Source: Actinophytocola algeriensis
Lineage (GTDB): Bacteria; Actinomycetota; Actinomycetes; Mycobacteriales; Pseudonocardiaceae
NCBI RefSeq assembly: GCF_014203735.1
Contig: NZ_JACHJQ010000001.1
Span: 545,269-609,268, forward strand
DNA: 64,000 nucleotides
Direction of reading: 5' to 3'
The notes below the pieces were generated by a model. That model saw only the letters and a program-made list of their open reading frames with translations. It ran no database searches and was not told the origin of the DNA. Positions 1 to 64,000 of the stretch are shown here, piece after piece; the stretch's first letter is position 1, and the number at the start of each line of letters is the position of its first letter. The translations under genes and the position numbers were made by a program.

Positions 1-332
1 CGGTCTGCCCGCGCTGCCCGCGCTGCCGGGCCTGGGTGACGGCTCGTGTGATGACGGGTCCGACGGTGACCCGTCCGGCCTCCCGGGGCTGGGCACTCTG
101 CCCGCGGTCGGTCTGCCCGCGCTGCCGGCGCTGCCGGGTTTGGGTGACCTGCCCGGCGCTGGTGTGCCCGAGCTGCCGGCTCTGGGTGACCTGCCCGCGG
201 TCGGTCTGCCCGCGCTGCCCGCGCTGCCGGGCCTGGGTGACGGCTCGTGTGATGACGGGTCCGACGGTGACCCGTCCGGCCTCCCGGGGCTGGGCACCCT
301 GCCCGCCGTTGGTCTGCCCGCGCTGCCGAGCC
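1..332 (+). repeat. In-frame 201-bp tandem repeat inside iniB-like gene
   Basis: The segment beginning at base 1 recurs from base 202 with near identity over about 130 bp (both copies run through cggctcgtgtgatgacgggt), giving a period of exactly 67 codons. A third, shorter LPAVGLPALP-type unit lies between and after them. The copies differ mainly at third positions near their 3' ends. The array may extend to the left of the window. Confidence 0.85.
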
Positions 333-1318
333 TCGGCGACCTGGAGACCCCGCTCGGTGACCTCACCGCGGGTGTCGACACGGCCACCACCGGCCTCGGC
401 GTCGACCTGGACGGCGACGTGCTCGACACGGCCGCCTCCGGCTACCTGGCCAACCCGGACGACTCGGACGCCCCGACCCTTTCGAGCTACACCGACACCG
501 CGCTGGGTGACCTCGCGGCCGGTGCGAAGCTCGACCCGCAGGAGTTCGGCGGCTCGCTCGCCGGCAGCTCCGAGCTCGCGGACGCGGGCCTCGGCCTGGT
601 CGGCCACGCCGGTGGCGACGTCGCCGCGTGGGGTGCCCTCGACACGGTGGCAGGCGACCTGGCCGGTGGCCTGCTCGCGGGCCCCGACGGTTTCGCGGTC
701 GCCGCGGAGTCCCCGCTGGGCTCCTTCTCGGCCAACTCGGACGGTGACTTCTCCATCGAGCCGGGCGACCCGTCCGACCTGCTGGACGTCGACCACCTCG
801 GGGACACCGGCGACGCGGTCGCCGGGACCGTCGCGCACTACGCCACGACCGGCGCAGGCGCTCTCACCGACGGCATCGAGTCCGGCAGTGACAACCTCGA
901 GGGCCTGCTCACCGGTCCGGCCGCGCCGGTCGCCGGTGTCCTCGACACCACGACCGACACCGTCACCGACGGCATCGAGCAGGGTGGCGACCAGGTCTCC
1001 GAGCACCTGTCGAACCTCCCGACGGTGGACGACCTGCCGCTGCCGCAGCTGCCCGAGCTCCCCCAGCTGCCGGACCTGCCGACCGTCGACTCCGCCGCGC
1101 TGCCCGCGGTGGGCGACGTCACCGGCACGGTGTCCGACACCGTCTCGGGTGTCACGGGCAACCTGCCGGTCGACACGAGCGCCGTCACCGACCTCGTGTC
1201 CACCAACCCGGTGACCGATGCCGTTCACGACAGCCCTGTGGGTGGGCTCGTTTCGGGCGTCACCGATCACCTCCCCCAGGACGCCCCGTTGCTGGGCGGC
1301 CTGGACCTGGGTCTGTAA
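2..1318 (+). CDS. iniB: IniB-like Gly/Leu/Pro-Asp-rich protein, 5' end outside window
   Basis: The reading frame is open from the first base of the window, so the N-terminus is missing; 438 residues are visible and the stop is TAA. The N-terminal visible part is low complexity (LPALPALPGLGDL-type units) and carries a 67-residue tandem repeat (201 bp period, copies starting at bases 1 and 202). The rest is acidic, Gly/Ala/Asp-rich with repeated DxVT/DTVS segments and only a few Cys, all in the repeats. Identification as IniB rests mainly on context: two dynamin-like GTPases with the sizes and order of mycobacterial IniA and IniC follow directly. In mycobacteria iniBAC is induced by cell-wall inhibitors. 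The low-complexity sequence alone would not identify the gene, and the biochemical role of IniB is not known. Confidence 0.7.
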   Translation, partial: GLPALPALPGLGDGSCDDGSDGDPSGLPGLGTLPAVGLPALPALPGLGDLPGAGVPELPALGDLPAVGLPALPALPGLGDGSCDDGSDGDPSGLPGLGTLPAVGLPALPSLGDLETPLGDLTAGVDTATTGLGVDLDGDVLDTAASGYLANPDDSDAPTLSSYTDTALGDLAAGAKLDPQEFGGSLAGSSELADAGLGLVGHAGGDVAAWGALDTVAGDLAGGLLAGPDGFAVAAESPLGSFSANSDGDFSIEPGDPSDLLDVDHLGDTGDAVAGTVAHYATTGAGALTDGIESGSDNLEGLLTGPAAPVAGVLDTTTDTVTDGIEQGGDQVSEHLSNLPTVDDLPLPQLPELPQLPDLPTVDSAALPAVGDVTGTVSDTVSGVTGNLPVDTSAVTDLVSTNPVTDAVHDSPVGGLVSGVTDHLPQDAPLLGGLDLGL

Positions 1319-1368
1319 CGCGCCTTTTCAGCCCAGTGGGAAACAGGGGTTAGCCCCAACCCCTTGGA

Positions 1369-1399
1369 GCCGGGGTCCGTACGCAGTACGGGCCCCGGC
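1369..1399 (+). terminator. Strong hairpin between iniB and iniA
   Basis: A 14-bp stem (1369-1382 with 1386-1399, one G-T wobble) closes a GCA triloop and is followed by a run of C and then TTT. It lies between the iniB stop and the likely iniA start, so it can act as a partial terminator or attenuator that lets iniB be transcribed in excess of iniA/iniC. It also argues against the upstream ATG at 1364 as the iniA start, because that codon precedes the hairpin. Confidence 0.7.
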
Positions 1400-1414
1400 C
1401 CCCCTTTCACCCAG

Positions 1415-3256
1415 ATGGGGGAGCACGGCACACTCGTCCGGGTGAGGACTCAGCCCTGGCTCAGCGTTCTCGACGACACCATCGCGGCGTGCATCACGCA
1501 CCACCGCACTGACCTGGCCGGAAGGCTGGAGACGCGGCGTTCGCTGCTCCTCGAGCCGAAGCTGCGGGTCCCCGTGATCGGAGAGCTGAACCAGGGCAAA
1601 AGCCAGTTGGTCAACGCCCTCGTGAACGCCAATGTGTGTGCTGTGGGCGATGATGTGACCACAATCACGCCGACGACCGTAACGCATTCGCAGAAGCCCG
1701 TCGCGGCTCTCGTCGCGGACGTTCCGACGTCCGGGAGGCGGGCGATCGGGCCGTCGAACGAGCCGACAAGGATCCCGGTCCCCGTGGACGAGGTCGCCAG
1801 GCGGGCGCTGGTCAGCACCCCCGACGTGCACGCCGAGGTCGGCCTGCCGCGGGAGCTCCTGGCCGCCGGGCTGGTGCTGATCGACACCCCGGCCCTCAAC
1901 TCGACCGGTGCGCTGCGCACCGCGTCCACGTTCGCCGCGCTCGCCACCGCCGACGCGGTGCTCATGATCACCGACGCCACCGGCGAGCTGTGCGCCTCCG
2001 AGCTGGATCTGCTCAAGGAGGTCACCTCGCTCTGCCCCGTGGTGACGGTCGTGCTCACGAAGATCGACATCGTGCCGCGCTGGCGCAAGGTGGCCGAGCG
2101 CAACCGCGCCCGCCTCGCCGCGGCCGGTCTGCGCGTGAAGGTCGTGCCGGTGTCGGCGTCGGTCCGCCTCGCCGCCGCGCAGACCGGGGACAAGCAGCTC
2201 AACGAGGAGTCCGGGTTCGGGGACCTGGTCCGGACCCTGTCGCAGGACGTGCTGAAGAATGGCGACGCGATCGCCCGCGGCGCCACCGCCGTCCTCGCCG
2301 CGCAGGCGACCAAGGAGCTGATCGGCCCGCTGACCACCGCGCTGACCGAGGCCCGCACCGGGGAGCAGGGCCGCGCGCAGACGCTGTACCGCGCCGCGCA
2401 GCACCGGCTCGACGAGCTGCGCAGACGCACCACCCGCTGGCAGACCATGCTGTCCGACGAGGTCGCCGACCTGATCTCGGACGTCGAGTACGACCTGCGC
2501 GACCGCACCCGCAAGATCATCCGGTCCGCCGACGAGTTCTTCGACTCCGCCGACCCGGCCAAGACCTGGGACGACTTCGGGGAATGGCTCCGCGAGGCGC
2601 TCGCCGACACCGCGGAGGTCAACTTCGCGTGGCTCGTCGAGCGGTTCCAGTGGGTGGCCGAGAAGATCGCGCGGCAGGTGGCGCTCGAGGAGGCCATCCC
2701 GGAGGACGTCGCGGCCGAGGGCATGCTCGACCACGTCGGCGGGCTGGAACCGCCGAGGATCGAGAAGTTCACCATCGGCCAGCAGGTGTTCGTCGGCCTC
2801 CGCGGCTCCTACGGCGGCCTGCTGATGTTCGGTCTCGCGACCACGATCGCCGGCATGCCGCTGATCAACCCGATCTCGCTGTCCGCGGGTGCCGCGTTCG
2901 GCGCGAAGAGCATCTGGGACGAGCGCAGCGGCAGGCTCAAGCGGCGGCAGGCGCTCGCCAAGCAGACCGCTCAGCGCCATGTCGACGACTTCTTCCTGTC
3001 CTACGGCAAGGCCAGCAAGGACACCGCCCGCCAGGTGCAGCGGAAGCTGCGCGACCACTTCCAGGCGGTCGTGGAGCGGCTGCAGTCCGGCATCGCCGAG
3101 CAGGCGACCGTCGCCAAGCGCGCCGCGGAGGCGGAGCTGGCCGAGCGGCGGCGCCGCAGCCAGGAGATCGCCGCCGAGGTGGACCGGCTCGCCGTGCTGC
3201 ACAAGCGGATCCAGGCGCTGGTCGCTCCGGCCGCGCCGCGGGAGCTGACCGCATGA
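1415..3256 (+). CDS. iniA: Dynamin-like GTPase IniA
   Basis: About 613 residues, close to mycobacterial IniA (about 640). GTPase motifs are visible: P-loop GELNQGKS at residues 56-63, switch/G3 LIDTPA and G4 LTKID. The middle and C-terminal parts are charged and helical, as in dynamin stalks, and contain one hydrophobic stretch (LLMFGLATTIAGMPLINP) suited to membrane insertion. IniA-type proteins are membrane-remodelling dynamins linked to tolerance of cell-wall drugs. The start is uncertain: ATG 1415 is used; GTG 1442, which removes nine residues, is an alternative, and the ATG at 1364 lies upstream of the terminator hairpin. iniC begins 43 bp downstream. Confidence 0.85.
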   Translation: MGEHGTLVRVRTQPWLSVLDDTIAACITHHRTDLAGRLETRRSLLLEPKLRVPVIGELNQGKSQLVNALVNANVCAVGDDVTTITPTTVTHSQKPVAALVADVPTSGRRAIGPSNEPTRIPVPVDEVARRALVSTPDVHAEVGLPRELLAAGLVLIDTPALNSTGALRTASTFAALATADAVLMITDATGELCASELDLLKEVTSLCPVVTVVLTKIDIVPRWRKVAERNRARLAAAGLRVKVVPVSASVRLAAAQTGDKQLNEESGFGDLVRTLSQDVLKNGDAIARGATAVLAAQATKELIGPLTTALTEARTGEQGRAQTLYRAAQHRLDELRRRTTRWQTMLSDEVADLISDVEYDLRDRTRKIIRSADEFFDSADPAKTWDDFGEWLREALADTAEVNFAWLVERFQWVAEKIARQVALEEAIPEDVAAEGMLDHVGGLEPPRIEKFTIGQQVFVGLRGSYGGLLMFGLATTIAGMPLINPISLSAGAAFGAKSIWDERSGRLKRRQALAKQTAQRHVDDFFLSYGKASKDTARQVQRKLRDHFQAVVERLQSGIAEQATVAKRAAEAELAERRRRSQEIAAEVDRLAVLHKRIQALVAPAAPRELTA

Positions 3257-3290
3257 GCGGAGCTCGCGGAACCGTGAGCGGAGCTCGCGA
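3254..3290 (+). repeat. Tandem short repeat tgagcggagctcgcg(g)a
   Basis: The motif tgagcggagctcgcgga occurs at 3254-3270, again at 3275-3290, and in variant form (tgagcggagcttgcgga) at 4731-4747. The first and third copies include the TGA stop codons of iniA and iniC respectively. It looks like a short dispersed unit attached to the ends of these two paralogous genes; function unknown. Confidence 0.6.
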
Positions 3291-3299
3291 GGGGGCGTC

Positions 3300-4733
3300 A
3301 TGACTCTCGCCGACCGCGCGCATGCCATGCTGCGCGAGGCGCTCGACCTGTACCGGGACAGTCCCCGGGCCACCAACTGGCTGCGCCACCACGTCGACCG
3401 GCTCGCCGAGCCGCTGCGGGTCGCGGTGGCCGGGCAGCCGGAGGCCGGCAAGTCGACACTCGTGAACTCGCTGGTGGGCGAGGAGATCGCGCCGCTGTCG
3501 GTGGAGGGCGGCCGCCAGATCCTCACCTGGTACCGCGGCGGGATGAACCCGAGAGCGCAGGTGTACCCGGTGCAGGCACCGCCCCGGGACGTCCCCGCGG
3601 CGCGGATGGGCGGGCGGCTGCACATCGACCTGGAGGGCTGGCGGTCCGACCAACTCGATCGGGTGATCGTCGACTGGCCCGCGCGCACGCTGCGTGGCCT
3701 CACGTTGATCGACACCCCGGGCATCGACTCGTCGGAGGTCGGCTCCCGCATCTCGCTCGACGCGGACGCCGTCCTGTACCTCATGCGCCAGCCGCACTCG
3801 ACGGACGTCGGGTTCCTGCAGTCGCTGCAGGACCACCCGATCGCCCGCGAGGCCCCGGTGAACTCGATCGTCGTGCTGTCCCGTGCCGACGAGGTCGGCG
3901 GTGGTCGCATCGACGCGCTGACCTCGGCGAAACAGCTCGCGCGCCGGTACCGGACCGATGTCGGGCTGACCGGGCTGTGCCAGAACGCGATCGCGGTGTC
4001 GGGCCTGCTCGCCCACGCCGGGCGCACCCTCACCGAGGAGGAGATGGTGTCCCTCGGTGTGCTGGCGCAGGCCCCGCGGCGGCAGCTGGAGACGGCGATG
4101 GTGTCGGCGGACCGGTTCGTCGGCGACGGCGTGCCGCTGCGGCTCGACAGCCGTGTCCGGCTGGCGCTGCTGGAGCGGTTCGGGATGTTCGGCATCCGGC
4201 TCGTGACCACGTTGATCCGCCAGGGTTTCACCACCGTGGACGCGCTGTCGGCGGAGCTCGTGACCCGCAGCGGGCTGGCCGAGCTGCGGGAGTCGATCCG
4301 GCAGTGCTTCACCGACCGGCACGACGTGCTGAAGGCCAGGTCGGCGTTGCTGGCGCTGGAAGTGGTGCTGCGCATGGAACCCCGGCCCGCGGCGCGCCGG
4401 CTGGTGTCGGCGCTGGAGGCGCTGGTGGTGAGCGCGCACGACTTCCGTGAGCTGCGACTCCTGGCGGCGTTGCACGGTGGGCGGACCACGCTGCCGGACC
4501 CGCTCGCCGACGAGGCGCGGCGGCTGGTGGGCGGCGTCGGCACGGCACTGCCCGCGCGGCTGGGTTTCGAGCGCGAGGCGTCCGGGCACGAGCTGCACGA
4601 CGCGGTGTCCGACGCGCTGCGGCGGTGGCAGGAGCAGGCGGAGAACCACGCGCTGGGAACGGGCCAGCGCCGTGCGGCGCGCGTGGTGGTGCGCAGCTGT
4701 GAAGGAATGGTCGCGCAACTGACGAGGATCTGA
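3300..4733 (+). CDS. iniC: Dynamin-like GTPase IniC
   Basis: A 477-residue second dynamin-family GTPase, matching the size of mycobacterial IniC (about 490). P-loop AGQPEAGKS lies at residues 44-52 and G3 is LIDTPGID; the G4 position reads LSRAD instead of the usual N/TKxD, so guanine recognition may be altered. No long hydrophobic segment is seen, unlike IniA. ATG 3300 is preceded by a G-rich ribosome-binding stretch (gaggggg). It is co-oriented with and close to iniA, so the two GTPases probably act together at the membrane. Confidence 0.85.
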   Translation: MTLADRAHAMLREALDLYRDSPRATNWLRHHVDRLAEPLRVAVAGQPEAGKSTLVNSLVGEEIAPLSVEGGRQILTWYRGGMNPRAQVYPVQAPPRDVPAARMGGRLHIDLEGWRSDQLDRVIVDWPARTLRGLTLIDTPGIDSSEVGSRISLDADAVLYLMRQPHSTDVGFLQSLQDHPIAREAPVNSIVVLSRADEVGGGRIDALTSAKQLARRYRTDVGLTGLCQNAIAVSGLLAHAGRTLTEEEMVSLGVLAQAPRRQLETAMVSADRFVGDGVPLRLDSRVRLALLERFGMFGIRLVTTLIRQGFTTVDALSAELVTRSGLAELRESIRQCFTDRHDVLKARSALLALEVVLRMEPRPAARRLVSALEALVVSAHDFRELRLLAALHGGRTTLPDPLADEARRLVGGVGTALPARLGFEREASGHELHDAVSDALRRWQEQAENHALGTGQRRAARVVVRSCEGMVAQLTRI

Positions 4734-4829
4734 GCGGAGCTTGCGGAGCTGGGCATCGGCGGGTCGGCCGGTTGTGGGGTGCCGTGGTGCTCTAGGTTTG
4801 TTGCCTACACCGTTTCGAGGAGGAATCTC

Positions 4830-5051
4830 GTGGCGCGCGACCCCGACACCATCCAGCGGGAGATCGAGCAGGCGCGGGACGCGCTCGCGTCCACGCTGGA
4901 CCAGCTCGGTACGAAGGCGAACCCGAAGAAGCTGGTGACCGAGGCCAAGGCGGGCGCGGCGAGCACGCTGAACTCACCGAAGGTCAAGTACCCGCTGATC
5001 GGCGTTGGCGCCCTGATCCTGCTGCTCCTGATCCGCAAACTCTTCCGCTGA
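4830..5051 (+). CDS. DUF3618 small membrane protein
   Basis: 73 residues from GTG 4830, chosen because a good ribosome-binding site (cgaggaggaat) sits just upstream; the longer frame from 4779 has none. The N-terminal half is a charged amphipathic helix beginning ARDPDTIQREIEQARDALAST, the hallmark of DUF3618, and the C-terminus is one transmembrane helix followed by RKLFR. Function is unknown; the family is common in actinobacteria near membrane and stress genes. It is likely transcribed on its own or with iniC. Confidence 0.85.
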   Translation: MARDPDTIQREIEQARDALASTLDQLGTKANPKKLVTEAKAGAASTLNSPKVKYPLIGVGALILLLLIRKLFR

Positions 5052-5065
5052 CCCGAGTCGGCACA

Positions 5066-5108
5066 GAACGACCCGCGAGTTCGACGATGACGAGCTCGCG
5101 GGTCGTTC
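5066..5108. terminator. Bidirectional terminator
   Basis: An 18-bp stem (5066-5083 with 5091-5108, one wobble) with loop ACGATGA, placed exactly between the convergent DUF3618 gene and the minus-strand gene ending at 5118. It can serve both transcripts. Confidence 0.85.
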
Positions 5109-5117
5109 TCGTGTGGG

Positions 5118-5588
5118 TCAGGTGCCGGAGTTGGCTGGGGCTTCCTGTGGATCTGCCGCCTTGGGGTCGGGCTGCGCGGCGGCGGAGCCCGCGCGCGGGG
5201 TCGGGGTCGGCTTCGGGGCCTTCTCCGGTTTCGGCGCCTCGGCCTTCTCCACCGTTTGTTGTGGAGCCTGCTGTGCGGCCCGCTCGGTCGCCTTCTCCGC
5301 TGTCCTCTCCGCGGGAGTGGGCACCTCGGCCGGCTTGTCGGGCTGGGTCTTCGCGAGGCGGGCCGTCAGGTACGCCGTCGTGAACTCGACCGCGTCGCCG
5401 CCCAGCAGGTGCACCACCGTCCGGTGGCCGGGCTCGTCCGACGTCAGCTTCTCCACCAGCTGGTCCGCGCGGTCCCGGGCGGCGATGAGTCCCGGGGCGT
5501 TGCCTGTGAGGGTCTGACCTCGTCCCTTGACCGTCACCGTCCAGTCGTCGCCGTCCGGCGTGTAATGCACTTCGATCGGGTCAGCCAT
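5118..5588 (-). CDS. Hypothetical protein with Pro/Ala/Lys-rich tail
   Basis: 156 residues from ATG 5588, which has a purine-rich site (gggagaagaag) directly upstream; longer frames have no better start. Residues 1-75 form a compact alpha/beta domain (IEVHYTPDGDDWTVTV then an Ala/Arg helix and a LLGGDAVEFT strand) that loosely resembles HicB-like or ferredoxin-like folds. The remainder is low complexity (PAEVPTPAER, KPEKAPKPTPTP) and probably disordered. No signal peptide or membrane helix. Function not recognised. Confidence 0.7.
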   Translation of the reverse strand: MADPIEVHYTPDGDDWTVTVKGRGQTLTGNAPGLIAARDRADQLVEKLTSDEPGHRTVVHLLGGDAVEFTTAYLTARLAKTQPDKPAEVPTPAERTAEKATERAAQQAPQQTVEKAEAPKPEKAPKPTPTPRAGSAAAQPDPKAADPQEAPANSGT

Positions 5589-5679
5589 CTTCTTCTCCCA
5601 CCCTCCTCGGTCCTCCCCGCCCCCCGGTGAGAAAGACACGTTCCGCTGACCATAAACGATCGGCGGTGACCGTGCGTGG

Positions 5680-6279
5680 TTAATCCGGGCGCAGCCCGAA
5701 CCACACCAGCCGCATGACGTGTTCGGCGGCTTCCCCCGCCGACACGTCACGGTGGACATACCACGTGGCCAGGCGCTCACACGCCCCGACGACGATCTCG
5801 GCGTACGCCTCCAGCTCGCTCACCGGCACGTCCGGCAGGAACGACGAGAACAGCGTGACGTTGATGGCGGTCTGCTGCTGGCGGCCCGCCTCGATCTCGT
5901 CCACCGCCTGCTGACCGGCCACTGTCGCCTCGGCCTGGATCAGCTTCCACGACCGCCGGTGCGAGTCGATGAACTCGAAGAACGCCGTGAGCCCGCGCCG
6001 CAGCGCCTCCTCGGCCGACTCCACGCCCTCGACCGACGCGATGGTCGCGGCCAGCAGCTCGGCCCGCGCCGCCCGGATGCAGGCGACGAGCAGGCCCTCC
6101 TTGGACCCGAAGTACTCGTAGATCATCGGTTTGGAGACGCCGACGCGTTCGGCGATCTCGTCCATCGACGTGTCCCGGTAACCGCGCTCGGCGAAGATCT
6201 CCTCCGCCACCGTGAGCATCTGCCGCTCACGCTCCGCGCGCGGCATCCGCTTCCTCGGCTGTTCCTTCGTGGGCGCCAC
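5680..6279 (-). CDS. TetR family regulator, divergent from monooxygenase
   Basis: 199 residues. The N-terminal helix-turn-helix is typical of TetR (TVAEEIFAERGYRDTSMDEIAERVGVSK then IYEYFGSKEGLL at about residues 22-65), followed by a helical ligand-binding domain ending in LVWFGLRPD. It is transcribed away from the flavin monooxygenase across a 47-bp gap that contains a short inverted repeat, so it most likely represses that gene and itself. The arrangement recalls mycobacterial EthR/EthA, but the sequence does not closely match EthR. Confidence 0.9.
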   Translation of the reverse strand: MAPTKEQPRKRMPRAERERQMLTVAEEIFAERGYRDTSMDEIAERVGVSKPMIYEYFGSKEGLLVACIRAARAELLAATIASVEGVESAEEALRRGLTAFFEFIDSHRRSWKLIQAEATVAGQQAVDEIEAGRQQQTAINVTLFSSFLPDVPVSELEAYAEIVVGACERLATWYVHRDVSAGEAAEHVMRLVWFGLRPD

Positions 6280-6300
6280 GACGCTACTCTACCGGAAGTA

Positions 6301-6318
6301 ACCTACTCCGAGTAAGGT
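6301..6318. promoter_or_regulatory. Candidate TetR operator
   Basis: The 47-bp divergent region holds tactc-c-gagta (6304-6314), a perfect 5-bp inverted repeat, within the larger imperfect palindrome acctactccgagtaaggt. It sits 12 bp upstream of the monooxygenase ATG and also overlaps the expected promoter of the TetR gene. The assignment is by position and symmetry only. Confidence 0.55.
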
Positions 6319-6326
6319 AGGGCGGC

Positions 6327-7793
6327 ATGGAGTTCCACACCGTGGTGATCGGCACCGGCTTCTCCGGTCTCGGCATGGCCATCCAGCTCAAGAAGGACGG
6401 CCGCGAGGACTTCGTCGTCCTCGAGAAGGCCGCCGACGTCGGCGGCACGTGGCGCGACAACACCTATCCCGGCTGCGCCTGCGACATCCAGTCGCACATG
6501 TACTCGTTCTCCTTCGAGCAGAACCCGCGCTGGTCGCGGTCGTTCTCGCCGCAGCCGGAGATCTGGCGGTACCTGCGCGACGTCACCGACCGGTACGGGC
6601 TGCGCCGCCACATCCGGTTCGGCGTCGAGGTCACCAGCGCCCGGTGGGACCCCGACGAGCACCGCTGGCACATCGGCACCAGCAGTGCAGACGGGACCGG
6701 CGACTACACCGCGAAGTTCCTGGTCTCCGGCATCGGCGGGCTGCACATCCCGAACGTCCCGAAGCTGCCCGGCGTCGAACGCTTCCGCGGCAAGGCCTTC
6801 CACTCCGCGCAGTGGGACCACGACTACGACCTCACCGGCAAGCGCGTCGCGGTCGTCGGCACTGGCGCGAGCGCGATCCAGTTCGTCCCGCGCATCCAGC
6901 CGGACGTCGAGCGGCTGACGATCTTCCAGCGCACGCCGCCGTGGATCATGCCCAAGCCCGACCACGCGATGCCGGGCTGGGTGAAGACCCTGTTCCGCCG
7001 GGTTCCCGGCGCGCAGCGGCTCTACCGCGACGTCATCTACTGGCTGCTCGAAGCCCGCGCGATCGGCTTCAACGGCAAGCCCGGCCTGATGAAGGTCGCG
7101 TCGCGGATCGCGAAGGCCCACATGCACAAGGCCGTCAAGGACCCGGACCTGCGCCGCAAGCTCACGCCCGACTACGTGATGGGCTGCAAGAGGGTGCTCA
7201 TCGCCAACGACTACTACCCGGCGCTCACGCAGGACAACGTCGAGGTCAACACCGACGGCATCCGCGAGGTCACCGAGCACGGCATCATCGACGAGCGCGG
7301 CGTGGCGCACGAGGTCGACGCGATCATCTACGGCACCGGCTTCCACGTCACCGACGCGTTCGACTACCTCGACATCACCGGCCTCGGCGGCAGGGACCTG
7401 TCGAAGGACTGGCGGGACAACGGCATCCAGACCCACCTCGGCATCACCGTCGCGGGTTACCCCAACCTCTTCTTCCTGCTCGGTCCGAACACCGCCCTCG
7501 GCCACAACTCGGTCGTCTTCATGATCGAGTCGCAGATCAGGTACGTCTCGCAGGCGATGGCACTGGTCGAGCAGCGCGGTGCACAGGCGCTGGACACGCG
7601 GGAGAGCGCCCAGGCGCGGTTCCAGTCGGACATGCAGCGCAAACTGGTGAGCGGCGTGTGGACCCAGGGCGGCTGCAAGAGCTGGTACCTGGACTCGCGG
7701 GGCGTGAACCGCACCATCTGGCCGGGTTTCACCTGGCGCTACTGGCTGCGCACCCGCAAGCTCGAAACGCAGGACTTCGACGTGGTCGGCTGA
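6327..7793 (+). CDS. Baeyer-Villiger type flavin monooxygenase
   Basis: 488 residues, the normal size of EthA-like enzymes. Residues 4-24 form the FAD Rossmann motif (VVIGTGFSGLGMAIQ), a second Rossmann (VAVVGTGASAIQ) binds NADPH, and between them lies FRGKAFHSAQWD, matching the Baeyer-Villiger fingerprint FxGxxxHxxxW. It should use NADPH and O2 to oxidise ketones, aldehydes or thioether/thioamide compounds; the natural substrate cannot be read. Expression is probably controlled by the divergent TetR. A strong terminator follows the gene. Confidence 0.88.
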   Translation: MEFHTVVIGTGFSGLGMAIQLKKDGREDFVVLEKAADVGGTWRDNTYPGCACDIQSHMYSFSFEQNPRWSRSFSPQPEIWRYLRDVTDRYGLRRHIRFGVEVTSARWDPDEHRWHIGTSSADGTGDYTAKFLVSGIGGLHIPNVPKLPGVERFRGKAFHSAQWDHDYDLTGKRVAVVGTGASAIQFVPRIQPDVERLTIFQRTPPWIMPKPDHAMPGWVKTLFRRVPGAQRLYRDVIYWLLEARAIGFNGKPGLMKVASRIAKAHMHKAVKDPDLRRKLTPDYVMGCKRVLIANDYYPALTQDNVEVNTDGIREVTEHGIIDERGVAHEVDAIIYGTGFHVTDAFDYLDITGLGGRDLSKDWRDNGIQTHLGITVAGYPNLFFLLGPNTALGHNSVVFMIESQIRYVSQAMALVEQRGAQALDTRESAQARFQSDMQRKLVSGVWTQGGCKSWYLDSRGVNRTIWPGFTWRYWLRTRKLETQDFDVVG

Positions 7794-7817
7794 TGCTGTC
7801 GTCGCGCTCGGTGTTGC

Positions 7818-7859
7818 GAAGGACCCCTTCTTGTGCTCAGCGTGCTGAAGGGGTCCTTC
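7818..7859 (+). terminator. Hairpin terminator after monooxygenase
   Basis: Perfect 13-bp arms gaaggaccccttc (7818-7830) and gaaggggtccttc (7847-7859) separated by 16 nt. Each arm is itself close to palindromic, a feature seen in repeated intergenic elements of actinomycetes, so it may be both a terminator and a copy of a dispersed repeat. Confidence 0.65.
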
Positions 7860-7987
7860 ATCGCCGAGCCGGCCTTCGGGTTGCTCCAGGCGTGCACCGC
7901 GCCTGCACGGTTGTGCACCGCCGGTGGCGGCGCGGCCACCGGACCGGCGACGCTTCGACCCGAACAGACACGTGAGGGGAGAAGCCC

Positions 7988-8740
7988 GTGGCCAAGCTGT
8001 CGCCGGCGCAGATCGCCGAGTACGCGCACGACGCCGGATTCCGCGGCCAGGACCTGACGGTGGCGGTGGCGGTCGCGCTCGCCGAGTCCGGTGGGGACCC
8101 CAAGGCGCACAACCCGGTGCCGCCGGACAACTCGTACGGGCTGTGGCAGATCAACATGATCGGCTCCCTCGGCCCGGCCCGGCGGGACCAGTTCGACCTG
8201 GACGGCAACCGCGAGCTGTTCGACCCGGAGGAGAACGCGAAGGCCGCGTGGGCGATCTCCGGGAAGGGGGACTCGTTCCAGCCGTGGACGACCTACACCA
8301 GCGGCGCGTACAAGCAGTACCTCGACGACGCGCGCCGCGGCATCCGGAACATGGACAAGAAGGACGGAAAGGACAAGAAGGGCGACCGTCCGAAGGGGAA
8401 CGGCGGCGGTTCGGGCCAGGACGGCTTCCTCGTCGACCCGGACGCGCTGTCCGGCTATGCCCGCACCACCCGCGACATCGCCGACGACCTGCGTTCGCTC
8501 TCGACCCACCAGCTCAGGAACGTGCGCGGTCTCGCCGAGGACAGCTTCGGCAAAATAGGAAAGGAAACCGGTTTCGCCGCCGCACTCGACCATTTCGGCG
8601 CCGCTCTGCAGCGACAGGTCAAGGGTGTCGGCACCAGAGCGGACGACCTCGCGGGCTCCGTGTCCAAGACGGCCCGTGACTACCGCGACGAGGAGCAGGA
8701 CATCGAACAGGTGCTCCTCGGTCTGCTCCGCGACCGGTAG
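7988..8740 (+). CDS. SLT transglycosylase-like protein with type VII secretion-like tail
   Basis: 250 residues from GTG 7988 (site gaggggag upstream). Residues 1-110 form a lysozyme-like/SLT domain: AESGGDP with the likely catalytic Glu33, then SYGLWQINM. A Lys/Gly linker (about 116-142) leads to a helical domain of about 100 residues resembling WXG100/EspC-like T7SS substrates, and Tyr232-x3-Glu236 matches the YxxxD/E general secretion signal. There is no Sec or Tat signal peptide, so export through an ESX system is the plausible route to peptidoglycan. No ESX genes are in the window. Confidence 0.75.
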   Translation: MAKLSPAQIAEYAHDAGFRGQDLTVAVAVALAESGGDPKAHNPVPPDNSYGLWQINMIGSLGPARRDQFDLDGNRELFDPEENAKAAWAISGKGDSFQPWTTYTSGAYKQYLDDARRGIRNMDKKDGKDKKGDRPKGNGGGSGQDGFLVDPDALSGYARTTRDIADDLRSLSTHQLRNVRGLAEDSFGKIGKETGFAAALDHFGAALQRQVKGVGTRADDLAGSVSKTARDYRDEEQDIEQVLLGLLRDR

Positions 8741-9079
8741 ATCTGCCGTGACCGAGAATTCGCCCGGTTCTGGGTCGATCGGCTTTGTGCGACGCCGTTC
8801 GCCGGAGGCCGCCCTCTCACCTGCGTGAACCGCAGCCAGGGCCGCCAGTCGGCGGTAAACTGGCATCTGGCAACATGGCCGGACCAACCGCCAGTGCGTA
8901 CGCGCGCCATCCCTGCCGGTACTCTGAGCTACGTAGTGATGACCGGATGAGCATGATCGCGCAGACAGGATGCGCCTGATCAGGCAAGATGGTGTGTCGA
9001 GCGCACGTGAGCTGACGGATGTGGCCGCGATCCCCGCTACCGGATCGGCGTCTGTCAGCATCGACACGGGGGTTGACGT
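8741..9079. other. 339-bp intergenic region, no gene recognised
   Basis: No frame here has a coding signature. The stretch presumably carries the promoter of the following MFS gene; a G-rich site (acggggg) lies just before its TTG start. No palindrome longer than a few bases or riboswitch-like fold was noticed. Confidence 0.4.
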
Positions 9080-10330
9080 TTGAACCAGCGAGAGCCCGCT
9101 TTTTCCGCTGTTCTGGCGGTCAAGGAGTTCCGTGCGCTCTGGTTCAGCGAAGCCCAGTCCATCGGCGGTGACCAGCTCGCCAAGGTCGCACTGATGATCC
9201 TGGTGTACCGGGAGACCAACTCGGCCCTGATGGCCGCGCTCATCTACGCGCTCACGTTCCTCTCCGCGCTCGTCGGCGGCCTCGGCCTGTCCCAGCTGGC
9301 GGACCGTTTCCCCCGTCGTGACCTGATCGTCGCCTGCTCGGCCGCGCAGGCCGTCCTGGTCGGCCTGATGGCGATCCCCGGCACGTCGATCCCGGTGCTG
9401 TGCGTGCTGGTGCTCGGGGTCGGGCTGGTGCAGTCGCCCGCGCTGGCCGCGCAGAACGCGGTGACCAGGGAAATGTTCACCGATGACGCGCTCTACCTGC
9501 GAAGCCAGGACCTCCGCGGCATCACCACCAACACGTTGATGTTGCTCGGACTGGCGGGCGGCGGCGTGCTGGTCGTGGGCATCGGCCCGTCGTGGGCACT
9601 CGCACTGGACGCGTTGACCTTCGTTGTGAGCACGCTCGTCGTGTGGCGGTGGGTCCACGACCGTCCGGTCGCGGGAACGAAGAAGGACGGCTGGTTCGGC
9701 GGTGCGCGGTGGGCGTTCTCGGAACGCAAGGCCAGGGTGCTGATCACGCTGTCCTGGCTGGTCGGCCTGGTGGTCGTCCCGGAGGGGCTCGCGGCGCCCC
9801 TCGCACACGCGATAGGCGCGGGTGACGAGGGGGTCGGCCTGTTGCTCGCCGCCGATCCGCTCGGTTTCGTGTTGGGCGCGTTCGTGTTGTCCCGCTTCGT
9901 GGGAGCAGAGACGCGGGTTCGGATCATCGGCGTGCTGGCGACGGGTGCGGGGGCGGTGCTGATCCTGTTCGTGCTCCAGCCGAGCCTCGGCTTCGCCCTG
10001 GCGCTGCTCGCGCTCGCCGGAGCACTCGGCGCGTACCTGATCACCGTTACCGCGACGTTCAACACCCTGACGCCGAACGAGATCCGCGGAGGTGCCTTCG
10101 GTCTTTACCGCACCGGACTACGGGTGTCACAGGGAGTTGGCGTCGTATTGGGCGGAGCGGTGGCCCAGTGGACCGGCTCCGCGACCAACACCGTCGCTCT
10201 TGCGGGCGTCCTCGCCGTCGCGATCGCCATCCCTGCGACCGTCGCCTGGGCGCGACTACAGCGAGTAGATCGTCGTACTCCCCTAACCGAGCGGACACGC
10301 AGTTACCCGAGTGAAGCACCGAGCACGTAG
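9080..10330 (+). CDS. MFS transporter (MFS_3/exporter type)
   Basis: 416 residues with about 12 hydrophobic segments and the MFS loop motif in the form LADRFPRRD between helices 2 and 3. The N-terminus FRALWFSEAQSIGGDQLAKVALMILVY is typical of the MFS_3 group that includes enterobactin and macrolide exporters. TTG 9080 is chosen because acggggg lies upstream and the next in-frame starts would cut helix 1. The substrate is unknown; no biosynthetic genes flank it. Confidence 0.85.
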   Translation: MNQREPAFSAVLAVKEFRALWFSEAQSIGGDQLAKVALMILVYRETNSALMAALIYALTFLSALVGGLGLSQLADRFPRRDLIVACSAAQAVLVGLMAIPGTSIPVLCVLVLGVGLVQSPALAAQNAVTREMFTDDALYLRSQDLRGITTNTLMLLGLAGGGVLVVGIGPSWALALDALTFVVSTLVVWRWVHDRPVAGTKKDGWFGGARWAFSERKARVLITLSWLVGLVVVPEGLAAPLAHAIGAGDEGVGLLLAADPLGFVLGAFVLSRFVGAETRVRIIGVLATGAGAVLILFVLQPSLGFALALLALAGALGAYLITVTATFNTLTPNEIRGGAFGLYRTGLRVSQGVGVVLGGAVAQWTGSATNTVALAGVLAVAIAIPATVAWARLQRVDRRTPLTERTRSYPSEAPST

Positions 10331-10547
10331 TGCCCGTCACAACGTCGGGTTTTGTACGTTCTCAACAACAGGGAACTCAGGCGTCACGGTCACGGTCCGA
10401 CATGTATGTCACCTCCCCGCAGGTCAAGGCCGGGCTATAGTACTTCAGCCGTCTCGCCCCCGACAGGTCGCAGAAGCGAGATAGTAGTGGGTATGTGTTC
10501 GTCACGACCGAGTGGTGCCGCGGTCACACCTGCAGTCAGGCTTGCTT

Positions 10548-11990
10548 ATGCCCGACGGGGATGAGGTGCGTCGACCGATGCCGTTCGACACTCGTGACCA
10601 ATCACGGGAGCCACCTCCTGACGAGACCGTCGTCTCGGACCGCGCGGAGCGGTCGCAGCGTCGGCGACGCTCCGAGCACGTCGCACATTCGCTACCCCAT
10701 AGTGTGAACGATCAGCGCGAAGAACGGCAGGGGTACCTCCGAATTATCGTGAATCCACGCCGATGGGCTGTTTGGAAGCAGCCTTGGCGAATGACCACGT
10801 ACGCCATCGCATGGGAGCTCATCGCCGCGGTGGCCGTTGTCGTCGCGGTTACGGGATCCCCGGCGCCGCACGGCCTCGACTGGTTCCGGTTCGCATCGCT
10901 GGCGATCTGCGCGACGATCCACATCCAGCTGTCCCGCCGCCAGGAGGAAAGGCGGCGAAGCCGGCAGTCCACCGTGCACATCGACCTCACCGCGATCTGG
11001 GTCTTCCCCGCGGTGCTGGTGCTGCCGGTCCAGCTGGCCCTGCTGGTGATCCTCATCGTGCGTGTGCAGCGCTGGTTCACCGCCCGTCGACCGTTGAACC
11101 GGTTCATCTTCTCCACCGCGAGCCTGTCCTGCGCCGCGCTGCTCACCCACGCCACGATCGAGGCCTTCGGCGACCTTTCGATGGCCGAGCTCACGGGGCA
11201 GGACTCCCTGCGGCAGTTCCTCGTGCTGGCGCTGGGCGGGCTCGTCTACCTCGGCACGCAGGTGGGGATCATCGGCGGGTTCTTCGCCCTGGGCAACCAG
11301 TCGCCTACCGCGCGCACGGTGCTGGGCAGCAAGGAGGACAACGAACTCGAAGCCGTGACCGTCGCGCTGGGCATGGTGACCGCGATCCTGCTGGCCAACT
11401 TCCCGGCCGCGTTGGTGATCATGGTCGTGGTCAGTGTCGTCGGCAACCGGATCGCGGAAGTCCGCCAGCTGCAAGTGGATGTGCGGACCGATCCCAAGAC
11501 CGGGTTGCTCAACATGCGAGGCTGGCGCGAGGTCGCGGAGCGCGAGATGAACCGCTCCAGCCGTGACAGCCTGCCGTGCGCGTTGCTGATGGTGGACCTC
11601 GACCACTTCAAGTCGATCAACGACACGTGGGGTCACCCGGCGGGTGACGACGTGCTGGAGTACGTGTCGCACGCGTTGCGCAGCGCGACGCGGCCGAGCG
11701 ACGTGGTCGGCCGGTTCGGCGGCGAGGAGTTCGTGCTCCTCCTGCCGGACGCGGACACCGCGGAGGCGGAGGCGGCCGGTGAGCGGATCAGGCAGACGAT
11801 TTCGGAACTGCACGTGCCGACCACCGACAAACGCGGCGGGCCGGTGGCGATCTCCAATCGGACGACCTCGATCGGAGTCGCGGTATACCCCGTACACGCC
11901 GATGCGCTGGACGCTCTGCTGCAAGCCGCGGATGCCGCCGTATACGAAGCGAAAGAAGGCGGGAGAAACCAGGTGCGGACCGCGGGTTAA
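10548..11990 (+). CDS. Membrane-bound GGDEF diguanylate cyclase
   Basis: About 480 residues. After a polar N-terminus of about 60 residues come five or six hydrophobic helices (for example LIAAVAVVVAV, LPVQLALLVILIV), then a complete GGDEF domain: TDPKTGLLNMRGW, MVDLDHFKSINDTWGH, and the active site FGGEEF. RPSD five residues before GGEEF is the RxxD inhibitory site, so product feedback by cyclic di-GMP is expected. No EAL domain. The start is unclear; GTG 10512 and GTG 10566 (with a ggggatgag site) are alternatives to ATG 10548. It probably makes cyclic di-GMP in response to a membrane signal. Confidence 0.88.
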   Translation: MPDGDEVRRPMPFDTRDQSREPPPDETVVSDRAERSQRRRRSEHVAHSLPHSVNDQREERQGYLRIIVNPRRWAVWKQPWRMTTYAIAWELIAAVAVVVAVTGSPAPHGLDWFRFASLAICATIHIQLSRRQEERRRSRQSTVHIDLTAIWVFPAVLVLPVQLALLVILIVRVQRWFTARRPLNRFIFSTASLSCAALLTHATIEAFGDLSMAELTGQDSLRQFLVLALGGLVYLGTQVGIIGGFFALGNQSPTARTVLGSKEDNELEAVTVALGMVTAILLANFPAALVIMVVVSVVGNRIAEVRQLQVDVRTDPKTGLLNMRGWREVAEREMNRSSRDSLPCALLMVDLDHFKSINDTWGHPAGDDVLEYVSHALRSATRPSDVVGRFGGEEFVLLLPDADTAEAEAAGERIRQTISELHVPTTDKRGGPVAISNRTTSIGVAVYPVHADALDALLQAADAAVYEAKEGGRNQVRTAG

Positions 11991-12198
11991 TCACCAGGAG
12001 TCACGATCCCGGCAGTTCTCGCACTTTCCGAGTTGCGATTTCGCGCCGATTTCGGGAACCAGGTTTGGGCCGCGCGAAACGGGGTACCGATCACCGCCCG
12101 GAGCTGCCCGCTGCCCCAGAGTAGTACCGGGGTAGGGGGCAGAAGATCAGGGTGAATCCGGATGGGCCCGGTGATCTCGGCCAGTACCCTTCGACCCC

Positions 12199-14316
12199 AT
12201 GGGGAAACCAGGACGGTTGCCCCGGTTCAGCGCACTGGTGGCGATCGTGCTGGCGGCGGCCGGCTTCGCGGTGATCGCCTCCCGGCCGGATCCGCCCAGG
12301 TACGAGCCGCCGACGGGGGACGTCGCCAAGGCGGAGCGGGTGATCGAGGACCAGCTCGACCCGAAGGCGGGACGGGACCCGATCGCGGAGCTGCCGGCGG
12401 ACTTCAGCAGGGTCAGTGGACGCGAACCGGTGCACATGACGGCGCCCGACGGCACGACACGTGCCGTCCACCCCGGCGGGGGGTGCTCATCGCCGTGGGG
12501 GGCCACGACGTGGGACTACAGCGTGGGCTGCAAGGCCCACGACCTCGGCTACGACCTCCTGCGCTACGCGGAGGCCAAGGGCCAGCCACTCTCGCCTGAC
12601 CTGAGAGAACGGCTCGACGACCGCCTCTCGCAGGACATGCACGCGCAGTGCCGCTACAACCCGCGCGGCTCGGCGGGCACGTGCGAGGTCGTCGCCTCCA
12701 TCTACACCGTCGGCCTCGTCGTCAACTCCTGGCACCAGCGCTGGGGGCCGCCCCGCAACGAGCCGGTCGGCGTGTGGTCGATCGCCATGGTCGTGATCAT
12801 GCTGCTGATCGCGGTGCGCGCGCCGGGCATCGCGCGCAAGGGCGCTCCCCGGGGCAGGCCGACCGCGCACCACCCGGTGCTGGACGAGACCGAGCAGGCG
12901 CAGGCGCACAGCATGAGCCTCCTGCGCGTCCTCAGCCTGACGGGCATCGTCCTCGGCGAGTCGCTGCTGGCGTTCGTCATGCGCGGCGACTCGGAACCCC
13001 CCTGGGCCTGGCCGTTCACCTGGCTGCTGCAGCTCGTGCCGCTGTTCTTCCTCGCGGGCGGCCACTCGAACCTGCTGGCCTGGCGCGCCATGGAGGGCCA
13101 CTACGTCACGTACCTGGCGAGCCGGGTCGGCTGGCTGATCCGGCCGGTGCTCGCGTTCGTGATCGCCTGGCTGGTGGTCCCGCTGTCCCTCGAGATGTTG
13201 CGGGCGCCGGAGAGCGCGGTCGCCGAGTTCAGCCGCCTGATCGTCCAGCCGCTGTGGCTGCTCGGCCTGTACCTGCTGGTCGTCGCCGCCACCCCGCTCA
13301 TGCACCGGCTCCACAAGACGCTCCCGGTGGTCACGCCGGTCGTGCTGCTGGCCGGGGTCGTCGGCCTCGGTTTCGTGGGCGGCTCCCTCGCCGCGCACGC
13401 GGGTGGCGTGCTCGTCGCGCTGCTGTTCGCCCAGCTGGCCTTCCACTGCGCGGACGGGACGCTGTGGCTGGTCCCGCGCCCGGTGCTGCTCGGGGTGGCC
13501 GCGGCCGCGTTCACCGGGCTGGTGCTGCTCACGGTGTTCGGCGCGCAGCCGAAGCTCCAGCTCGCCGAGCCGACCGGGTACGCCGCGTTCGCGCCGTCGC
13601 TCGCCGGGGTGCTGCTCATCGGCGTCGTGCAGACCGTGCTCGTGGCGCTGCCCCGCGAACGCGGCCTGCGGGTGCTGTCGACCAGCGCGCCCGCGAGGGT
13701 GGCGGCCGTGGTGCGGGCCGCGCCCATGACCGTCTACCTGGTGTACCTGTGCGCGATGCTCGTGCTGGAGGGCCTGATCGGGGTCGCGAGCCAGGCCACG
13801 GGCATCGGCTGGCTCACCCAGCCGCGCACGATCTTCGCGGTCGGCCTGATCGCCCTGCCGACGCTGCTCGCGTTCCTGTGGTTCGAGCGCCACCCGCCGG
13901 AGCCCGCGGAACCGGCGACCGGCCCGCCGTCGAGGCGGGGCTGGCGGGACACGCTCGCCGCGGTCCTCGGCGTCGCGTACGGCGCGCTGGGGGTCGTCGG
14001 GTTCGCGGTGGCCGGTCTGTCCGGTTGGAGCGTCACGGCCGACGTGCTGGGCATGCCCATCGACCCGATGGCGAACCTGATCCACCTGCTCGTCGGCTGG
14101 TACCTGGTGCACTGCGTCCACCTGCACACGAGCTCGCGGCCCGGTCCGTGGATCGTGACGGCGGTCGCTTGTGTGCCACCCATGCTGACGACGGTCAGCG
14201 GGTCTGGCACCGTGGTACACACCGTGACGATGGTCGGTGCGTTGGCGGTGGCGGTGGCGTGCACACCCGCGCTGACCCGCGCGAGCACGGCGCGGGCGGT
14301 GCCGGCCGGGCACTGA
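12199..14316 (+). CDS. Phospholipase A2 fused to acyltransferase-3-like membrane domain
   Basis: 705 residues. Residues 8-28 are a membrane anchor. Residues 90-180 match secreted bacterial phospholipase A2: CSSPWG...GCKAHDLGYD with the His114-Asp115 dyad, DDRLSQDM, and cysteines 96/111/151/162 placed as in the Streptomyces enzyme. A helix at about 190-207 is followed by about ten more helices; the segment with PLFFLAGGHSNLLAWR resembles acyltransferase-3 proteins. The last 130 residues (VAYGALGVVGFAV, NLIHLLVGWYLVH) resemble DUF4383. It may cleave and re-acylate lipids at the outer membrane face, but this is inferred from the fusion. The acyltransferase catalytic His was not pinned down. Confidence 0.75.
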   Translation: MGKPGRLPRFSALVAIVLAAAGFAVIASRPDPPRYEPPTGDVAKAERVIEDQLDPKAGRDPIAELPADFSRVSGREPVHMTAPDGTTRAVHPGGGCSSPWGATTWDYSVGCKAHDLGYDLLRYAEAKGQPLSPDLRERLDDRLSQDMHAQCRYNPRGSAGTCEVVASIYTVGLVVNSWHQRWGPPRNEPVGVWSIAMVVIMLLIAVRAPGIARKGAPRGRPTAHHPVLDETEQAQAHSMSLLRVLSLTGIVLGESLLAFVMRGDSEPPWAWPFTWLLQLVPLFFLAGGHSNLLAWRAMEGHYVTYLASRVGWLIRPVLAFVIAWLVVPLSLEMLRAPESAVAEFSRLIVQPLWLLGLYLLVVAATPLMHRLHKTLPVVTPVVLLAGVVGLGFVGGSLAAHAGGVLVALLFAQLAFHCADGTLWLVPRPVLLGVAAAAFTGLVLLTVFGAQPKLQLAEPTGYAAFAPSLAGVLLIGVVQTVLVALPRERGLRVLSTSAPARVAAVVRAAPMTVYLVYLCAMLVLEGLIGVASQATGIGWLTQPRTIFAVGLIALPTLLAFLWFERHPPEPAEPATGPPSRRGWRDTLAAVLGVAYGALGVVGFAVAGLSGWSVTADVLGMPIDPMANLIHLLVGWYLVHCVHLHTSSRPGPWIVTAVACVPPMLTTVSGSGTVVHTVTMVGALAVAVACTPALTRASTARAVPAGH

Positions 14317-14447
14317 GGCGACACGAAATGCCGCGTCGGTGCGATCACCGTGAGCGACGTATGCCACCCTACGGGACAACCTCGCGATATCGGGGAACGT
14401 CTTACTCCATGGAGAGCGGGTATCGCGGGAGCGGGAGGGGAGCCGGG

Positions 14448-16217
14448 GTGAACTACCGGAGGCCTGATGGACCTGTGTCGGGGCGGGGCAGGCAGCAGCC
14501 GCCGCCGTCACGTGACGACAGGCGCACGCCCCCGCCCGCGAACTCGGGACGGGTGGTCGGCGGCCGCACCGGTGGCCGCCGGGACCGGCACGAACCCGAG
14601 ACCGAGCGGGTGCCCCGCCGCGACGACCCGAAGCCCCGCCCGGCGCCGCGCACCTCGGACGCCCGCTGGCAGCCCCGGCCAGAACCCGCGCCGAGGCCGC
14701 GGCCCCGCCGGACGTCCCGCCCGGGCCTGACCGGCGCCAAGACCGTCGTCGCGTTCCTGTCGGTGCTGGTGCTGGTCGGCACCGGCTACTACTGGAACCG
14801 GATCGACTCGTTCACCGACGACCTGATCACCGCGGACGTCATCGACGCCCCGCCGGTCGAGAAGCCGGCCGACGGCGCGATCGACATCCTGATGGTCGGC
14901 ATGGACAGCCGCACCGACGCGCAGGGCCACCCGCTGTCCGACGAGCAGCTCGCGATGCTGAGCGCCGGCGTGGCCGACGGCGAGCAGAACACCGACACGC
15001 TGATCATGATCCGGATCCCGAACGACGGTGGTCCGGCGGTCGGCGTGTCCATGCCGCGCGACTCCTACGTGGACATCCCCGGCTACGGCCAGCACAAGAT
15101 CAACTCCGCCTACGCGCGGGCCAAGAACGACGCGCTGGCCAGGTTCCGCGAGGAGGGCGTCTCCGACGAGGCCAAGCTCCAGGTGGATTCCAACCAGGAG
15201 GGTGCGAAGAAGCTCATCGAGACCGTCCAGGAGCTGACCGGCGCGGGTATCGACCACTACGCCGAGGTCAACCTGCTCGGCTTCTACGACATCACGAACG
15301 CCATCGGCGGCATCGACGTGTGTCTCAACGCGCCCGTCGACGACGAGTACTCCGGCGCGCGCTTCCCCGCTGGGCCGCAGAACCTGGCCGGTGTGCAGGC
15401 GCTCGCGTTCGTCCGGCAGCGCCACGGGCTGCCCAACGGCGACCTGGACCGCATCGTGCGCCAGCAGGTGTTCATGTCCGGCATGGCGAAGAAGGTGTTC
15501 TCGGGGGACATGCTGACGCCGGGGTCGGAGACGCTGGACAAGCTGCAGGCGGCGATCCAGAAGTCGGTCGTGCTGGACCAGGACTGGAACATCATGCAGT
15601 TCGCCCAGCAGATGATCGGCATCACCGGCGGCAAGGTCGAGTTCAAGACGATCCCGCACGGCACCATCGACCTGCAGACCGAGAGCGACGGTTCCGCGGT
15701 CGAGATCGACCCCACCGAGGTCAAGGACTTCGTCAGCGGCCTGATCGCCAAGAAGGACGACGACAAGGGCGCCGGCGAACCGCAGCCCGGTGGCGACGAC
15801 AGCTCGGTCGACAACTCGAAGACGACCGTCAACGTGCGTAACGCCACGGACCGAGGTGGCCTCGCCGGTTCCGTGGCCGACGTGCTGGGCGCCGAGGGCT
15901 TCGTCAAGGGCGAGGTCGACAACGCCGACCCGCGCGATTCGACTGTGGTCCGGCACGCGGCGGGCGAGAAGGACGCCGGCGACCGCGTTGCCGCGGCCCT
16001 GGGCGGGAACGTGCAGGTGGAGGAGGACGCGAACCTCCCGGTCGGCAGCGTCACCGTCCTACTGGGAGCCGACTACGAAGGCCCCGGCGCGTCCGGTTCG
16101 GACAGTGCGGCAGGCAGTGGTGACGGGCTGTCCGGCAAGCGCCTGGTGGACCTGTCCGGCGGCGGTCCCGCCCGGACTCAGGCCCAGCAACCCAACCAAG
16201 GCGGCTGCGTCAACTGA
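14448..16217 (+). CDS. LytR-CpsA-Psr ligase with LytR_C domain
   Basis: 589 residues from GTG 14448, preceded by gggagggg; ATG codons at 14409 and 14361 are possible but lack a site. Residues 1-95 are Pro/Arg-rich and cytoplasmic, 99-114 form one membrane helix, and the LCP domain follows (DGAIDILMVGMDSR, VSMPRDSYVDIPGYGQHKINSAY, RQRHGLPNGDLDRI). A LytR_C domain (KTTVNVRNATDRGGLAGSVA) occupies about 455-545. LCP proteins join polyprenyl-linked polymers such as arabinogalactan or teichoic acid to peptidoglycan. The gene stands 131 bp after the phospholipase fusion in the same direction, so both concern the envelope. Confidence 0.92.
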   Translation: MNYRRPDGPVSGRGRQQPPPSRDDRRTPPPANSGRVVGGRTGGRRDRHEPETERVPRRDDPKPRPAPRTSDARWQPRPEPAPRPRPRRTSRPGLTGAKTVVAFLSVLVLVGTGYYWNRIDSFTDDLITADVIDAPPVEKPADGAIDILMVGMDSRTDAQGHPLSDEQLAMLSAGVADGEQNTDTLIMIRIPNDGGPAVGVSMPRDSYVDIPGYGQHKINSAYARAKNDALARFREEGVSDEAKLQVDSNQEGAKKLIETVQELTGAGIDHYAEVNLLGFYDITNAIGGIDVCLNAPVDDEYSGARFPAGPQNLAGVQALAFVRQRHGLPNGDLDRIVRQQVFMSGMAKKVFSGDMLTPGSETLDKLQAAIQKSVVLDQDWNIMQFAQQMIGITGGKVEFKTIPHGTIDLQTESDGSAVEIDPTEVKDFVSGLIAKKDDDKGAGEPQPGGDDSSVDNSKTTVNVRNATDRGGLAGSVADVLGAEGFVKGEVDNADPRDSTVVRHAAGEKDAGDRVAAALGGNVQVEEDANLPVGSVTVLLGADYEGPGASGSDSAAGSGDGLSGKRLVDLSGGGPARTQAQQPNQGGCVN

Positions 16218-16375
16218 TGTAGCGCGGAACGGCCGAACAGACCTTCTGGTTCACCCGTTCGGGTTACTCGCAAAAGCAAATTCTGAAAAGCCGCGTAATC
16301 GCACGCGGGTTGGTTGCTTCCTCATATGTCGGCACCCCGGTCGGGGATTGGAGTGCCACTGAGAGAGGGGCGATC

Positions 16376-16867
16376 GTGCAGCTGGACACAGCGACCTACC
16401 AGCGGGTTCTCGGTGACGAGCTGCGCCGCCTGCGCAAGCAGCGCGGGTGGACGCGGCGAGATCTGAACCGTCGGCTGCAGAGCGACATCTCCCTCCAGAC
16501 CCTGGCCACCTACGAGCTCGGCACCAGGCAGTGTTCGGTCGTGCGGCTCGTCGAGATCTGCATCGCGCTCGACGAGGTGCCCCACGAGTTGATGGCGCGC
16601 GTGCACCAGCGGGTCTTCAGCGATTCCCCGGTCGGTCGCATCCGCCTGGACCTGCGCAAGATCGTCCGCGACGGGCAGCCGGAACTGCTGCCGCTGCGCC
16701 GGTGGGCCAAGGGGCGGCTCGCGGAGCTCAACGGCACGCACGGGCCGGCGGACGTGAACCTGGACATCTCCGCGCTGGAGCGCATGGCCGAGTTGTGCGG
16801 CCTGGAGACGGTGGAGCTGATCAGCAGGCTCCGCGCCATCGCCGGGACAGCCGAACCGGCCGAGTAG
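16376..16867 (+). CDS. BldD-like XRE regulator lacking the c-di-GMP motif
   Basis: 163 residues from GTG 16376 with agaggggcg upstream. Residues 5-70 form an XRE helix-turn-helix (GDELRRLRKQRGWTRRDLN, LQTLATYELGTRQ). The C-terminal half (RLDLRKIVRD, PLRRWAKGRLAELNG, ALERMAELCGLETVELISRL) lines up by eye with the C-terminal domain of BldD (167 residues), the master developmental repressor of Streptomyces. The RxD-x8-RxxD motif that binds cyclic di-GMP in BldD is not present, so this looks like a paralogue with another ligand or none. The gene is separated from LCP by 158 bp. Confidence 0.75.
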   Translation: MQLDTATYQRVLGDELRRLRKQRGWTRRDLNRRLQSDISLQTLATYELGTRQCSVVRLVEICIALDEVPHELMARVHQRVFSDSPVGRIRLDLRKIVRDGQPELLPLRRWAKGRLAELNGTHGPADVNLDISALERMAELCGLETVELISRLRAIAGTAEPAE

Positions 16868-16893
16868 ACCCCGCCGTTTGTCGGCGAGCGCGG

Positions 16894-17252
16894 CTAGTGC
16901 TGTGTCCACCGACGTTTGCCGGGTCCTGCGGCGGGTCCCGGCCAAAGCTGACGCTGATCGTCGTACCGGGGTGGGGCTGGCATGGTCAACGCCGTGAAAG
17001 CGCCTTTCACGGCACAACGGACGTCGTGAGGGCGCCGGGGGCGCAAGCCCCAGACCGACCCTCGCCAAGCCACCGAAGATGCCAACCCAGGGAGGCCATC
17101 CCGGAGACCTGCCCCTCCGGCGAGGAGCCGCCGGAGGCAAAGCCCGTCCGGAGGCAACCCGTCCGGAGGCAAACCCCGTCCGGCGACGACGCGCGTCCGG
17201 CGAGGACAAACCACGAACCCACCCCGGCCAACGTAAGTGGACACAGCGCTAG
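16894..17252. mobile_element. MITE-like element, full copy with terminal inverted repeats
   Basis: The 359-bp segment starts and ends with CTAG. The outer about 30 bp at each end are imperfect inverted repeats (ctagtgctgtgtccacc at the left, ggacacagcgctag at the right, with gccggg further in). It encodes no transposase. Inside are a hairpin gccgtgaaag/ctttcacggc (16991-17013) and several direct gtccggaggcaa-type units. CTAG fits the YTAR target preference of IS5-group transposons, so this is likely a non-autonomous relative. Its left 140 bp recur, inverted, near 50.8-50.9 kb. The DinB start codon lies only 11 bp beyond its right end. Confidence 0.75.
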
Positions 17253-17262
17253 CCTCTTCTCC

Positions 17263-17745
17263 ATGCCCGAACCAGAAGAGGCGGTGGCGACCGCGGCCGA
17301 ACGCCCGATGCTGGAGGTGTGGCTGGACACCTTCCGCGACACCGTCGTCGACAAGATCACCGGACTGTCCGAAGTAGACATCCGACGCAGGCTGGTGCCG
17401 TCGCTCACCACGGTCGGCGGCGTGGTGAAACACCTGCGGTGGGTGGAGACCGGCTGGTTCGAGTACTTACTGGGCGCGCGTTCCGGCGACACCCGGCGCG
17501 CACACCCTCGGGACTGGGAGTTCACCGTCCAGCCCGATGACACCGCCGCCTCGCTGGTCGCGGAGTACCGGGCCGCGTGTGCCCGCTCGCGCGAGGTGGC
17601 GAAGGACTTCGCACTCGACGACGTCGTGCCGCACCACGAGTTCGGTTCCGTTTCCGTGCGGTGGATCCACGTGCACCTCATCGAGGAGACCGCCCGTCAC
17701 GCAGGGCACCTCGACATCCTGCGCGAGCAGATCGAGGTTTTGTAG
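17263..17745 (+). CDS. DinB/DUF664 family protein
   Basis: 160 residues. A four-helix DinB fold is indicated by VVKHLRWVETGWFEYLLG and IHVHLIEETARHAGHLDILREQ, containing the His residues that usually bind a metal (VKHLRW and EETARHAGH). In actinobacteria such proteins are often mycothiol-dependent transferases or detoxification enzymes; the substrate is unknown. The upstream MITE ends 11 bp before the ATG and no ribosome-binding site is visible, so the insertion has probably replaced the native leader. Confidence 0.85.
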   Translation: MPEPEEAVATAAERPMLEVWLDTFRDTVVDKITGLSEVDIRRRLVPSLTTVGGVVKHLRWVETGWFEYLLGARSGDTRRAHPRDWEFTVQPDDTAASLVAEYRAACARSREVAKDFALDDVVPHHEFGSVSVRWIHVHLIEETARHAGHLDILREQIEVL

Positions 17746-17802
17746 CCCCCTGGTCGGGTATTCGAAGCGGGTACCAGAACTCCAGTCGGGAGGTGCTTAA
17801 GG

Positions 17803-18042
17803 ATGCCGGACAGGAGTGGCCCGTCCGAGGGCGTCAAGGGCGTCGTCGAAGACATCAAGGGCAGGTTCAAGGAAGCGGCCGGCGCGATCACGGGGGACGA
17901 CTCCAAGGTCCGTGAAGGCCAGGCCCAGCAGGACAAGGCCGGGGCGCAGCGCGAAGTGGCGGACAAGGAAGCCGCCGCCGAACGAGCAAGGGCCGAAGCG
18001 GATGTGCATGAGGCGCGCGAAAGGTCCCACCAGGACAAGTAG
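17803..18042 (+). CDS. CsbD family stress protein
   Basis: 79 residues, very hydrophilic: GVKGVVEDIKGRFKEAAGAITGDDSKVREGQAQQDKA is the classic CsbD repeat, followed by a charged helical tail. gggaggtgc lies just before the ATG. CsbD proteins are small, abundant general-stress proteins of unknown activity. A perfect terminator follows. Confidence 0.92.
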   Translation: MPDRSGPSEGVKGVVEDIKGRFKEAAGAITGDDSKVREGQAQQDKAGAQREVADKEAAAERARAEADVHEARERSHQDK

Positions 18043-18052
18043 CGCACCATGC

Positions 18053-18087
18053 CCGCGGCGCCGGAGACGACAGTCCCGGCGCCGCGG
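18053..18087. terminator. Bidirectional terminator
   Basis: Perfect 12-bp arms ccgcggcgccgg (18053-18064) and ccggcgccgcgg (18076-18087) with an 11-nt loop, located between the convergent csbD-like and cysteine-desulfurase-like genes. Confidence 0.8.
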
Positions 18088-18106
18088 ATTATGTCCCCAC
18101 CCCTCG

Positions 18107-19321
18107 TCACCGGCGGGTCGCGGCGACCGCCTCGAGTAGACGGTCCACATCGGACTTGTTGGTGTACGGCGCGATTCCGGCGCGGACCGCGCCGTGGTCC
18201 TCGATGCCGAGGACCTTCGCGCACTCGTAGGCGTAGAACGTGCCCGCGGGTGCGTTCACGCCGCGGTCGGCCAGGGCGCGGTACACCTCGGCCGGTGCCA
18301 CGCCGGTCACCGTGAACAGGGTCGTCGGGGTGCGGCGGCGGTCGGGGTCGCCGTAGCACTCGACGCCGGTCAGTTCCGCCAGTCCGCTGTCCAGTTGGGA
18401 CAGGAGGACCTGCTCGTGCTGTTCGAGCGCCTCCAGTGACGTGGCCAGGCGGTCGCGCCGGGAGCCGGTGCCGGGGACGAGGTCGGCCAGGAAGTCGATC
18501 GCGGCCGTCGTGCCAGCCAGCGACTCGTACGGCAACGTGCCGAACTCGAAGCGCTCCGGGACGATGTCGGACGAGGGCAGCAGCTTGTCCGGGCGCAACT
18601 CCTCCAGCAACGCGGGCGCGGCCGCCAGCATGCCGAGGTGCGGGCCGAGGAACTTGTACGGCGAGCACGCGTAGAAGTCCGTGCCCAGCGCCGTGACGTC
18701 CACGAACGCGTGCGGGGTGTAGTGCACGCCGTCGACGTAGACCAGCGCGCCCAGCTCGTGTGCGGCCGCGGCGATCGCCGGGACGTCCGGGCGGCTGCCC
18801 AGGAGGTTGGACGCGGCCGTCAGCGCCACCAGCCTGGTGCGGGCGGACAGCACCTTCGCGACGTCGTCCACCGTCAGCACGCCGGTCGCCGGGTCGAACT
18901 CCGCCCAGCGGATGGTCGCGCCCGCGGCCGCGGCGGCCTGGACCCACGGGCGGACGTTCGCGTCGTGGTCGAGGCGGGTCACCACCACCTCATCGCCGGG
19001 GCCCCAGGTCTTCGCGAGCGTGCGGGCGAAGTCGTAGGTCAGCTGGGTCATGCTGCGGCCGAACACGATGCCTGCCGGGTCGCCGCCGACGAGGTCGGCA
19101 CCCGCGGTCCGGGCGGCGTCGACGATCTCGGTGGCCCTGCGCTCTGCCGCGGTCACCGTGCCCTTGTTCGCCACCGCCGACCGCAGTACGCCTGCCACCG
19201 CGTCGGCGACCTGGACCGGGGACTGGGAGCCGCCAGGGCCGTCGAAGTGCGCCGACCCCGGCTCGTCAGCGGTGCCCAGTGCGGGGAAGTGTCTCCGCAC
19301 CGCGGTCACGTCGTAGGACAT
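18107..19321 (-). CDS. Cysteine desulfurase-like PLP enzyme
   Basis: 404 residues, class V aminotransferase fold. Visible features include HFDGPGGSQSP near the N-terminus, TRLDHDANVRPW, VDGVHYTPHAFVDV and the PLP-lysine segment SPYKFLGPHLG. These fit the cysteine-desulfurase-like (SufS-related) group whose members lack an obvious mobile Cys loop. It probably acts on a small amino acid or related amine; a role in Fe-S assembly is not supported because no suf or isc genes are nearby. The divergent IclR gene is 51 bp away. Confidence 0.85.
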   Translation of the reverse strand: MSYDVTAVRRHFPALGTADEPGSAHFDGPGGSQSPVQVADAVAGVLRSAVANKGTVTAAERRATEIVDAARTAGADLVGGDPAGIVFGRSMTQLTYDFARTLAKTWGPGDEVVVTRLDHDANVRPWVQAAAAAGATIRWAEFDPATGVLTVDDVAKVLSARTRLVALTAASNLLGSRPDVPAIAAAAHELGALVYVDGVHYTPHAFVDVTALGTDFYACSPYKFLGPHLGMLAAAPALLEELRPDKLLPSSDIVPERFEFGTLPYESLAGTTAAIDFLADLVPGTGSRRDRLATSLEALEQHEQVLLSQLDSGLAELTGVECYGDPDRRRTPTTLFTVTGVAPAEVYRALADRGVNAPAGTFYAYECAKVLGIEDHGAVRAGIAPYTNKSDVDRLLEAVAATRR

Positions 19322-19372
19322 GCAGGACCTCCGGCCAGCCGTCGAAGTGGTACCCCACCTACATTAGGCAGC

Positions 19373-20113
19373 ATGGCGGGTGAGCGATCAGCGGCGGACA
19401 AGACCCTGGAGGTCCTGGAGGCACTGGCTGACCACTCGCGCGTCGCGGACATCGCGAAGGGCACCGGGCTGCCGAAGCCGACCGTGCACCGCATCCTGCA
19501 GACGCTCGTCCGGCATGGCTTCGCGCGCTCCGACGGGCAGGGCGAGTACGTCGGCGGGCCGCGCATCCTCGGTCTCGCCGGCCGGTTCCTGCAGCGGCTC
19601 GACATCGCGGAGCAGGTCCGGCCGATCCTGCGTGACCTGCAGGAACGCAGCGGGTGGACGGTGCACCTCGCACTGCTGTCCGGTGACGAGGCGGTGTACG
19701 CGGCGAAGCTGGAGGGCGCGAAGCCGTACACGCTGGCGTCGCGGGTGGGCATGAGCCTGCGGCTGCACTGCACGTCGATCGGCAAGGCCATCCTCGCGAC
19801 GATGCCCGACGCGGAGGTGCGCGCGCTGCTGGCCCGCACCGGCATGCCGGCGCGCACCGAGCACACCCTCGTCGACGAGGAGTCGCTGCTGGCCGACCTC
19901 GCCGAGGTGCGCCGCCGCGGCTACGCGGAGGACCACGAGGAGAACGAGGCGGGTGTGCGTGCGGTCGGCGCGGCCGTCTTCGACCACACGGGCGCGGTCT
20001 TCGGCGCGGTCTCGGCCGCCGCCCTGATCTACCAGGACGACCCCCTCTCCGAACGCGGTGACCTGGTGATATCGGCCGCGAAGAAGGTCTCCCAGGCGCT
20101 GGGCGCCCACTGA
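19373..20113 (+). CDS. IclR family regulator
   Basis: 246 residues from ATG 19373. A winged helix (TLEVLEALADHSRVADIAKGTGLPKPTVHRILQTL) is followed by the IclR effector domain (SGWTVHLALLSGDEAVYAAKLEG, LHCTSIGKAILA, GYAEDHEENEAGVRAVGAAVFD). It sits between a divergent PLP enzyme and, 86 bp downstream in the same direction, the sugar-acid operon starting at 20200. IclR regulators typically control adjacent catabolic operons, so the latter is the likely target. Confidence 0.9.
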   Translation: MAGERSAADKTLEVLEALADHSRVADIAKGTGLPKPTVHRILQTLVRHGFARSDGQGEYVGGPRILGLAGRFLQRLDIAEQVRPILRDLQERSGWTVHLALLSGDEAVYAAKLEGAKPYTLASRVGMSLRLHCTSIGKAILATMPDAEVRALLARTGMPARTEHTLVDEESLLADLAEVRRRGYAEDHEENEAGVRAVGAAVFDHTGAVFGAVSAAALIYQDDPLSERGDLVISAAKKVSQALGAH

Positions 20114-20199
20114 AGAACGCGTGACCTGCTTCACATCGTGGGGCAGGTGTGCCACGATGGGCTCGTCAATCTGGAACGACGTTTCGTCAGGTGGAACGC

Positions 20200-21201
20200 A
20201 TGCGGATGGTGTCGGGGGACGAGCTGCTCGGGGTGGCGGTCGCCGCGCTCCGGGCGGTCGGGGTGCCGGAGGCGTCGGCGACCGCGGTGGCCGGGTCGCT
20301 CGTGCGGTCTAACCTGGTCGGGCACGACTCGCACGGGGTGCGGCGGCTGGTCCAGTACGCCGGGGACGTGCGCGGCGGGAAGGTCGATCCCCTGGCGGTG
20401 CCCGAGGCCGAGCGGACCCGGCCGGGGACCGTCGTCGTGCACGGCCGGCGGGCGTTCGGGCAGCTGGCCGCCGGGCGGGCCGTCACGGAACTGCTCGACG
20501 CGCGGCACGGCAGCGGGGTCGCCGTCATCCGGGACTGCAACCACGTCGGGCGCCTCGGCGAGTACGTCGCCGAGCTGGCCGGGCACGACCTCGTCGCCAT
20601 GGCGTTCGGCAACGCGGACCCCACCGTCGCGCCGTTCGGTGGCCGCGAACGCAGGCTCGGCACCAACCCGCTCGCCTGGGCCGTGCCGCGCGCGAAGGGC
20701 AAACCGCCCGTCGTCATGGACTGGGCGACCTCCGTCGTCGCGGAGGGGAAGCTCGCCGTCGCGCGGGACCGGCGCGAACCCGTGGCGGAAGGGCTCGTGC
20801 TCGACGCCGACGGCCGCGCGACCACCGACCCCGGCGACTTCTACCGGGGTGGCGTGCTGCTGCCGTTCGGCGGGCACAAGGGGTACGGCCTGTCCGTGTT
20901 GATCGAGATCGTCGGCGGTCTCCTGACCGGCACCGGGATCGGCAGCATGCCCGGGTACACGGGCGACTTCGGCACGGTGCTCGTCGCGTTCGCGATCGAC
21001 GCGTTCCAGCCGGCCGACGAGTTCCGGGCGCACACCGAGGAGTTCTGCCGCGCCCTCAACGAAACCCCGCCCGCACAGGGCCACCACGAGGTGCTGGTGC
21101 CGGGCGAACCAGAGGAGCGCACCCGCGTCCAGCGCGAGCGCGACGGCATCCCCATCCCCGACTCCACCTGGCAGGAGCTGCACGCCTTACACGAGGAGTA
21201 G
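20200..21201 (+). CDS. Malate/lactate dehydrogenase-type (Ldh_2) oxidoreductase
   Basis: 333 residues from ATG 20200 (aggtgg just upstream; ATG 20206 is also possible). The family signatures GHDSHGVRRL, RDCNHVGRLGEY, GTNPLAWAVP and LLPFGGHKGYGLSVLIEI are all present. This NAD(P)-dependent fold reduces or oxidises 2-keto/2-hydroxy acids, including ureidoglycolate, 2,3-diketo-L-gulonate and sulfolactate. The neighbours (MHS transporter, mannonate-type dehydrogenase, SDR) suggest a sugar-acid substrate. First gene of a four-gene operon; the transporter starts 2 bp after its stop. Confidence 0.88.
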   Translation: MRMVSGDELLGVAVAALRAVGVPEASATAVAGSLVRSNLVGHDSHGVRRLVQYAGDVRGGKVDPLAVPEAERTRPGTVVVHGRRAFGQLAAGRAVTELLDARHGSGVAVIRDCNHVGRLGEYVAELAGHDLVAMAFGNADPTVAPFGGRERRLGTNPLAWAVPRAKGKPPVVMDWATSVVAEGKLAVARDRREPVAEGLVLDADGRATTDPGDFYRGGVLLPFGGHKGYGLSVLIEIVGGLLTGTGIGSMPGYTGDFGTVLVAFAIDAFQPADEFRAHTEEFCRALNETPPAQGHHEVLVPGEPEERTRVQRERDGIPIPDSTWQELHALHEE

Positions 21202-21203
21202 CC

Positions 21204-22520
21204 ATGTCCCAGCAGGCCGTCAACGCCGACGGCACCACCACCAACGAACTGCGCAGGGTCGTCGCCGCGTCGGTGGTCGGCACCGCGCTCGAGTGGTACG
21301 ACTTCTTCATCTACGGCTTCGCCGTCACGCTCGTGTTCAACGAGCTGTTCTTCGTCACCGGCGACCCCGCGACCGGCGCGATCGTCGGGTTCGCGACGTT
21401 CGGCGTCGGGTTCGCGGTCCGCCCGCTCGGCGGGTTCCTCTTCGGGCACCTCGGCGACCGCATCGGCAGGCGCACCACCCTGGTCCTCACGACGCTGGTC
21501 ATGGGTGTCTCGACCGGACTCATCGGGCTCCTGCCGACCTACGAGTCGATCGGCATCGCCGCGCCGATCCTGTTGACGCTGCTGCGGATGTGCCAGGGGC
21601 TCGGCGCCGGCGCGGAGTTCGGCGGCGCGTCCACGCTGCTCGCCGAGCACAGCCCGCCGAAGCGGCGCGGGTTCTTCACCTCGTTCGCGCAGACCGGTGT
21701 CCAGATCGGACTGTTGTCGGGCACCGTGGTGTTCCTGCTCGTCGAGTCGCTCGGCGAGGACACCGTGCTGGCGTGGGCGTGGCGGATCCCGTTCTGGTTC
21801 AGCTTCCTGCTCATCGCGGTCGCGCTGTACGTGCGGCTGCGGGTCGCCGAGTCGCCGGTGTTCACCCGCATGGCGGCCACGCGGGAGACCGTGCGGCTGC
21901 CGGTGTTCGACGCGCTGCGCCGCTACCCGCGCAACTTCCTGATCGGCATCGGCGCGCACATCTGCGACACGGCCGTCATCTACATCTACGCCACCTACAG
22001 CCTCACCTACATCACGAAGACCCTCGACCTGGACCGGTGGGTCGGGCTCACCGGCGTGATCCTGTTCTCGGTCGTCGTGATCGCGCTGCAGCCGGTGTAC
22101 GGCGCGCTGTCCGACCGCATCGGCCGCCGCCCGCTCAACCTGTTCAGCGTCGTGTTCACCGCGGTGTGGGCGTTCCCGTTCTTCCTGCTGCTCGACACGC
22201 GTGAGCCGGTACTCATCTGGGTCGCGCTGATCGTCGCCACGTCGATCGGGTTCGCGCCGATGATCGCCGTGCAGCCGTCGTTCTACGCGGAGCTGTTCGG
22301 CGCCCGCGTCCGCTACACCGGGTTCGCCGCGTCCCGCGAGATCGGCGCGGCGCTCGGCGGGTTCTCGCCGCTGATCGCGGCCGCGCTGGTCGCGCAGGCG
22401 GACGGCGAGGGCTGGCTCGTCGCCGTGTGGATGATCTTCACGGCGGTAGTGTCGTTCGTGGCGTTCTACCTGTCGAAGGAGGGCAAGGACTCGAGCATGG
22501 AAGCCGACGTCGGCGCGTGA
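21204..22520 (+). CDS. MHS family metabolite:proton symporter
   Basis: 438 residues with 12 predicted helices. Diagnostic segments: GTALEWYDFFIYGFAV in helix 1, GHLGDRIGRRTTLVL in the 2-3 loop, CQGLGAGAEFGGA in helix 4, and ALSDRIGRRPLN in the second half. MHS proteins (ShiA, KgtP, ProP type) import organic acids or zwitterions with protons. As the only transporter of the operon it probably brings in the sugar acid broken down by the adjacent enzymes. Confidence 0.92.
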   Translation: MSQQAVNADGTTTNELRRVVAASVVGTALEWYDFFIYGFAVTLVFNELFFVTGDPATGAIVGFATFGVGFAVRPLGGFLFGHLGDRIGRRTTLVLTTLVMGVSTGLIGLLPTYESIGIAAPILLTLLRMCQGLGAGAEFGGASTLLAEHSPPKRRGFFTSFAQTGVQIGLLSGTVVFLLVESLGEDTVLAWAWRIPFWFSFLLIAVALYVRLRVAESPVFTRMAATRETVRLPVFDALRRYPRNFLIGIGAHICDTAVIYIYATYSLTYITKTLDLDRWVGLTGVILFSVVVIALQPVYGALSDRIGRRPLNLFSVVFTAVWAFPFFLLLDTREPVLIWVALIVATSIGFAPMIAVQPSFYAELFGARVRYTGFAASREIGAALGGFSPLIAAALVAQADGEGWLVAVWMIFTAVVSFVAFYLSKEGKDSSMEADVGA

Positions 22521-23650
22521 GGCGGCTCGACCGGACCACGGCACCCGGCCCGCTGCCGGACGGCGACCTCCGCATCGTCCACCTCGGACTCGGTGCGTTC
22601 CACCGCGCGCACCAGGCGGTGCTGACCCAGCGGGCGGGGGACGGCTGGGCGATCTGCGCGGTGGCGCAGCGCAGCACGGCGGTCCGGGACGCGCTGCGCG
22701 GCCAGGACAACGTGTTCACGGTCGCGGAAGGCGACCGGCTGACGGTCGTCGGCAGCATCCGCGAGGTGCTGCACGCGGGTGAGCGACCAGAGCTGGTGAC
22801 GGCGCGGTTGTCCGAAGTGGACGTGGTGACGGTGACCGCCACCGAGGCCGGGTACCGGCCGGACGGGCCGGTGGTGGCGCAGCTGGTCCGCGGGCTGCGG
22901 GCCCGGGACCGGGGCCTCACCGTGATCTCCTGCGACAACCTGCCCCACAACGGGCGCGTCCTCGAACGGCTGGTGCTCGACGCGTGTGAGCCGGGGCTGC
23001 GGGAGTGGGTGGCCGAGCACGTCGCGTTCCCGTCCAGCGTGGTCGACCAGATCGTGCCCGCGGTGACGGAGGAGGACCTGCGTGCGGTGTCGGCGCGGCT
23101 CGGGCTGACCGACCGCGCGGCGGTGGTCGCCGAGCCGTACCGGAGCTGGGTGATCGAGGACCGGTTCGCGGGACCTCGACCGAGGTGGGACGCCGTGTTC
23201 ACCGACGACATCGGCCCGCACCAGAAGGCGAAGCTGCGGCTGGTGAACGGCACGCACTCCGCACTCGCGTACCTGGGACTGCTCGCGGGCCACGAGACGA
23301 CGGCCCAGGTCGCGGCGGTGCCGGAGTTCGCGGAGTACGTGCGGCGGCTGGTGGCGGAGACCGGCCGAGGGCTCGACCCCGATGCGGACGCGCTGCTGGC
23401 CCGGTTCGCGAACCCGGCGATCACGCACCGGCTCGCGCAGATCGCCATGGACGGCGACCACAAGCTGCCGCAACGACTCGTGGCCCCCGCGATGGAACTC
23501 CTCGCGAACGACGAGGAACCGAGGATGATCTGCCTGGCACTGGCCGCGTACGACGGCGACGTCGTCCCGGCCGAACTGAAGCCGTTGGTCGCGGCCGCGG
23601 CGAGAAGACTCGACCGGGACGGCGTGACGGCGACACTGCGGAGGCTGTAG
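22517..23650 (+). CDS. Mannitol dehydrogenase family (mannonate/tagaturonate-type) oxidoreductase
   Basis: 377 residues from GTG 22517, which overlaps the transporter stop by four bases (GTGA). The N-terminus LRIVHLGLGAFHRAHQA is the family Rossmann motif; KLRLVNGTHSALAYLG contains the catalytic Lys, and VISCDNLPHNG is also typical. The family includes D-mannonate oxidoreductase (UxuB) and mannitol and altronate dehydrogenases. Next to an MHS importer, a sugar-acid substrate is favoured over a polyol. The C-terminal domain is complete. Confidence 0.87.
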   Translation: MRRLDRTTAPGPLPDGDLRIVHLGLGAFHRAHQAVLTQRAGDGWAICAVAQRSTAVRDALRGQDNVFTVAEGDRLTVVGSIREVLHAGERPELVTARLSEVDVVTVTATEAGYRPDGPVVAQLVRGLRARDRGLTVISCDNLPHNGRVLERLVLDACEPGLREWVAEHVAFPSSVVDQIVPAVTEEDLRAVSARLGLTDRAAVVAEPYRSWVIEDRFAGPRPRWDAVFTDDIGPHQKAKLRLVNGTHSALAYLGLLAGHETTAQVAAVPEFAEYVRRLVAETGRGLDPDADALLARFANPAITHRLAQIAMDGDHKLPQRLVAPAMELLANDEEPRMICLALAAYDGDVVPAELKPLVAAAARRLDRDGVTATLRRL

Positions 23651-24406
23651 ATGGACCTGAAGGACACCGTTGCCGTGGTCACCGGCGGTGGCACGGGCAT
23701 CGGGCGGGCCACCGCGCTCGCCCTGGCCGAGGAGGGGGCCGCCGGGATCGTCGTGACCTACTCCCGCTCCTCGGCCGAGGCCGCCGCAGTCGCGGCGGAA
23801 CTGCCCTGCCGCGCCGTCGCCGTGCGGGCCGACGTGGCTGACGACGGTCAGGTGCGGGACCTGGCCGACCGCGTGCGGGAGGAGTTCGGCCGCGTCGACG
23901 TCCTCGTCAACAACGCCGCGACCACCTACCGGGTGCCCCACCACGACCTCGACGGGCTCACCGACGACGCCTTCCACCAGGTGCTCGACGTGAACGTCCT
24001 CGGCCCCTACCGCATGGCGCGGGCGTTCGCTCCCGCACTGCGGGAGTCACACGGCGCGGTGGTCAACATCGCGTCCATCTCCGGGTACCGGGCAGGCGGG
24101 TCCTCGATCGCCTACGGGGTCAGCAAAGCGGCTCTGTTGCAGCTGACCAGGAACCTCGCCGTCGCGCTCGCGCCGGAGGTGCGGGTCAACGCGGTCGCGC
24201 CAGGGACCGTCGCGACCCGGTGGCAGACCGCCCTGCACGGCGAGGAGGCCTTCGCCCGCAAGGCCGCCGCCGAGCGGGAGTCCGTGCCGCTGAAGCAGAC
24301 CGCCGGTCCCGAGCACGTGGCCCAGGCCGTCCTGGGACTGTTGCGCATGGACCTCGTCACCGGCGAGGCCGTGATCCTCGACGGCGGCAAACACGTCACG
24401 TACTAG
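23651..24406 (+). CDS. SDR family oxidoreductase
   Basis: 251 residues beginning immediately after the previous stop. Features: TGGGTGIGRA cofactor motif, NNAATTYR, active-site Ser in ASISGYRAGGSS, YGVSKAA (Tyr-x3-Lys), and VNAVAPGTVATRW. It probably carries out an NAD(P)-linked step on the same substrate class as the rest of the operon. Its stop codon TAG is part of the CTAG that bounds the MITE-like element starting at 24403. Confidence 0.92.
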   Translation: MDLKDTVAVVTGGGTGIGRATALALAEEGAAGIVVTYSRSSAEAAAVAAELPCRAVAVRADVADDGQVRDLADRVREEFGRVDVLVNNAATTYRVPHHDLDGLTDDAFHQVLDVNVLGPYRMARAFAPALRESHGAVVNIASISGYRAGGSSIAYGVSKAALLQLTRNLAVALAPEVRVNAVAPGTVATRWQTALHGEEAFARKAAAERESVPLKQTAGPEHVAQAVLGLLRMDLVTGEAVILDGGKHVTY

Positions 24407-24570
24407 TGTCCCGCGCCGGAAATGCGGTGATTAAGTCGGTGGATCCAGGTTTCTGCTGGCAAGGCGCCGGTTCGTCCTCGTACTATGTCGTACTTGGGCC
24501 GACCGGCAACGCCGCCAGCAGGAAGCTGGGCCGCCGAATCAGTTGCCTGATTTCCGGCGCGGGACACTAG
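24403..24570. mobile_element. 168-bp MITE-like element with perfect 21-bp inverted ends
   Basis: ctagtgtcccgcgccggaaat at 24403-24423 is repeated in perfect inversion at 24550-24570. The interior has no convincing frame and shows further weak symmetry. The CTAG at each end looks like a 4-bp target duplication of the YTAR type. The left CTAG gives the TAG stop of the SDR gene and the right CTAG gives the stop of the convergent nuclease gene, which implies that the two stops shared one CTAG before insertion. Confidence 0.85.
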
Positions 24571-25712
24571 AGGTCCAGCTCGACGACCACCGCCGCGTGG
24601 TCGGACGCCTGCTGGTTCCGGTTGGTCATCTCCGGGTACGTCTCCCAGTCGGTCGGGCGCGTGGTCCTCGTGCCCCACAAGCCTTTCCGGAACACGTGCC
24701 CCGCCGTGAACCGCCGCTGCAGCGACGAGGACACGAGCACGTAGTCGAGCCGGTTGCGGATGCCGCACGAGTCGAACGTGCCGGGGCGCTTGCCCGTGTC
24801 GAAGCCCTTCAGGTCGTAACAGGACCGCAGCGGTCCGTCGAACAGGTCCTTCAGGTTCCTCGCCGGCGTGGTGAGCGACGGCTGGCCCTCGTTCAGGTCG
24901 CCGAGCACGATCACGTTCTTGCGTGCCGCGACCAGCTCACCCGCGATCCGGCGAACCTCCCGCGCCTGCCGCAGGCGTTTCTTCCCGCCGCCGCCCGACT
25001 GCGACTTGAAGTGGTTCACCAGCACGTGCAGCACCTTGCCCGTCGGCGTCCTGATCTCGTACTGCGCGCAGTCCCTCGAGAACACCGGGTCGTCGCCGTC
25101 CTTGATGTCCACGTTGGACCTGATGGACTCGATCGAGAAGCCCTTCTTGGTCATGATGCCCACGTCGATGCCGCGGTCGTCGTTGCCGTCCACCAGCATC
25201 ACGTGCTCGTACCGGCCACCGAGCAGCTCCTTGTTGAGCCGCACCAGTGACGGCCGGTCCTCCACCTCGACCAGCGCGAGGACGTCCGCGTCCACCTCGG
25301 TGATCACGCGGGCCGTGGTGCGGGTGCCGACCTCGTCGACCGACTCCTTGGCGAGCTCCACCCAGCCGATCCAGTCACCCCGGCCGCCCGCGATGATCTC
25401 GACGCTCTTGCCGGTGTCCTTCGGCTCGCGGTCGAACGTGCCCCGGTTCTTGCGCAGCCACGCCCACCTCGGGTCGCGGGCCTGGTTGCGGCGCACGACG
25501 CCGTCCTTCTCCGTGTACACCTCGAGCGCCACCAGCAGCGCACGCATCCTGGCGCGGATGGCGGGCGTGTACACCTCGGCCGCGGCCAGCGCGTTGAACT
25601 CGTGGTAGGCGGCCAGTATCGGCTCGCCCGCCGACCGGTCGGACGTGTCGAACGCCTTCGGCCGCGCGAACAGGTTCTCGACGTTGAAGGACGCCACCAC
25701 AACTCTCGCCAT
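24567..25712 (-). CDS. Endonuclease/exonuclease/phosphatase family protein
   Basis: 381 residues. The EEP fold is shown by VVASFNVENLFARP at the N-terminus, LALVEVEDRPSL (catalytic Glu), HVLVNHFKSQSGGG, VIVLGDLNEGQPS (GDxN), RLDYVLVSSSL and SDHAAVVVELDL at the end. No signal peptide, so cytoplasmic. Substrate could be DNA or a phosphodiester; the relatives are poorly characterised. The C-terminus stops at the edge of the MITE. Confidence 0.9.
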   Translation of the reverse strand: MARVVVASFNVENLFARPKAFDTSDRSAGEPILAAYHEFNALAAAEVYTPAIRARMRALLVALEVYTEKDGVVRRNQARDPRWAWLRKNRGTFDREPKDTGKSVEIIAGGRGDWIGWVELAKESVDEVGTRTTARVITEVDADVLALVEVEDRPSLVRLNKELLGGRYEHVMLVDGNDDRGIDVGIMTKKGFSIESIRSNVDIKDGDDPVFSRDCAQYEIRTPTGKVLHVLVNHFKSQSGGGGKKRLRQAREVRRIAGELVAARKNVIVLGDLNEGQPSLTTPARNLKDLFDGPLRSCYDLKGFDTGKRPGTFDSCGIRNRLDYVLVSSSLQRRFTAGHVFRKGLWGTRTTRPTDWETYPEMTNRNQQASDHAAVVVELDL

Positions 25713-25736
25713 ACCCGAAAGGTCGCGGCGCGGGTC

Positions 25737-26324
25737 CTACCGATACGTCCACTCGGGATGCCTGCCCAGAAATGCGACCAACCGGTCGCCTGGCACTGCC
25801 CCGAAAGGCGGCTCGACGGGCGCCGCGAACCGTGCCGGCCGGTCCTCCGCCGCCACCAGCAGCGGCACGATCTCCAGCATGTCGTCCGCGAGTCCGGCCG
25901 GGATGGTCCGGTCCGCACCGCACGCCCGCGCGACGTCCCACCCGTGCACCGCCACCTCCAGCGCACCGGTCGTGGTGACGATCGCGGTCGTGAGCGCCAG
26001 CTCACCGAACGCGACCTCCCTGCGCGGCTCCGGCGGTGTCCACGCGCCGACGAGCCGGGTCGCCCGGTCCCGCAGCACCGCGACCGGGTCGACGGCGGGA
26101 CCCGCCGCGTAGTCGCCGACGTCGGGGTACACCTGGCCGAGCGCGGCGGCCTCGTGCAGCGCGAGCAGCGAGTCGTTGAGGTGGTCGAGCAGCGTCCGCA
26201 GGTCCCAGTCCTCGCACGGCGTCGGCACGCCGAGGTCGGCGGCGGACACCTCGTCGAGGCTGCCGAGCGCGTAGTCGACGGCACGCGCCAGCAGGCCGAC
26301 CCCGTCGAGGAGGGGGGCCGTCAC
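25737..26324 (-). CDS. TIGR03086/DinB-like metal-binding protein
   Basis: 195 residues from GTG 26324, overlapping the sigma factor stop by four bases. The pattern LARAVDYALGSL, PTPCEDWDLRTLLDHLNDSL and ALEVAVHGWDVARA is that of TIGR03086/mycothiol-dependent maleylpyruvate isomerase N-terminal proteins. The translational coupling to a SigG-like sigma factor suggests a function within the same stress response, possibly thiol-based detoxification or sigma control; the latter is speculative. Confidence 0.8.
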   Translation of the reverse strand: MTAPLLDGVGLLARAVDYALGSLDEVSAADLGVPTPCEDWDLRTLLDHLNDSLLALHEAAALGQVYPDVGDYAAGPAVDPVAVLRDRATRLVGAWTPPEPRREVAFGELALTTAIVTTTGALEVAVHGWDVARACGADRTIPAGLADDMLEIVPLLVAAEDRPARFAAPVEPPFGAVPGDRLVAFLGRHPEWTYR

Positions 26325-27286
26325 AGCGTTTCCGGCAGGCCGAACGTGTCGAACAGGCGGTGGTCGAAGAACGACACGACGTGCGAGTACCGCTCGCCGC
26401 GCACGGTGAACGCCTGCAGCGCGAACGGCCGGAACACGCCGTCCCCGGCACGCAGGTACATGCCGAGCGCAGGCTCGCCGTTGGCCTCGGTGGTGGCGAA
26501 CCGGAAGTCGCCGGGGCCGCCGGGACACTGACCGGTCAGGTGCCGCGCGACCTGCTCGGGGCCCTGGAACCAGGTCGTGAACGGCGGCATCTCCCACACC
26601 GCGTCCTCGGCCAGCAGCGCCACGATCGCGTCGACGTCCTTGCGCTCGAACGCGGCCACGTACCGCGCGAGCAGCCGCTGCTTGTCCTCCGTGGTCGGCT
26701 CGACCACGTCGTCCTGCTTCGGCGCGACCTCGTCGAGCTGCGCACGGGCGCGCTGCAGCGCGGAGTTCACGGCCGCGGTCGTGGTGCCGAGCAGCTCGGC
26801 CACCTCGGCGGCGCGCCACGCGAGCACGTCACGCAGGATCAGCACGGCCCGCTGCTTGGCGGGCAGGTGCTGCAGCGCGGCCACGAACGCCAGGCGCATG
26901 CTCTCCCGGGACGCGACGATCGTCGCCGGGTCCTCGGTGTCACTGTCGGAGTCGCCCGGCATCGGCTCGAGCCACGGTACCTCGTCCCGCTTCTCGAGTG
27001 GCAGGCCACCCGTGTCGCTCGGTCCGCCGAGGCCGGTGGGCAGCGGGCGGCGGCCTCGGCTCTCCAGTGCGGTCAGGCACTGGGTGGTGGCGATCCGGTA
27101 CAGCCAGGTCCGCAGGCTGGAGCGGCCCTCGAACCTGTCGTAGCCGCGCCACGCGCGCAGCATCGTCTCCTGCACCAGGTCCTCGGCGTCGTGCACCGAC
27201 CCGAGCATGCGGTAGCAGTGGGCGAGCAGCTCCCTGCGGTACGGGTCGGCCTGGCTCAGGAAGTCCGGATCCGCGTCGACGGCCAT
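26321..27286 (-). CDS. SigG-like ECF sigma factor with SnoaL-like C-terminal domain
   Basis: 321 residues from ATG 27286 (agaggac upstream). Region 2 is at about residues 14-80 (RELLAHCYRMLGSVHDAEDLVQETMLRAWRGYDRFE, SSLRTWLYRIATTQCL), region 4 at about 135-190 (LPAKQRAVLILRDVLAWRAAEVAELLGTTTAAVNSALQRAR). Residues 200-321 form a SnoaL/NTF2-like domain (YVAAFERKDVDAIVALLAEDAVWEMPP), which in related ECF groups controls sigma activity in place of a separate anti-sigma factor. No ZAS anti-sigma gene is seen. Confidence 0.9.
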   Translation of the reverse strand: MAVDADPDFLSQADPYRRELLAHCYRMLGSVHDAEDLVQETMLRAWRGYDRFEGRSSLRTWLYRIATTQCLTALESRGRRPLPTGLGGPSDTGGLPLEKRDEVPWLEPMPGDSDSDTEDPATIVASRESMRLAFVAALQHLPAKQRAVLILRDVLAWRAAEVAELLGTTTAAVNSALQRARAQLDEVAPKQDDVVEPTTEDKQRLLARYVAAFERKDVDAIVALLAEDAVWEMPPFTTWFQGPEQVARHLTGQCPGGPGDFRFATTEANGEPALGMYLRAGDGVFRPFALQAFTVRGERYSHVVSFFDHRLFDTFGLPETL

Positions 27287-27328
27287 GTCCGAGTCCTCTC
27301 TCTGTGCCAGTGGAGACCCCGATGGGCG

Positions 27329-27363
27329 GGAAAACTCATCGGTGTTCCGCCGCTGAGTTTTCC
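27329..27363 (-). terminator. Inverted repeat downstream of DHFR-like gene
   Basis: Perfect 10-bp arms ggaaaactca (27329-27338) and tgagttttcc (27354-27363) with a 15-nt loop, 23 bp beyond the stop of the minus-strand DHFR-like gene and upstream of the sigma factor gene. It most likely ends the former transcript; an operator role for the sigma gene is also possible. Confidence 0.55.
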
Positions 27364-27385
27364 ACGCACCCGGCCGCACCCGCCG

Positions 27386-27961
27386 TCAGCGCACCACCCG
27401 GAACCGCAGGTGGGTCGCCGTCGGGGAGGTGATGGTGCGGGTCTGCTCCAGCTTGATGGCCGAGGGCAGCGTGTCGAACAGCCGGGTGCCGCCGCCGACC
27501 AGCAGCGGGACGACGTGGACGTGGATCTCGTCGACGAGCCCGAGCGGGAGGCCCTGCTGCATCACGGTCGCGCCGTGCAGGCCGACGTGCTTGTCCCCGG
27601 CCGCCTCCTTGGCCTGCTCGATGGCGGACTCCACGCCGTCGGTGACGAACCGGTACACGGGCGGGTACTTCTTGGTCGGCGCGTTGTGGGTGACGACGAA
27701 GACCGGGATGTCACCCACCGGGCCCCCGTCACCCCAGCCGCCGTCGCCCTCGTTCTTGTCGAAGGACGTGCGGCCCATCACGACGGCGCCGCAGCTGTCG
27801 AGCGCCTCCTGCATGAGGGCCTTCTCGTCGTCGGTCGGGTCCTTCCACAGCCAGTCGTGCAGCGAGTCCGCGCCGTCGCCGAACGGGTTCTCGCGGCTGT
27901 CGTTGGGGCCGGTGACGTAACCGTCGAGGGACATGGACATGTCGCAGACTACGAGCGCCAT
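27386..27961 (-). CDS. Dihydrofolate reductase/RibD C-terminal family protein
   Basis: 191 residues: CDMSMSLDGYVTGPNDS, VVMGRTSFD, PVFVVTHNAP and GLVDEIHVHVVPLLVGGGTRLF match the actinobacterial DHFR-like family that uses NADPH but is seldom a true DHFR. Aagaggaaaacca precedes the ATG. Its start lies 13 bp after the stop of the Cys-rich gene, suggesting one transcript. Confidence 0.9.
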   Translation of the reverse strand: MALVVCDMSMSLDGYVTGPNDSRENPFGDGADSLHDWLWKDPTDDEKALMQEALDSCGAVVMGRTSFDKNEGDGGWGDGGPVGDIPVFVVTHNAPTKKYPPVYRFVTDGVESAIEQAKEAAGDKHVGLHGATVMQQGLPLGLVDEIHVHVVPLLVGGGTRLFDTLPSAIKLEQTRTITSPTATHLRFRVVR

Positions 27962-27974
27962 TGGTTTTCCTCTT

Positions 27975-28334
27975 CTAGGCGGCGGTGCGGGTGCGTGCGG
28001 TGACGGATGCGGTGAGGCTCGCCTCGCAGGCGGCGACCAGCTGGGCGTCGGCCCTGGTCCGGGCGCCGCGGCCGCACGTGGGGCAGTGCAGCGCGATGGT
28101 GCGGGCGACCTCGTCCACCGCGACCTCCAGCGCGCGTCCGCAGGGGCGGCACCAGCGGTGCCCGCTCACGCGGCTGACGTGCAGATCGCTGTGGCAGCAC
28201 TGGTGGAGCCAGCGCCGGTGCGCCGGGCAGGTCATGCGGTCGAGGGCGTCGAGCCAGCCGTTGTCCTCGGCGTTGTCCTCGGCCAGCAGCGCGTCGGCCA
28301 GTGCGGTCCGGGTCATCAGGGTGATGGTTGCCAT
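27975..28334 (-). CDS. Small Cys/His-rich zinc-ribbon-like protein
   Basis: 119 residues from ATG 28334, which has a very good site (gcaggaggaca). It holds C-x2-H, HQCCHSD, WCRPCG and LHCPTCG motifs, enough for one or two zinc sites, in a mainly helical protein with Ala-rich ends. No family recognised. Co-transcription with the DHFR-like gene is likely. Confidence 0.75.
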   Translation of the reverse strand: MATITLMTRTALADALLAEDNAEDNGWLDALDRMTCPAHRRWLHQCCHSDLHVSRVSGHRWCRPCGRALEVAVDEVARTIALHCPTCGRGARTRADAQLVAACEASLTASVTARTRTAA

Positions 28335-28415
28335 GACACTGTCCTCCTGCTCCGGTGTGCTGACACCAACGCGTCGGACAGGGTGACCGGCTTTCGACAA
28401 CCTCCCCGAAGTTTT

Positions 28416-29594
28416 TCAGGCGCGTGCCGCGAGGCGGTCGATGGCGTCCGGCGCGAACACCGCCTCGGCGGCCAGCCCGGCCATGCCGACCAGCGGCGCC
28501 TGCTCGCCGAGCACGGCAGGGCCCACGTCAAGGCCGGTGGCGGCTACCTCGTGGGCCTGCTGGGTGAGTGTCTCGGCGAGGCCGGTGCGGAACGGCGCCA
28601 GCCCGCCGATCTCACCGCCCACCCGGACGACGTGCGGGTTGAGGATCGTCACGACCGTCGCCAGCACGGTGCCGACGAGCCTGCCCGCGTCCGTCGCGAG
28701 CGCGACCGCGTGCGGGTCGCCGGACTCGACGCGCCGGATCACGTCCGGCAGGGACCGGACGCCGTCGCCGCGCAGCTGCCGGATCAGCGCCTTGCCGCTG
28801 GCGAGCGCCGCCACGCAGCCGCGGCGGCCGCAGGTGCACCGCTCGTCGTGGTCCTCGATGCGGATGTGCCCGATCTCGCCCGCGCAGCCGGTCGCGCCGC
28901 GGTGCGGCCGGCCGCCGATCACCACACCCGCGCCGATGCCCGTGCCGACGGCCACCCCGAGCACGGTCGACCGCCTGCTGCCCGCCGCGAGGTACTCGCC
29001 GTACGCGAGCGCGTTCGCGTCGTTCTCCAGCAGCACGTCGACACCGAGGCCGTCGGCGAGCCCGTCGCGCAGCGGGTGGTCCCGCCACGCGGTCATGGTC
29101 GGCGGCGTGATCGAGATGCCGGTCTCCTGGTCGATCTGGCCCGGCACCGCGAGGCCGACGGCGGCCAGGTCACCGCCCCGGCCGGTCCCGGTCAGCTGCC
29201 CGCGGGCCGTGTCGACCAGCCACGGCACCACGTCGGCTGGCGTGTGGCCGAGCGGCAGCCGTTCGGTGTGCACGGTCAGCACCGTGCCCGCGAGGTCGGC
29301 GACGCCGACGGAGACGTGGCTCGCACCCAGCCACGCGACGACCGCGACCCGGCTGGTCCGGTCCGCCTCCAGCAGGGCCGCCCGCCTGCCGCCGCTGGAC
29401 GCGTCGTGGCCTGCGGTCCGGACCATGCGCAGCCGGGTGAGCGTGTCCAGCCGCTCCACCAGAGTCGCACGTGAGAGCCCCAGGAACGCCTGGAGCCGCT
29501 GGCGGGTGAGCGGGCCGTTCTCCCGTAACACGGCGACAACATTGCCTGGTGATGCCGTCCCGCTCGCAGGGATCGCCCGGTTGACGTCGCCCAT
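28416..29594 (-). CDS. ROK family transcriptional regulator
   Basis: 392 residues. An N-terminal winged helix (NVVAVLRENGPLTRQRLQAFLGLSRATLVERLDTL) precedes a ROK domain: VGLAVPGQID, LLENDANALAYGEY, GVAVGTGIGAGVVIGG, and the zinc motif CTCGRRGC. Such regulators sense sugars or sugar phosphates. It is divergent from a glycoside hydrolase gene across an 80-bp region that contains a perfect palindrome, so it probably represses that operon. Confidence 0.92.
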   Translation of the reverse strand: MGDVNRAIPASGTASPGNVVAVLRENGPLTRQRLQAFLGLSRATLVERLDTLTRLRMVRTAGHDASSGGRRAALLEADRTSRVAVVAWLGASHVSVGVADLAGTVLTVHTERLPLGHTPADVVPWLVDTARGQLTGTGRGGDLAAVGLAVPGQIDQETGISITPPTMTAWRDHPLRDGLADGLGVDVLLENDANALAYGEYLAAGSRRSTVLGVAVGTGIGAGVVIGGRPHRGATGCAGEIGHIRIEDHDERCTCGRRGCVAALASGKALIRQLRGDGVRSLPDVIRRVESGDPHAVALATDAGRLVGTVLATVVTILNPHVVRVGGEIGGLAPFRTGLAETLTQQAHEVAATGLDVGPAVLGEQAPLVGMAGLAAEAVFAPDAIDRLAARA

Positions 29595-29620
29595 GGCTGC
29601 CGCCTAAATTTGTAGCCGTT

Positions 29621-29647
29621 ACTTATGTCTAAATATTAGACATAAGT
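29621..29647. promoter_or_regulatory. Perfect 12+3+12 palindrome, likely ROK operator
   Basis: acttatgtctaa-ata-ttagacataagt, an AT-rich perfect inverted repeat in a GC-rich genome, midway between the divergent ROK gene and the hydrolase gene. Position, length and symmetry fit a dimeric winged-helix regulator. Confidence 0.8.
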
Positions 29648-29674
29648 CGTTCGGAGGTACGTGGTGGAGGTCAG

Positions 29675-31009
29675 GTGAGACCCAACCTGGGGGCCGTGCG
29701 GTTGGCCGCGAGCGCGGCATGGACCCTGTCCGGCAACGACATCGGCACCATGATCACCGCCGCGCCCCGGCTCTACCCGCACATGTGGAGCTGGGACACC
29801 GCGTTCATCTCGATCGGGCTCGCCCACCTCAACGTCGCGCGGGCGGCCCGCGAGCTGGAGACCCTGCTCGGCGCGCAGTGGCGCAACGGCATGATCCCCC
29901 ACATCGTCTTCTCCGAGGGCACGGGCTACTTCCCCGGCCCGGAGCGCTGGGGCGCCGCCGAACTGAACACCGACGCGCCCAACGCCCCCCGCACGTCCGG
30001 CATCTGCCAGCCCCCGGTGCACGCGATCGCGCTGCGGCGCATCGTGGACATCGCCCGCTCGCAGGGGCAGCGGGACGTGGCGTTCAAGCTGCTGAAGACG
30101 GCGTGGCCCAAGCTGTACCGCTGGCACGAGTGGCTGGTCCGCCACCGCGACCCGCTCGGCACCGGCATGCTCGCGATCGTGCACGGCTGGGAGTCCGGCA
30201 TGGACAACTCGCCGCGCTGGGACCTGCCCTACGCGGAGGTGGTACCTGGCCCGGACCTGCCGCCGTACGTGCGGCTGGACCGCGGCCTCGTCGCCGCCGA
30301 CGCGGAACGCCCGAGCGACGCCGAGTACGACCGGTACCTGTGGCTGATCGAGGAGATGCGCAAGGTCCGCTACGACGCGGACGCGGTGGTGCGCACGTCG
30401 AGCTTCCTCGTCGGCGACGTGTTCGTGACCGCGTTGTTCGCGCTGGCCAGTGAGGTCCTCGCGACGCTCGGTGAGGAGAGCGAGCAGCCGCCGTGGCGGA
30501 TCCGGCAGCTGCGTGGCTGGGCCCGCCGCTCCCGCGCGGCGGTCGCGGCGGCGTACGACCCCCGCACCGGCCTGGCGCGCGACCGGGACCTGCGCGGCGA
30601 CCGCTGGCTGTCGACCAGCACCATCGCCGGGTTCGCACCGCTGCTGTGCGGCGGCCTGCCGGTCGACGCCGAGAAGTCGATGCTCGCGACCCTCACCGGC
30701 CCGGAATGGGCCGGGCACCCGGCGCTGTTCGCGCGGATCCCACCGTCGGTGTCGCCGAACGACGTCGGGTTCCGGCCGAAGGAGTACTGGCGCGGTCCGA
30801 TGTGGCCGGTCATCGCGTGGCTGTTCGGGTGGGCGTTCGCGCAGCGCGGCTGGCAGGAGGAGTCGGACCACCTGCGGTCGGAGTGCCTGCGACTGGCCGC
30901 GGACGGCTCGTTCGCCGAGTACTACCACCCGGTCACGGGCGAGCCGCTCGGCTCGCGACAGCAGTCGTGGACGGCCACGGTCGTGCTCGACTGGCTGCAC
31001 ACGTCATGA
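29675..31009 (+). CDS. Glucosylglycerate-hydrolase-like glycoside hydrolase (MGH1/GH63 type)
   Basis: 444 residues from GTG 29675 (ggaggtca upstream). The (alpha/alpha)6 barrel family is shown by YPHMWSWDTAFISIGLAHL, WRNGMIPHIVF, GWESGMDNSPRWD, FRPKEYWRGPMWPVIAWL and FAEYYHPVTGEPLG. Size and motifs fit mycobacterial glucosylglycerate hydrolase (446 residues), which releases glucose from the compatible solute glucosylglycerate; mannosylglycerate is another possible substrate. It overlaps the next gene by four bases (ATGA). Confidence 0.8.
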   Translation: MRPNLGAVRLAASAAWTLSGNDIGTMITAAPRLYPHMWSWDTAFISIGLAHLNVARAARELETLLGAQWRNGMIPHIVFSEGTGYFPGPERWGAAELNTDAPNAPRTSGICQPPVHAIALRRIVDIARSQGQRDVAFKLLKTAWPKLYRWHEWLVRHRDPLGTGMLAIVHGWESGMDNSPRWDLPYAEVVPGPDLPPYVRLDRGLVAADAERPSDAEYDRYLWLIEEMRKVRYDADAVVRTSSFLVGDVFVTALFALASEVLATLGEESEQPPWRIRQLRGWARRSRAAVAAAYDPRTGLARDRDLRGDRWLSTSTIAGFAPLLCGGLPVDAEKSMLATLTGPEWAGHPALFARIPPSVSPNDVGFRPKEYWRGPMWPVIAWLFGWAFAQRGWQEESDHLRSECLRLAADGSFAEYYHPVTGEPLGSRQQSWTATVVLDWLHTS

Positions 31010-31893
31010 TCGCGTTCACCCGGCCCGGCCGGTTCTGGCGGGGCAACCTGCACACGCACACGACGAACTCCGACGGCGCGCTGTCCCCCTCGGCCGCGGC
31101 CGCGGTGTACCGGTCGGCAGGCTACGACTTCGTGGCGCTGACCGACCACTTCCGCGCGGAACACGGCTACCCGGTCACCGACACCCGTCCGCTCAGGACG
31201 GAGAAGTTCACCACGCTCGTCGGCGCCGAACTGCACGGGCCGCGCACGAGGTTCTCGTCGTCGTGGCACATCCTGGCGGTGGGCCTGCCGCCGGACTTCG
31301 GTCCGGTGCCGGGGGAGACGGGCCAGGAGATCGCGCGCCGGGCGCGGCGGGCGGGTGCGTTCATCGGGATGGCACACCCGTCGGCGTCGCTGCTCACGCT
31401 CGACGACGCGGAAAGCCTGGACGCCGCGCACGCGGTCGAGGTGTACAACGCGGTCGCGGCGGCGGAGGACCGCGCGGACAGCTGGCACCTGTGCGACGTG
31501 CTGCTCGCCCGCGGCCACCGGCTGACCGCGTACGCGGCGGACGACGAGCACTTCCAGCCCCAGGACCCGCCCGGCCGCACGGCGTGGGTGCTGGTGCGGG
31601 CGGCGGCGCTGGACCCGGACCTGCTGCTGGCCGCGCTGAAGGACGGCGCGTACTACTCGAGCACCGGCCCGGAGATCCATGACGTGTCCATACAGGACGG
31701 CCGGGTGACCGTCGAGTGCTCGCCCGCGAGCCGCGTGGTGGCTTCCGGCGGGTTGCCTGGCAAGGAGGTCGTGGTCGGTGACGGGCTCACCGGGGCCACG
31801 CTGCCGCTCGACATGTTCCGCCGGTACTTCCGGATCACCGTGGTCGGTGCCTCTGGTGGGCGCGCGTGGACGAACCCGTTCTGGCTCGATTAG
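31006..31893 (+). CDS. PHP domain phosphoesterase
   Basis: 295 residues. The metal-binding PHP motifs are clear: RGNLHTHTTNSDGALSP, YDFVALTDHF, GAELHG, and MAHPSASL. The C-terminal 80 residues form a beta-rich domain ending RAWTNPFWLD. Translationally coupled to the hydrolase, it may act on a phosphorylated sugar or a related ester; the substrate is unknown. The stop TAG is part of TTAG at the edge of a degraded MITE copy. Confidence 0.85.
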   Translation: MIAFTRPGRFWRGNLHTHTTNSDGALSPSAAAAVYRSAGYDFVALTDHFRAEHGYPVTDTRPLRTEKFTTLVGAELHGPRTRFSSSWHILAVGLPPDFGPVPGETGQEIARRARRAGAFIGMAHPSASLLTLDDAESLDAAHAVEVYNAVAAAEDRADSWHLCDVLLARGHRLTAYAADDEHFQPQDPPGRTAWVLVRAAALDPDLLLAALKDGAYYSSTGPEIHDVSIQDGRVTVECSPASRVVASGGLPGKEVVVGDGLTGATLPLDMFRRYFRITVVGASGGRAWTNPFWLD

Positions 31894-31969
31894 TGGTGTG
31901 GCTTCGCTCGTTGGCTGGTCGGGTTCGGTTCTGCACCCACCCGGCCGACGAAAGTGGACACAGCGCTAG
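31890..31969. mobile_element. Degraded copy of the gtggacacagc MITE
   Basis: The right end (acccacccggccgacgaaag, then tggacacagcgctag) matches the right end of the full element at 16894-17252 almost base for base. The left end near TTAG (31890-31893) is poorly conserved and most of the interior is missing. TTAG supplies the stop of the PHP gene, and CTAG (31966-31969) supplies the stop of the convergent proline-rich gene. Confidence 0.65.
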
Positions 31970-32457
31970 CGGTGCCTCGCGGCTCTTGCCGCTGCCGCGC
32001 CTGCGGCCATCACGACGATCAGCACTGTCAGGCCCCAGCGGCGTTTCTCCTCCGTCGCCTCCTGCATGGACGGTACGGGGGCTGCCTCGGGATTGTCCTG
32101 GATGTACAACGGTTTTCGGGTAGTCGGGGTGACCGACGAGACCGGGGGGATCGGTGGCGGTGGGACGACCGCGACGGTCGTGGTCGTCGTGGGGGCCGGG
32201 GTGGCCCGTGGCAGGGGCGGCACGGTGGTCGGGGGCGGTTGTGCCGTCGCGGTGTCCGTGGGCGCCGGGGGTGGTGGCGCGGTCGCGGTTCCCGTGGTCG
32301 GTGGGGCTGGTGGGACGGTGGCGGTGTTGGTGCCCGTGACCGTCGGCGGTGGGGCCGGTGGGTGCCACGGCGGTGGGGGTGGCGGCCGGCCGGGTAACAG
32401 GCACACGGTGACGGTGATCAGCAGCGAGACGTGGACCTTGATCAGGCAGTTCGTCAT
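31966..32457 (-). CDS. Proline/threonine-rich membrane protein, end of encapsulin/MEP operon
   Basis: 163 residues from ATG 32457, overlapping the DUF4239 stop (ATGA). One hydrophobic helix near the N-terminus (VHVSLLITVTVCLLPG), a region of about 90 residues made of Pro, Thr and Ala runs, and a second helix near the C-terminus (WGLTVLIVVMAAGAAAA). The Pro/Thr stretch is probably a wall-spanning linker. Its C-terminus stops at a MITE boundary, so it may have lost or gained residues there. Function unknown. Confidence 0.75.
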   Translation of the reverse strand: MTNCLIKVHVSLLITVTVCLLPGRPPPPPPWHPPAPPPTVTGTNTATVPPAPPTTGTATAPPPPAPTDTATAQPPPTTVPPLPRATPAPTTTTTVAVVPPPPIPPVSSVTPTTRKPLYIQDNPEAAPVPSMQEATEEKRRWGLTVLIVVMAAGAAAARAARHR

Positions 32458-33209
32458 CTCAGTCGCTCCAGGGCCGACTCGAACGCCGCCGGGCCCACCT
32501 GTGCGCCACCGCCGTACGGGTTCTGCAGCTGCTGTGTCGCGAACAGCAGCAGCGTCATGGTGCCGGCCAGGATCGACACGATGAGGATGTGCGTCGCCGG
32601 TTTGGGGCCGCCGAACAGCAGTGGCAGCGCCACGGCCATGATCGCGCCGGCCACCAGTGCGAACCACACCACCGAGTTCACCCCGCCGCCGGTGGCCGCG
32701 TTGAGCCGTTCCTGTCGCTGCTGGTAGACGCTCCACAGCTGGTCGGAGGCCTCGTTCTTCTGGTCGACGGTCCACTCGTCGGTCGCGGGCGCGGCGGCCA
32801 CCTCGGCACGCAGCCGCTCCAGCGTCGACCAGCCCGCGTCGTCGATGTCCCCGCCCTCGCTCATCCTCGGCCACTCGCGTTCGATCACCTCCCGCACGTA
32901 CGTCCGTGCCTCGGTGGTCACGCCCTCGCTGTCCGGCAGCTCCCGCGCCGCCCACACGGCCGCGACGAGGCTGTCCGCCTCCTTGTACGAGCCGTCCTCC
33001 GCGGCGGTCGTGCCGTCGAACAGCGAGATCAGCACGAACGCCAGCAGCACCGCCTGCAGCCCGCCGACCAGCGTGAACACCTGGCCGGCGGCCTCGTTGT
33101 TGTCGACGACGCCCTGTGTCTCACCGATCCGCCGCACGAGGTAGGCGAGCCCGCCCGCGACGAGCCCGACCCCCAGTACCCATAACAGCCCGACCACATA
33201 AATGCTCAC
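32454..33209 (-). CDS. DUF4239 membrane protein
   Basis: 251 residues from GTG 33209, overlapping the ispG stop by four bases. Two N-terminal helices (about 4-26 and 45-66, the latter [18 protein letters not shown]) and two C-terminal ones ([34 protein letters not shown]) flank a charged helical domain of about 110 residues. The layout is that of DUF4239. The function is unknown, and its tight coupling to isoprenoid genes is the main clue. Confidence 0.85.
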
Positions 33210-34303
33210 GACCAGTCCCTCTTCATCGCCTCGTCGAGCAGCGCTTCGACGATCTGGCTCTCCGGGACTGTCCGGACCACCTCGCCTCGCACGAAGATCT
33301 GCCCCTTGCCGTTCCCCGACGACACCCCGAGGTCCGCCTCCCGCGCCTCACCCGGCCCGTTCACGACGCACCCCATCACCGCCACCCGCAGCGGTGCCTC
33401 GAACCCGTCGAACGCGGCGGTCACCTGCTCCGCCAGGCGGTACACGTCCACCTGCGCCCGCCCGCACGACGGGCACGACACGATCTCGAGCCGCCTCGGC
33501 CGCAGGCCCAGCGACTCCAGAATGGACAGTCCGACCTTCACCTCTTCCACCGGTGGCGCGGAAAGTGACACCCGGATGGTGTCGCCGATGCCCTCGGCGA
33601 GCAGCACCCCGAACGCCACCGCCGACTTCACCGTGCCCTGGAACCGCGGTCCCGCCTCGGTGACGCCGAGGTGCAGCGGGTAGTCGCAGCGCGCGGCGAG
33701 CCGCCGGTACGCGGCGATCACGGTCACCGGGTCGTGGTGCTTCACCGACAGCTTGAGGTCGGTGAACCCGTGTTCCTCGAACAGCGAGCACTCCCACAGC
33801 GCCGACTCCACCAGCGCTTCCGGGGTCGCCCTGCCGTACTTGGACAGCAGCCGCGCGTCGAGCGAGCCGGCGTTCACCCCGATGCGGATCGAGACCCCCG
33901 CAGCGCTTGCCGCGCGGGCGATCTCGGCGACCCGGTCGTCGAACTTCCTGATGTTGCCCGGGTTCACGCGCACGGCCGCGCAGCCCGCGTCGATCGCGGC
34001 GAACACGTACCTCGGCTGGAAGTGGATGTCCGCGATGACCGGGATCGGCGACTTCTTCGCGATGGCGGCGAGCGCGTCCGCGTCGTCCTGCGACGGCACC
34101 GCGACCCGCACGATCTGGCAGCCCGCCGCGGTCAGCTCCGCGATCTGCCGCAGCGTCGCGTCGACGTCCGCGGTCAGCGTGGTCGTCATCGACTGCACCG
34201 ACACCGGCGCGTCGCCACCCACGGGCACGTCGCCGACCATGAGCCGCCGGGACCGCCGCCGCCTGCTGCCGACCGTCGGCACGCCCAGGTCCACCGCGGT
34301 CAC
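33206..34303 (-). CDS. ispG: 4-hydroxy-3-methylbut-2-enyl diphosphate synthase
   Basis: 365 residues from GTG 34303, overlapping the dxs stop. IspG features: [61 protein letters not shown], and the 4Fe-4S ligands in [11 protein letters not shown] and [11 protein letters not shown]. It reduces MEcPP to HMBPP in the MEP pathway. It is slightly shorter than usual actinobacterial IspG, which fits a specialised second copy; that the genome has another copy is not shown here. Confidence 0.95.
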
Positions 34304-36027
34304 TCCACCACCGCCTTCAGCCGTGCGAGCCGCTTGAGCACGGTCCCGGCGATGCCGTTCCCGTCGAGGCCGTGCGCGCGCAGGATCTCCTCGCGCGACG
34401 CGTGGGGCAGGAAGCCGGCGGGCAGCGCGAACGTCGCCACGCAGGTGCGTTCCCCGGTCGCGGCGAGTGCCTGCGCGAGCCGCGCACCCAGTGCGCCGGT
34501 GGCCGTGGTGTCCTCGACCGCGAGCACCAGCGGGTACCCGGCCGCGAGCCGCAGCAGCGCCGGGTGCAGTGGCATCGTCCACTGTGGATCGACCACGGTC
34601 ACGGGCACGTCGTGGCGCGCCAGCTCGTCGGCCGCCGCGAGGCACGCGCCCGCCAGCGGGCCGACCGCGACCAGCAGCACGGCCGCACCGGGCTCTTCTC
34701 GCAGCACGTCGTAGCCGTCCGCCCGGCGCACCGCGGGGATGTCCGGTCCGGCACTCGCCTTCGGGTAGCGCAGGACGGTGGGCGCGTCCTGGACGGACAC
34801 CGCTTCGCGCAGGAGCTCCCGCAGCGACGCCGGGTCGCGGGGTGCGGCGAGGCGCAGGCCGGGGACGACCGGCAGCACCGACGCGTCCCACATGCCGTGG
34901 TGGCTCGCGCCGTCCGGTCCGGTCACACCCGCGCGGTCGAGCACGAACGTGACGCCGAGCCGGTGCAGCGCCACGTCCATCAGCACCTGGTCGAACGCGC
35001 GGGACAGGAACGTGGCGTAGATGGCGACGACCGGGTGCAGCCCGCCCATCGCGAGCCCGGCCGCGGAGGTGACCGCGTGCTGCTCGGCGATGCCGACGTC
35101 GAACGTCCGCGCCGGGAACCGCGCGGCGAACCCGCCGAGCCCGGCGGGCAGCGCCATCGCCGCGGTCAGGCACACCACGTCCGGCCGTTCCTCGCCGATC
35201 GCGACGATGCTGTCGGCGAACACCGAGGTCCAGGACCGCCCGCCCGCCGAGGTCGCCGGGCCCACCGCGTGCATGCGGTCCGCCTCGTCCTCCTCGGCGG
35301 GTGGGTAGCCCTTCCCCTTCTCGGTGCGGCAGTGCACGACCACCGGCCGCCCCAGCGCGGCCGCGGACCGGAACGCCTGCTCCAGCGCGACGACGTCGTG
35401 CCCGTCGACCGGGCCGACGTAGGAGAAACCCAGTGCGGTGAACAGGTTCGCGCCGCTCGACCCGGACCGCAGCGCCGCGAGGTGCTCGGCGAGACCGCCG
35501 ACGGTCGGCGCGTAGGAGCGGCCGTTGTCGTTGAGCACCACCACGACCGGCCGCGACGGGGCGGCGCCGAGGTTGTTTAGCGCCTCCCACGCCATGCCAC
35601 CGGTGAGCGCGCCGTCGCCGATGACCGCGACCACGCGCCGGTCGTAGGAGCCCGTGACGGCGAACGACTTCGCGAGTCCGTCCGCATAGGACAGCGCGGT
35701 GGAGGCGTGCGAGTTCTCGATCACGTCGTGCGGTGACTCGGTGCGCGACGGGTAGCCCGATGTGCCGCCCGCCTGGCGCAGGTCGTCGAGCCCGCGGCCG
35801 GTCAGCAGCTTGTGGACGTAGGCCTGGTGGCCGGTGTCGAACAGGAGCACGTCGGCCGGTGAGCGGAACACGCGGTGCAGCGCGATGGTCAGCTCCACCG
35901 CGCCGAGGTTCGGCCCGAGGTGCCCGCCCGCGTGGCGGACCTTGTCGACGAGCTCGGCACGCAGTTCGGCGGCGAGCACCAGCAGGTCCGGGGTGGACAT
36001 CCGGCGGAGCGTGGCGAGGTCGGTCAT
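34300..36027 (-). CDS. dxs: 1-deoxy-D-xylulose-5-phosphate synthase
   Basis: 575 residues from ATG 36027, overlapping the ispH stop (ATGA). TPP and active-site motifs: [84 protein letters not shown]. It condenses pyruvate and glyceraldehyde 3-phosphate, the entry step of the MEP pathway. Housekeeping Dxs is usually about 620-640 residues, so this is a shortened form; the N-terminus [23 protein letters not shown] begins later than usual. Confidence 0.95.
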
Positions 36028-36959
36028 GACGGTCGCACCGAGGACGGCAGCGTGAACGTGATGTCCTCGGTGGCCGTGCGGTGCTCCAGCACGCAAACCG
36101 GGCCGAGCGCGGCGACGACCTCGTCGACCAGCCCCGGTGGCGCGGAGGCACCCGCGGTGACCCCGACCGTGCGGACGTCGTCGAGCCATTCCGGTCTGAT
36201 GTCGCCCGCGTCGTCGATGAGGTACGCCGTCGTGCCCGCGCGCTGTGCCAGCTCCACGAGCCGCACCGAGTTCGACGAGTTCGCCGAGCCGACCACCAGC
36301 ACCAGGTCGGCCCGCTCGGCCACCGTGGACAGTGCCTGCTGGCGGTTGGTGGTGGCGTAGCAGATGTCGTCGGACGCGGGGCCCTTGAGGAACGGGAAGC
36401 GGGACCGCAGTACGCCGAGGATCTCCGTGGTCTCGTCGACGGCGAGGGTGGTCTGGGTCAGGTAGGAGACGCGTTCCGGGTCGGGCACGGTGACCGTCCA
36501 TGCCTGCGCGACGTCCTCGACGAGGATCGTGTCGTCGGGTGCCTCGCCGAGGGTGCCCTCGACCTCCTCGTGGCCCGCGTGCCCGATGAGCAGGATGGTG
36601 TCACCGCGGGCGGCGAACCGGCGGGCCTCGGCGTGGACCTTGGTGACCAGCGGGCACGTCGCGTCGAGGACGCGCAGGTGCCGCCGCCCCGCCTCGGTGC
36701 GCACGGCAGGGGACACGCCGTGCGCGGAGAACACGACCGTCGCGCCGGGCGGCACCTGCGCGAGCTCGTCGACGAACACCGCGCCCCGCCTCTCGAGATC
36801 GGCCACCACGTGCACGTTGTGGACGATCTGCTTGCGCACGTACACGGGCTGCCCGCGCTGTGTGAGCGCGTGCTCGACGATCTCGATGGCCCGCTCGACG
36901 CCCGCGCAGAACGACCGCGGCGCGGCGAGCAGAACCGTGTGGGGAGCCGGGGCGGTCAT
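36024..36959 (-). CDS. ispH: 4-hydroxy-3-methylbut-2-enyl diphosphate reductase
   Basis: 311 residues. The three conserved cysteines are in [13 protein letters not shown] (Cys18), [11 protein letters not shown] and [21 protein letters not shown] and [15 protein letters not shown] are also typical. It converts HMBPP to IPP and DMAPP, the last MEP step. It starts 66 bp after the polyprenyl synthase stop and overlaps dxs, so it belongs to the encapsulin-linked operon. Confidence 0.95.
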
Positions 36960-37025
36960 GCGATCTCCTGTTCGTGCTGACAGCGGCGGGGAAACGCGGC
37001 GGGGACCGGCCTGTTGGCAGGTGGG

Positions 37026-38051
37026 TCAGTGGGTCCGGTGGGTCAGCAGGTGGGCCAGGTCGGTCAGTTCCGCCGTCGCCGGGGCCGGTGGCAGGTGTTC
37101 CAGCCGGGCCAGTGCCTGCGCCATCAGCCCGTCGGCCTGTGCCTGGCCCCACGCGCGGCCACCGGCACGATCGATCAGCTCCGCCGCCGTGCGCAGCTCC
37201 CGGTCGGTCAGCGACTCCGTGCCCGCGTACAGGGCCGCCAGCTCACCGCCCTCCGGGGTGCCCGACGCCAGCGTGTACACCACCGGGAGCGACTTCTTGC
37301 GGTTGCGCAGGTCGGAGAACGCCGGCTTGCCCGTGGTCCGCTCGTCGCCCCAGATGCCGAGCAGGTCGTCCACGTGCTGGAACGCCAGCCCGAGCTGCTC
37401 ACCGAACACCCGCAGGTGGCGGACCTGCTCCGCCGACCCGCCACCGAACGACGCGCCCAGCGCACACGCGGCACCCATCAGCGCCGCCGTCTTGCCACTG
37501 GCCATGCGCTCGCACTCCGCGATGTCCACAGTGGAGCGTCGCTCGAACTCCACGTCCGCGCACTGCCCGGCCACCAGCTCCTGCACGGCCGCGCTCAGCG
37601 TCCGCATCCCCGGGCCTGCCGCCGGGTGACCGCTCGCCGCCAGCACGTCCAGCGCCAGCGTCAGCAACGCGTCCCCGGCCAGGATGGCCGCGCCGATGCC
37701 GAACACGCTCCACACCGTCGGCCGGTGCCGCCTGGTCAGGTCGCCGTCCATCACGTCGTCGTGCAGCAGCGAGAAGTTGTGCACCAGCTCGACCGCCACC
37801 CCGGCAGGCACCGCCTCCCTCGGCGACCCGCCGACCAGCGCCGCGGACAGCAGTGTCAGCGTCGGCCGCACCGCCTTGCCGCCCGCTGAGGTCCGCACGC
37901 CGTGCTGGTCCCACCACCCGAGGTGGTAACCGGCGATGCGGTGCATCGACGCCGGTAACGTCTCGACCGCCGCCCGCAGCGCCGGGTCGACCAGTTCCCG
38001 GCTCCACGCAAGCGTTTGCTCCGTGCTGTGCACACGCTCCGGTGCGACCAT
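37026..38051 (-). CDS. Polyprenyl diphosphate synthase, probable encapsulin cargo
   Basis: 341 residues from ATG 38051, one base from the stop of the upstream shell gene. First Asp-rich motif LLHDDVMDGDLTRRHRP; second FQHVDDLLGIWGDE (DDxxG, as in other encapsulin-linked polyprenyl transferases). Phe five residues before the first motif points to a short-chain product (FPP or GGPP). GKAVRPTLTLL and GKTAALMGAACALG are also family motifs. The N-terminal extension is short (about 10 residues), and no clear targeting peptide is visible, so cargo status is inferred from gene order. Confidence 0.85.
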   Translation of the reverse strand: MVAPERVHSTEQTLAWSRELVDPALRAAVETLPASMHRIAGYHLGWWDQHGVRTSAGGKAVRPTLTLLSAALVGGSPREAVPAGVAVELVHNFSLLHDDVMDGDLTRRHRPTVWSVFGIGAAILAGDALLTLALDVLAASGHPAAGPGMRTLSAAVQELVAGQCADVEFERRSTVDIAECERMASGKTAALMGAACALGASFGGGSAEQVRHLRVFGEQLGLAFQHVDDLLGIWGDERTTGKPAFSDLRNRKKSLPVVYTLASGTPEGGELAALYAGTESLTDRELRTAAELIDRAGGRAWGQAQADGLMAQALARLEHLPPAPATAELTDLAHLLTHRTH

Positions 38052-38052
38052 G

Positions 38053-39453
38053 TCAGCGCCCCAGCTCGACGTTCTCCAGCACCCCGAGCGCGTCGGGCAC
38101 CAGCACCGCCGCCGAGAAGTACACGCTGACCAGGTACGACAGGATCGCCTTGTCGTCGATGCCCATGAACCGCACGTTCATGCTCGGGGCCACCTCGTCG
38201 TCGATGTTCACGGTGTGCAGCCCGATGACGCCCTGGTCCTCGACCCCGGTGCGCATCACGATGATCGACGTCACGTCGCCCTCGGTGATCGGGATCTTGT
38301 CGCACGGCAGGATCGGCACCCCACGCCACGTCTGCACGGTCGACCCCTCGAACTCCACGTTCGCCGGGTAGATCCCGCGTTTCGTGCACTCGCGGCGGAA
38401 CGCGGCGATCGCACGCGGGTGCGCGAGGAAGAACTTCGACTTCCTGCGCCGCGAGAGCAGCTCGTCGAGGTCGTCCGGGGTCGGCGGGCCGGACCGGGTG
38501 AAGATCCGCTGCGACAGGTCCGCGTTGTGCAGCAGCCCGTACGACGGGTTGTTGACGAGCTCGTGTTCCTGCCGCTCACGCAGCGCCTCGGTGGTCAGCC
38601 GCAGCTGCTCCTCGGTCTGGTTCATCGGGTCGTTGTAGAGGTCGGCGACCCTGGTGTGGACCCGCAGCAGCGTCTGCGCGACGTCCAGTTCGTACTCGCG
38701 GGGCGTCTGCTCGTAGTCGGCGAACGTGCCGGGCAGCTCGGCCTCGCCGCTGTGCCCGGAGGACAGCTCGATCGCCGCCTCACCGGCCCGGTTCTGCGCC
38801 TTCGACGGCCGGGCCAGCGCGGCGCGGATGTGCTCGCGCAGCGCGTCGGACTGGCCGTTCATCTGCTGGAACGACTGCCCAGCCAGGACCAGCACGGTGA
38901 CCGGGGTGATGGCCTTGACGCTGAACGCCCACTCCCCGCGTTCGCCGCTCAGCAGCTCGCTGCCGAAGTGGTCACCGTCGGCGAGGACGTCCAGCACCTG
39001 GTCCTCGTCGTACCTGCCAGGTGTCAGCTTGTTCGCTTTGCCGTGTGCCAGAAGGAAGATCTCGTCACGCGGCTGACCGGCCCGGACGATCAGGTCGCCC
39101 GGCCCGTACTCCCGCTGCTCGAACCGGTTCGCGAGCGCGCCGAGCGCCTGCTCGTCGGTGAAGTCACGCAGCAGCGGCAGTTCCCGCAGCTCGGCGGGCA
39201 CGACGCGGATCGCGGTGCCCTCGCTGACGAACGAGAGCCGCCCGTCGCCGATCGCGTAGGACAGCCTGCGGTTCACGCGGTAGGTGCCGCCCGCGATGTC
39301 CACCCACGGCAGCATCTTCAGCAGCCACCGGCTGGTGATGCCGCGCATCTGCGGCTTGGTCTTGGTCGTGGTGGTGAGGTTGCGCGCCGCCTCGGTCGAC
39401 AGGCTGCGCCGCACCGTGGCCTCGATCCGGACGTCGGTCTCCACTGTGGACAC
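38053..39453 (-). CDS. Family 2B encapsulin shell protein, copy A
   Basis: 466 residues from GTG 39453. Residues 85-212 form a cyclic-nucleotide-binding-like domain ([44 protein letters not shown]), inserted between an N-terminal arm (about 20-75) and a long C-terminal part ([58 protein letters not shown]). There is no helix-turn-helix, so it is not a Crp-type regulator; the layout is that of HK97-type Family 2B encapsulins. The usual phosphate-binding Arg-x-Ala of cAMP pockets is absent (GEWAFSVKA). Confidence 0.88.
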
Positions 39454-39456
39454 GGC

Positions 39457-40878
39457 TCAGCCTTCCCGTCCCAGCTCGACGTTCTCGAGGATGCCGAGCG
39501 CGTCCGGCACCAGCACCGCGCACGAGTAGTACGCGCTGACCAGGTAGGACATGATCGCCTGCTCGTTGATGTTCATGAACCGCACCGAGAGGCTCGGCTG
39601 GTACTCGTCGGGGATGCCGGTCTGGTGCAGGCCGACGACACCCTGCCGTTCCTCGCCGGTGCGCATGAGGAGGACCGAGCTGGTCCGGTGTTCGGAGACG
39701 CCGATCTTGTTGCACGGGAAGATCGGCACACCGCGCCATGCCGGCACCCGGTTGCCGTTGACGTCGATCGCGTCCGGGTAGAGGCCGCGGCGGCTGCACT
39801 CGCGCCCGAACGCGGCGATCGTGCGCGGGTGTGCGAGGAAGAAGGCGGGGTTCTTCCACACGGTCGCGAGCAGCTCGTCGAAGTCGTCCGGCGTCGGCGG
39901 GCCGGACCGGGTGTGGATGCGCTGCGACAGGTCCGCGTTGTGCAGCAGCCCGAAGTCCGGGTTGTTGATCATCTCGTGTTCCTGGCGCTCGCGCAGCGCC
40001 TCGATGGTCAGCCGCAGCTGCTGCTCGACCTGGTCCATCGGCTCGTTGTAGAGGTCGGACACGCGGGTGTGGACCCGCAGCACGGTCTGCGCGACCGACA
40101 GCTCGTACTCCCTCGGGGCCAGCTCGTAGTCCACGAACGTGCCGGGCAGCGCGGCCTCGCCGACGTGGCCGGACGCCAGCTCGATCGCCGCCTCGCCGTG
40201 CGGGTTCTGCGCGGCGGCCTTGCCGCTCTGGAACGCCGCGATCTGCTCCCGCAACGCCGCCGAGCGGCCGAGCAGTTCGTCGAACGCGCGCTGCGGCAGC
40301 ATCAGCACCGTGCACGAGGTGGCTGCTTTGACGCTGTACTCCCACATGCTCTGCGGGTCCACCAGCGACTCGTCGCCGAAGTGGTCGCCGTTCGCGAGCG
40401 TGTCGAGCACCGTTTCGTCGCCGTACCGGCCCGGCCCGACCTTGGTGACCTTGCCGTGCGCGATGAGGAACGCCTCGTTCGACTCGTGCCCGAATTCCAC
40501 GATGGTGTCGCCCGCGGCGAATTCCCGTTGCTCGAACCCGTTGGCCAGCGCGGCGAGCACGTCGGGGTCGGTGAACCCGCGGAACAACGGCAGCTCGCCG
40601 AGTTCGGCCGGGATCACCCGGATTTCCGGTCCGTCGCTCGTGAACGTGACGCGGCCGTCACCGACCGCGTAGGACAGGCGCCGGTTCACCCGGTAGGTGC
40701 CGCCGGACACCTGTGTCCACGGCAGCATTCTCAGCAGCCACCGCGACGAGACACCCTGCATCTGGGGGACGGACTTCTTGGTCGTGGCCAGGTTCCGAGC
40801 CGCGGCGGTCGCCAGGCTCTGCTGCGGCCGCTCACCGTCCGCGCCGACACCAGGTGCCACCGGTTCCGTCACCGTCAC
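39457..40878 (-). CDS. Family 2B encapsulin shell protein, copy B
   Basis: 473 residues from GTG 40878, with TTG 40893 and GTG 40890/40887 as alternative starts. It aligns along its whole length with copy A, which begins 3 bp downstream: N-arm [27 protein letters not shown], the nucleotide-binding-like insert ([33 protein letters not shown]) and the HK97-like C-terminal part ending [21 protein letters not shown]. The insert again lacks the phosphate-binding Arg (SMWEYSVKA). Two adjacent paralogous shells suggest a mixed shell. It is the first gene of the operon. Confidence 0.88.
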
Positions 40879-40893
40879 AACGCACACCACCAA

Positions 40894-41284
40894 TCACAGG
40901 AATTATTTTGGGCAAGGCAGATCCGGTTGACCGAAATTACGTGAAACAATCTCGACGAATCGAAGCTAGCACCAGTGCCAAAACCAGCACAGTCGCCCAA
41001 GTGAGTGAGCCACGGTGGGTCGGGGAAATCGTCGGATAATCACTCTTGTCAGCGGTAACGCCCGGTGGACTTGTTCGCTGAGTAATCCCCGCTGGGCCGA
41101 ACGGGTTGTGACTCCGGCGAACGTGTCGGAGGTGGACCCGGGGCACCCCCAAGATGCGAGTGTCGCCGCCACCGCAATGGCCTAGTCCAGTGAACCTGCC
41201 CTCTACCGTGGGGTTCTTTCCGGACACAGTGAACGGCACGGCCGACGGAACCTGCCGTCAGCCGTGCCGCTTTGTTCCCCCGTG
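40894..41284. other. 391-bp region upstream of encapsulin operon
   Basis: No gene. The 90 bp next to the shell gene are AT-rich for this genome (aattattttgggcaagg, attacgtgaaacaatctcg) and very likely hold the operon promoter on the minus strand. The far end holds the terminator of the aldo/keto reductase gene. The middle shows nothing recognisable. Confidence 0.5.
41234..41269 (-). terminator. Terminator hairpin after aldo/keto reductase
   Basis: Outer arms cggcacggc (41234-41242) and gccgtgccg (41261-41269) pair perfectly; after one mismatch, inner arms gacgg/ccgtc extend the stem. It lies 15 bp beyond the stop of the minus-strand aldo/keto reductase. Confidence 0.75.
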
Positions 41285-42292
41285 TTATCCGTCGAGGAGC
41301 GTCAGGTGTTCGTCGGAGAGCTTGATGTCCAGCGCGCCGAGTGCCGTGTCCAGTTGCTCCGGTGTACGTGGACCGACCAGCGTGATCGGGGTGGGGTCGG
41401 TCTGGTGGAGCAGCCACGCCAGCACGAGCTGGTTCGGCGTGACGGCCAGGTCGGCGGCCAGTGCGGTCAGCCGGGCGAGCCGGGCGTCGGCGTCGGGGCC
41501 CGCGTAGTCCACCATCGACGGGTGCCCGTCGCGCTTGGCGGGGTCGTCGTAGATCCCCTTGAGGATCGGCGAGTAGGCGACCAGTGAGATGCGGGGGTTC
41601 GCCCTGAGGTGGTCGAGCTGCTCGTCGTCCACAATGGACAGGGAGTTGGCGCCGGCGGTGGGCCGCAGGTAGGAGTGCTGCTGCTGCAACGCGACCGGTG
41701 CGGGCCAGCCGTGGCGGTCGCACAACCCGAGGATGCGTTCCAGCCGCCAGGTCCGGACGTTCGACCAGCCGATGTGGCGGATCTTGCCTGCCTTGACGAA
41801 CCCGGCCAGTGCGTCGAGGGTCTCCTCCAGCGGGGTGGCGGTGTCGTCGACGTGCACGTAGTAGAGGTCGATGTGGTCGGTGCCGAGCCGGCGGAGGCTG
41901 CCGTCGAGCGCCGCTCGCAGCGTGTCCGCCGCGGCCCCGGCGTACTTCGGCCGCGCGGGCTTCCCCCGGTAGCGGTCCGGCTCGTCCACCCAGGCGCTGC
42001 CCTTGGTGGAGAAGAACACCCGGTCGCGGTTGCCCCGGGCGGCGAACCACCGGCCGAGCACGGTCTCACTCTCCCCGCCCGTGTTGCCGGCCGCGGGCCA
42101 CCATGCGTAGCAGTCCGCGGTGTCCACAAAGGAACCGCCGGTGTCGAGGTAGCGGTCGAGCATGCCGAAGGAGGTCTGTTCGTCGGTGCGGGTGCCCATC
42201 AGCATGGCACCGAGCGAGAGCTTGCTGACCTGCTCGCCGGTGCGTCCCAGTTCTGTCGTCGTCTGCACGGTTCCGACAGTAGGTTCGGCCAT
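41285..42292 (-). CDS. Aldo/keto reductase
   Basis: 335 residues from ATG 42292; GTG 42268 (MQTTTELGRTGEQVSKLSLG) is an equally good start because it matches the usual family N-terminus. The catalytic tetrad is seen in FVDTADCYAWW (Asp, Tyr), VFFSTKGSAW (Lys) and DLYYVHVDD (His); IGWSNVRTWRLERI and LVAYSPILKGIY also fit. It is an NADPH-dependent carbonyl reductase of unknown substrate. The divergent LysR gene 47 bp away is the likely regulator. Confidence 0.9.
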   Translation of the reverse strand: MAEPTVGTVQTTTELGRTGEQVSKLSLGAMLMGTRTDEQTSFGMLDRYLDTGGSFVDTADCYAWWPAAGNTGGESETVLGRWFAARGNRDRVFFSTKGSAWVDEPDRYRGKPARPKYAGAAADTLRAALDGSLRRLGTDHIDLYYVHVDDTATPLEETLDALAGFVKAGKIRHIGWSNVRTWRLERILGLCDRHGWPAPVALQQQHSYLRPTAGANSLSIVDDEQLDHLRANPRISLVAYSPILKGIYDDPAKRDGHPSMVDYAGPDADARLARLTALAADLAVTPNQLVLAWLLHQTDPTPITLVGPRTPEQLDTALGALDIKLSDEHLTLLDG

Positions 42293-42339
42293 CGGATACG
42301 TCCAATGCAAATGTCTTTGGTTTCTGATACGTGTAACGC
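42293..42339. promoter_or_regulatory. Divergent promoter region with gatacgt direct repeats
   Basis: The 47-bp gap between the aldo/keto reductase and LysR genes holds two copies of the 7-mer gatacgt, one near each end (from 42295 and about 42327), and an AT-rich centre. LysR proteins often bind such divergent sites; this is positional inference. Confidence 0.45.
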
Positions 42340-43203
42340 ATGGAGCTGCGGCAGGTGCGAGCGTTCGTGACGATCGTCGACGAGGGGCACGTCGGCCGGG
42401 CGGCGGAGCGGCTGCACGTCACGCAGCCGACGCTGTCGCGGCAGGTGGCGGCACTGGAGCGGGCGGTGGGGGTGCCGCTGTTCGACCGCAGGGGACGGGC
42501 GTTGACCCTGACCCCGGCGGGTGCGGTGTTCGAGCCCGGCGCCCGCGACCTGGTCCGGCGGTCGGACGACCTGGTCGTGTCGGCGCGCCGGGCGCACCGC
42601 GGTGAGCTGGGCGTGCTGCGGATCGGCTTCGTCCAGTCGGCGACGTTCGCGGCGTTGCCGTCGATGCTCAGGGCTTTCCGGGAGGCGTGGCCGTCGGTGC
42701 GGGTGGAGGTGACGGCCATGACGACGTTGCGGCAGGTTTCGGCGCTGGCGGACGACGCGCTGGACGTGGGGTTGCTGCGGCCGCCGGTGCGGGATGATCT
42801 GTCGCTGCGGACGTTGTCGCGTGACCCGCTGGTGGTCGCGTTGCCCGGTGGTCACCGGTTGTCCCGCCGGCGGCGGGTGTCGTTGGCTGAGCTGGCTGAC
42901 GAGCCGTTCGTGCTCTACGGACGGGAGTCGGGGCCTGCTGTGCACGACACGATCGTCGGGTTCTGCCGGGACGCCGGGTTCAGCCCGCGGATCGTGCAGG
43001 AGGCGGTCGACGTGCAGACGATCGTCGCGTTGGTGGCGGCGAACCTGGGGGTCTCGTTGCTGATCGCGCCGACGCCGCAGACGGACTCGTCGGTGGTGTT
43101 CCGGCCGGTGGCGGAGGACCTGCCGCCGTGGGAGATGGCGCTGGCCTGGTCCCGGGGGAACCAGTCGCCGGTCCTGGCGCGGCTGCTGGAGACGGTGGGG
43201 TGA
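42340..43203 (+). CDS. LysR family transcriptional regulator
   Basis: 287 residues: MELRQVRAFVTIVDEGHVGRAAERLHVTQPTLSRQVAALE is the LysR helix-turn-helix, followed by the periplasmic-binding-like effector domain (LRIGFVQSATFAALP, LDVGLLRPPV, NLGVSLLIAPTPQ). It probably controls the divergent aldo/keto reductase gene and itself. Confidence 0.93.
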   Translation: MELRQVRAFVTIVDEGHVGRAAERLHVTQPTLSRQVAALERAVGVPLFDRRGRALTLTPAGAVFEPGARDLVRRSDDLVVSARRAHRGELGVLRIGFVQSATFAALPSMLRAFREAWPSVRVEVTAMTTLRQVSALADDALDVGLLRPPVRDDLSLRTLSRDPLVVALPGGHRLSRRRRVSLAELADEPFVLYGRESGPAVHDTIVGFCRDAGFSPRIVQEAVDVQTIVALVAANLGVSLLIAPTPQTDSSVVFRPVAEDLPPWEMALAWSRGNQSPVLARLLETVG

Positions 43204-43251
43204 GCAGTCGGGCCGTCCGGCGTCCGCGCGGGTGAGCGGAGACCGGCAGCG

Positions 43252-43803
43252 TCACTCCTGCTCTTTCGGGTACACCGCGATCGCCAGGGTGAACTGGTCG
43301 CCCTCCGCCCCGCCGTACTTCGCGAACAGGTCCTGCAGCGTGCTCCGCAGTTCGTCGAAGAACTCCTTGCGGTGGGCCGGGGGCAGGGCGATGCGACCCG
43401 ACACGCCCAGCGTGGGCAGCTCGGGACGAGTCCTGTCGATCTTCGCCAGGTCTTGCTGGACGTCCTCGACCAGCTCGATCAGGTAGCCAAGGCTCAGCTC
43501 GTCCCGCGCGCGGCGGCCACCGATCGTGCCGATCAGCTGGGGGGACAGCCAGTACGACTTCGCCGTCGCCTGGTAGATGCCCTCCACGATCCCGCGGACC
43601 CGGCGCTCCGACACCTGCGTCACCAGGCCCGCGTCCACCAGGCGTTTCACGTGGTAGTACACGCGCTGGGGAGTCTGGTCCAGCCGCACGCCGACCTCTG
43701 TGCAGGAGCTGGGCTCGGCCAGGTGCCGCAGCACCTCGACGCGCTGGGGCTTGAGCAGTGCCTCCGCCTGCTCGAAGCCCTCTACGTACAACAAGTCTTT
43801 CAT
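43252..43803 (-). CDS. ArsR/HTH_20-type regulator
   Basis: 183 residues. A winged helix at about 12-70 (AEALLKPQRVEVLRHLAEPSSCTEVGVRLDQTPQRVYYHVKRLVDAGLV) is followed by a helical C-terminal domain of about 110 residues. It is divergent from the epimerase/beta-galactosidase operon, with an AT-rich 65-bp gap that contains agtgcttct and agaagtg half-sites, so it probably controls that operon. Confidence 0.85.
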   Translation of the reverse strand: MKDLLYVEGFEQAEALLKPQRVEVLRHLAEPSSCTEVGVRLDQTPQRVYYHVKRLVDAGLVTQVSERRVRGIVEGIYQATAKSYWLSPQLIGTIGGRRARDELSLGYLIELVEDVQQDLAKIDRTRPELPTLGVSGRIALPPAHRKEFFDELRSTLQDLFAKYGGAEGDQFTLAIAVYPKEQE

Positions 43804-43868
43804 AGTGCTTCTGAGTGTTTACATAAAAGAAGTGTTTGTCAATAGGGGTGAACCTATGCTTGGCCCCG

Positions 43869-47452
<3,584 letters not shown>

Positions 47453-47566
47453 CCCCGAACGTCCGCGGTGAACCGGACGAACATTCGGGTGGCACTGTGG
47501 CGCCGACGGGTCACCCGCTGCCGTTTCCGTTGTCGGTGTCCCGGGGTTCTGCGAGGATGTGCGGTT

Positions 47567-47974
47567 ATGGCATCGAGACTGAATCCCTACATCAGCTTTG
47601 GCGGCAACGCCAAGCAGGCCATGGAGTTCTACGAGCAGGTGTTCGGCGGCACGCTCACGCTGAACACGTACAGTGACGTCGACACCTCCGGTCAGGCGCC
47701 GGAGGGCATCATGCACGGCATGCTCGAGTCGACGAGCGGTTACACGATCATGGGGGCCGACACCCCGCCCGGTCAGCCGCACAATCCGGGCAACAACATC
47801 GCCATGAGCCTGAGTGGCGACGACGCGGACGAGCTGCGCGGTTACTGGGACAAGCTGTCCGAGGGCGGCAGCATCGCCGTGCCGCTGGAGAAGCAGATGT
47901 GGGGCGACGAGTTCGGCATGTGCGTCGACCGCTTCGGCATCGCGTGGATGGTCAACATCGGGACGACGGCGTAG
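47567..47974 (+). CDS. VOC family (PhnB-like) protein
   Basis: 135 residues from ATG 47567: LNPYISFGGNAKQAMEFYEQVFGGTL, SGYTIMGADTP and MCVDRFGIAWMVN are typical of the PhnB/3-demethylubiquinone-methyltransferase-like VOC fold. Usually a small dimeric metal-binding protein; function not assignable. No clear operon partner. Confidence 0.9.
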   Translation: MASRLNPYISFGGNAKQAMEFYEQVFGGTLTLNTYSDVDTSGQAPEGIMHGMLESTSGYTIMGADTPPGQPHNPGNNIAMSLSGDDADELRGYWDKLSEGGSIAVPLEKQMWGDEFGMCVDRFGIAWMVNIGTTA

Positions 47975-48020
47975 CTTCGCGCCTGCCGTGCACGCACGTC
48001 GTGGGTGGCCCCTCGGTCCC

Positions 48021-49274
48021 CTACGGCGATTCCAGGCCGCCGTCCGGGCGGCGGACCCGTGCTGCCCACCGTTCGTGCAGACCCGTCTCCGGTTCGTACT
48101 TCGCCGCCTGGGTCTCGTCCAGGTCCACGCCCCAGCCCGGTTCGTCCGACGGGTACAGGTAGCCGTTCACCGCGACCGGGGTGCCGGGGAAGACCTCCCG
48201 GGTCGCGTCGTTGTAGACGTGGCCTTCCTGGATGCCGAACGCGGACGTGGTCACGTCCAGCGCGATGTTCGCCGCCACGCCGACCGGGGACACGTCGCCC
48301 GGGCCGTGCCAGGCGGTGCGGACGCCGGTGAACTCGCACAGTGCCACCAGCTTCCGGCACGCGGACAGGCCGCCGACCGTCGACACGTGCACGCGCAGCA
48401 GGTCCACCGCGTGGGTCTGCACGAAACGGGCCGCGTCGGTCACCGACGACAGTTGCTCGCCCACCGCGATCGGGACCGGGGACTGTTCGCGGATCGACGG
48501 CAGCCGGTCGTAGTGCTCCGGGGCGACCACGTCCTCCAGGAAGAACAGCCGGTACGGCTCCAGTGCCCGAGCCAGCACCACCGCCTGCTTCGGGGTCAGC
48601 CGGGAGTGCACGTCGTGCAGCAGCTCCACCTCGTCGCCCAGCACCTCGCGCGCCCGCTCGAACAGCCGGGGAGTGGTCGCCAGGTAGCGGTGCACGTCCC
48701 ACCCGTCCGGGTACGGCGCGGTCGGGTACCCGCCGGCGGTGCCCGGCGCGCCGTACGTGCCGAGGCCAGGCCCGCCGGTCTGCAGCCGCACGTGCCGCAG
48801 ACCCGTCGCCAGCAGTCGTTGCGCGTCGTCGAGTGTCTCCGAGACGGTGGCGCCCGCGGCGTGGAGGTACGTGTCGGCGGCCGCGCGCACCCGGCCGCCG
48901 AGCAGTTCGTACACCGGCATCCCGGCCCGTTTGCCCGCGATGTCCCACAGCGCCTGGTCCACACCGGACAGTGCGTTGTTCAGCACGGGTCCGTTGCGCC
49001 AGTACGAGGACAGGTGGACCAGCCGGTTGATGTCCTCGATGTCCGCGGGGTGCCGCCCGATCAGCATGGGTGCGACGTGCCGGTCCACCGTCGCCGCCAC
49101 GGCGTGGAAGCGCTGGGTGAACGTGGCGCACCCGAGCCCGTACAGACCCGGCTCCGTCGTGTCGACCCGCACCACGACCAGCGGGATGCCTTCCGGTGCG
49201 GTCACGATCGCGCGCACCGACGTGATCGCCAGCTCGTCCCGCCCCGGCCACGGCGCCTGCGTCTGCTCCATCAC
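48021..49274 (-). CDS. Enolase-superfamily mannonate dehydratase-like protein
   Basis: 417 residues (ATG 49274 or 49271). The mandelate racemase/muconate lactonising fold is shown by ALWDIAGKRAGMPVYELLGG, LLHDVHSRLTP, RLFFLEDVVAPEHYDRL and PIAVGEQLSS (metal ligands), with WHGPGDVSPVGVAANIALD and FGIQEGHVYND near the end, as in ManD/RspA. It may dehydrate D-mannonate or D-gluconate; ManD subgroups differ in activity. The mannonate-type oxidoreductase at 22.5 kb could act in the same route, but the genes are far apart. Confidence 0.85.
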   Translation of the reverse strand: MMEQTQAPWPGRDELAITSVRAIVTAPEGIPLVVVRVDTTEPGLYGLGCATFTQRFHAVAATVDRHVAPMLIGRHPADIEDINRLVHLSSYWRNGPVLNNALSGVDQALWDIAGKRAGMPVYELLGGRVRAAADTYLHAAGATVSETLDDAQRLLATGLRHVRLQTGGPGLGTYGAPGTAGGYPTAPYPDGWDVHRYLATTPRLFERAREVLGDEVELLHDVHSRLTPKQAVVLARALEPYRLFFLEDVVAPEHYDRLPSIREQSPVPIAVGEQLSSVTDAARFVQTHAVDLLRVHVSTVGGLSACRKLVALCEFTGVRTAWHGPGDVSPVGVAANIALDVTTSAFGIQEGHVYNDATREVFPGTPVAVNGYLYPSDEPGWGVDLDETQAAKYEPETGLHERWAARVRRPDGGLESP

Positions 49275-49307
49275 GACCCGCAGCCTACGGAGATCCGGCG
49301 CATGGGA

Positions 49308-49349
49308 CCGGCGAGGGCGCCGCCATTGCCGGAGCGACGCCCTCGCCGG
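49308..49349 (-). terminator. Terminator hairpin after GH16 gene
   Basis: Perfect 12-bp arms ccggcgagggcg (49308-49319) and cgccctcgccgg (49338-49349), located directly after the GH16 stop on the minus strand. Confidence 0.8.
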
Positions 49350-49362
49350 GGTTCGGGGAAGG

Positions 49363-50631
49363 TCAGCCGACCGTCCACTTCTGGTTGGACCGGCCGGAGC
49401 AGGTCCAGATCTGCAGCCGCGTGCCGTTGGCCGAGGAGTTGCCCTCCGCGTCGAGGCACTTGTTCGCGGCGATGTTCACGATGTCGTTCGCACCCGAGAC
49501 GGTCCAGCGTTGCGCTCCGGTGCCGTTGCAGTCCCAGAGCTGGACCTTCGCACCGTCCGCTGTGGACCCACCCGACACGTCCAGGCACTTGCCCAGCGCG
49601 CGGATCGAGCCGTCCGAGTTCACCGTCCACCGCTGTGCCGCCGTGCCGTTGCAGTCGTACAGCTGCACCGGGGTGCCGTTCGCGGTGTTCGCGCCTGCCA
49701 CGTCGACGCACTTGCCGCCGATGCCGGTGATCTGCCCGCCGGTGCCGCCGCCGCCCGAGTCGTTGGTGACGCGCACGTAGTCGACGACGAGCGTGTTCGG
49801 GAACGGCGTGCTGCTGTTCGGGTCACCCGGCCAGTAGCCGCCGACCGCCAGGTTCAGGATCAGGAAGAACGGGTGGTCGAACACCCAGCGGTTGCCGTTC
49901 AGGTCCGCGGGCGTGCGGGTCTGGTAGACGTTCCCGTCCACCGACCACACGATGCGGTTCGGTGACCAGTCGACGGCGAAGGTGTGGAAACCGTCGGCGA
50001 ACGGGCTGCCGATCGAGTACCCGGCGCCGATGCCGCCCGAACCCGAGTAACCGGGGCCGTGGAGCGTGCCGTGCACGGTGTTCGGCTCGAACCCGACGTT
50101 CTCCATGATGTCGATCTCGCCCGCGTCGGGCCAGCCGCCGCCGGTGCCGAGCATCCAGAACGCGGGCCACATGCCCTGCCCGCGCGACATCTTCAGCCGC
50201 GTCTCGAAGTGGCCGTAGGTCTGGGTGAACTTGCCGGAGGTGTTGAGCCGGGCGGAGGTGTACTCGCACCGCCCGTACCAGCACTGGTAGTTGCCGGGGT
50301 TCTCCCGCCGCGCGGTGATGACCAGGTTGCCCTGGCCGTCGTGCACGGCGTTGCTGGTGCTGTTGGTGTAGTACTGCCGCTCGTGGTTGTTGACGTTGTC
50401 GCCGGTCTCCATGTTCCACTTGGAACCGTCCACCGGCGTGCCTGCCGGCGCGTTGAACTCGTCGGCGAACGTCGTCGCGGCTATCCCGACGTCGCCTTGT
50501 GGTGCAGCCGCGGATGCTGCTTGGTTGGCCGCTGCCGGGCTCGCCACGGCTGCCATCGTGGAGAGCGCGGCCGCGACAACGGTCACGAGGACCGTGCCGA
50601 AACGGGGTCGTCGAGAGGGTCGCGTGGACAT
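49363..50631 (-). CDS. Secreted GH16 beta-glucanase with ricin-type lectin domain
   Basis: 422 residues from ATG 50631; the longer frame would place polar residues before the signal peptide. Residues 1-35 are a Sec signal (RRPRFGTVLVTVVAAALSTMAAVASPAAA). The GH16 jelly-roll carries GEIDIMENVG (the E-x-D-x-x-E catalytic motif) and WPAFWMLGTGGG. After a Gly linker, residues about 295-422 form three ricin B/CBM13 repeats, each ending in QRW or QKW. It probably degrades beta-1,3-glucan outside the cell. Relatives include laminarinases of actinomycetes. Confidence 0.92.
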   Translation of the reverse strand: MSTRPSRRPRFGTVLVTVVAAALSTMAAVASPAAANQAASAAAPQGDVGIAATTFADEFNAPAGTPVDGSKWNMETGDNVNNHERQYYTNSTSNAVHDGQGNLVITARRENPGNYQCWYGRCEYTSARLNTSGKFTQTYGHFETRLKMSRGQGMWPAFWMLGTGGGWPDAGEIDIMENVGFEPNTVHGTLHGPGYSGSGGIGAGYSIGSPFADGFHTFAVDWSPNRIVWSVDGNVYQTRTPADLNGNRWVFDHPFFLILNLAVGGYWPGDPNSSTPFPNTLVVDYVRVTNDSGGGGTGGQITGIGGKCVDVAGANTANGTPVQLYDCNGTAAQRWTVNSDGSIRALGKCLDVSGGSTADGAKVQLWDCNGTGAQRWTVSGANDIVNIAANKCLDAEGNSSANGTRLQIWTCSGRSNQKWTVG

Positions 50632-50656
50632 CTTTGTCACCGCCGACGGTCGTTTG

Positions 50657-50677
50657 TTTGTTGTCCCTAGCAACAAA
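50657..50677. promoter_or_regulatory. Inverted repeat upstream of GH16 gene
   Basis: tttgttg-tccctag-caacaaa, 7-bp perfect arms with a 7-bp spacer, 26 bp upstream of the GH16 start. It is well placed for an operator that controls glucanase expression; the cognate regulator is not identified. Confidence 0.5.
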
Positions 50678-50779
50678 GCGTGCCATGGTCCAGACCAGTC
50701 CGACAAGAGGTCGGAGGAATTTTCTGTAACCGGTTCCGGGCTGCTCAGCGGCATGGCTGGTCAGACCGGTCGAGCGATC

Positions 50780-50935
50780 GCGTGCCGTGAAAGGCGCTTT
50801 CACGGCGTTGGTCACAACACCGGCGACGTCCTGAACGCGCCTTTCACGGCAAACCAGCCCACCCCGGTACGACGATCACCGTCGGCTTGGCCGGACCCGC
50901 CGCAGGACCCGGCACGTCGGTGGACACAGCACTAG
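50780..50935. mobile_element. Partial copy of the gtggacacagc MITE
   Basis: From about 50780 to CTAG at 50932-50935 the sequence is homologous, in inverted orientation, to the left part of the full element at 16894-17252: same gccgtgaaag/ctttcacggc hairpin (50784-50806), then caccccggtacgacgatcac, gacccgccgcaggacccggc and ggtggacacagcactag. The hairpin half is present a second time (50833-50850). The other terminus was not found. The rest of the 300-bp gap (50632-50779) holds the GH16 promoter and no gene. Confidence 0.7.
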
Positions 50936-51372
50936 CTGATGCCGCCCATGCGGATGGTCTGCAGGTTGGTCTCGTCGGCCGTGGTGCCGCAGGAGGCGCA
51001 GACCATCTCCGGGTGGAACTCGGCGCCGCACTCGTGTGCCCACGCGGTCGGCGGCTCACCATCGGTGGCGTAGTTGTCGCCCCACTCCATCAGTGCCATC
51101 AGCACCGGGCGCAGGGCACGGCCCGACTCGGTGAGGACGTACTCGTACCGCGGCGGACGGTCGGTGTACTGCTCGCGTCGTAGTACCCCTGCTGCCACCA
51201 GTGTCCTGAGGCGCGCGGCGAGGATGTCGCGGCTCGCGCCGGTGTTCTGGGCGAACTGGTCGAAGCGGCGGAAGCCCAGCAGTGCCTCGCGGAGCACCAG
51301 CAGGCTCCAGCGTTCCCCGATGATCGCCAGCGCGTTGGCGATCGAGCAGTCGCGACCTGTCACGGTCGTCAC
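50932..51372 (-). CDS. HxlR family regulator
   Basis: 146 residues from GTG 51372 (ggag 4 nt upstream; GTG 51363 also possible). HxlR features: CSIANALAIIGERWSLLVLREALLGFRRFDQF, ASRDILAARLRTLVAAGVLRREQY and YVLTESGRALRPVLMALMEWGD. A CASCG motif near the C-terminus might bind metal. Divergent from a thiolase gene with a palindrome between them, so probably its repressor. Its stop TAG is part of the CTAG at a MITE end. Confidence 0.92.
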   Translation of the reverse strand: MTTVTGRDCSIANALAIIGERWSLLVLREALLGFRRFDQFAQNTGASRDILAARLRTLVAAGVLRREQYTDRPPRYEYVLTESGRALRPVLMALMEWGDNYATDGEPPTAWAHECGAEFHPEMVCASCGTTADETNLQTIRMGGIS

Positions 51373-51390
51373 GATACTCCGTCTGGAAAT

Positions 51391-51415
51391 CCAACTCACT
51401 TGGTGAGAGAGTTGG
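51391..51415. promoter_or_regulatory. Candidate HxlR operator
   Basis: ccaactc-acttggtgaga-gagttgg: 7-bp perfect arms with 11-bp spacer, plus inner tcac/gtga symmetry, midway between the divergent HxlR and thiolase genes. Confidence 0.65.
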
Positions 51416-51439
51416 GTAATCCAACCGAGGAGGTCAGTG

Positions 51440-52609
51440 ATGCGAGACGCGGTCATCGTCGATGCGGTCCGGACGCCCATCGGCAAGGGGAAGCCAGGCG
51501 GCGCGCTCCACGGCACACACCCGGTCGAGCTGCTCGCGCACACACTCCGTGCGCTGGTCGACCGCACCGGCGTCGACCCCGCCGCCATCGATGACGTCAT
51601 CGGCGGTGCCGTCGACCAGGTCGGCGAGCAGGCCATGAACACCACGCGCTGGGCGGCGCTGTCGGCCGGTGTGCCCGAGTCGGTACCCGCGACCACGGTG
51701 GACCGGCAGTGCGGGAGCAGCCAGCAGGCCGCGCACTTCGCCGCGCAGGGTGTCATCGCGGGTGCGTACGACCTGGTCATCGCCTGCGGGGTCGAGTCGA
51801 TGAGCCGCGTGCCGATGTGGTCGAACGTCCCGGCCGGGGCCGACCCGTTCGGTCCGGGGATCGCCGCGCGCTACCCCGATGGCCTGGTGCCACAGGGCAT
51901 CAGCGCGGAACTGATCGCCGCGAAGTGGGGCATCAGCCGTGGTGCCATGGACGAGTTCGCGGCCGCGTCCCACCGGAAGGCCGCCGCGGCACACGCCGAC
52001 GGCCGGTTCGCCGGAGTCCTCGTCCCGGTGAACGACGTGACCGTGGACGAGTCGGTCCGGCCGGACACCACGACGGAGGTCCTGGCGGGGCTGCGTCCCG
52101 CGTTCGAGGATCCGGGGATGGCGGCGAGGTTCCCGCAGATCGACTGGTCGGTGACCGCGGGCAACTCGAGCCCGATCAACGACGGCGCGTCGGCGGTGAT
52201 GATCACGTCGAGCGAGACGGCGGCCAGGCTGGGCCTGCGGCCGAAGGCGCGTCTGCACAGCTTCGCGGTGACGGGCGCGGACCCGCTGCTCATGCTGACG
52301 GCGATCATCCCGGCGACGGAACGGGTGCTGCGGCGGGCGGGTCTGACGCTGGCGGATATCGACCTGTTCGAGGTGAACGAGGCGTTCGCGAGTGTGGTGC
52401 TCGCGTGGCAGCAGGAAACGGGCGCGGACCTGACGAAGGTCAACGTCAACGGCGGCGCGATCGCTCTTGGCCATCCGCTGGGGGCGAGCGGCACCCGTCT
52501 GATGGGCACCCTGGTGGAAGCCCTCGCGGACCGCGGCGCCAGGTTCGGCCTGCAGACGATGTGTGAAGCGGGCGGCCAGGCGAACGCGACCATTCTGGAA
52601 CGCCTCTGA
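51440..52609 (+). CDS. Acetyl-CoA C-acyltransferase (thiolase)
   Basis: 389 residues from ATG 51440 (aggaggtc upstream). Active-site Cys in TVDRQCGSSQQAAHFAAQG, GDP-region motif NVNGGAIALGHPLGASGTR with the catalytic His, and MCEAGGQANA holding the second Cys. It catalyses thiolytic cleavage or condensation of acyl-CoA, probably in fatty-acid breakdown (FadA-type). Predicted to be repressed by the divergent HxlR. Confidence 0.93.
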   Translation: MRDAVIVDAVRTPIGKGKPGGALHGTHPVELLAHTLRALVDRTGVDPAAIDDVIGGAVDQVGEQAMNTTRWAALSAGVPESVPATTVDRQCGSSQQAAHFAAQGVIAGAYDLVIACGVESMSRVPMWSNVPAGADPFGPGIAARYPDGLVPQGISAELIAAKWGISRGAMDEFAAASHRKAAAAHADGRFAGVLVPVNDVTVDESVRPDTTTEVLAGLRPAFEDPGMAARFPQIDWSVTAGNSSPINDGASAVMITSSETAARLGLRPKARLHSFAVTGADPLLMLTAIIPATERVLRRAGLTLADIDLFEVNEAFASVVLAWQQETGADLTKVNVNGGAIALGHPLGASGTRLMGTLVEALADRGARFGLQTMCEAGGQANATILERL

Positions 52610-52633
52610 CGGGTCTCCTGGTGTGGAACCCCG

Positions 52634-52797
52634 GTGGCCTCCGGCCCCCGGATTCCACGCTACCGGCGGCCACCGACGGCGAACGTCCGTGGCGTGGTGG
52701 GCTGTGGACAACCCGCCTGCCTGTGGACAACTGCCGTCGCGTGGCGGGGGATTGTCGGTGGCGTGCCGTAGCGTGGTTCGAGGGGGCCGGAGGCCAC
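52634..52797. repeat. Palindromic ggcctccggcccc element, copy 1
   Basis: Perfect 16-bp outer arms (52634-52649 and 52782-52797), followed inward by further inverted similarity (ccacgctaccggcggccaccgac with gtcggtggcgtgccgtagcgtgg). The loop region contains two tgtggacaac units. It fills the intergenic space between the convergent thiolase and PhoD-like genes, where no gene is present. A second copy is at 55891-56048. Confidence 0.8.
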
Positions 52798-52847
52798 TCT
52801 CGTAGGGCACAGGCGTAGGTCACGGGCGTGCTGTGGTCGTGTTGTGG

Positions 52848-55226
52848 CTAACCGGTCGTTCTCGGTTCCAGGGCTGCCAATGGTGTCCACGGGTCGGCTG
52901 TCGTGGTGGGCAGTGCCGCGATTCGGCGGGTCAGTGTCCAGTCGCCGCCCGTTGGGATGGTCACCTCGTGCTGGCTCTGGATCCAGTTGCCGTTGCCGTA
53001 CGCGGTGAAACCCGTGTGCTCGTAGACCAGCCCGTACGTCTGCGCGTCGCTGCCGGTCGTGCCGATCCACCTGCCCGTCGGCAGGTAGGCGGCCGGGCTG
53101 CCGTACGGCGTCGCGATCGTGCCGTGGCCTGCCACGCCACTGCGTTGCCCTGGGCCGTCGTAGTCGATCGCGTCACCCAGCCACCAGGTCCCGGTCGCGC
53201 CGTTGTTGGTGAACACGCTTGTCGCGGTGATCCAGGGTTCGCCCGCGGCCACCGTGTACGTCGTCACCACGTCCAGGCCGTTGCCTGCCGCGCGCACCGC
53301 CACCGACGTCCCGTCGACGTCCACCGCGGACGCCACGACCAGACCTCGTTGCCACGCCTCGGTTCCCGTCGGCCGCGTCGGTGACACGTACGGCAGGTGC
53401 AGCCAGTCCAGCTGGTCCAGCCTGCCGACGGCCGCCAGGTCCACCGGTTTGCCGCGCGTCGCACCCGGCAGCTGGGGGTCCTCGAAACCGTTCGCCACCG
53501 CCATCGCGATCAGCTCGTTGCCCAGCACCACGTCCGCCGCGCCCGCCTCCGCGTACGGGCCCGGTACCCGGCGGCCCGTCCCCGCGTACGGTGCCGCGAC
53601 CCTGCTCAGCACCACGTCCTGCTGCTCGCCGGCCGTGACCTGTCGGCGCACCGACTCGTAGCCGGTCGCGTGCACGTCCAGCGTGTACGTGCCCGGTGGC
53701 ACGAACGCCAGGTAGGCGCCGGTCGGGTCCGTCCACACGCGAGTGTCGCCGACCACCACCTCCGCGCTGGCCAGCGGACCGTCCGTTGTGGACACGCGGC
53801 CGGAGATGCCGTCACCGCCCGCGACCTGCCGGGCGCCCGCGACGCCGTCGCGCACCTCGAACACGGCGAGCGTGCGCACGTCCTGGCCGACCACCACGCG
53901 CAGCGTCGACTGCCACCGATCCCTTGTCAGGTCGCACACGACGTACCCGCGGTAGGAACCGTTGTACAGCTTGACGTGCGGGTTGGCAGGCAGGCCCTGG
54001 CGCACGGCCGCGTCCCAGCCGATGCCGGACGAGATCGACGTGCCCGCGAACTCCGACGCGATCACCGGCGAGCCGGGGTCGTCGAAGTTCGCGAGGATGT
54101 CGTTGACCCAGTGCGAATGCCAGTCGCCTGCCAGGACCACCGGGTTGCGCGGGCGGTAGCGGACGATCGCGTCCAGGATCCGCTGGCGTGCCGCGGGATA
54201 GCCGTCCCACTGGTCGAGGTTGTAGGACCGGCCGGGGCCGAGGTCGTAGTCGAAACGGGCGAGGATCGTCTGCTGGGCCAGGACGTTCCACCGCGTCCTG
54301 GACCGGCGGAGCCCTTCCAGCAGCCAGGTTTCCTGCTCCGGTCCGGTCATCGTGCGGGCCGGGTCGAACACGTCGTCGCACGGCGGACTGGTCATGCCGT
54401 CGCCGCAGGCCTGCGCGTCGCGATACTGACGCGTGTCAAGTACGGAGAACTCGGCGAGTCTGCCCCACCGGAAGCGGCGGAAGATCGGCCAGTCACCGCC
54501 GACGGGTGCTGTGCGCATGGGCAGGTGTTCGTAGTACGCCTGGAAGGCGTTGGCCCGGCGCTCGGCGAACGGGCGGCCGTCGGGACTGGGTTTGTGGTCG
54601 GCGGCCCAGTTGTTGAGGACCTCGTGGTCGTCCCAGGTGGTGAAGAACGGGAAGCGGGCGTGGGCGTCGCGGAGGTCGGCGGAGGACTTGTAGAGCGCGT
54701 GGAGGCGGCGGAACTCGGCGAGCGAACCGTCGGCGGTCTCGTAGATGTAGTCGCCGAGGTGGACAACGAAGTCGAGGTCCTGCCGCGCCATGTCGCGGTA
54801 CGCGGGGTAGGGCCCGCCCGCCCAGGCCTGGCAGGACGCGAACGCGAACCGCAGGTGCCGTGTGTCGGCGCCGGGCGCGGGCAGCGTGCGGGTGCGGCCG
54901 ACGCGGCTGGTGACGCCGCCGGTGCTGAAACGGTAGTAGTACCAACGATCCGGTGCGAGCCGGTCGACGGTGACGTGCACCGCGCTGCGGTTCGACGCGA
55001 CCTCGCCGCGCCGCACGACGCGGTGGAAGGATTCGTCGTGCGCGACTTCCCAGCGCACGGTCGCCGGGCCGGGCACGTGCGTCCAGAGGACGACGCTGTC
55101 GTGCGCCGGATCGCCGGAGGCGACGCCGAGGGGGAAGGGATCGGGATCGGCGGAGGCCACACCACTCATTGTGGCGGCTGTCACGCCGGAAAGTACGAGA
55201 AAGTGCCGTCGGTCCAGCAAATTCAT
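52848..55226 (-). CDS. PhoD-like alkaline phosphatase with extra C-terminal domains
   Basis: 792 residues. A twin-arginine signal (LLDRRHFLVLSG, then TAATMSGVASA) is followed by an N-terminal beta domain (FPLGVASGDPAHDSVVLWT), the PhoD catalytic domain (FASCQAW, FVVHLGDYIYE, FFTTWDDHEVLNNW, VVLAGDWHSHWVN), then a carboxypeptidase-regulatory-like domain at about 465-535 (ISGRVSTTDGPLASAEVVVGD, GTYTLDVHATGYESVRRQV) and about 250 further residues of beta-rich sequence. Usual PhoD enzymes have 520-560 residues, so the last 250 or more are an addition. Secreted phosphodiesterase/phosphomonoesterase. Confidence 0.9.
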   Translation of the reverse strand: MNLLDRRHFLVLSGVTAATMSGVASADPDPFPLGVASGDPAHDSVVLWTHVPGPATVRWEVAHDESFHRVVRRGEVASNRSAVHVTVDRLAPDRWYYYRFSTGGVTSRVGRTRTLPAPGADTRHLRFAFASCQAWAGGPYPAYRDMARQDLDFVVHLGDYIYETADGSLAEFRRLHALYKSSADLRDAHARFPFFTTWDDHEVLNNWAADHKPSPDGRPFAERRANAFQAYYEHLPMRTAPVGGDWPIFRRFRWGRLAEFSVLDTRQYRDAQACGDGMTSPPCDDVFDPARTMTGPEQETWLLEGLRRSRTRWNVLAQQTILARFDYDLGPGRSYNLDQWDGYPAARQRILDAIVRYRPRNPVVLAGDWHSHWVNDILANFDDPGSPVIASEFAGTSISSGIGWDAAVRQGLPANPHVKLYNGSYRGYVVCDLTRDRWQSTLRVVVGQDVRTLAVFEVRDGVAGARQVAGGDGISGRVSTTDGPLASAEVVVGDTRVWTDPTGAYLAFVPPGTYTLDVHATGYESVRRQVTAGEQQDVVLSRVAAPYAGTGRRVPGPYAEAGAADVVLGNELIAMAVANGFEDPQLPGATRGKPVDLAAVGRLDQLDWLHLPYVSPTRPTGTEAWQRGLVVASAVDVDGTSVAVRAAGNGLDVVTTYTVAAGEPWITATSVFTNNGATGTWWLGDAIDYDGPGQRSGVAGHGTIATPYGSPAAYLPTGRWIGTTGSDAQTYGLVYEHTGFTAYGNGNWIQSQHEVTIPTGGDWTLTRRIAALPTTTADPWTPLAALEPRTTG

Positions 55227-55305
55227 GCGCGCCGCCTCGCTCGGGATATCCCGAGCGAAGCAGCGCGTCGTGACCGGTCAGCGCACGGAGCGTGAACTCC
55301 GGCTG

Positions 55306-55788
55306 TCAGGTTTGTGGAATGCTCATCAGCAGGGTGCGGCCGAGCTCCGCGTTGCGGGGCTTGGAAAGCACGTCGTAGCGGCGGGCCACCAGTTGGCTCT
55401 GCGAGACGAAGTCACGCTGTCCCTTGGTGGCGCCGTACCGGACCGCGGCCGAGGCCAGCCCGAACGCGATGCCGGACACCATGCCGATGAGGATCGGCGC
55501 GAGCCCGCCGGTCGTCGTGAAGAGGCTCAGCAACAGGCCGACGAACAGACCGAGCCACGCGCCGGACGCCGCGCCGGCAGACAGGACCCGTCCCCACGTC
55601 AGCCGTGCCGAAACACGCTCCACGAGCATCGGCTCGACGCCGACGATCGTGACGTCCTGGACGGGGAACTCGTTGTCTGCCAGGAAATCGACGGCCCGCT
55701 GGGCTTTCTTGTAGGTGTCGTACGAGCCGATCGGCCAACCTTCCGGCATGGTCGGCAGACTGTTGGTCGGTGCGAACGCTGCCGTCAT
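55306..55788 (-). CDS. General-stress-protein-like membrane protein
   Basis: 160 residues from ATG 55788, which has ggaggtga just upstream. The N-terminal 60 residues (WPIGSYDTYKKAQRAVDFLADNEFPVQDVTIVGVEP) match the general stress protein 17M/YflT-like domain, and two membrane helices follow (AGAASGAWLGLFVGLLLSLF, LAPILIGMVSGIAFGLASA). Common and uncharacterised in actinobacteria. Confidence 0.85.
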   Translation of the reverse strand: MTAAFAPTNSLPTMPEGWPIGSYDTYKKAQRAVDFLADNEFPVQDVTIVGVEPMLVERVSARLTWGRVLSAGAASGAWLGLFVGLLLSLFTTTGGLAPILIGMVSGIAFGLASAAVRYGATKGQRDFVSQSQLVARRYDVLSKPRNAELGRTLLMSIPQT

Positions 55789-55890
55789 GGGGGTCACCTC
55801 CAGTGGGTGTGTCTCTCACTGGGGTCAACGTGGTGGCTGGGTGTTCTGTGCCCGGTTGGTCCGAGTTCACAGGGGGTTCTCAGACTGTTC

Positions 55891-56048
55891 GGCCTCCGGC
55901 CCCCGGTCACCACGCTACCGGCGGCCACCGACAGTCCGCGCTGCTCGGCGGTTCGACTGTGGACAACCGGGCGGGCTGTGGACAACCGGGGATCGCGGAC
56001 CGTGCGTTGTCGGTGGTCGTCGTTACGCTGGATTCCGGGGCCGGAGGC
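55891..56048. repeat. Palindromic ggcctccggcccc element, copy 2
   Basis: Outer arms ggcctccggccccc (from 55891) and ccggggccggaggc (to 56048), with inner caccacgctaccggcggccaccgac facing gtcggtggtcgtcgttacgctgg and two tgtggacaaccggg units in the loop. It shares all elements with copy 1. It occupies most of the 314-bp gap between the stress-protein and ferredoxin genes; the rest holds promoter sequence only. Confidence 0.8.
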
Positions 56049-56102
56049 TGCCGCCCTGTGAGCGACCCGGGGCTGCCGGGCACCCCTCCGATCGTTCGTC
56101 CC

Positions 56103-56315
56103 TCAGGGGCGGGGACCGATTTCCTTTCCGTTCTCCAGCACGGTGATGGCCAGGGCCGGGCACTGGTCCGCCGCGTCCAACGCCACCTCGTCCGGTTCGA
56201 TGGCCGGGTGCACGGCCCGCGCGAAGTCGTCCAGTTCGAAGAGGTCCGGGGCCAGCGCCGCGCACATGCCCGACCCCAGGCACACGGCACGGTCCACGTT
56301 CACCTGCCACTCCAT
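56103..56315 (-). CDS. 3Fe-4S ferredoxin, P450 partner
   Basis: 70 residues. Cys12-x5-Cys18 and Cys52-Pro (CLGSGMCAALAP, DQCPALAI) give the three-cysteine pattern of actinobacterial 3Fe-4S ferredoxins. It starts 4 bp after the P450 stop, the usual P450-ferredoxin arrangement, and should deliver electrons to it. Confidence 0.93.
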   Translation of the reverse strand: MEWQVNVDRAVCLGSGMCAALAPDLFELDDFARAVHPAIEPDEVALDAADQCPALAITVLENGKEIGPRP

Positions 56316-56319
56316 CGCG

Positions 56320-57491
56320 TCACCACCCCACCGGCATCGTCACCGGGCCGCGGACCAGCATCTCCGTCTTCCACTGGATGTCGCCCGCCACGTGGAGGTC
56401 CGGCAGCTCCACCAGCAGTGCCCGCAGCGCCTCCTGCAGCTCCATGCGGGCCAGGGCCGCGCCAAGGCAGTGGTGCACCCCGTGCCCGAAACCGAGGTGC
56501 TGCGCCGGCGGGCGGTCCACCCGCAACTCGTCGGCGTCGTCGAAGCGGATGGCGTCGCGGTTCGCGGCGCCGATCGCCACCACCACCGGTTCACCCGCGC
56601 GCACCAGCACGTCGCCCACCCGCACGTCCTCCACCGCGTAGCGAGGGAAGCCGGCGCCGGCGCCCAGCGGCACGAAACGCATCAGTTCCTCCACCGCGCC
56701 CGGGATCAGCGACGGGTCCGATCGCAGCCTGGCCAGCGCCGCCGGGTGGTCGAACAGCGTCACCATGAAGTTCGGGATCTGGCTCGCCGTTGTCTCGTGG
56801 CCCGCCACCAGGATGCCCACGCACAGGTCGACCAGCTCCAGCTCCGTCAGCCGGTCCGCCTGGTCGCGGGCCTCGATCAGTGCCGTCATCAGGTCGTCGG
56901 CCGGGTCGGCCCGGTGGGCGGCGATCAGACCGCGCATGTAGTCGCGCATCGCCTCGCGGCTCGCCATGAACTCGTCCGACGTCAGCCTGCTCGTCGACAG
57001 TGCGTCGTCGCTCCACACGCGGAAGAGCGGGCGGTCGGTCGCCGGTACCCCGAGCAGCTCGCAGATCACCGCCACCGGTAGCGGCAGCGCGAACCCGTCG
57101 ACCAGGTCCGCGGGGGGCCCGCCGCCTTCATGTCCTCGACCAGGCTCGTCGCGATCGCCCGCGCGCTGGGGCGCAGTTCCTCCACCCGCCGCACCGTGAA
57201 CGCCTTCGCCACCAGCGTGCGCAGGCGGGTGTGCTCCGGTGGGTCCATCGACAGGATGCCGCCCGTCGCCCGGCCCTCGCGCATCCTCGGTTCGTCGTGG
57301 GCGGCGGCCTCGGCCCGGCTGAAGCGCTGGTCGCCCAGTACCAGCCGCGCGTCCGCGTACCGCGTCGCCAGCCATGCGGGTTCGCCGTGCGGCAGCCGCA
57401 CCCGGAGCATCCCCTCGGCCTTCTGCGCCTTCCGGTACGTGTCGTGCAGGTCCAGGTTGCCGGTCTCGTTGAACGGGTAGGCGACCGTCAT
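56320..57491 (-). pseudogene. Cytochrome P450, interrupted by a frameshift
   Basis: Two overlapping frames make up one P450. The N-terminal part (from ATG 57491: MTVAYPFNETGNLDLHDTYRKAQ ... SMDPPEHTRLRTLVAKAF) runs into the wrong frame after EDMKAAG; the C-terminal part (DLVDGFALPLPVAVICELLGVP, AGHETTASQIPNF, EELMRF, heme loop FGHGVHHCLGAALARME) continues in another frame to 56320. The junction is at the G6-C3 run at 57112-57120, and one extra base there would restore a single protein of about 390 residues. It could be a real mutation or a sequencing error. Heme Cys and the ExxR motif are intact. Confidence 0.85.
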
Positions 57492-57511
57492 CTCCACGCA
57501 TCTCCCCACTA

Positions 57512-57529
57512 TGTAAGCATCTGCTTACA
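57512..57529. promoter_or_regulatory. Candidate TetR operator between P450 and TetR genes
   Basis: tgtaagca-tc-tgcttaca, a perfect 8-bp inverted repeat 21 bp upstream of the P450 start, in the gap shared with the divergent TetR gene. A second palindrome (acgct-acgc-agcgt) follows at about 57529-57542. Confidence 0.75.
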
Positions 57530-57593
57530 CGCTACGCAGCGTGTCAAGGCGGTTACGCACCTTGACGGCTAGTCTGTCCGCTTTGGAGGTTCC

Positions 57594-58151
57594 GTGAGCG
57601 AAGAGACACGGCGGCGGGATTCGGTCGCCACCCGGCAGGCCCTGCTCGACGCCGCGACCGCCCTGTTCGCCGAGCGCGGGTACGACCGGACGACCGTGCG
57701 TGACATCGCCACCCGGGCGGGGGCCAACCAGGCGTTGCTCTTCCGGTACTTCGGTTCCAAGGAGGCGCTGTTCGCGGAGGTCGCGGCCGGGCACCGGCGG
57801 GAGGAGACCGAACCGGGCCTGCTCGTCGCGGAGATGCTCGACAACCTGCTCGATCCATCGTCGTCCGCGCGGCGGGACCAGGTGCTGACCGCCCTGTTGC
57901 GCACCCTGGGCACCGACGACGAGGCCGCCGCCATCCGGGAGAGGCTGAACGCGAGCTACGCGGAGACGCTCGGCACCCTCACCGACCAGCCCGACGCGGC
58001 GCTGCGGGCCGACCTCGTGCTCGCGTGGCTGTTCGGGATCAGCCTCATGCGCGGCGTGGCCGCGACGCAGCCGCTCGCCGATGCCGACCCCGCCGCCGTG
58101 CGTGACCTCGTGCTGCCCGCGGCGCGCACGCTGCTGGAGAAGATGTCGTAG
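57594..58151 (+). CDS. TetR family regulator, divergent from P450
   Basis: 185 residues from GTG 57594. N-terminal helix-turn-helix: LLDAATALFAERGYDRTTVRDIATRAGANQALLFRYFGSKEALFAEV. The C-terminal ligand domain is short. It is divergent from the P450-ferredoxin pair with a perfect palindrome between, so it probably represses it. The 230 bp after it contain no gene. Confidence 0.92.
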   Translation: MSEETRRRDSVATRQALLDAATALFAERGYDRTTVRDIATRAGANQALLFRYFGSKEALFAEVAAGHRREETEPGLLVAEMLDNLLDPSSSARRDQVLTALLRTLGTDDEAAAIRERLNASYAETLGTLTDQPDAALRADLVLAWLFGISLMRGVAATQPLADADPAAVRDLVLPAARTLLEKMS

Positions 58152-58381
58152 CCCGAGGATGGGTCGTACACCGCTCGACGTGTCAGCGATCCTCGTCTGC
58201 TCAACGGGAATCGACGACCTGACGGGCGTCCACGGTACGAACACCGCCATCGGCACGGTTGTCCAGGTACTGGGTGTCGCGTCCGCGTTCGCCAGCGGAA
58301 CCCTTGCCACCACACGGAACTACGGCGCGCGGGTCACCGCCTGCCGCTCGTCAGGCCGGCGTTGCCGGTAGCGTGTCGGGC

Positions 58382-60172
58382 ATGCACCCGCGACCACAGC
58401 TGACCCGACCGGAATGGCAGGACCTGTGCGGCGAGTGGGAGTTCGCCCACGACGACGAGAACGCCGGTGTACAGGCGAAGTGGTGGCGTGGCGACCGTTC
58501 GTTAGGTCAGACGATCACCGTCCCGTTCCCGCCCGAGTCGGCGGCGAGCGGGGTGCACGACCCGGCGCCGCACCCGGTCGTCTGGTACCGCAGGACGTTC
58601 GACGCCCCGGCCGGTGACCGGCTGCTGCTCCACTTCGGCGCCGTCGACTACCGGGCCAGGGTGTGGGTGAACGGCACCGAGGTGTGCTCGCACGTCGGCG
58701 GGCACGCGCCGTTCCATGTGGACATCACGCACGCGCTCGTGGCTGACGGCCGTCAGGTTGTGGTCGTGCGGGCCGAGGACAGCGTCGACGACATGACGCA
58801 GCCCCGCGGCAAGCAGTACTGGGAGCCGGAACCCGCCGCGATCTGGTACCACCGCACCACCGGCATCTGGCAGCCCGTGTGGCTGGAGGCCGTGCCGTCG
58901 GCGTACGTGGCGGGTCTGGAGTGGACGCCGTCGTTCGCGGACCGGTCCGTGCGGGTCCGGGTGTCGGCGGTCGACGCGGCCGGGCTGTCGGTCCGCGTGC
59001 GGCTGTCGCTGGGAGAGCGCGTGCTCGCCGACGACCGGTACCTCGTCGACGGTGACGTCGAACGCACGATCTCCCTGCCACGCGGCGACTTCCGGTGGAG
59101 CCCCGCCAGTCCGACCCTCATCGACGCGACCGTGTCGCTGCTGCGGGACGACGAGGTGGTCGACACCGTCGAGAGCTACTTCGGGCTGCGGGACGCCGAG
59201 GTGCGCGACGGCCGGTTCGTGCTCAACGGCGAACGGCTGTTCCTGCGGATGGTGCTGGCGCAGGGCTACTGGCCGACGTCGCACCTGGCGGCACCGTCGG
59301 AGGACGCGCTGCGGCGCGAGGTCGAGCTGATCAAGGAGCTGGGGTTCAACGGGGTCCGCGTGCACCAGAAGGTCGAGGACCCGCGGTTCCTGTACTGGTG
59401 CGACCGGCTCGGGCTCGTCGTGTGGGGCGAGATGGCGAACGCGTACGAGTACTCCGTCGACGGCGTCGCCCGGTTCACCGCCGAGTGGCTCGAGGTGGTG
59501 CGCCGCGACGTCAGCCACCCGTGCGTCGTCACGTGGGTGCCGGTGAACGAGAGCTGGGGCACGCCCGCGCTGCCGTCCGACCCGCGCCAGCGGCACTTCC
59601 TCGAGTCGCTGTACCACCTGACCCACGCCGTCGACGGCACCCGCCCGGTGATCTCCAACGACGGCTGGGAACACACGACGAGCGACATCTGGACCGTGCA
59701 CGACTACAGCCCGTCCGCCGACGGGCTGACCTCCCGGTACGGCACACCGGAAGCAGCGGGCAGGGCGTTCGGCCGCGACTGGCCGGGCCCGCGCCGCATC
59801 ATGCTCGGCGACCAGGAGCGGGACGGGCAGCCGCTGATGGTCACCGAGTTCGGCGGCCTCAGCTACACCCCGAACGCGGGCGAACGCTGGTTCGGTTACC
59901 GCACGGTCGGGGACGCCGACGCCCTCCTCACCGCCTACGAACGCCTGGTCACCGCGCTGGTCGGGAGCGAGCAGGTGGCCGGCTACTGCTACACGCAGCT
60001 GACCGACACCGAGCAGGAGGTGAACGGCCTGCTCACCGAGACCCGCGAGCACAAGGTGGACCCGGCCGCGATCCGGCGGATCAACGCGCTGCCCGCGGCG
60101 AGCGTGCCGACGGAGGAACTGCACCAGCTGATCGAGGCCGCGCACCGGGCGTCCCTCGGCGAACCGGAGTAG
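58382..60172 (+). CDS. GH2 family glycoside hydrolase
   Basis: 596 residues from ATG 58382 (GTG 58373 possible). The order is jelly-roll sugar-binding domain (WQDLCGEWEFAHDD, VVWYRRTFDAPAGDRLLLHFGAVDYRARVWVNG), Ig-like domain, and TIM barrel with acid/base Glu in VTWVPVNESWG and likely nucleophile in PLMVTEFGGLSY. It is shorter than LacZ and resembles the beta-glucuronidase/short beta-galactosidase branch. No signal peptide. Substrate not determined. Confidence 0.88.
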   Translation: MHPRPQLTRPEWQDLCGEWEFAHDDENAGVQAKWWRGDRSLGQTITVPFPPESAASGVHDPAPHPVVWYRRTFDAPAGDRLLLHFGAVDYRARVWVNGTEVCSHVGGHAPFHVDITHALVADGRQVVVVRAEDSVDDMTQPRGKQYWEPEPAAIWYHRTTGIWQPVWLEAVPSAYVAGLEWTPSFADRSVRVRVSAVDAAGLSVRVRLSLGERVLADDRYLVDGDVERTISLPRGDFRWSPASPTLIDATVSLLRDDEVVDTVESYFGLRDAEVRDGRFVLNGERLFLRMVLAQGYWPTSHLAAPSEDALRREVELIKELGFNGVRVHQKVEDPRFLYWCDRLGLVVWGEMANAYEYSVDGVARFTAEWLEVVRRDVSHPCVVTWVPVNESWGTPALPSDPRQRHFLESLYHLTHAVDGTRPVISNDGWEHTTSDIWTVHDYSPSADGLTSRYGTPEAAGRAFGRDWPGPRRIMLGDQERDGQPLMVTEFGGLSYTPNAGERWFGYRTVGDADALLTAYERLVTALVGSEQVAGYCYTQLTDTEQEVNGLLTETREHKVDPAAIRRINALPAASVPTEELHQLIEAAHRASLGEPE

Positions 60173-60283
60173 CGCCGGAGAACCTGACGCCTGGTAGCCG
60201 GCCGCTGTGCGGCACATGTTGGAATTGGCGGCAGAGCCCGCTCGTTGAGCTTAGGGTCATGGATGACACACGAAAGGCGGGCC

Positions 60284-60571
60284 ATGGCGGACACCAAGGT
60301 CGTGCACAACCGCGAGCAGCTGCGGTACGAGGTGTACTCGGACGACAAGTTCGCAGGTTTCACGCAGTACTACCGGACGGGTGACCGGGTCGTGTTCACG
60401 CACACGGAGATCGACAAGGCCTTCGGTGGACAGGGCCTCGGCAAGGTCCTCGCCGCCGAGGCACTCGACGACGTCGTCGCGAACGGCAAGGTGATCGTGC
60501 CGATGTGCGAGTTCATCGCCGGGTACCTGAAGAAGACCGACAAGTACGACGGGCACATCCAGGCGCCGTGA
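60284..60571 (+). CDS. GNAT-like N-acetyltransferase (YidJ type)
   Basis: 95 residues from ATG 60284: LRYEVYSDDKFAGFTQYYRTGDRVVFTHTEIDKAFGGQGLGKVLAAEALDDV and MCEFIAGYLKKTDKYDGHI match the short GNAT_YidJ family, with QGLGK as the acetyl-CoA loop. Function of the family is unknown. It overlaps the pirin gene by four bases (GTGA). Confidence 0.9.
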   Translation: MADTKVVHNREQLRYEVYSDDKFAGFTQYYRTGDRVVFTHTEIDKAFGGQGLGKVLAAEALDDVVANGKVIVPMCEFIAGYLKKTDKYDGHIQAP

Positions 60572-61503
60572 GCAACCTGGAAGCTCGCCCGGACGTGACG
60601 ATCTGCCACACCGAGGCCGACGACCACGCCGTGGCGGAACTGTTCACGCCCAGAGCAGTACCGCTCGGTGGTCTGCGGGCGATGCAGGTCGACCGCGTGA
60701 TGCCACAGCGCGGTCTGCCGACCGTGGGCGCGTGGTGCTTCCTGGACTCGTTCGGTCCACATGAGGCGGACATGCTTGTCCTGCCGCACCCGCACACCGG
60801 GCTGCAGACGGTGACCTGGCCGATGGCGGGGGAGATCCACCACCGCGACAGCCTCGGCTCGGACGTGCTCGTGCGGCCGGGCCAGCTGAACCTGATGACC
60901 GCGGGCCGCGGGGTGTCGCACTCGGAGATCTCGGCGTCGTCCGGTGTGCTGCACGGGCTGCAGCTGTGGGTCGCGCTGCCCGCCGACCGGGCGACGATGG
61001 CACCGGAGTTCGAGCAGCACGTCGCGTTGCCGGAGTACACCGGGCCGGGCGTGACCGCGACGGTCGTGATGGGTTCGCTTGGCGAGGTCACGTCACCCGC
61101 GACCGCCCACACGCCGATCGTGGGCGCCGACCTGCTGCTCCGGGGCGCCGCGGTGCTGCCACTGCGTGCCGATCACGAACACGCCGTGCTGGCGATCGAC
61201 CCCGTGACGGTCGCGGGTGTCGACGTGCCGCGTGCGCACCTGCTGTACCTGGGCACCGGGCGGACGGAGTTGCCGCTCGCGGGCGAGGGCCGCGCGTTCC
61301 TGCTCGGCGGGGAGCCGTTCCCGGACGAGCTGGTCATGTGGTGGAACTTCGTGGGCCGCGGTCACGAGGAGATCGTGACCGCGCGCGAGGAGTGGCAGGC
61401 CGGGGACGCCCGCTTCGGCGAGGTCGACGGTCACGACGGCGCCCGCATCCCGGCGCCGGACCTACCGGGTGTCAGGTTGGCGCCCCGCAAACGCCGCCGC
61501 TGA
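60568..61503 (+). CDS. Pirin family protein
   Basis: 311 residues from GTG 60568. The N-terminal cupin holds the pirin metal ligands in HPHTGLQTVTW and GRGVSHSE, with GEIHHRDSLG between. Bacterial pirins include quercetin dioxygenases and redox-linked regulators; the role here is open. Translationally coupled to the small acetyltransferase. Confidence 0.93.
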   Translation: MSNLEARPDVTICHTEADDHAVAELFTPRAVPLGGLRAMQVDRVMPQRGLPTVGAWCFLDSFGPHEADMLVLPHPHTGLQTVTWPMAGEIHHRDSLGSDVLVRPGQLNLMTAGRGVSHSEISASSGVLHGLQLWVALPADRATMAPEFEQHVALPEYTGPGVTATVVMGSLGEVTSPATAHTPIVGADLLLRGAAVLPLRADHEHAVLAIDPVTVAGVDVPRAHLLYLGTGRTELPLAGEGRAFLLGGEPFPDELVMWWNFVGRGHEEIVTAREEWQAGDARFGEVDGHDGARIPAPDLPGVRLAPRKRRR

Positions 61504-61511
61504 CACCTCGG

Positions 61512-61907
61512 TCACCGCGTCGAGCGCAGCCACCACAGGCCCAGCAGCGGCAGCACGGCGGGGATGTACCCGTAGCCCTGCCCGTAGTCCGACCACACCG
61601 TCGCGTCCGGGAAGACGTGCGGCACCACCAGGCTCAGCGTGCCCACCACGAGCACCCCGGCCAGCTCGACCAGGATCGAGATCGTCGCGATCCGGCGGGA
61701 GGTCCGGTTGCCGCGCGTGAGGCAGACGGTCGCGACGACGTACACGGCCGCGGCGAAAGCTGACAGCAGGTAGGCGAGCGGTGCCCGCGAGAAGTGCGTG
61801 CCGAGTTGGACGGCCGACCGCGCGGTCGCGGACAGCGCGAAGATCGCGTACACGGCGATCAGCAACCGCCCAGGGCCGGACCGGGTGCGTGCGGCGAGGT
61901 CAGACAT
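61512..61907 (-). CDS. Four-helix membrane protein
   Basis: 131 residues with four hydrophobic segments (LLIAVYAIFALSA, LAYLLSAFAAAVYVVATVCL, ISILVELAGVLVVGTLSLV, YIPAVLPLLGLWWL). An uncharacterised integral membrane protein. Its start overlaps the end of the next upstream minus-strand gene by 8 bp; both encode similar small membrane proteins and probably work together. Confidence 0.8.
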   Translation of the reverse strand: MSDLAARTRSGPGRLLIAVYAIFALSATARSAVQLGTHFSRAPLAYLLSAFAAAVYVVATVCLTRGNRTSRRIATISILVELAGVLVVGTLSLVVPHVFPDATVWSDYGQGYGYIPAVLPLLGLWWLRSTR

Positions 61908-62280
61908 GCGCGTCCCAGACCTGCCCGAGCCGGAGGATCAGGACCGGCACCGTCAGGCAGCCGACCACCATCACCGCGGGACCCCAGCGGCTCCGTTCGG
62001 CCAGTGCCCAGAACCCGGCGAGCGGCGGTATCAGCAGCGCGGTGATCAGGTAGCCGAGGTAGGCGAGGCTGTCGACCTGCCGGTCGGCGGTCGCGAGGCG
62101 CACGATCCCGGCGACCAGCTGCACCAGCAGACCCACCTCGAGCAGCAGCACCACGCCGTACAGCCAGAGCCCGTGCCACTCCCGCAGCTGGATCGGCTTG
62201 CCGACCACGACCAGCACGGCCGCCCACACCGCCGCCGCCAGTGCGACGTACGTGAGCACCGCCGCGAGGATCTCGATCAC
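61900..62280 (-). CDS. Four-helix membrane protein
   Basis: 126 residues from GTG 62280 with four hydrophobic segments (AAVLTYVALAAAVWAAVLVVVG, LWLYGVVLLLEVGLLVQLVAGIV, LAYLGYLITALLIPPLAGFWAL, GPAVMVVGCLTVPVLIL). No family recognised. It overlaps the following membrane protein gene by 8 bp, so the two form a coupled pair. Confidence 0.8.
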   Translation of the reverse strand: MIEILAAVLTYVALAAAVWAAVLVVVGKPIQLREWHGLWLYGVVLLLEVGLLVQLVAGIVRLATADRQVDSLAYLGYLITALLIPPLAGFWALAERSRWGPAVMVVGCLTVPVLILRLGQVWDAHV

Positions 62281-62398
62281 CGCGCTCCCATCGAAAGTGG
62301 ACGACCACCGGCCCGGCCGTCTCGCCGCCGGACCGCCGGCACCGCGCGCTCCGGCTCGCCGGGGCTGCTGACCATGGGCTGATCGTAGTTGCCGACGA

Positions 62399-63385
62399 TC
62401 AGGTGGAATGGCGGACCACCAGCGTCGGCTGGAAGATCACCGCCGCGACGGGCGTCTCCGGGTGTTCGATCTGCCGCACCAGCAACCGCGCCATCTCCGC
62501 GGCCATCTCCTCCGTCGGCTGGCGGACGGTCGTCAGCGGCGGGTCGCAGTCCAGGGCGGCACGGGAGTCGTCGAAGCCGACGATCGCCACGTCCTCCGGG
62601 ACGCGGCGGCCAGCGCGCCGCAGCACCGGCAGCGCGCCGCGGGCCATCAGGTCCGACGCCACGAACACGCCGTCCACGTCCGGGTGCTCGGCCAGCAACC
62701 GCGACATGGCGGCCGCACCGCTCGGCAACGTGAAGTCGCCCTCCACCCACGGGACGTCGTCGCCGACGGCGTCCCGGAAACCACGCAGCCGGTCCTGTCC
62801 CGCAGGCGAGTCCTGCGGCCCCGCGATCGTGGCCAAGCGGGACCGGCCCGCGTAACGAAGGTGTCGCGCGGCAAGGGAAGCGCCCGCGGTCTGGTGCACG
62901 TCGACGTACGTGATCGGCAGCGGCACCGAGGGCCTGGCCGACAGCACCACCGGGAAGTGACCGTCCAGCAACCGGCCGGGCAGCGGGTCCGCCGGGGACG
63001 TGTGGATCAGGATCACGCCGTCGAGCCGGCCGCGTTTGAGGTCCGACAGCACCTGGTCGCCCGTGCCGACGCCGGTCGTCGTGAGCACCAGGTGCAGGCC
63101 GGCGGGTGCGGTCACCGTCATCACCCCGCGCACGACCCGCCCGAAGAACGGGTCACCGAGCACGCGATCCTCGTCCGGCAGCACCAGTGCCACCGCGTCC
63201 GCGCGCCGCGTGACCAGTGACCTGGCCGCCAGGTTGGGCAGGTAGCCGGTGTTCGAGATGGCCTCTTCGACCGCCTGCCGGATGTTCTCGTCCACGCTGG
63301 TCACCCCGTTGACGACCCTCGACACCGTCGCGCGGGACACCCCCGCGGCCCTGGCGACCTCCTCGAGGGTGACGCGTCGTGTCAT
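62399..63385 (-). CDS. LacI family regulator
   Basis: 328 residues from ATG 63385; GTG 63400 is an alternative. The N-terminus MTRRVTLEEVARAAGVSRATVSRVVNGVTSVDENIRQAVEEAI is the LacI headpiece and hinge, and the periplasmic-binding-like domain follows (GVILIHTSPADPLPGR, VDGVFVASDLMARGAL, IVGFDDSRAALDCDPPLTTVRQP). It probably controls a sugar-uptake or hydrolase gene; the neighbouring small membrane genes or the GH2 gene at 58.4 kb are possible targets, with no operator identified. Confidence 0.93.
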   Translation of the reverse strand: MTRRVTLEEVARAAGVSRATVSRVVNGVTSVDENIRQAVEEAISNTGYLPNLAARSLVTRRADAVALVLPDEDRVLGDPFFGRVVRGVMTVTAPAGLHLVLTTTGVGTGDQVLSDLKRGRLDGVILIHTSPADPLPGRLLDGHFPVVLSARPSVPLPITYVDVHQTAGASLAARHLRYAGRSRLATIAGPQDSPAGQDRLRGFRDAVGDDVPWVEGDFTLPSGAAAMSRLLAEHPDVDGVFVASDLMARGALPVLRRAGRRVPEDVAIVGFDDSRAALDCDPPLTTVRQPTEEMAAEMARLLVRQIEHPETPVAAVIFQPTLVVRHST

Positions 63386-63422
63386 CGGGTGGCGCGGCAC
63401 GACCTCTTTATAGCTGACCACG

Positions 63423-64000
63423 TCAGCCGAGTGCGTCGAGTGATCGCAACGCGCTGGACCGCTCCCGCACCATCGCCTCCGCGACCGCTTTCGCCTCCCC
63501 GTGCGTGATCGAAGAAGCCCCGGACTTCGCCACCGTCGCCGACTCGGTCAGGTGTGCCCGCGCCAGCCGCGTGAACTCGGCGTCGAAGTCCGGTGCCGAC
63601 GACAGCGCGAGCAACTCCGCTTCCGTCGGCATGCCCGGCATGTCGTGGCCCGCGTGGTTGTCGACGTACGGGATCGCCGCGGTGTCGAGGATTCCGCGCA
63701 GTTCCGACAGTTCCGCGCGCCGCGTGGCCGCCAGCTCACCGGCCAGCGCCCGCAGGCCCGGCGACGTCGCGTGCGCCACGCCAAGGTCGAGCAGCTTCAC
63801 GGCCTGGTGGTCGGTCGCGATGACCAGTTCGACGAACGCCCTGGCGGTCGCGTCGAGGTCTCCGTCGGCGTCTCCGCCTGCGGCTCTGTTCGACGCGACC
63901 GCCTGGGCTCCCGGCGGCGGTGCAGGGTTCGGCGCCGGGGCGGGGCCCTGCAGGCCGCACGCGCTGAGCGCGGCGACCAGCAGGACCACCAGGACTAGCT
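63423..64000 (-). CDS. DUF305 lipoprotein, start outside window
   Basis: The frame remains open to the window edge. The first possible start here (GTG 63989) would leave only ten residues before the lipobox LSAC, too short for a lipoprotein signal, so the real start lies beyond 64000. After the lipobox come a Pro-rich linker and the DUF305 domain: LDATARAFVELVIATDHQAVKLLDLG, NHAGHDMPGMPTEAELLAL and LARAHLTESATVAKSG. DUF305 proteins are secreted and linked to metal or copper handling; a His/Met-rich motif is visible here. Confidence 0.85.
   Translation of the reverse strand, partial: LVLVVLLVAALSACGLQGPAPAPNPAPPPGAQAVASNRAAGGDADGDLDATARAFVELVIATDHQAVKLLDLGVAHATSPGLRALAGELAATRRAELSELRGILDTAAIPYVDNHAGHDMPGMPTEAELLALSSAPDFDAEFTRLARAHLTESATVAKSGASSITHGEAKAVAEAMVRERSSALRSLDALG

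Follow-up and report, generated by a model that had tools for sequence, protein, structure and literature searches.

Family 2B encapsulin genes adjoin a polyprenyl synthase and MEP-pathway paralogues in Actinophytocola algeriensis, with a candidate terpene cyclase on another contig

Introduction

The closest described relatives of the operon analyzed here are the Family 2B encapsulin operons that, in the main text of PMC8346489, combine 2B shells, often two per operon, with a polyprenyl diphosphate synthase (PT) as putative cargo. The same text reports that PT encapsulin systems often encode precursor genes (Giessen & Savage 2021, PMC8346489), and the generic link between the two is already in print. 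Geosmin-synthase-like cyclases are described there with a GPTGLGTSAAR-type motif, located between their domains and at the C-terminus, that may serve for targeting. The two-component shell of S. lydicus (Sl-Enc1 followed by Sl-Enc2) belongs to a system of the putative xylulose-kinase type, and the insert domain of such shells reportedly does not bind cyclic nucleotides (PMC12407261). Geosmin clusters provide a further parallel. In cyanobacteria and Deltaproteobacteria the geosmin synthase gene geoA adjoins two cnb genes (PMC7251104); their "cyclic nucleotide-binding" products, 471 and 469 aa long, are probably 2B shells. Myxobacterial geosmin clusters contain encapsulins as well (PMC12224551).

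Here we analyze an operon of A. algeriensis that resembles these systems in its shells and PT. It differs in holding, in a coupled block, three paralogues of MEP-pathway enzymes whose lineages are largely apart from the housekeeping copies; the main text of PMC8346489 names no dxs, ispG or ispH. Whereas the shells of S. lydicus go with a putative xylulose kinase, those of A. algeriensis precede a PT and MEP genes, and unlike in the geosmin clusters of PMC7251104 and PMC12224551, the cyclase lies on another contig. Among the titles listed from the searchable literature, none concerned MEP paralogues beside encapsulins or unlinked cyclase cargo of encapsulins; no encapsulin appeared among the matches listed for dxs, ispG and ispH. 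What our analysis adds is an unlinked, motif-bearing cyclase in A. algeriensis together with family-wide co-occurrence of shell and cyclase.

Results

The operon comprises eight genes, all on the minus strand, within a 64-kb window (the whole stretch of 64,000 nucleotides analyzed; C1:545269-609268 of the 9.73 Mb genome), whose numbering is used for gene positions below. Enc1 and Enc2 are separated by 3 bp, Enc2 and PT by 1 bp, and PT and ispH by 66 bp. Every later junction is a four-base overlap: ispH/dxs at 36024-36027, dxs/ispG at 34300-34303, ispG/bestrophin-like at 33206-33209 and bestrophin-like/Pro-rich at 32454-32457. All genes and junctions were thus found where the initial annotation had placed them. 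The arrangement is not due to chance, because identical gene order recurs in other genomes. A promoter scan of the operon was uninformative, with 0 promoter-like sites and 3 terminator-like sites against 2.4 expected.

Enc1 (39457..40893, minus strand; start codon uncertain, TTG at 40893 or GTG at 40878) and Enc2 (38053..39453, minus strand) matched the family 2B shell model NF041163 with 776 and 750 bits, respectively (cut-off 400). Both carry the SrpI-like HK97-type domain PF19307 (467 and 448 bits), preceded by a cyclic-nucleotide-binding-like PF00027 insert at residues 123-210 in Enc1 and 114-198 in Enc2. PDB chains of 470-477 residues aligned end to end with both proteins (best E 1e-206 and 1e-183); those matched by both (9bje, 9bix and 9bhu) bear titles of Crp/Fnr-type or nucleotide-binding proteins, and we infer that they are solved Family 2B shells. 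The two proteins are 64% identical over 453 positions and have the diagnostic motif 1 of Enc1 and Enc2 proteins published in PMC12407261, as TVWK in Enc1 and RRRK in Enc2, identical to S. lydicus. The gene order is also the published one, with Enc1 upstream, then Enc2, and the putative cargo gene PT directly after it. No other 2B shell above the cut-off was found in the genome, the remaining three matches scoring 26-44 bits. Collectively, these matches bear out the dual Family 2B shell first proposed, with a predicted HK97 fold.

The PT gene (37026..38051, minus strand) encodes a trans-polyprenyl diphosphate synthase (PF00348) of the encapsulin-associated type, scoring 471.3 bits against NF041169 (cut-off 450). 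Such PTs were considered to have a disordered N-terminal domain of 50-100 residues; here residues 11-341 align to NF041169 and residues 1-53 precede the PF00348 match. The first Asp-rich region reads FSLLHDDVMDGD, with Phe at -5 of the motif and no insertion. A Phe at this position without an insertion would allow a C20 rather than a C15 product. As a guide to chain length, residues -5/-4 were rejected: the rule is general background and they do not separate products. PTs with a cyclase nearby (n=16) had F-S in 13 cases and H-S in 3, and those without (n=114) had F-S in 76, F-T in 36 and Y-S in 2.

The next three genes, all on the minus strand, are paralogues of MEP-pathway genes: ispH (36024..36959; PF02401, LYTB, 313 bits), dxs (34300..36027; 575 aa; TIGR00204, 496 bits, cut-off 466) and ispG (33206..34303; PF04551, GcpE, 469 bits). 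The genome holds second copies at C1:1200779 (dxs), C7:398084 (ispG) and C11:223581 (ispH), to which the operon proteins are 54% (Dxs), 79% (IspG) and 59% (IspH) identical. Alignment to solved structures revealed that IspH keeps three cysteines and the NSSNS stretch, IspG the CPSC and GC...GE stretches and Dxs the GDG...NN stretch, conserved residues that we take to have functional roles. About 40 profile positions (about 193-231) present in the housekeeping Dxs are missing from the operon Dxs. The idea that the N-terminal extension of IspH is a duplicated IspH half-domain was rejected (hhalign probability 0.4 on a scale of 0-100). The operon covers three of the seven MEP steps, short of the seven that a self-contained supply would take, and the remaining four enzymes presumably come from housekeeping genes. 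An own IPP/DMAPP supply, as first annotated, was therefore overstated, although extra MEP copies are indeed present.

Quick tree searches, with SH-aLRT support only, placed these paralogues relative to "other" rows, defined by having no PT in the fetched flank. In the IspH tree, 19 "other" rows lay across a 100% branch from the operon rows, and three (L194, L201 and L249) fell on the operon side; L194 (G291 C19) is near a weaker PT match and therefore probably PT-linked. In the IspG tree the split between operon and housekeeping copies had 99% support on either side; a single "other" row, L230 (also G291 C19), joined the operon copies. The Dxs tree was mostly separated, with the operon Dxs of L073 grouping with the unlinked L227 and L228 and some operon rows unresolved; its midpoint root was pulled by two retained non-operon rows from L165 and L171, which lie upstream of the shells and for which tblastn gave 31% and 29% identity to the Dxs of the window. 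In these trees operon IspH and IspG form lineages apart from the housekeeping copies, and Dxs nearly so.

The operon ends with a bestrophin-like/DUF4239 gene (32454..33209, minus strand; PF14023, 134 bits) and gene 8 (31966..32457, minus strand), which encodes a Pro/Thr-rich protein that matched no family. By eye, gene 8 has a hydrophobic N-terminus and a membrane-like segment at its C-terminus. A C-terminal TEEKRRW segment also occurs in a Pro-rich DUF6923 protein encoded near the bestrophin-like gene in Saccharopolyspora, a likeness that is weak because of low complexity.

To follow the gene block, we read PT loci of two kinds. Pattern matching with the PT gave 525 hits in genome contigs; relatives are encoded at 462 of them, from which the best 80 were kept as nearest relatives; a class-wide draw had a PT over the NF041169 cut-off in 51 of 394 genomes, of which 50 loci were read, our own excluded. 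Locus counts rest on tblastn because gene-prediction clustering missed some shells, and shells too divergent from the window's queries may escape them. A full flank (>7 kb upstream and 6.5 kb downstream of PT) was available for 61 of the 80 nearest loci, and 19 were set aside. At the 47 of these with two shells, ispH was present at 27, dxs at 11, ispG at 10 and all three at 7, while 20 had no MEP gene. All three were found at one of six loci with one shell and at none of the seven without a shell; L059, with three shell matches, has ispH. At the thresholds used, ispH was present at every nearest locus with a downstream dxs or ispG. L005, L006 and L007 share Enc1-Enc2-PT-ispH, followed by dxs-ispG-bestrophin-like in the former two and by the bestrophin-like gene alone in L007.

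The 43 full-flank loci of the class draw had one shell in 31 cases, two in 7 and none found in 5. MEP genes were absent from all 31 one-shell loci. The seven two-shell loci had ispH at 4 (at L171 a 56-residue piece only), dxs at 2 and ispG at 1, and all three genes occurred at one of the five loci where no shell was found (L157). L168 and L169, one-shell loci excluded because their flanks were too short, do have ispH; in both the contig ends within the shell next to PT, and a second shell may lie beyond that end. The neighbourhood search proposed in the initial annotation thus found MEP genes recurring beside two-shell PT encapsulins (ispH at 27/47 nearest loci, against 0/31 class-draw one-shell loci), and the doubt raised there, that these genes might be the genome's sole copies and unconserved near encapsulins, does not hold.

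As annotated, no terpene cyclase was present in the operon or the 64-kb window by PF19086 search. The product, which had been left open, is narrowed by the sole PF19086 cyclase of the genome, a geosmin-synthase-like protein on another contig (C3, about 845974-848109) with cargo-type motifs. It has two domains in one open frame, 717 aa from the likely Met, with GPAGLGTSAAR between the domains and TGLGTSAAR near the C-terminus, the two positions published for the motif. Its best NCBIfam family is NF041168, of which it is not filed as a member because its 1108 bits fall below the cut-off of 1200; matches above that cut-off occur in 9 of 90 Pseudonocardiaceae genomes. By the queries used, a cyclase was near PT at 11 of the 80 nearest and 5 of the 50 class-draw loci (16/130), and shells at 70/80 and 45/50. 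Shell, cyclase, PT and ispH occurred together at 10 of the 130 fetched loci (7/80 nearest: L010, L018, L020, L055, L068, L073 and L079; 3/50 class draw: L164, L169 and L174), and L073 and L174 have the order Enc1-TC-Enc2-PT-ispH-dxs-ispG.

We next compared shell (2B match, E <= 1e-60) and cyclase (NF041168-type, E <= 1e-100, a threshold that leaves shorter cyclases mostly uncounted) across 90 genomes of the family. A shell was present in 56 and a cyclase in 52; all 52 cyclase genomes had a shell, and none of the 34 shell-less genomes had a cyclase (Fisher p 1e-20, which ignores relatedness of genomes). The four shells without a cyclase were fragmentary matches in G419 and G449 and full shells in G456 and G481. 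Among 46 genera, all sampled members had both in 24 and neither in 17; of the other five, shell and cyclase varied together in g162 and g173, and a shell without a cyclase occurred in three. By contrast, squalene-hopene cyclase, used as a control, lacked such a link (23/56 shell versus 13/34 shell-less genomes). In 31 of the 52 genomes, A. algeriensis included, cyclase and shell were either more than 20 kb apart or on different contigs. Fragmented assemblies, for example G413 and G487, could hide shell-cyclase linkage. Thirty cyclase loci from the 52 genomes were fetched and read: a GLGTSAAR-type motif was present in 12 of 16 cyclases whose genomes have none near a shell and in 13 of 14 from the rest, the other four unlinked cyclases lacking it by the pattern used.

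Discussion

We modestly favor the idea that the operon contributes the shell and the precursor enzymes, one half of a geosmin-type terpene nanocompartment whose cyclase is encoded elsewhere in the genome. The operon would make a two-component Enc1/Enc2 shell and a dedicated PT; the MEP paralogues (entry step and last two steps) would raise local IPP and DMAPP, which PT would turn into a short prenyl diphosphate, for such use most likely C15. The consumer may be the geosmin-synthase-like cyclase on the other contig, loaded through its GLGTSAAR-type motifs, with geosmin as the probable product and the PT and MEP enzymes acting inside or outside the shell. If a cyclase elsewhere consumes the prenyl diphosphate, shell and pathway would form one functional module over two loci.

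Gene content, paralogy, recurrence, cyclase-shell co-occurrence and the motif are direct observations. In favor of this idea we count the family matches, the sole 2B shell pair, the second MEP copies with their separate lineages and recurrence, the ten loci with shell, cyclase, PT and ispH, the cyclase's own motifs, and co-occurrence at 52/52 versus 0/34 with the hopene control. Against it we count the lack of a cyclase in the window, the 4/56 shells without one, a score of 1108 against 1200 bits, the 4/16 unlinked cyclases without the motif, the Phe at -5, the 20/47 two-shell loci without a MEP gene, the cyclase near PT at only 16/130 loci, co-occurrence figures that ignore phylogeny, and cargo loading that is putative. 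Precursor genes recur as a block next to the two-component shell, yet fall short of a complete supply.

A rather unlikely alternative makes PT itself the main cargo, with a linear or later-modified prenyl product, MEP paralogues that serve PT and a distant cyclase that is unrelated. PT lies directly 3' of Enc2, as in the PT-type systems of PMC8346489 and PMC12407261, and far fewer PT loci have a cyclase nearby than have shells. However, cyclase and shell co-occur even where unlinked, several related loci place the cyclase between Enc1 and Enc2 or after PT, and PT shows no obvious long N-terminal extension. That these co-regulated MEP paralogues work in the cytosol, raising total isoprenoid flux or replacing damaged Fe-S enzymes with no specific tie to the shell, appears improbable to us: in the trees the operon copies form separate lineages and not late duplications of the housekeeping genes in each host, and MEP genes of the class draw accompany two-shell loci. 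The three of seven steps fit a cytosolic role, as do the oxygen sensitivity of the Fe-S enzymes IspG and IspH, the shell-less PT-ispH-dxs-ispG cluster at L157 and, in G400, a further dxs-ispG-ispH group distant from the PT locus.

We regard as very improbable a role for the shell, along with the bestrophin-like and Pro-rich proteins, in some process at the membrane or cell surface. Bestrophin-like homologues >35% identical occur at 25 of the 80 nearest PT loci (one as a 78-residue piece only), mostly in divergent orientation upstream of Enc1 or PT, and five Amycolatopsis loci (L054, L058, L071, L074 and L076) have PT beside the gene without shells. At the same threshold none of the 50 class-draw loci has one, and bestrophin-like proteins are common in actinobacteria.

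Extending the nanocompartment idea to the family, we suggest, with somewhat less than even confidence, that geosmin-type cyclases of Pseudonocardiaceae depend on a Family 2B shell, adjacent or not. Such a split nanocompartment would have a mixed shell, PT and MEP paralogues at one locus and a GLGTSAAR-loaded cyclase at a distant one, and would organize the route to a volatile terpene around a single shell. Encapsulin cargo is usually assigned from adjacent genes; if the cargo of many 2B shells lies elsewhere, operon-based assignment would miss it, and systems classed as "PT-only" may in fact be terpene-cyclase systems. The operon also offers a test case for why volatile-terpene makers rely on a protein shell and keep duplicate precursor enzymes next to it.

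Thirteen of the loci fetched around relatives of the encapsulin-associated polyprenyl diphosphate synthase (PT), among them L028, L033, L039, L041 and L061, encode a Pro-rich protein that is similar to the window's gene 8 (31966..32457, minus strand) in its C-terminal TEEKRRW segment. The one representative tested was DUF6923. In most of these loci a bestrophin-like gene adjoins the Pro-rich protein gene, on the opposite strand and upstream of the shell gene Enc1. Genes of the nickel-pincer cofactor type lie near Saccharopolyspora PT operons (L027, L028, L033, L036, L039, L041, L046, L053, L060 and L061); in one representative Pfam identified a Ni_insertion protein, and two neighbours are probably LarE and LarB.

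Genome G019 carries a PT-ispH-dxs-ispG cluster (L157) near which no shell was found; its Dxs matches the profile without the loop gap of ~40 positions (about 193-231) present in the window's operon Dxs. An additional dxs-ispG-ispH group in genome G400 (C5:627846-631880) shares a contig with the PT locus but lies far from it, and its IspH forms a very long branch in the IspH tree.

At eight loci (L030, L032, L042, L049, L056, L063, L078 and L081), the sequence upstream of ispH suggests that the operon IspH bears an extra domain at its N-terminus, conserved and some 85-105 residues long, with the consensus VLVADEL...CPAA.L.EGELRRRGV. The window's IspH lacks this domain, and profile comparison revealed no similarity between the domain and IspH itself. 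Possibly, it serves as a loading domain.
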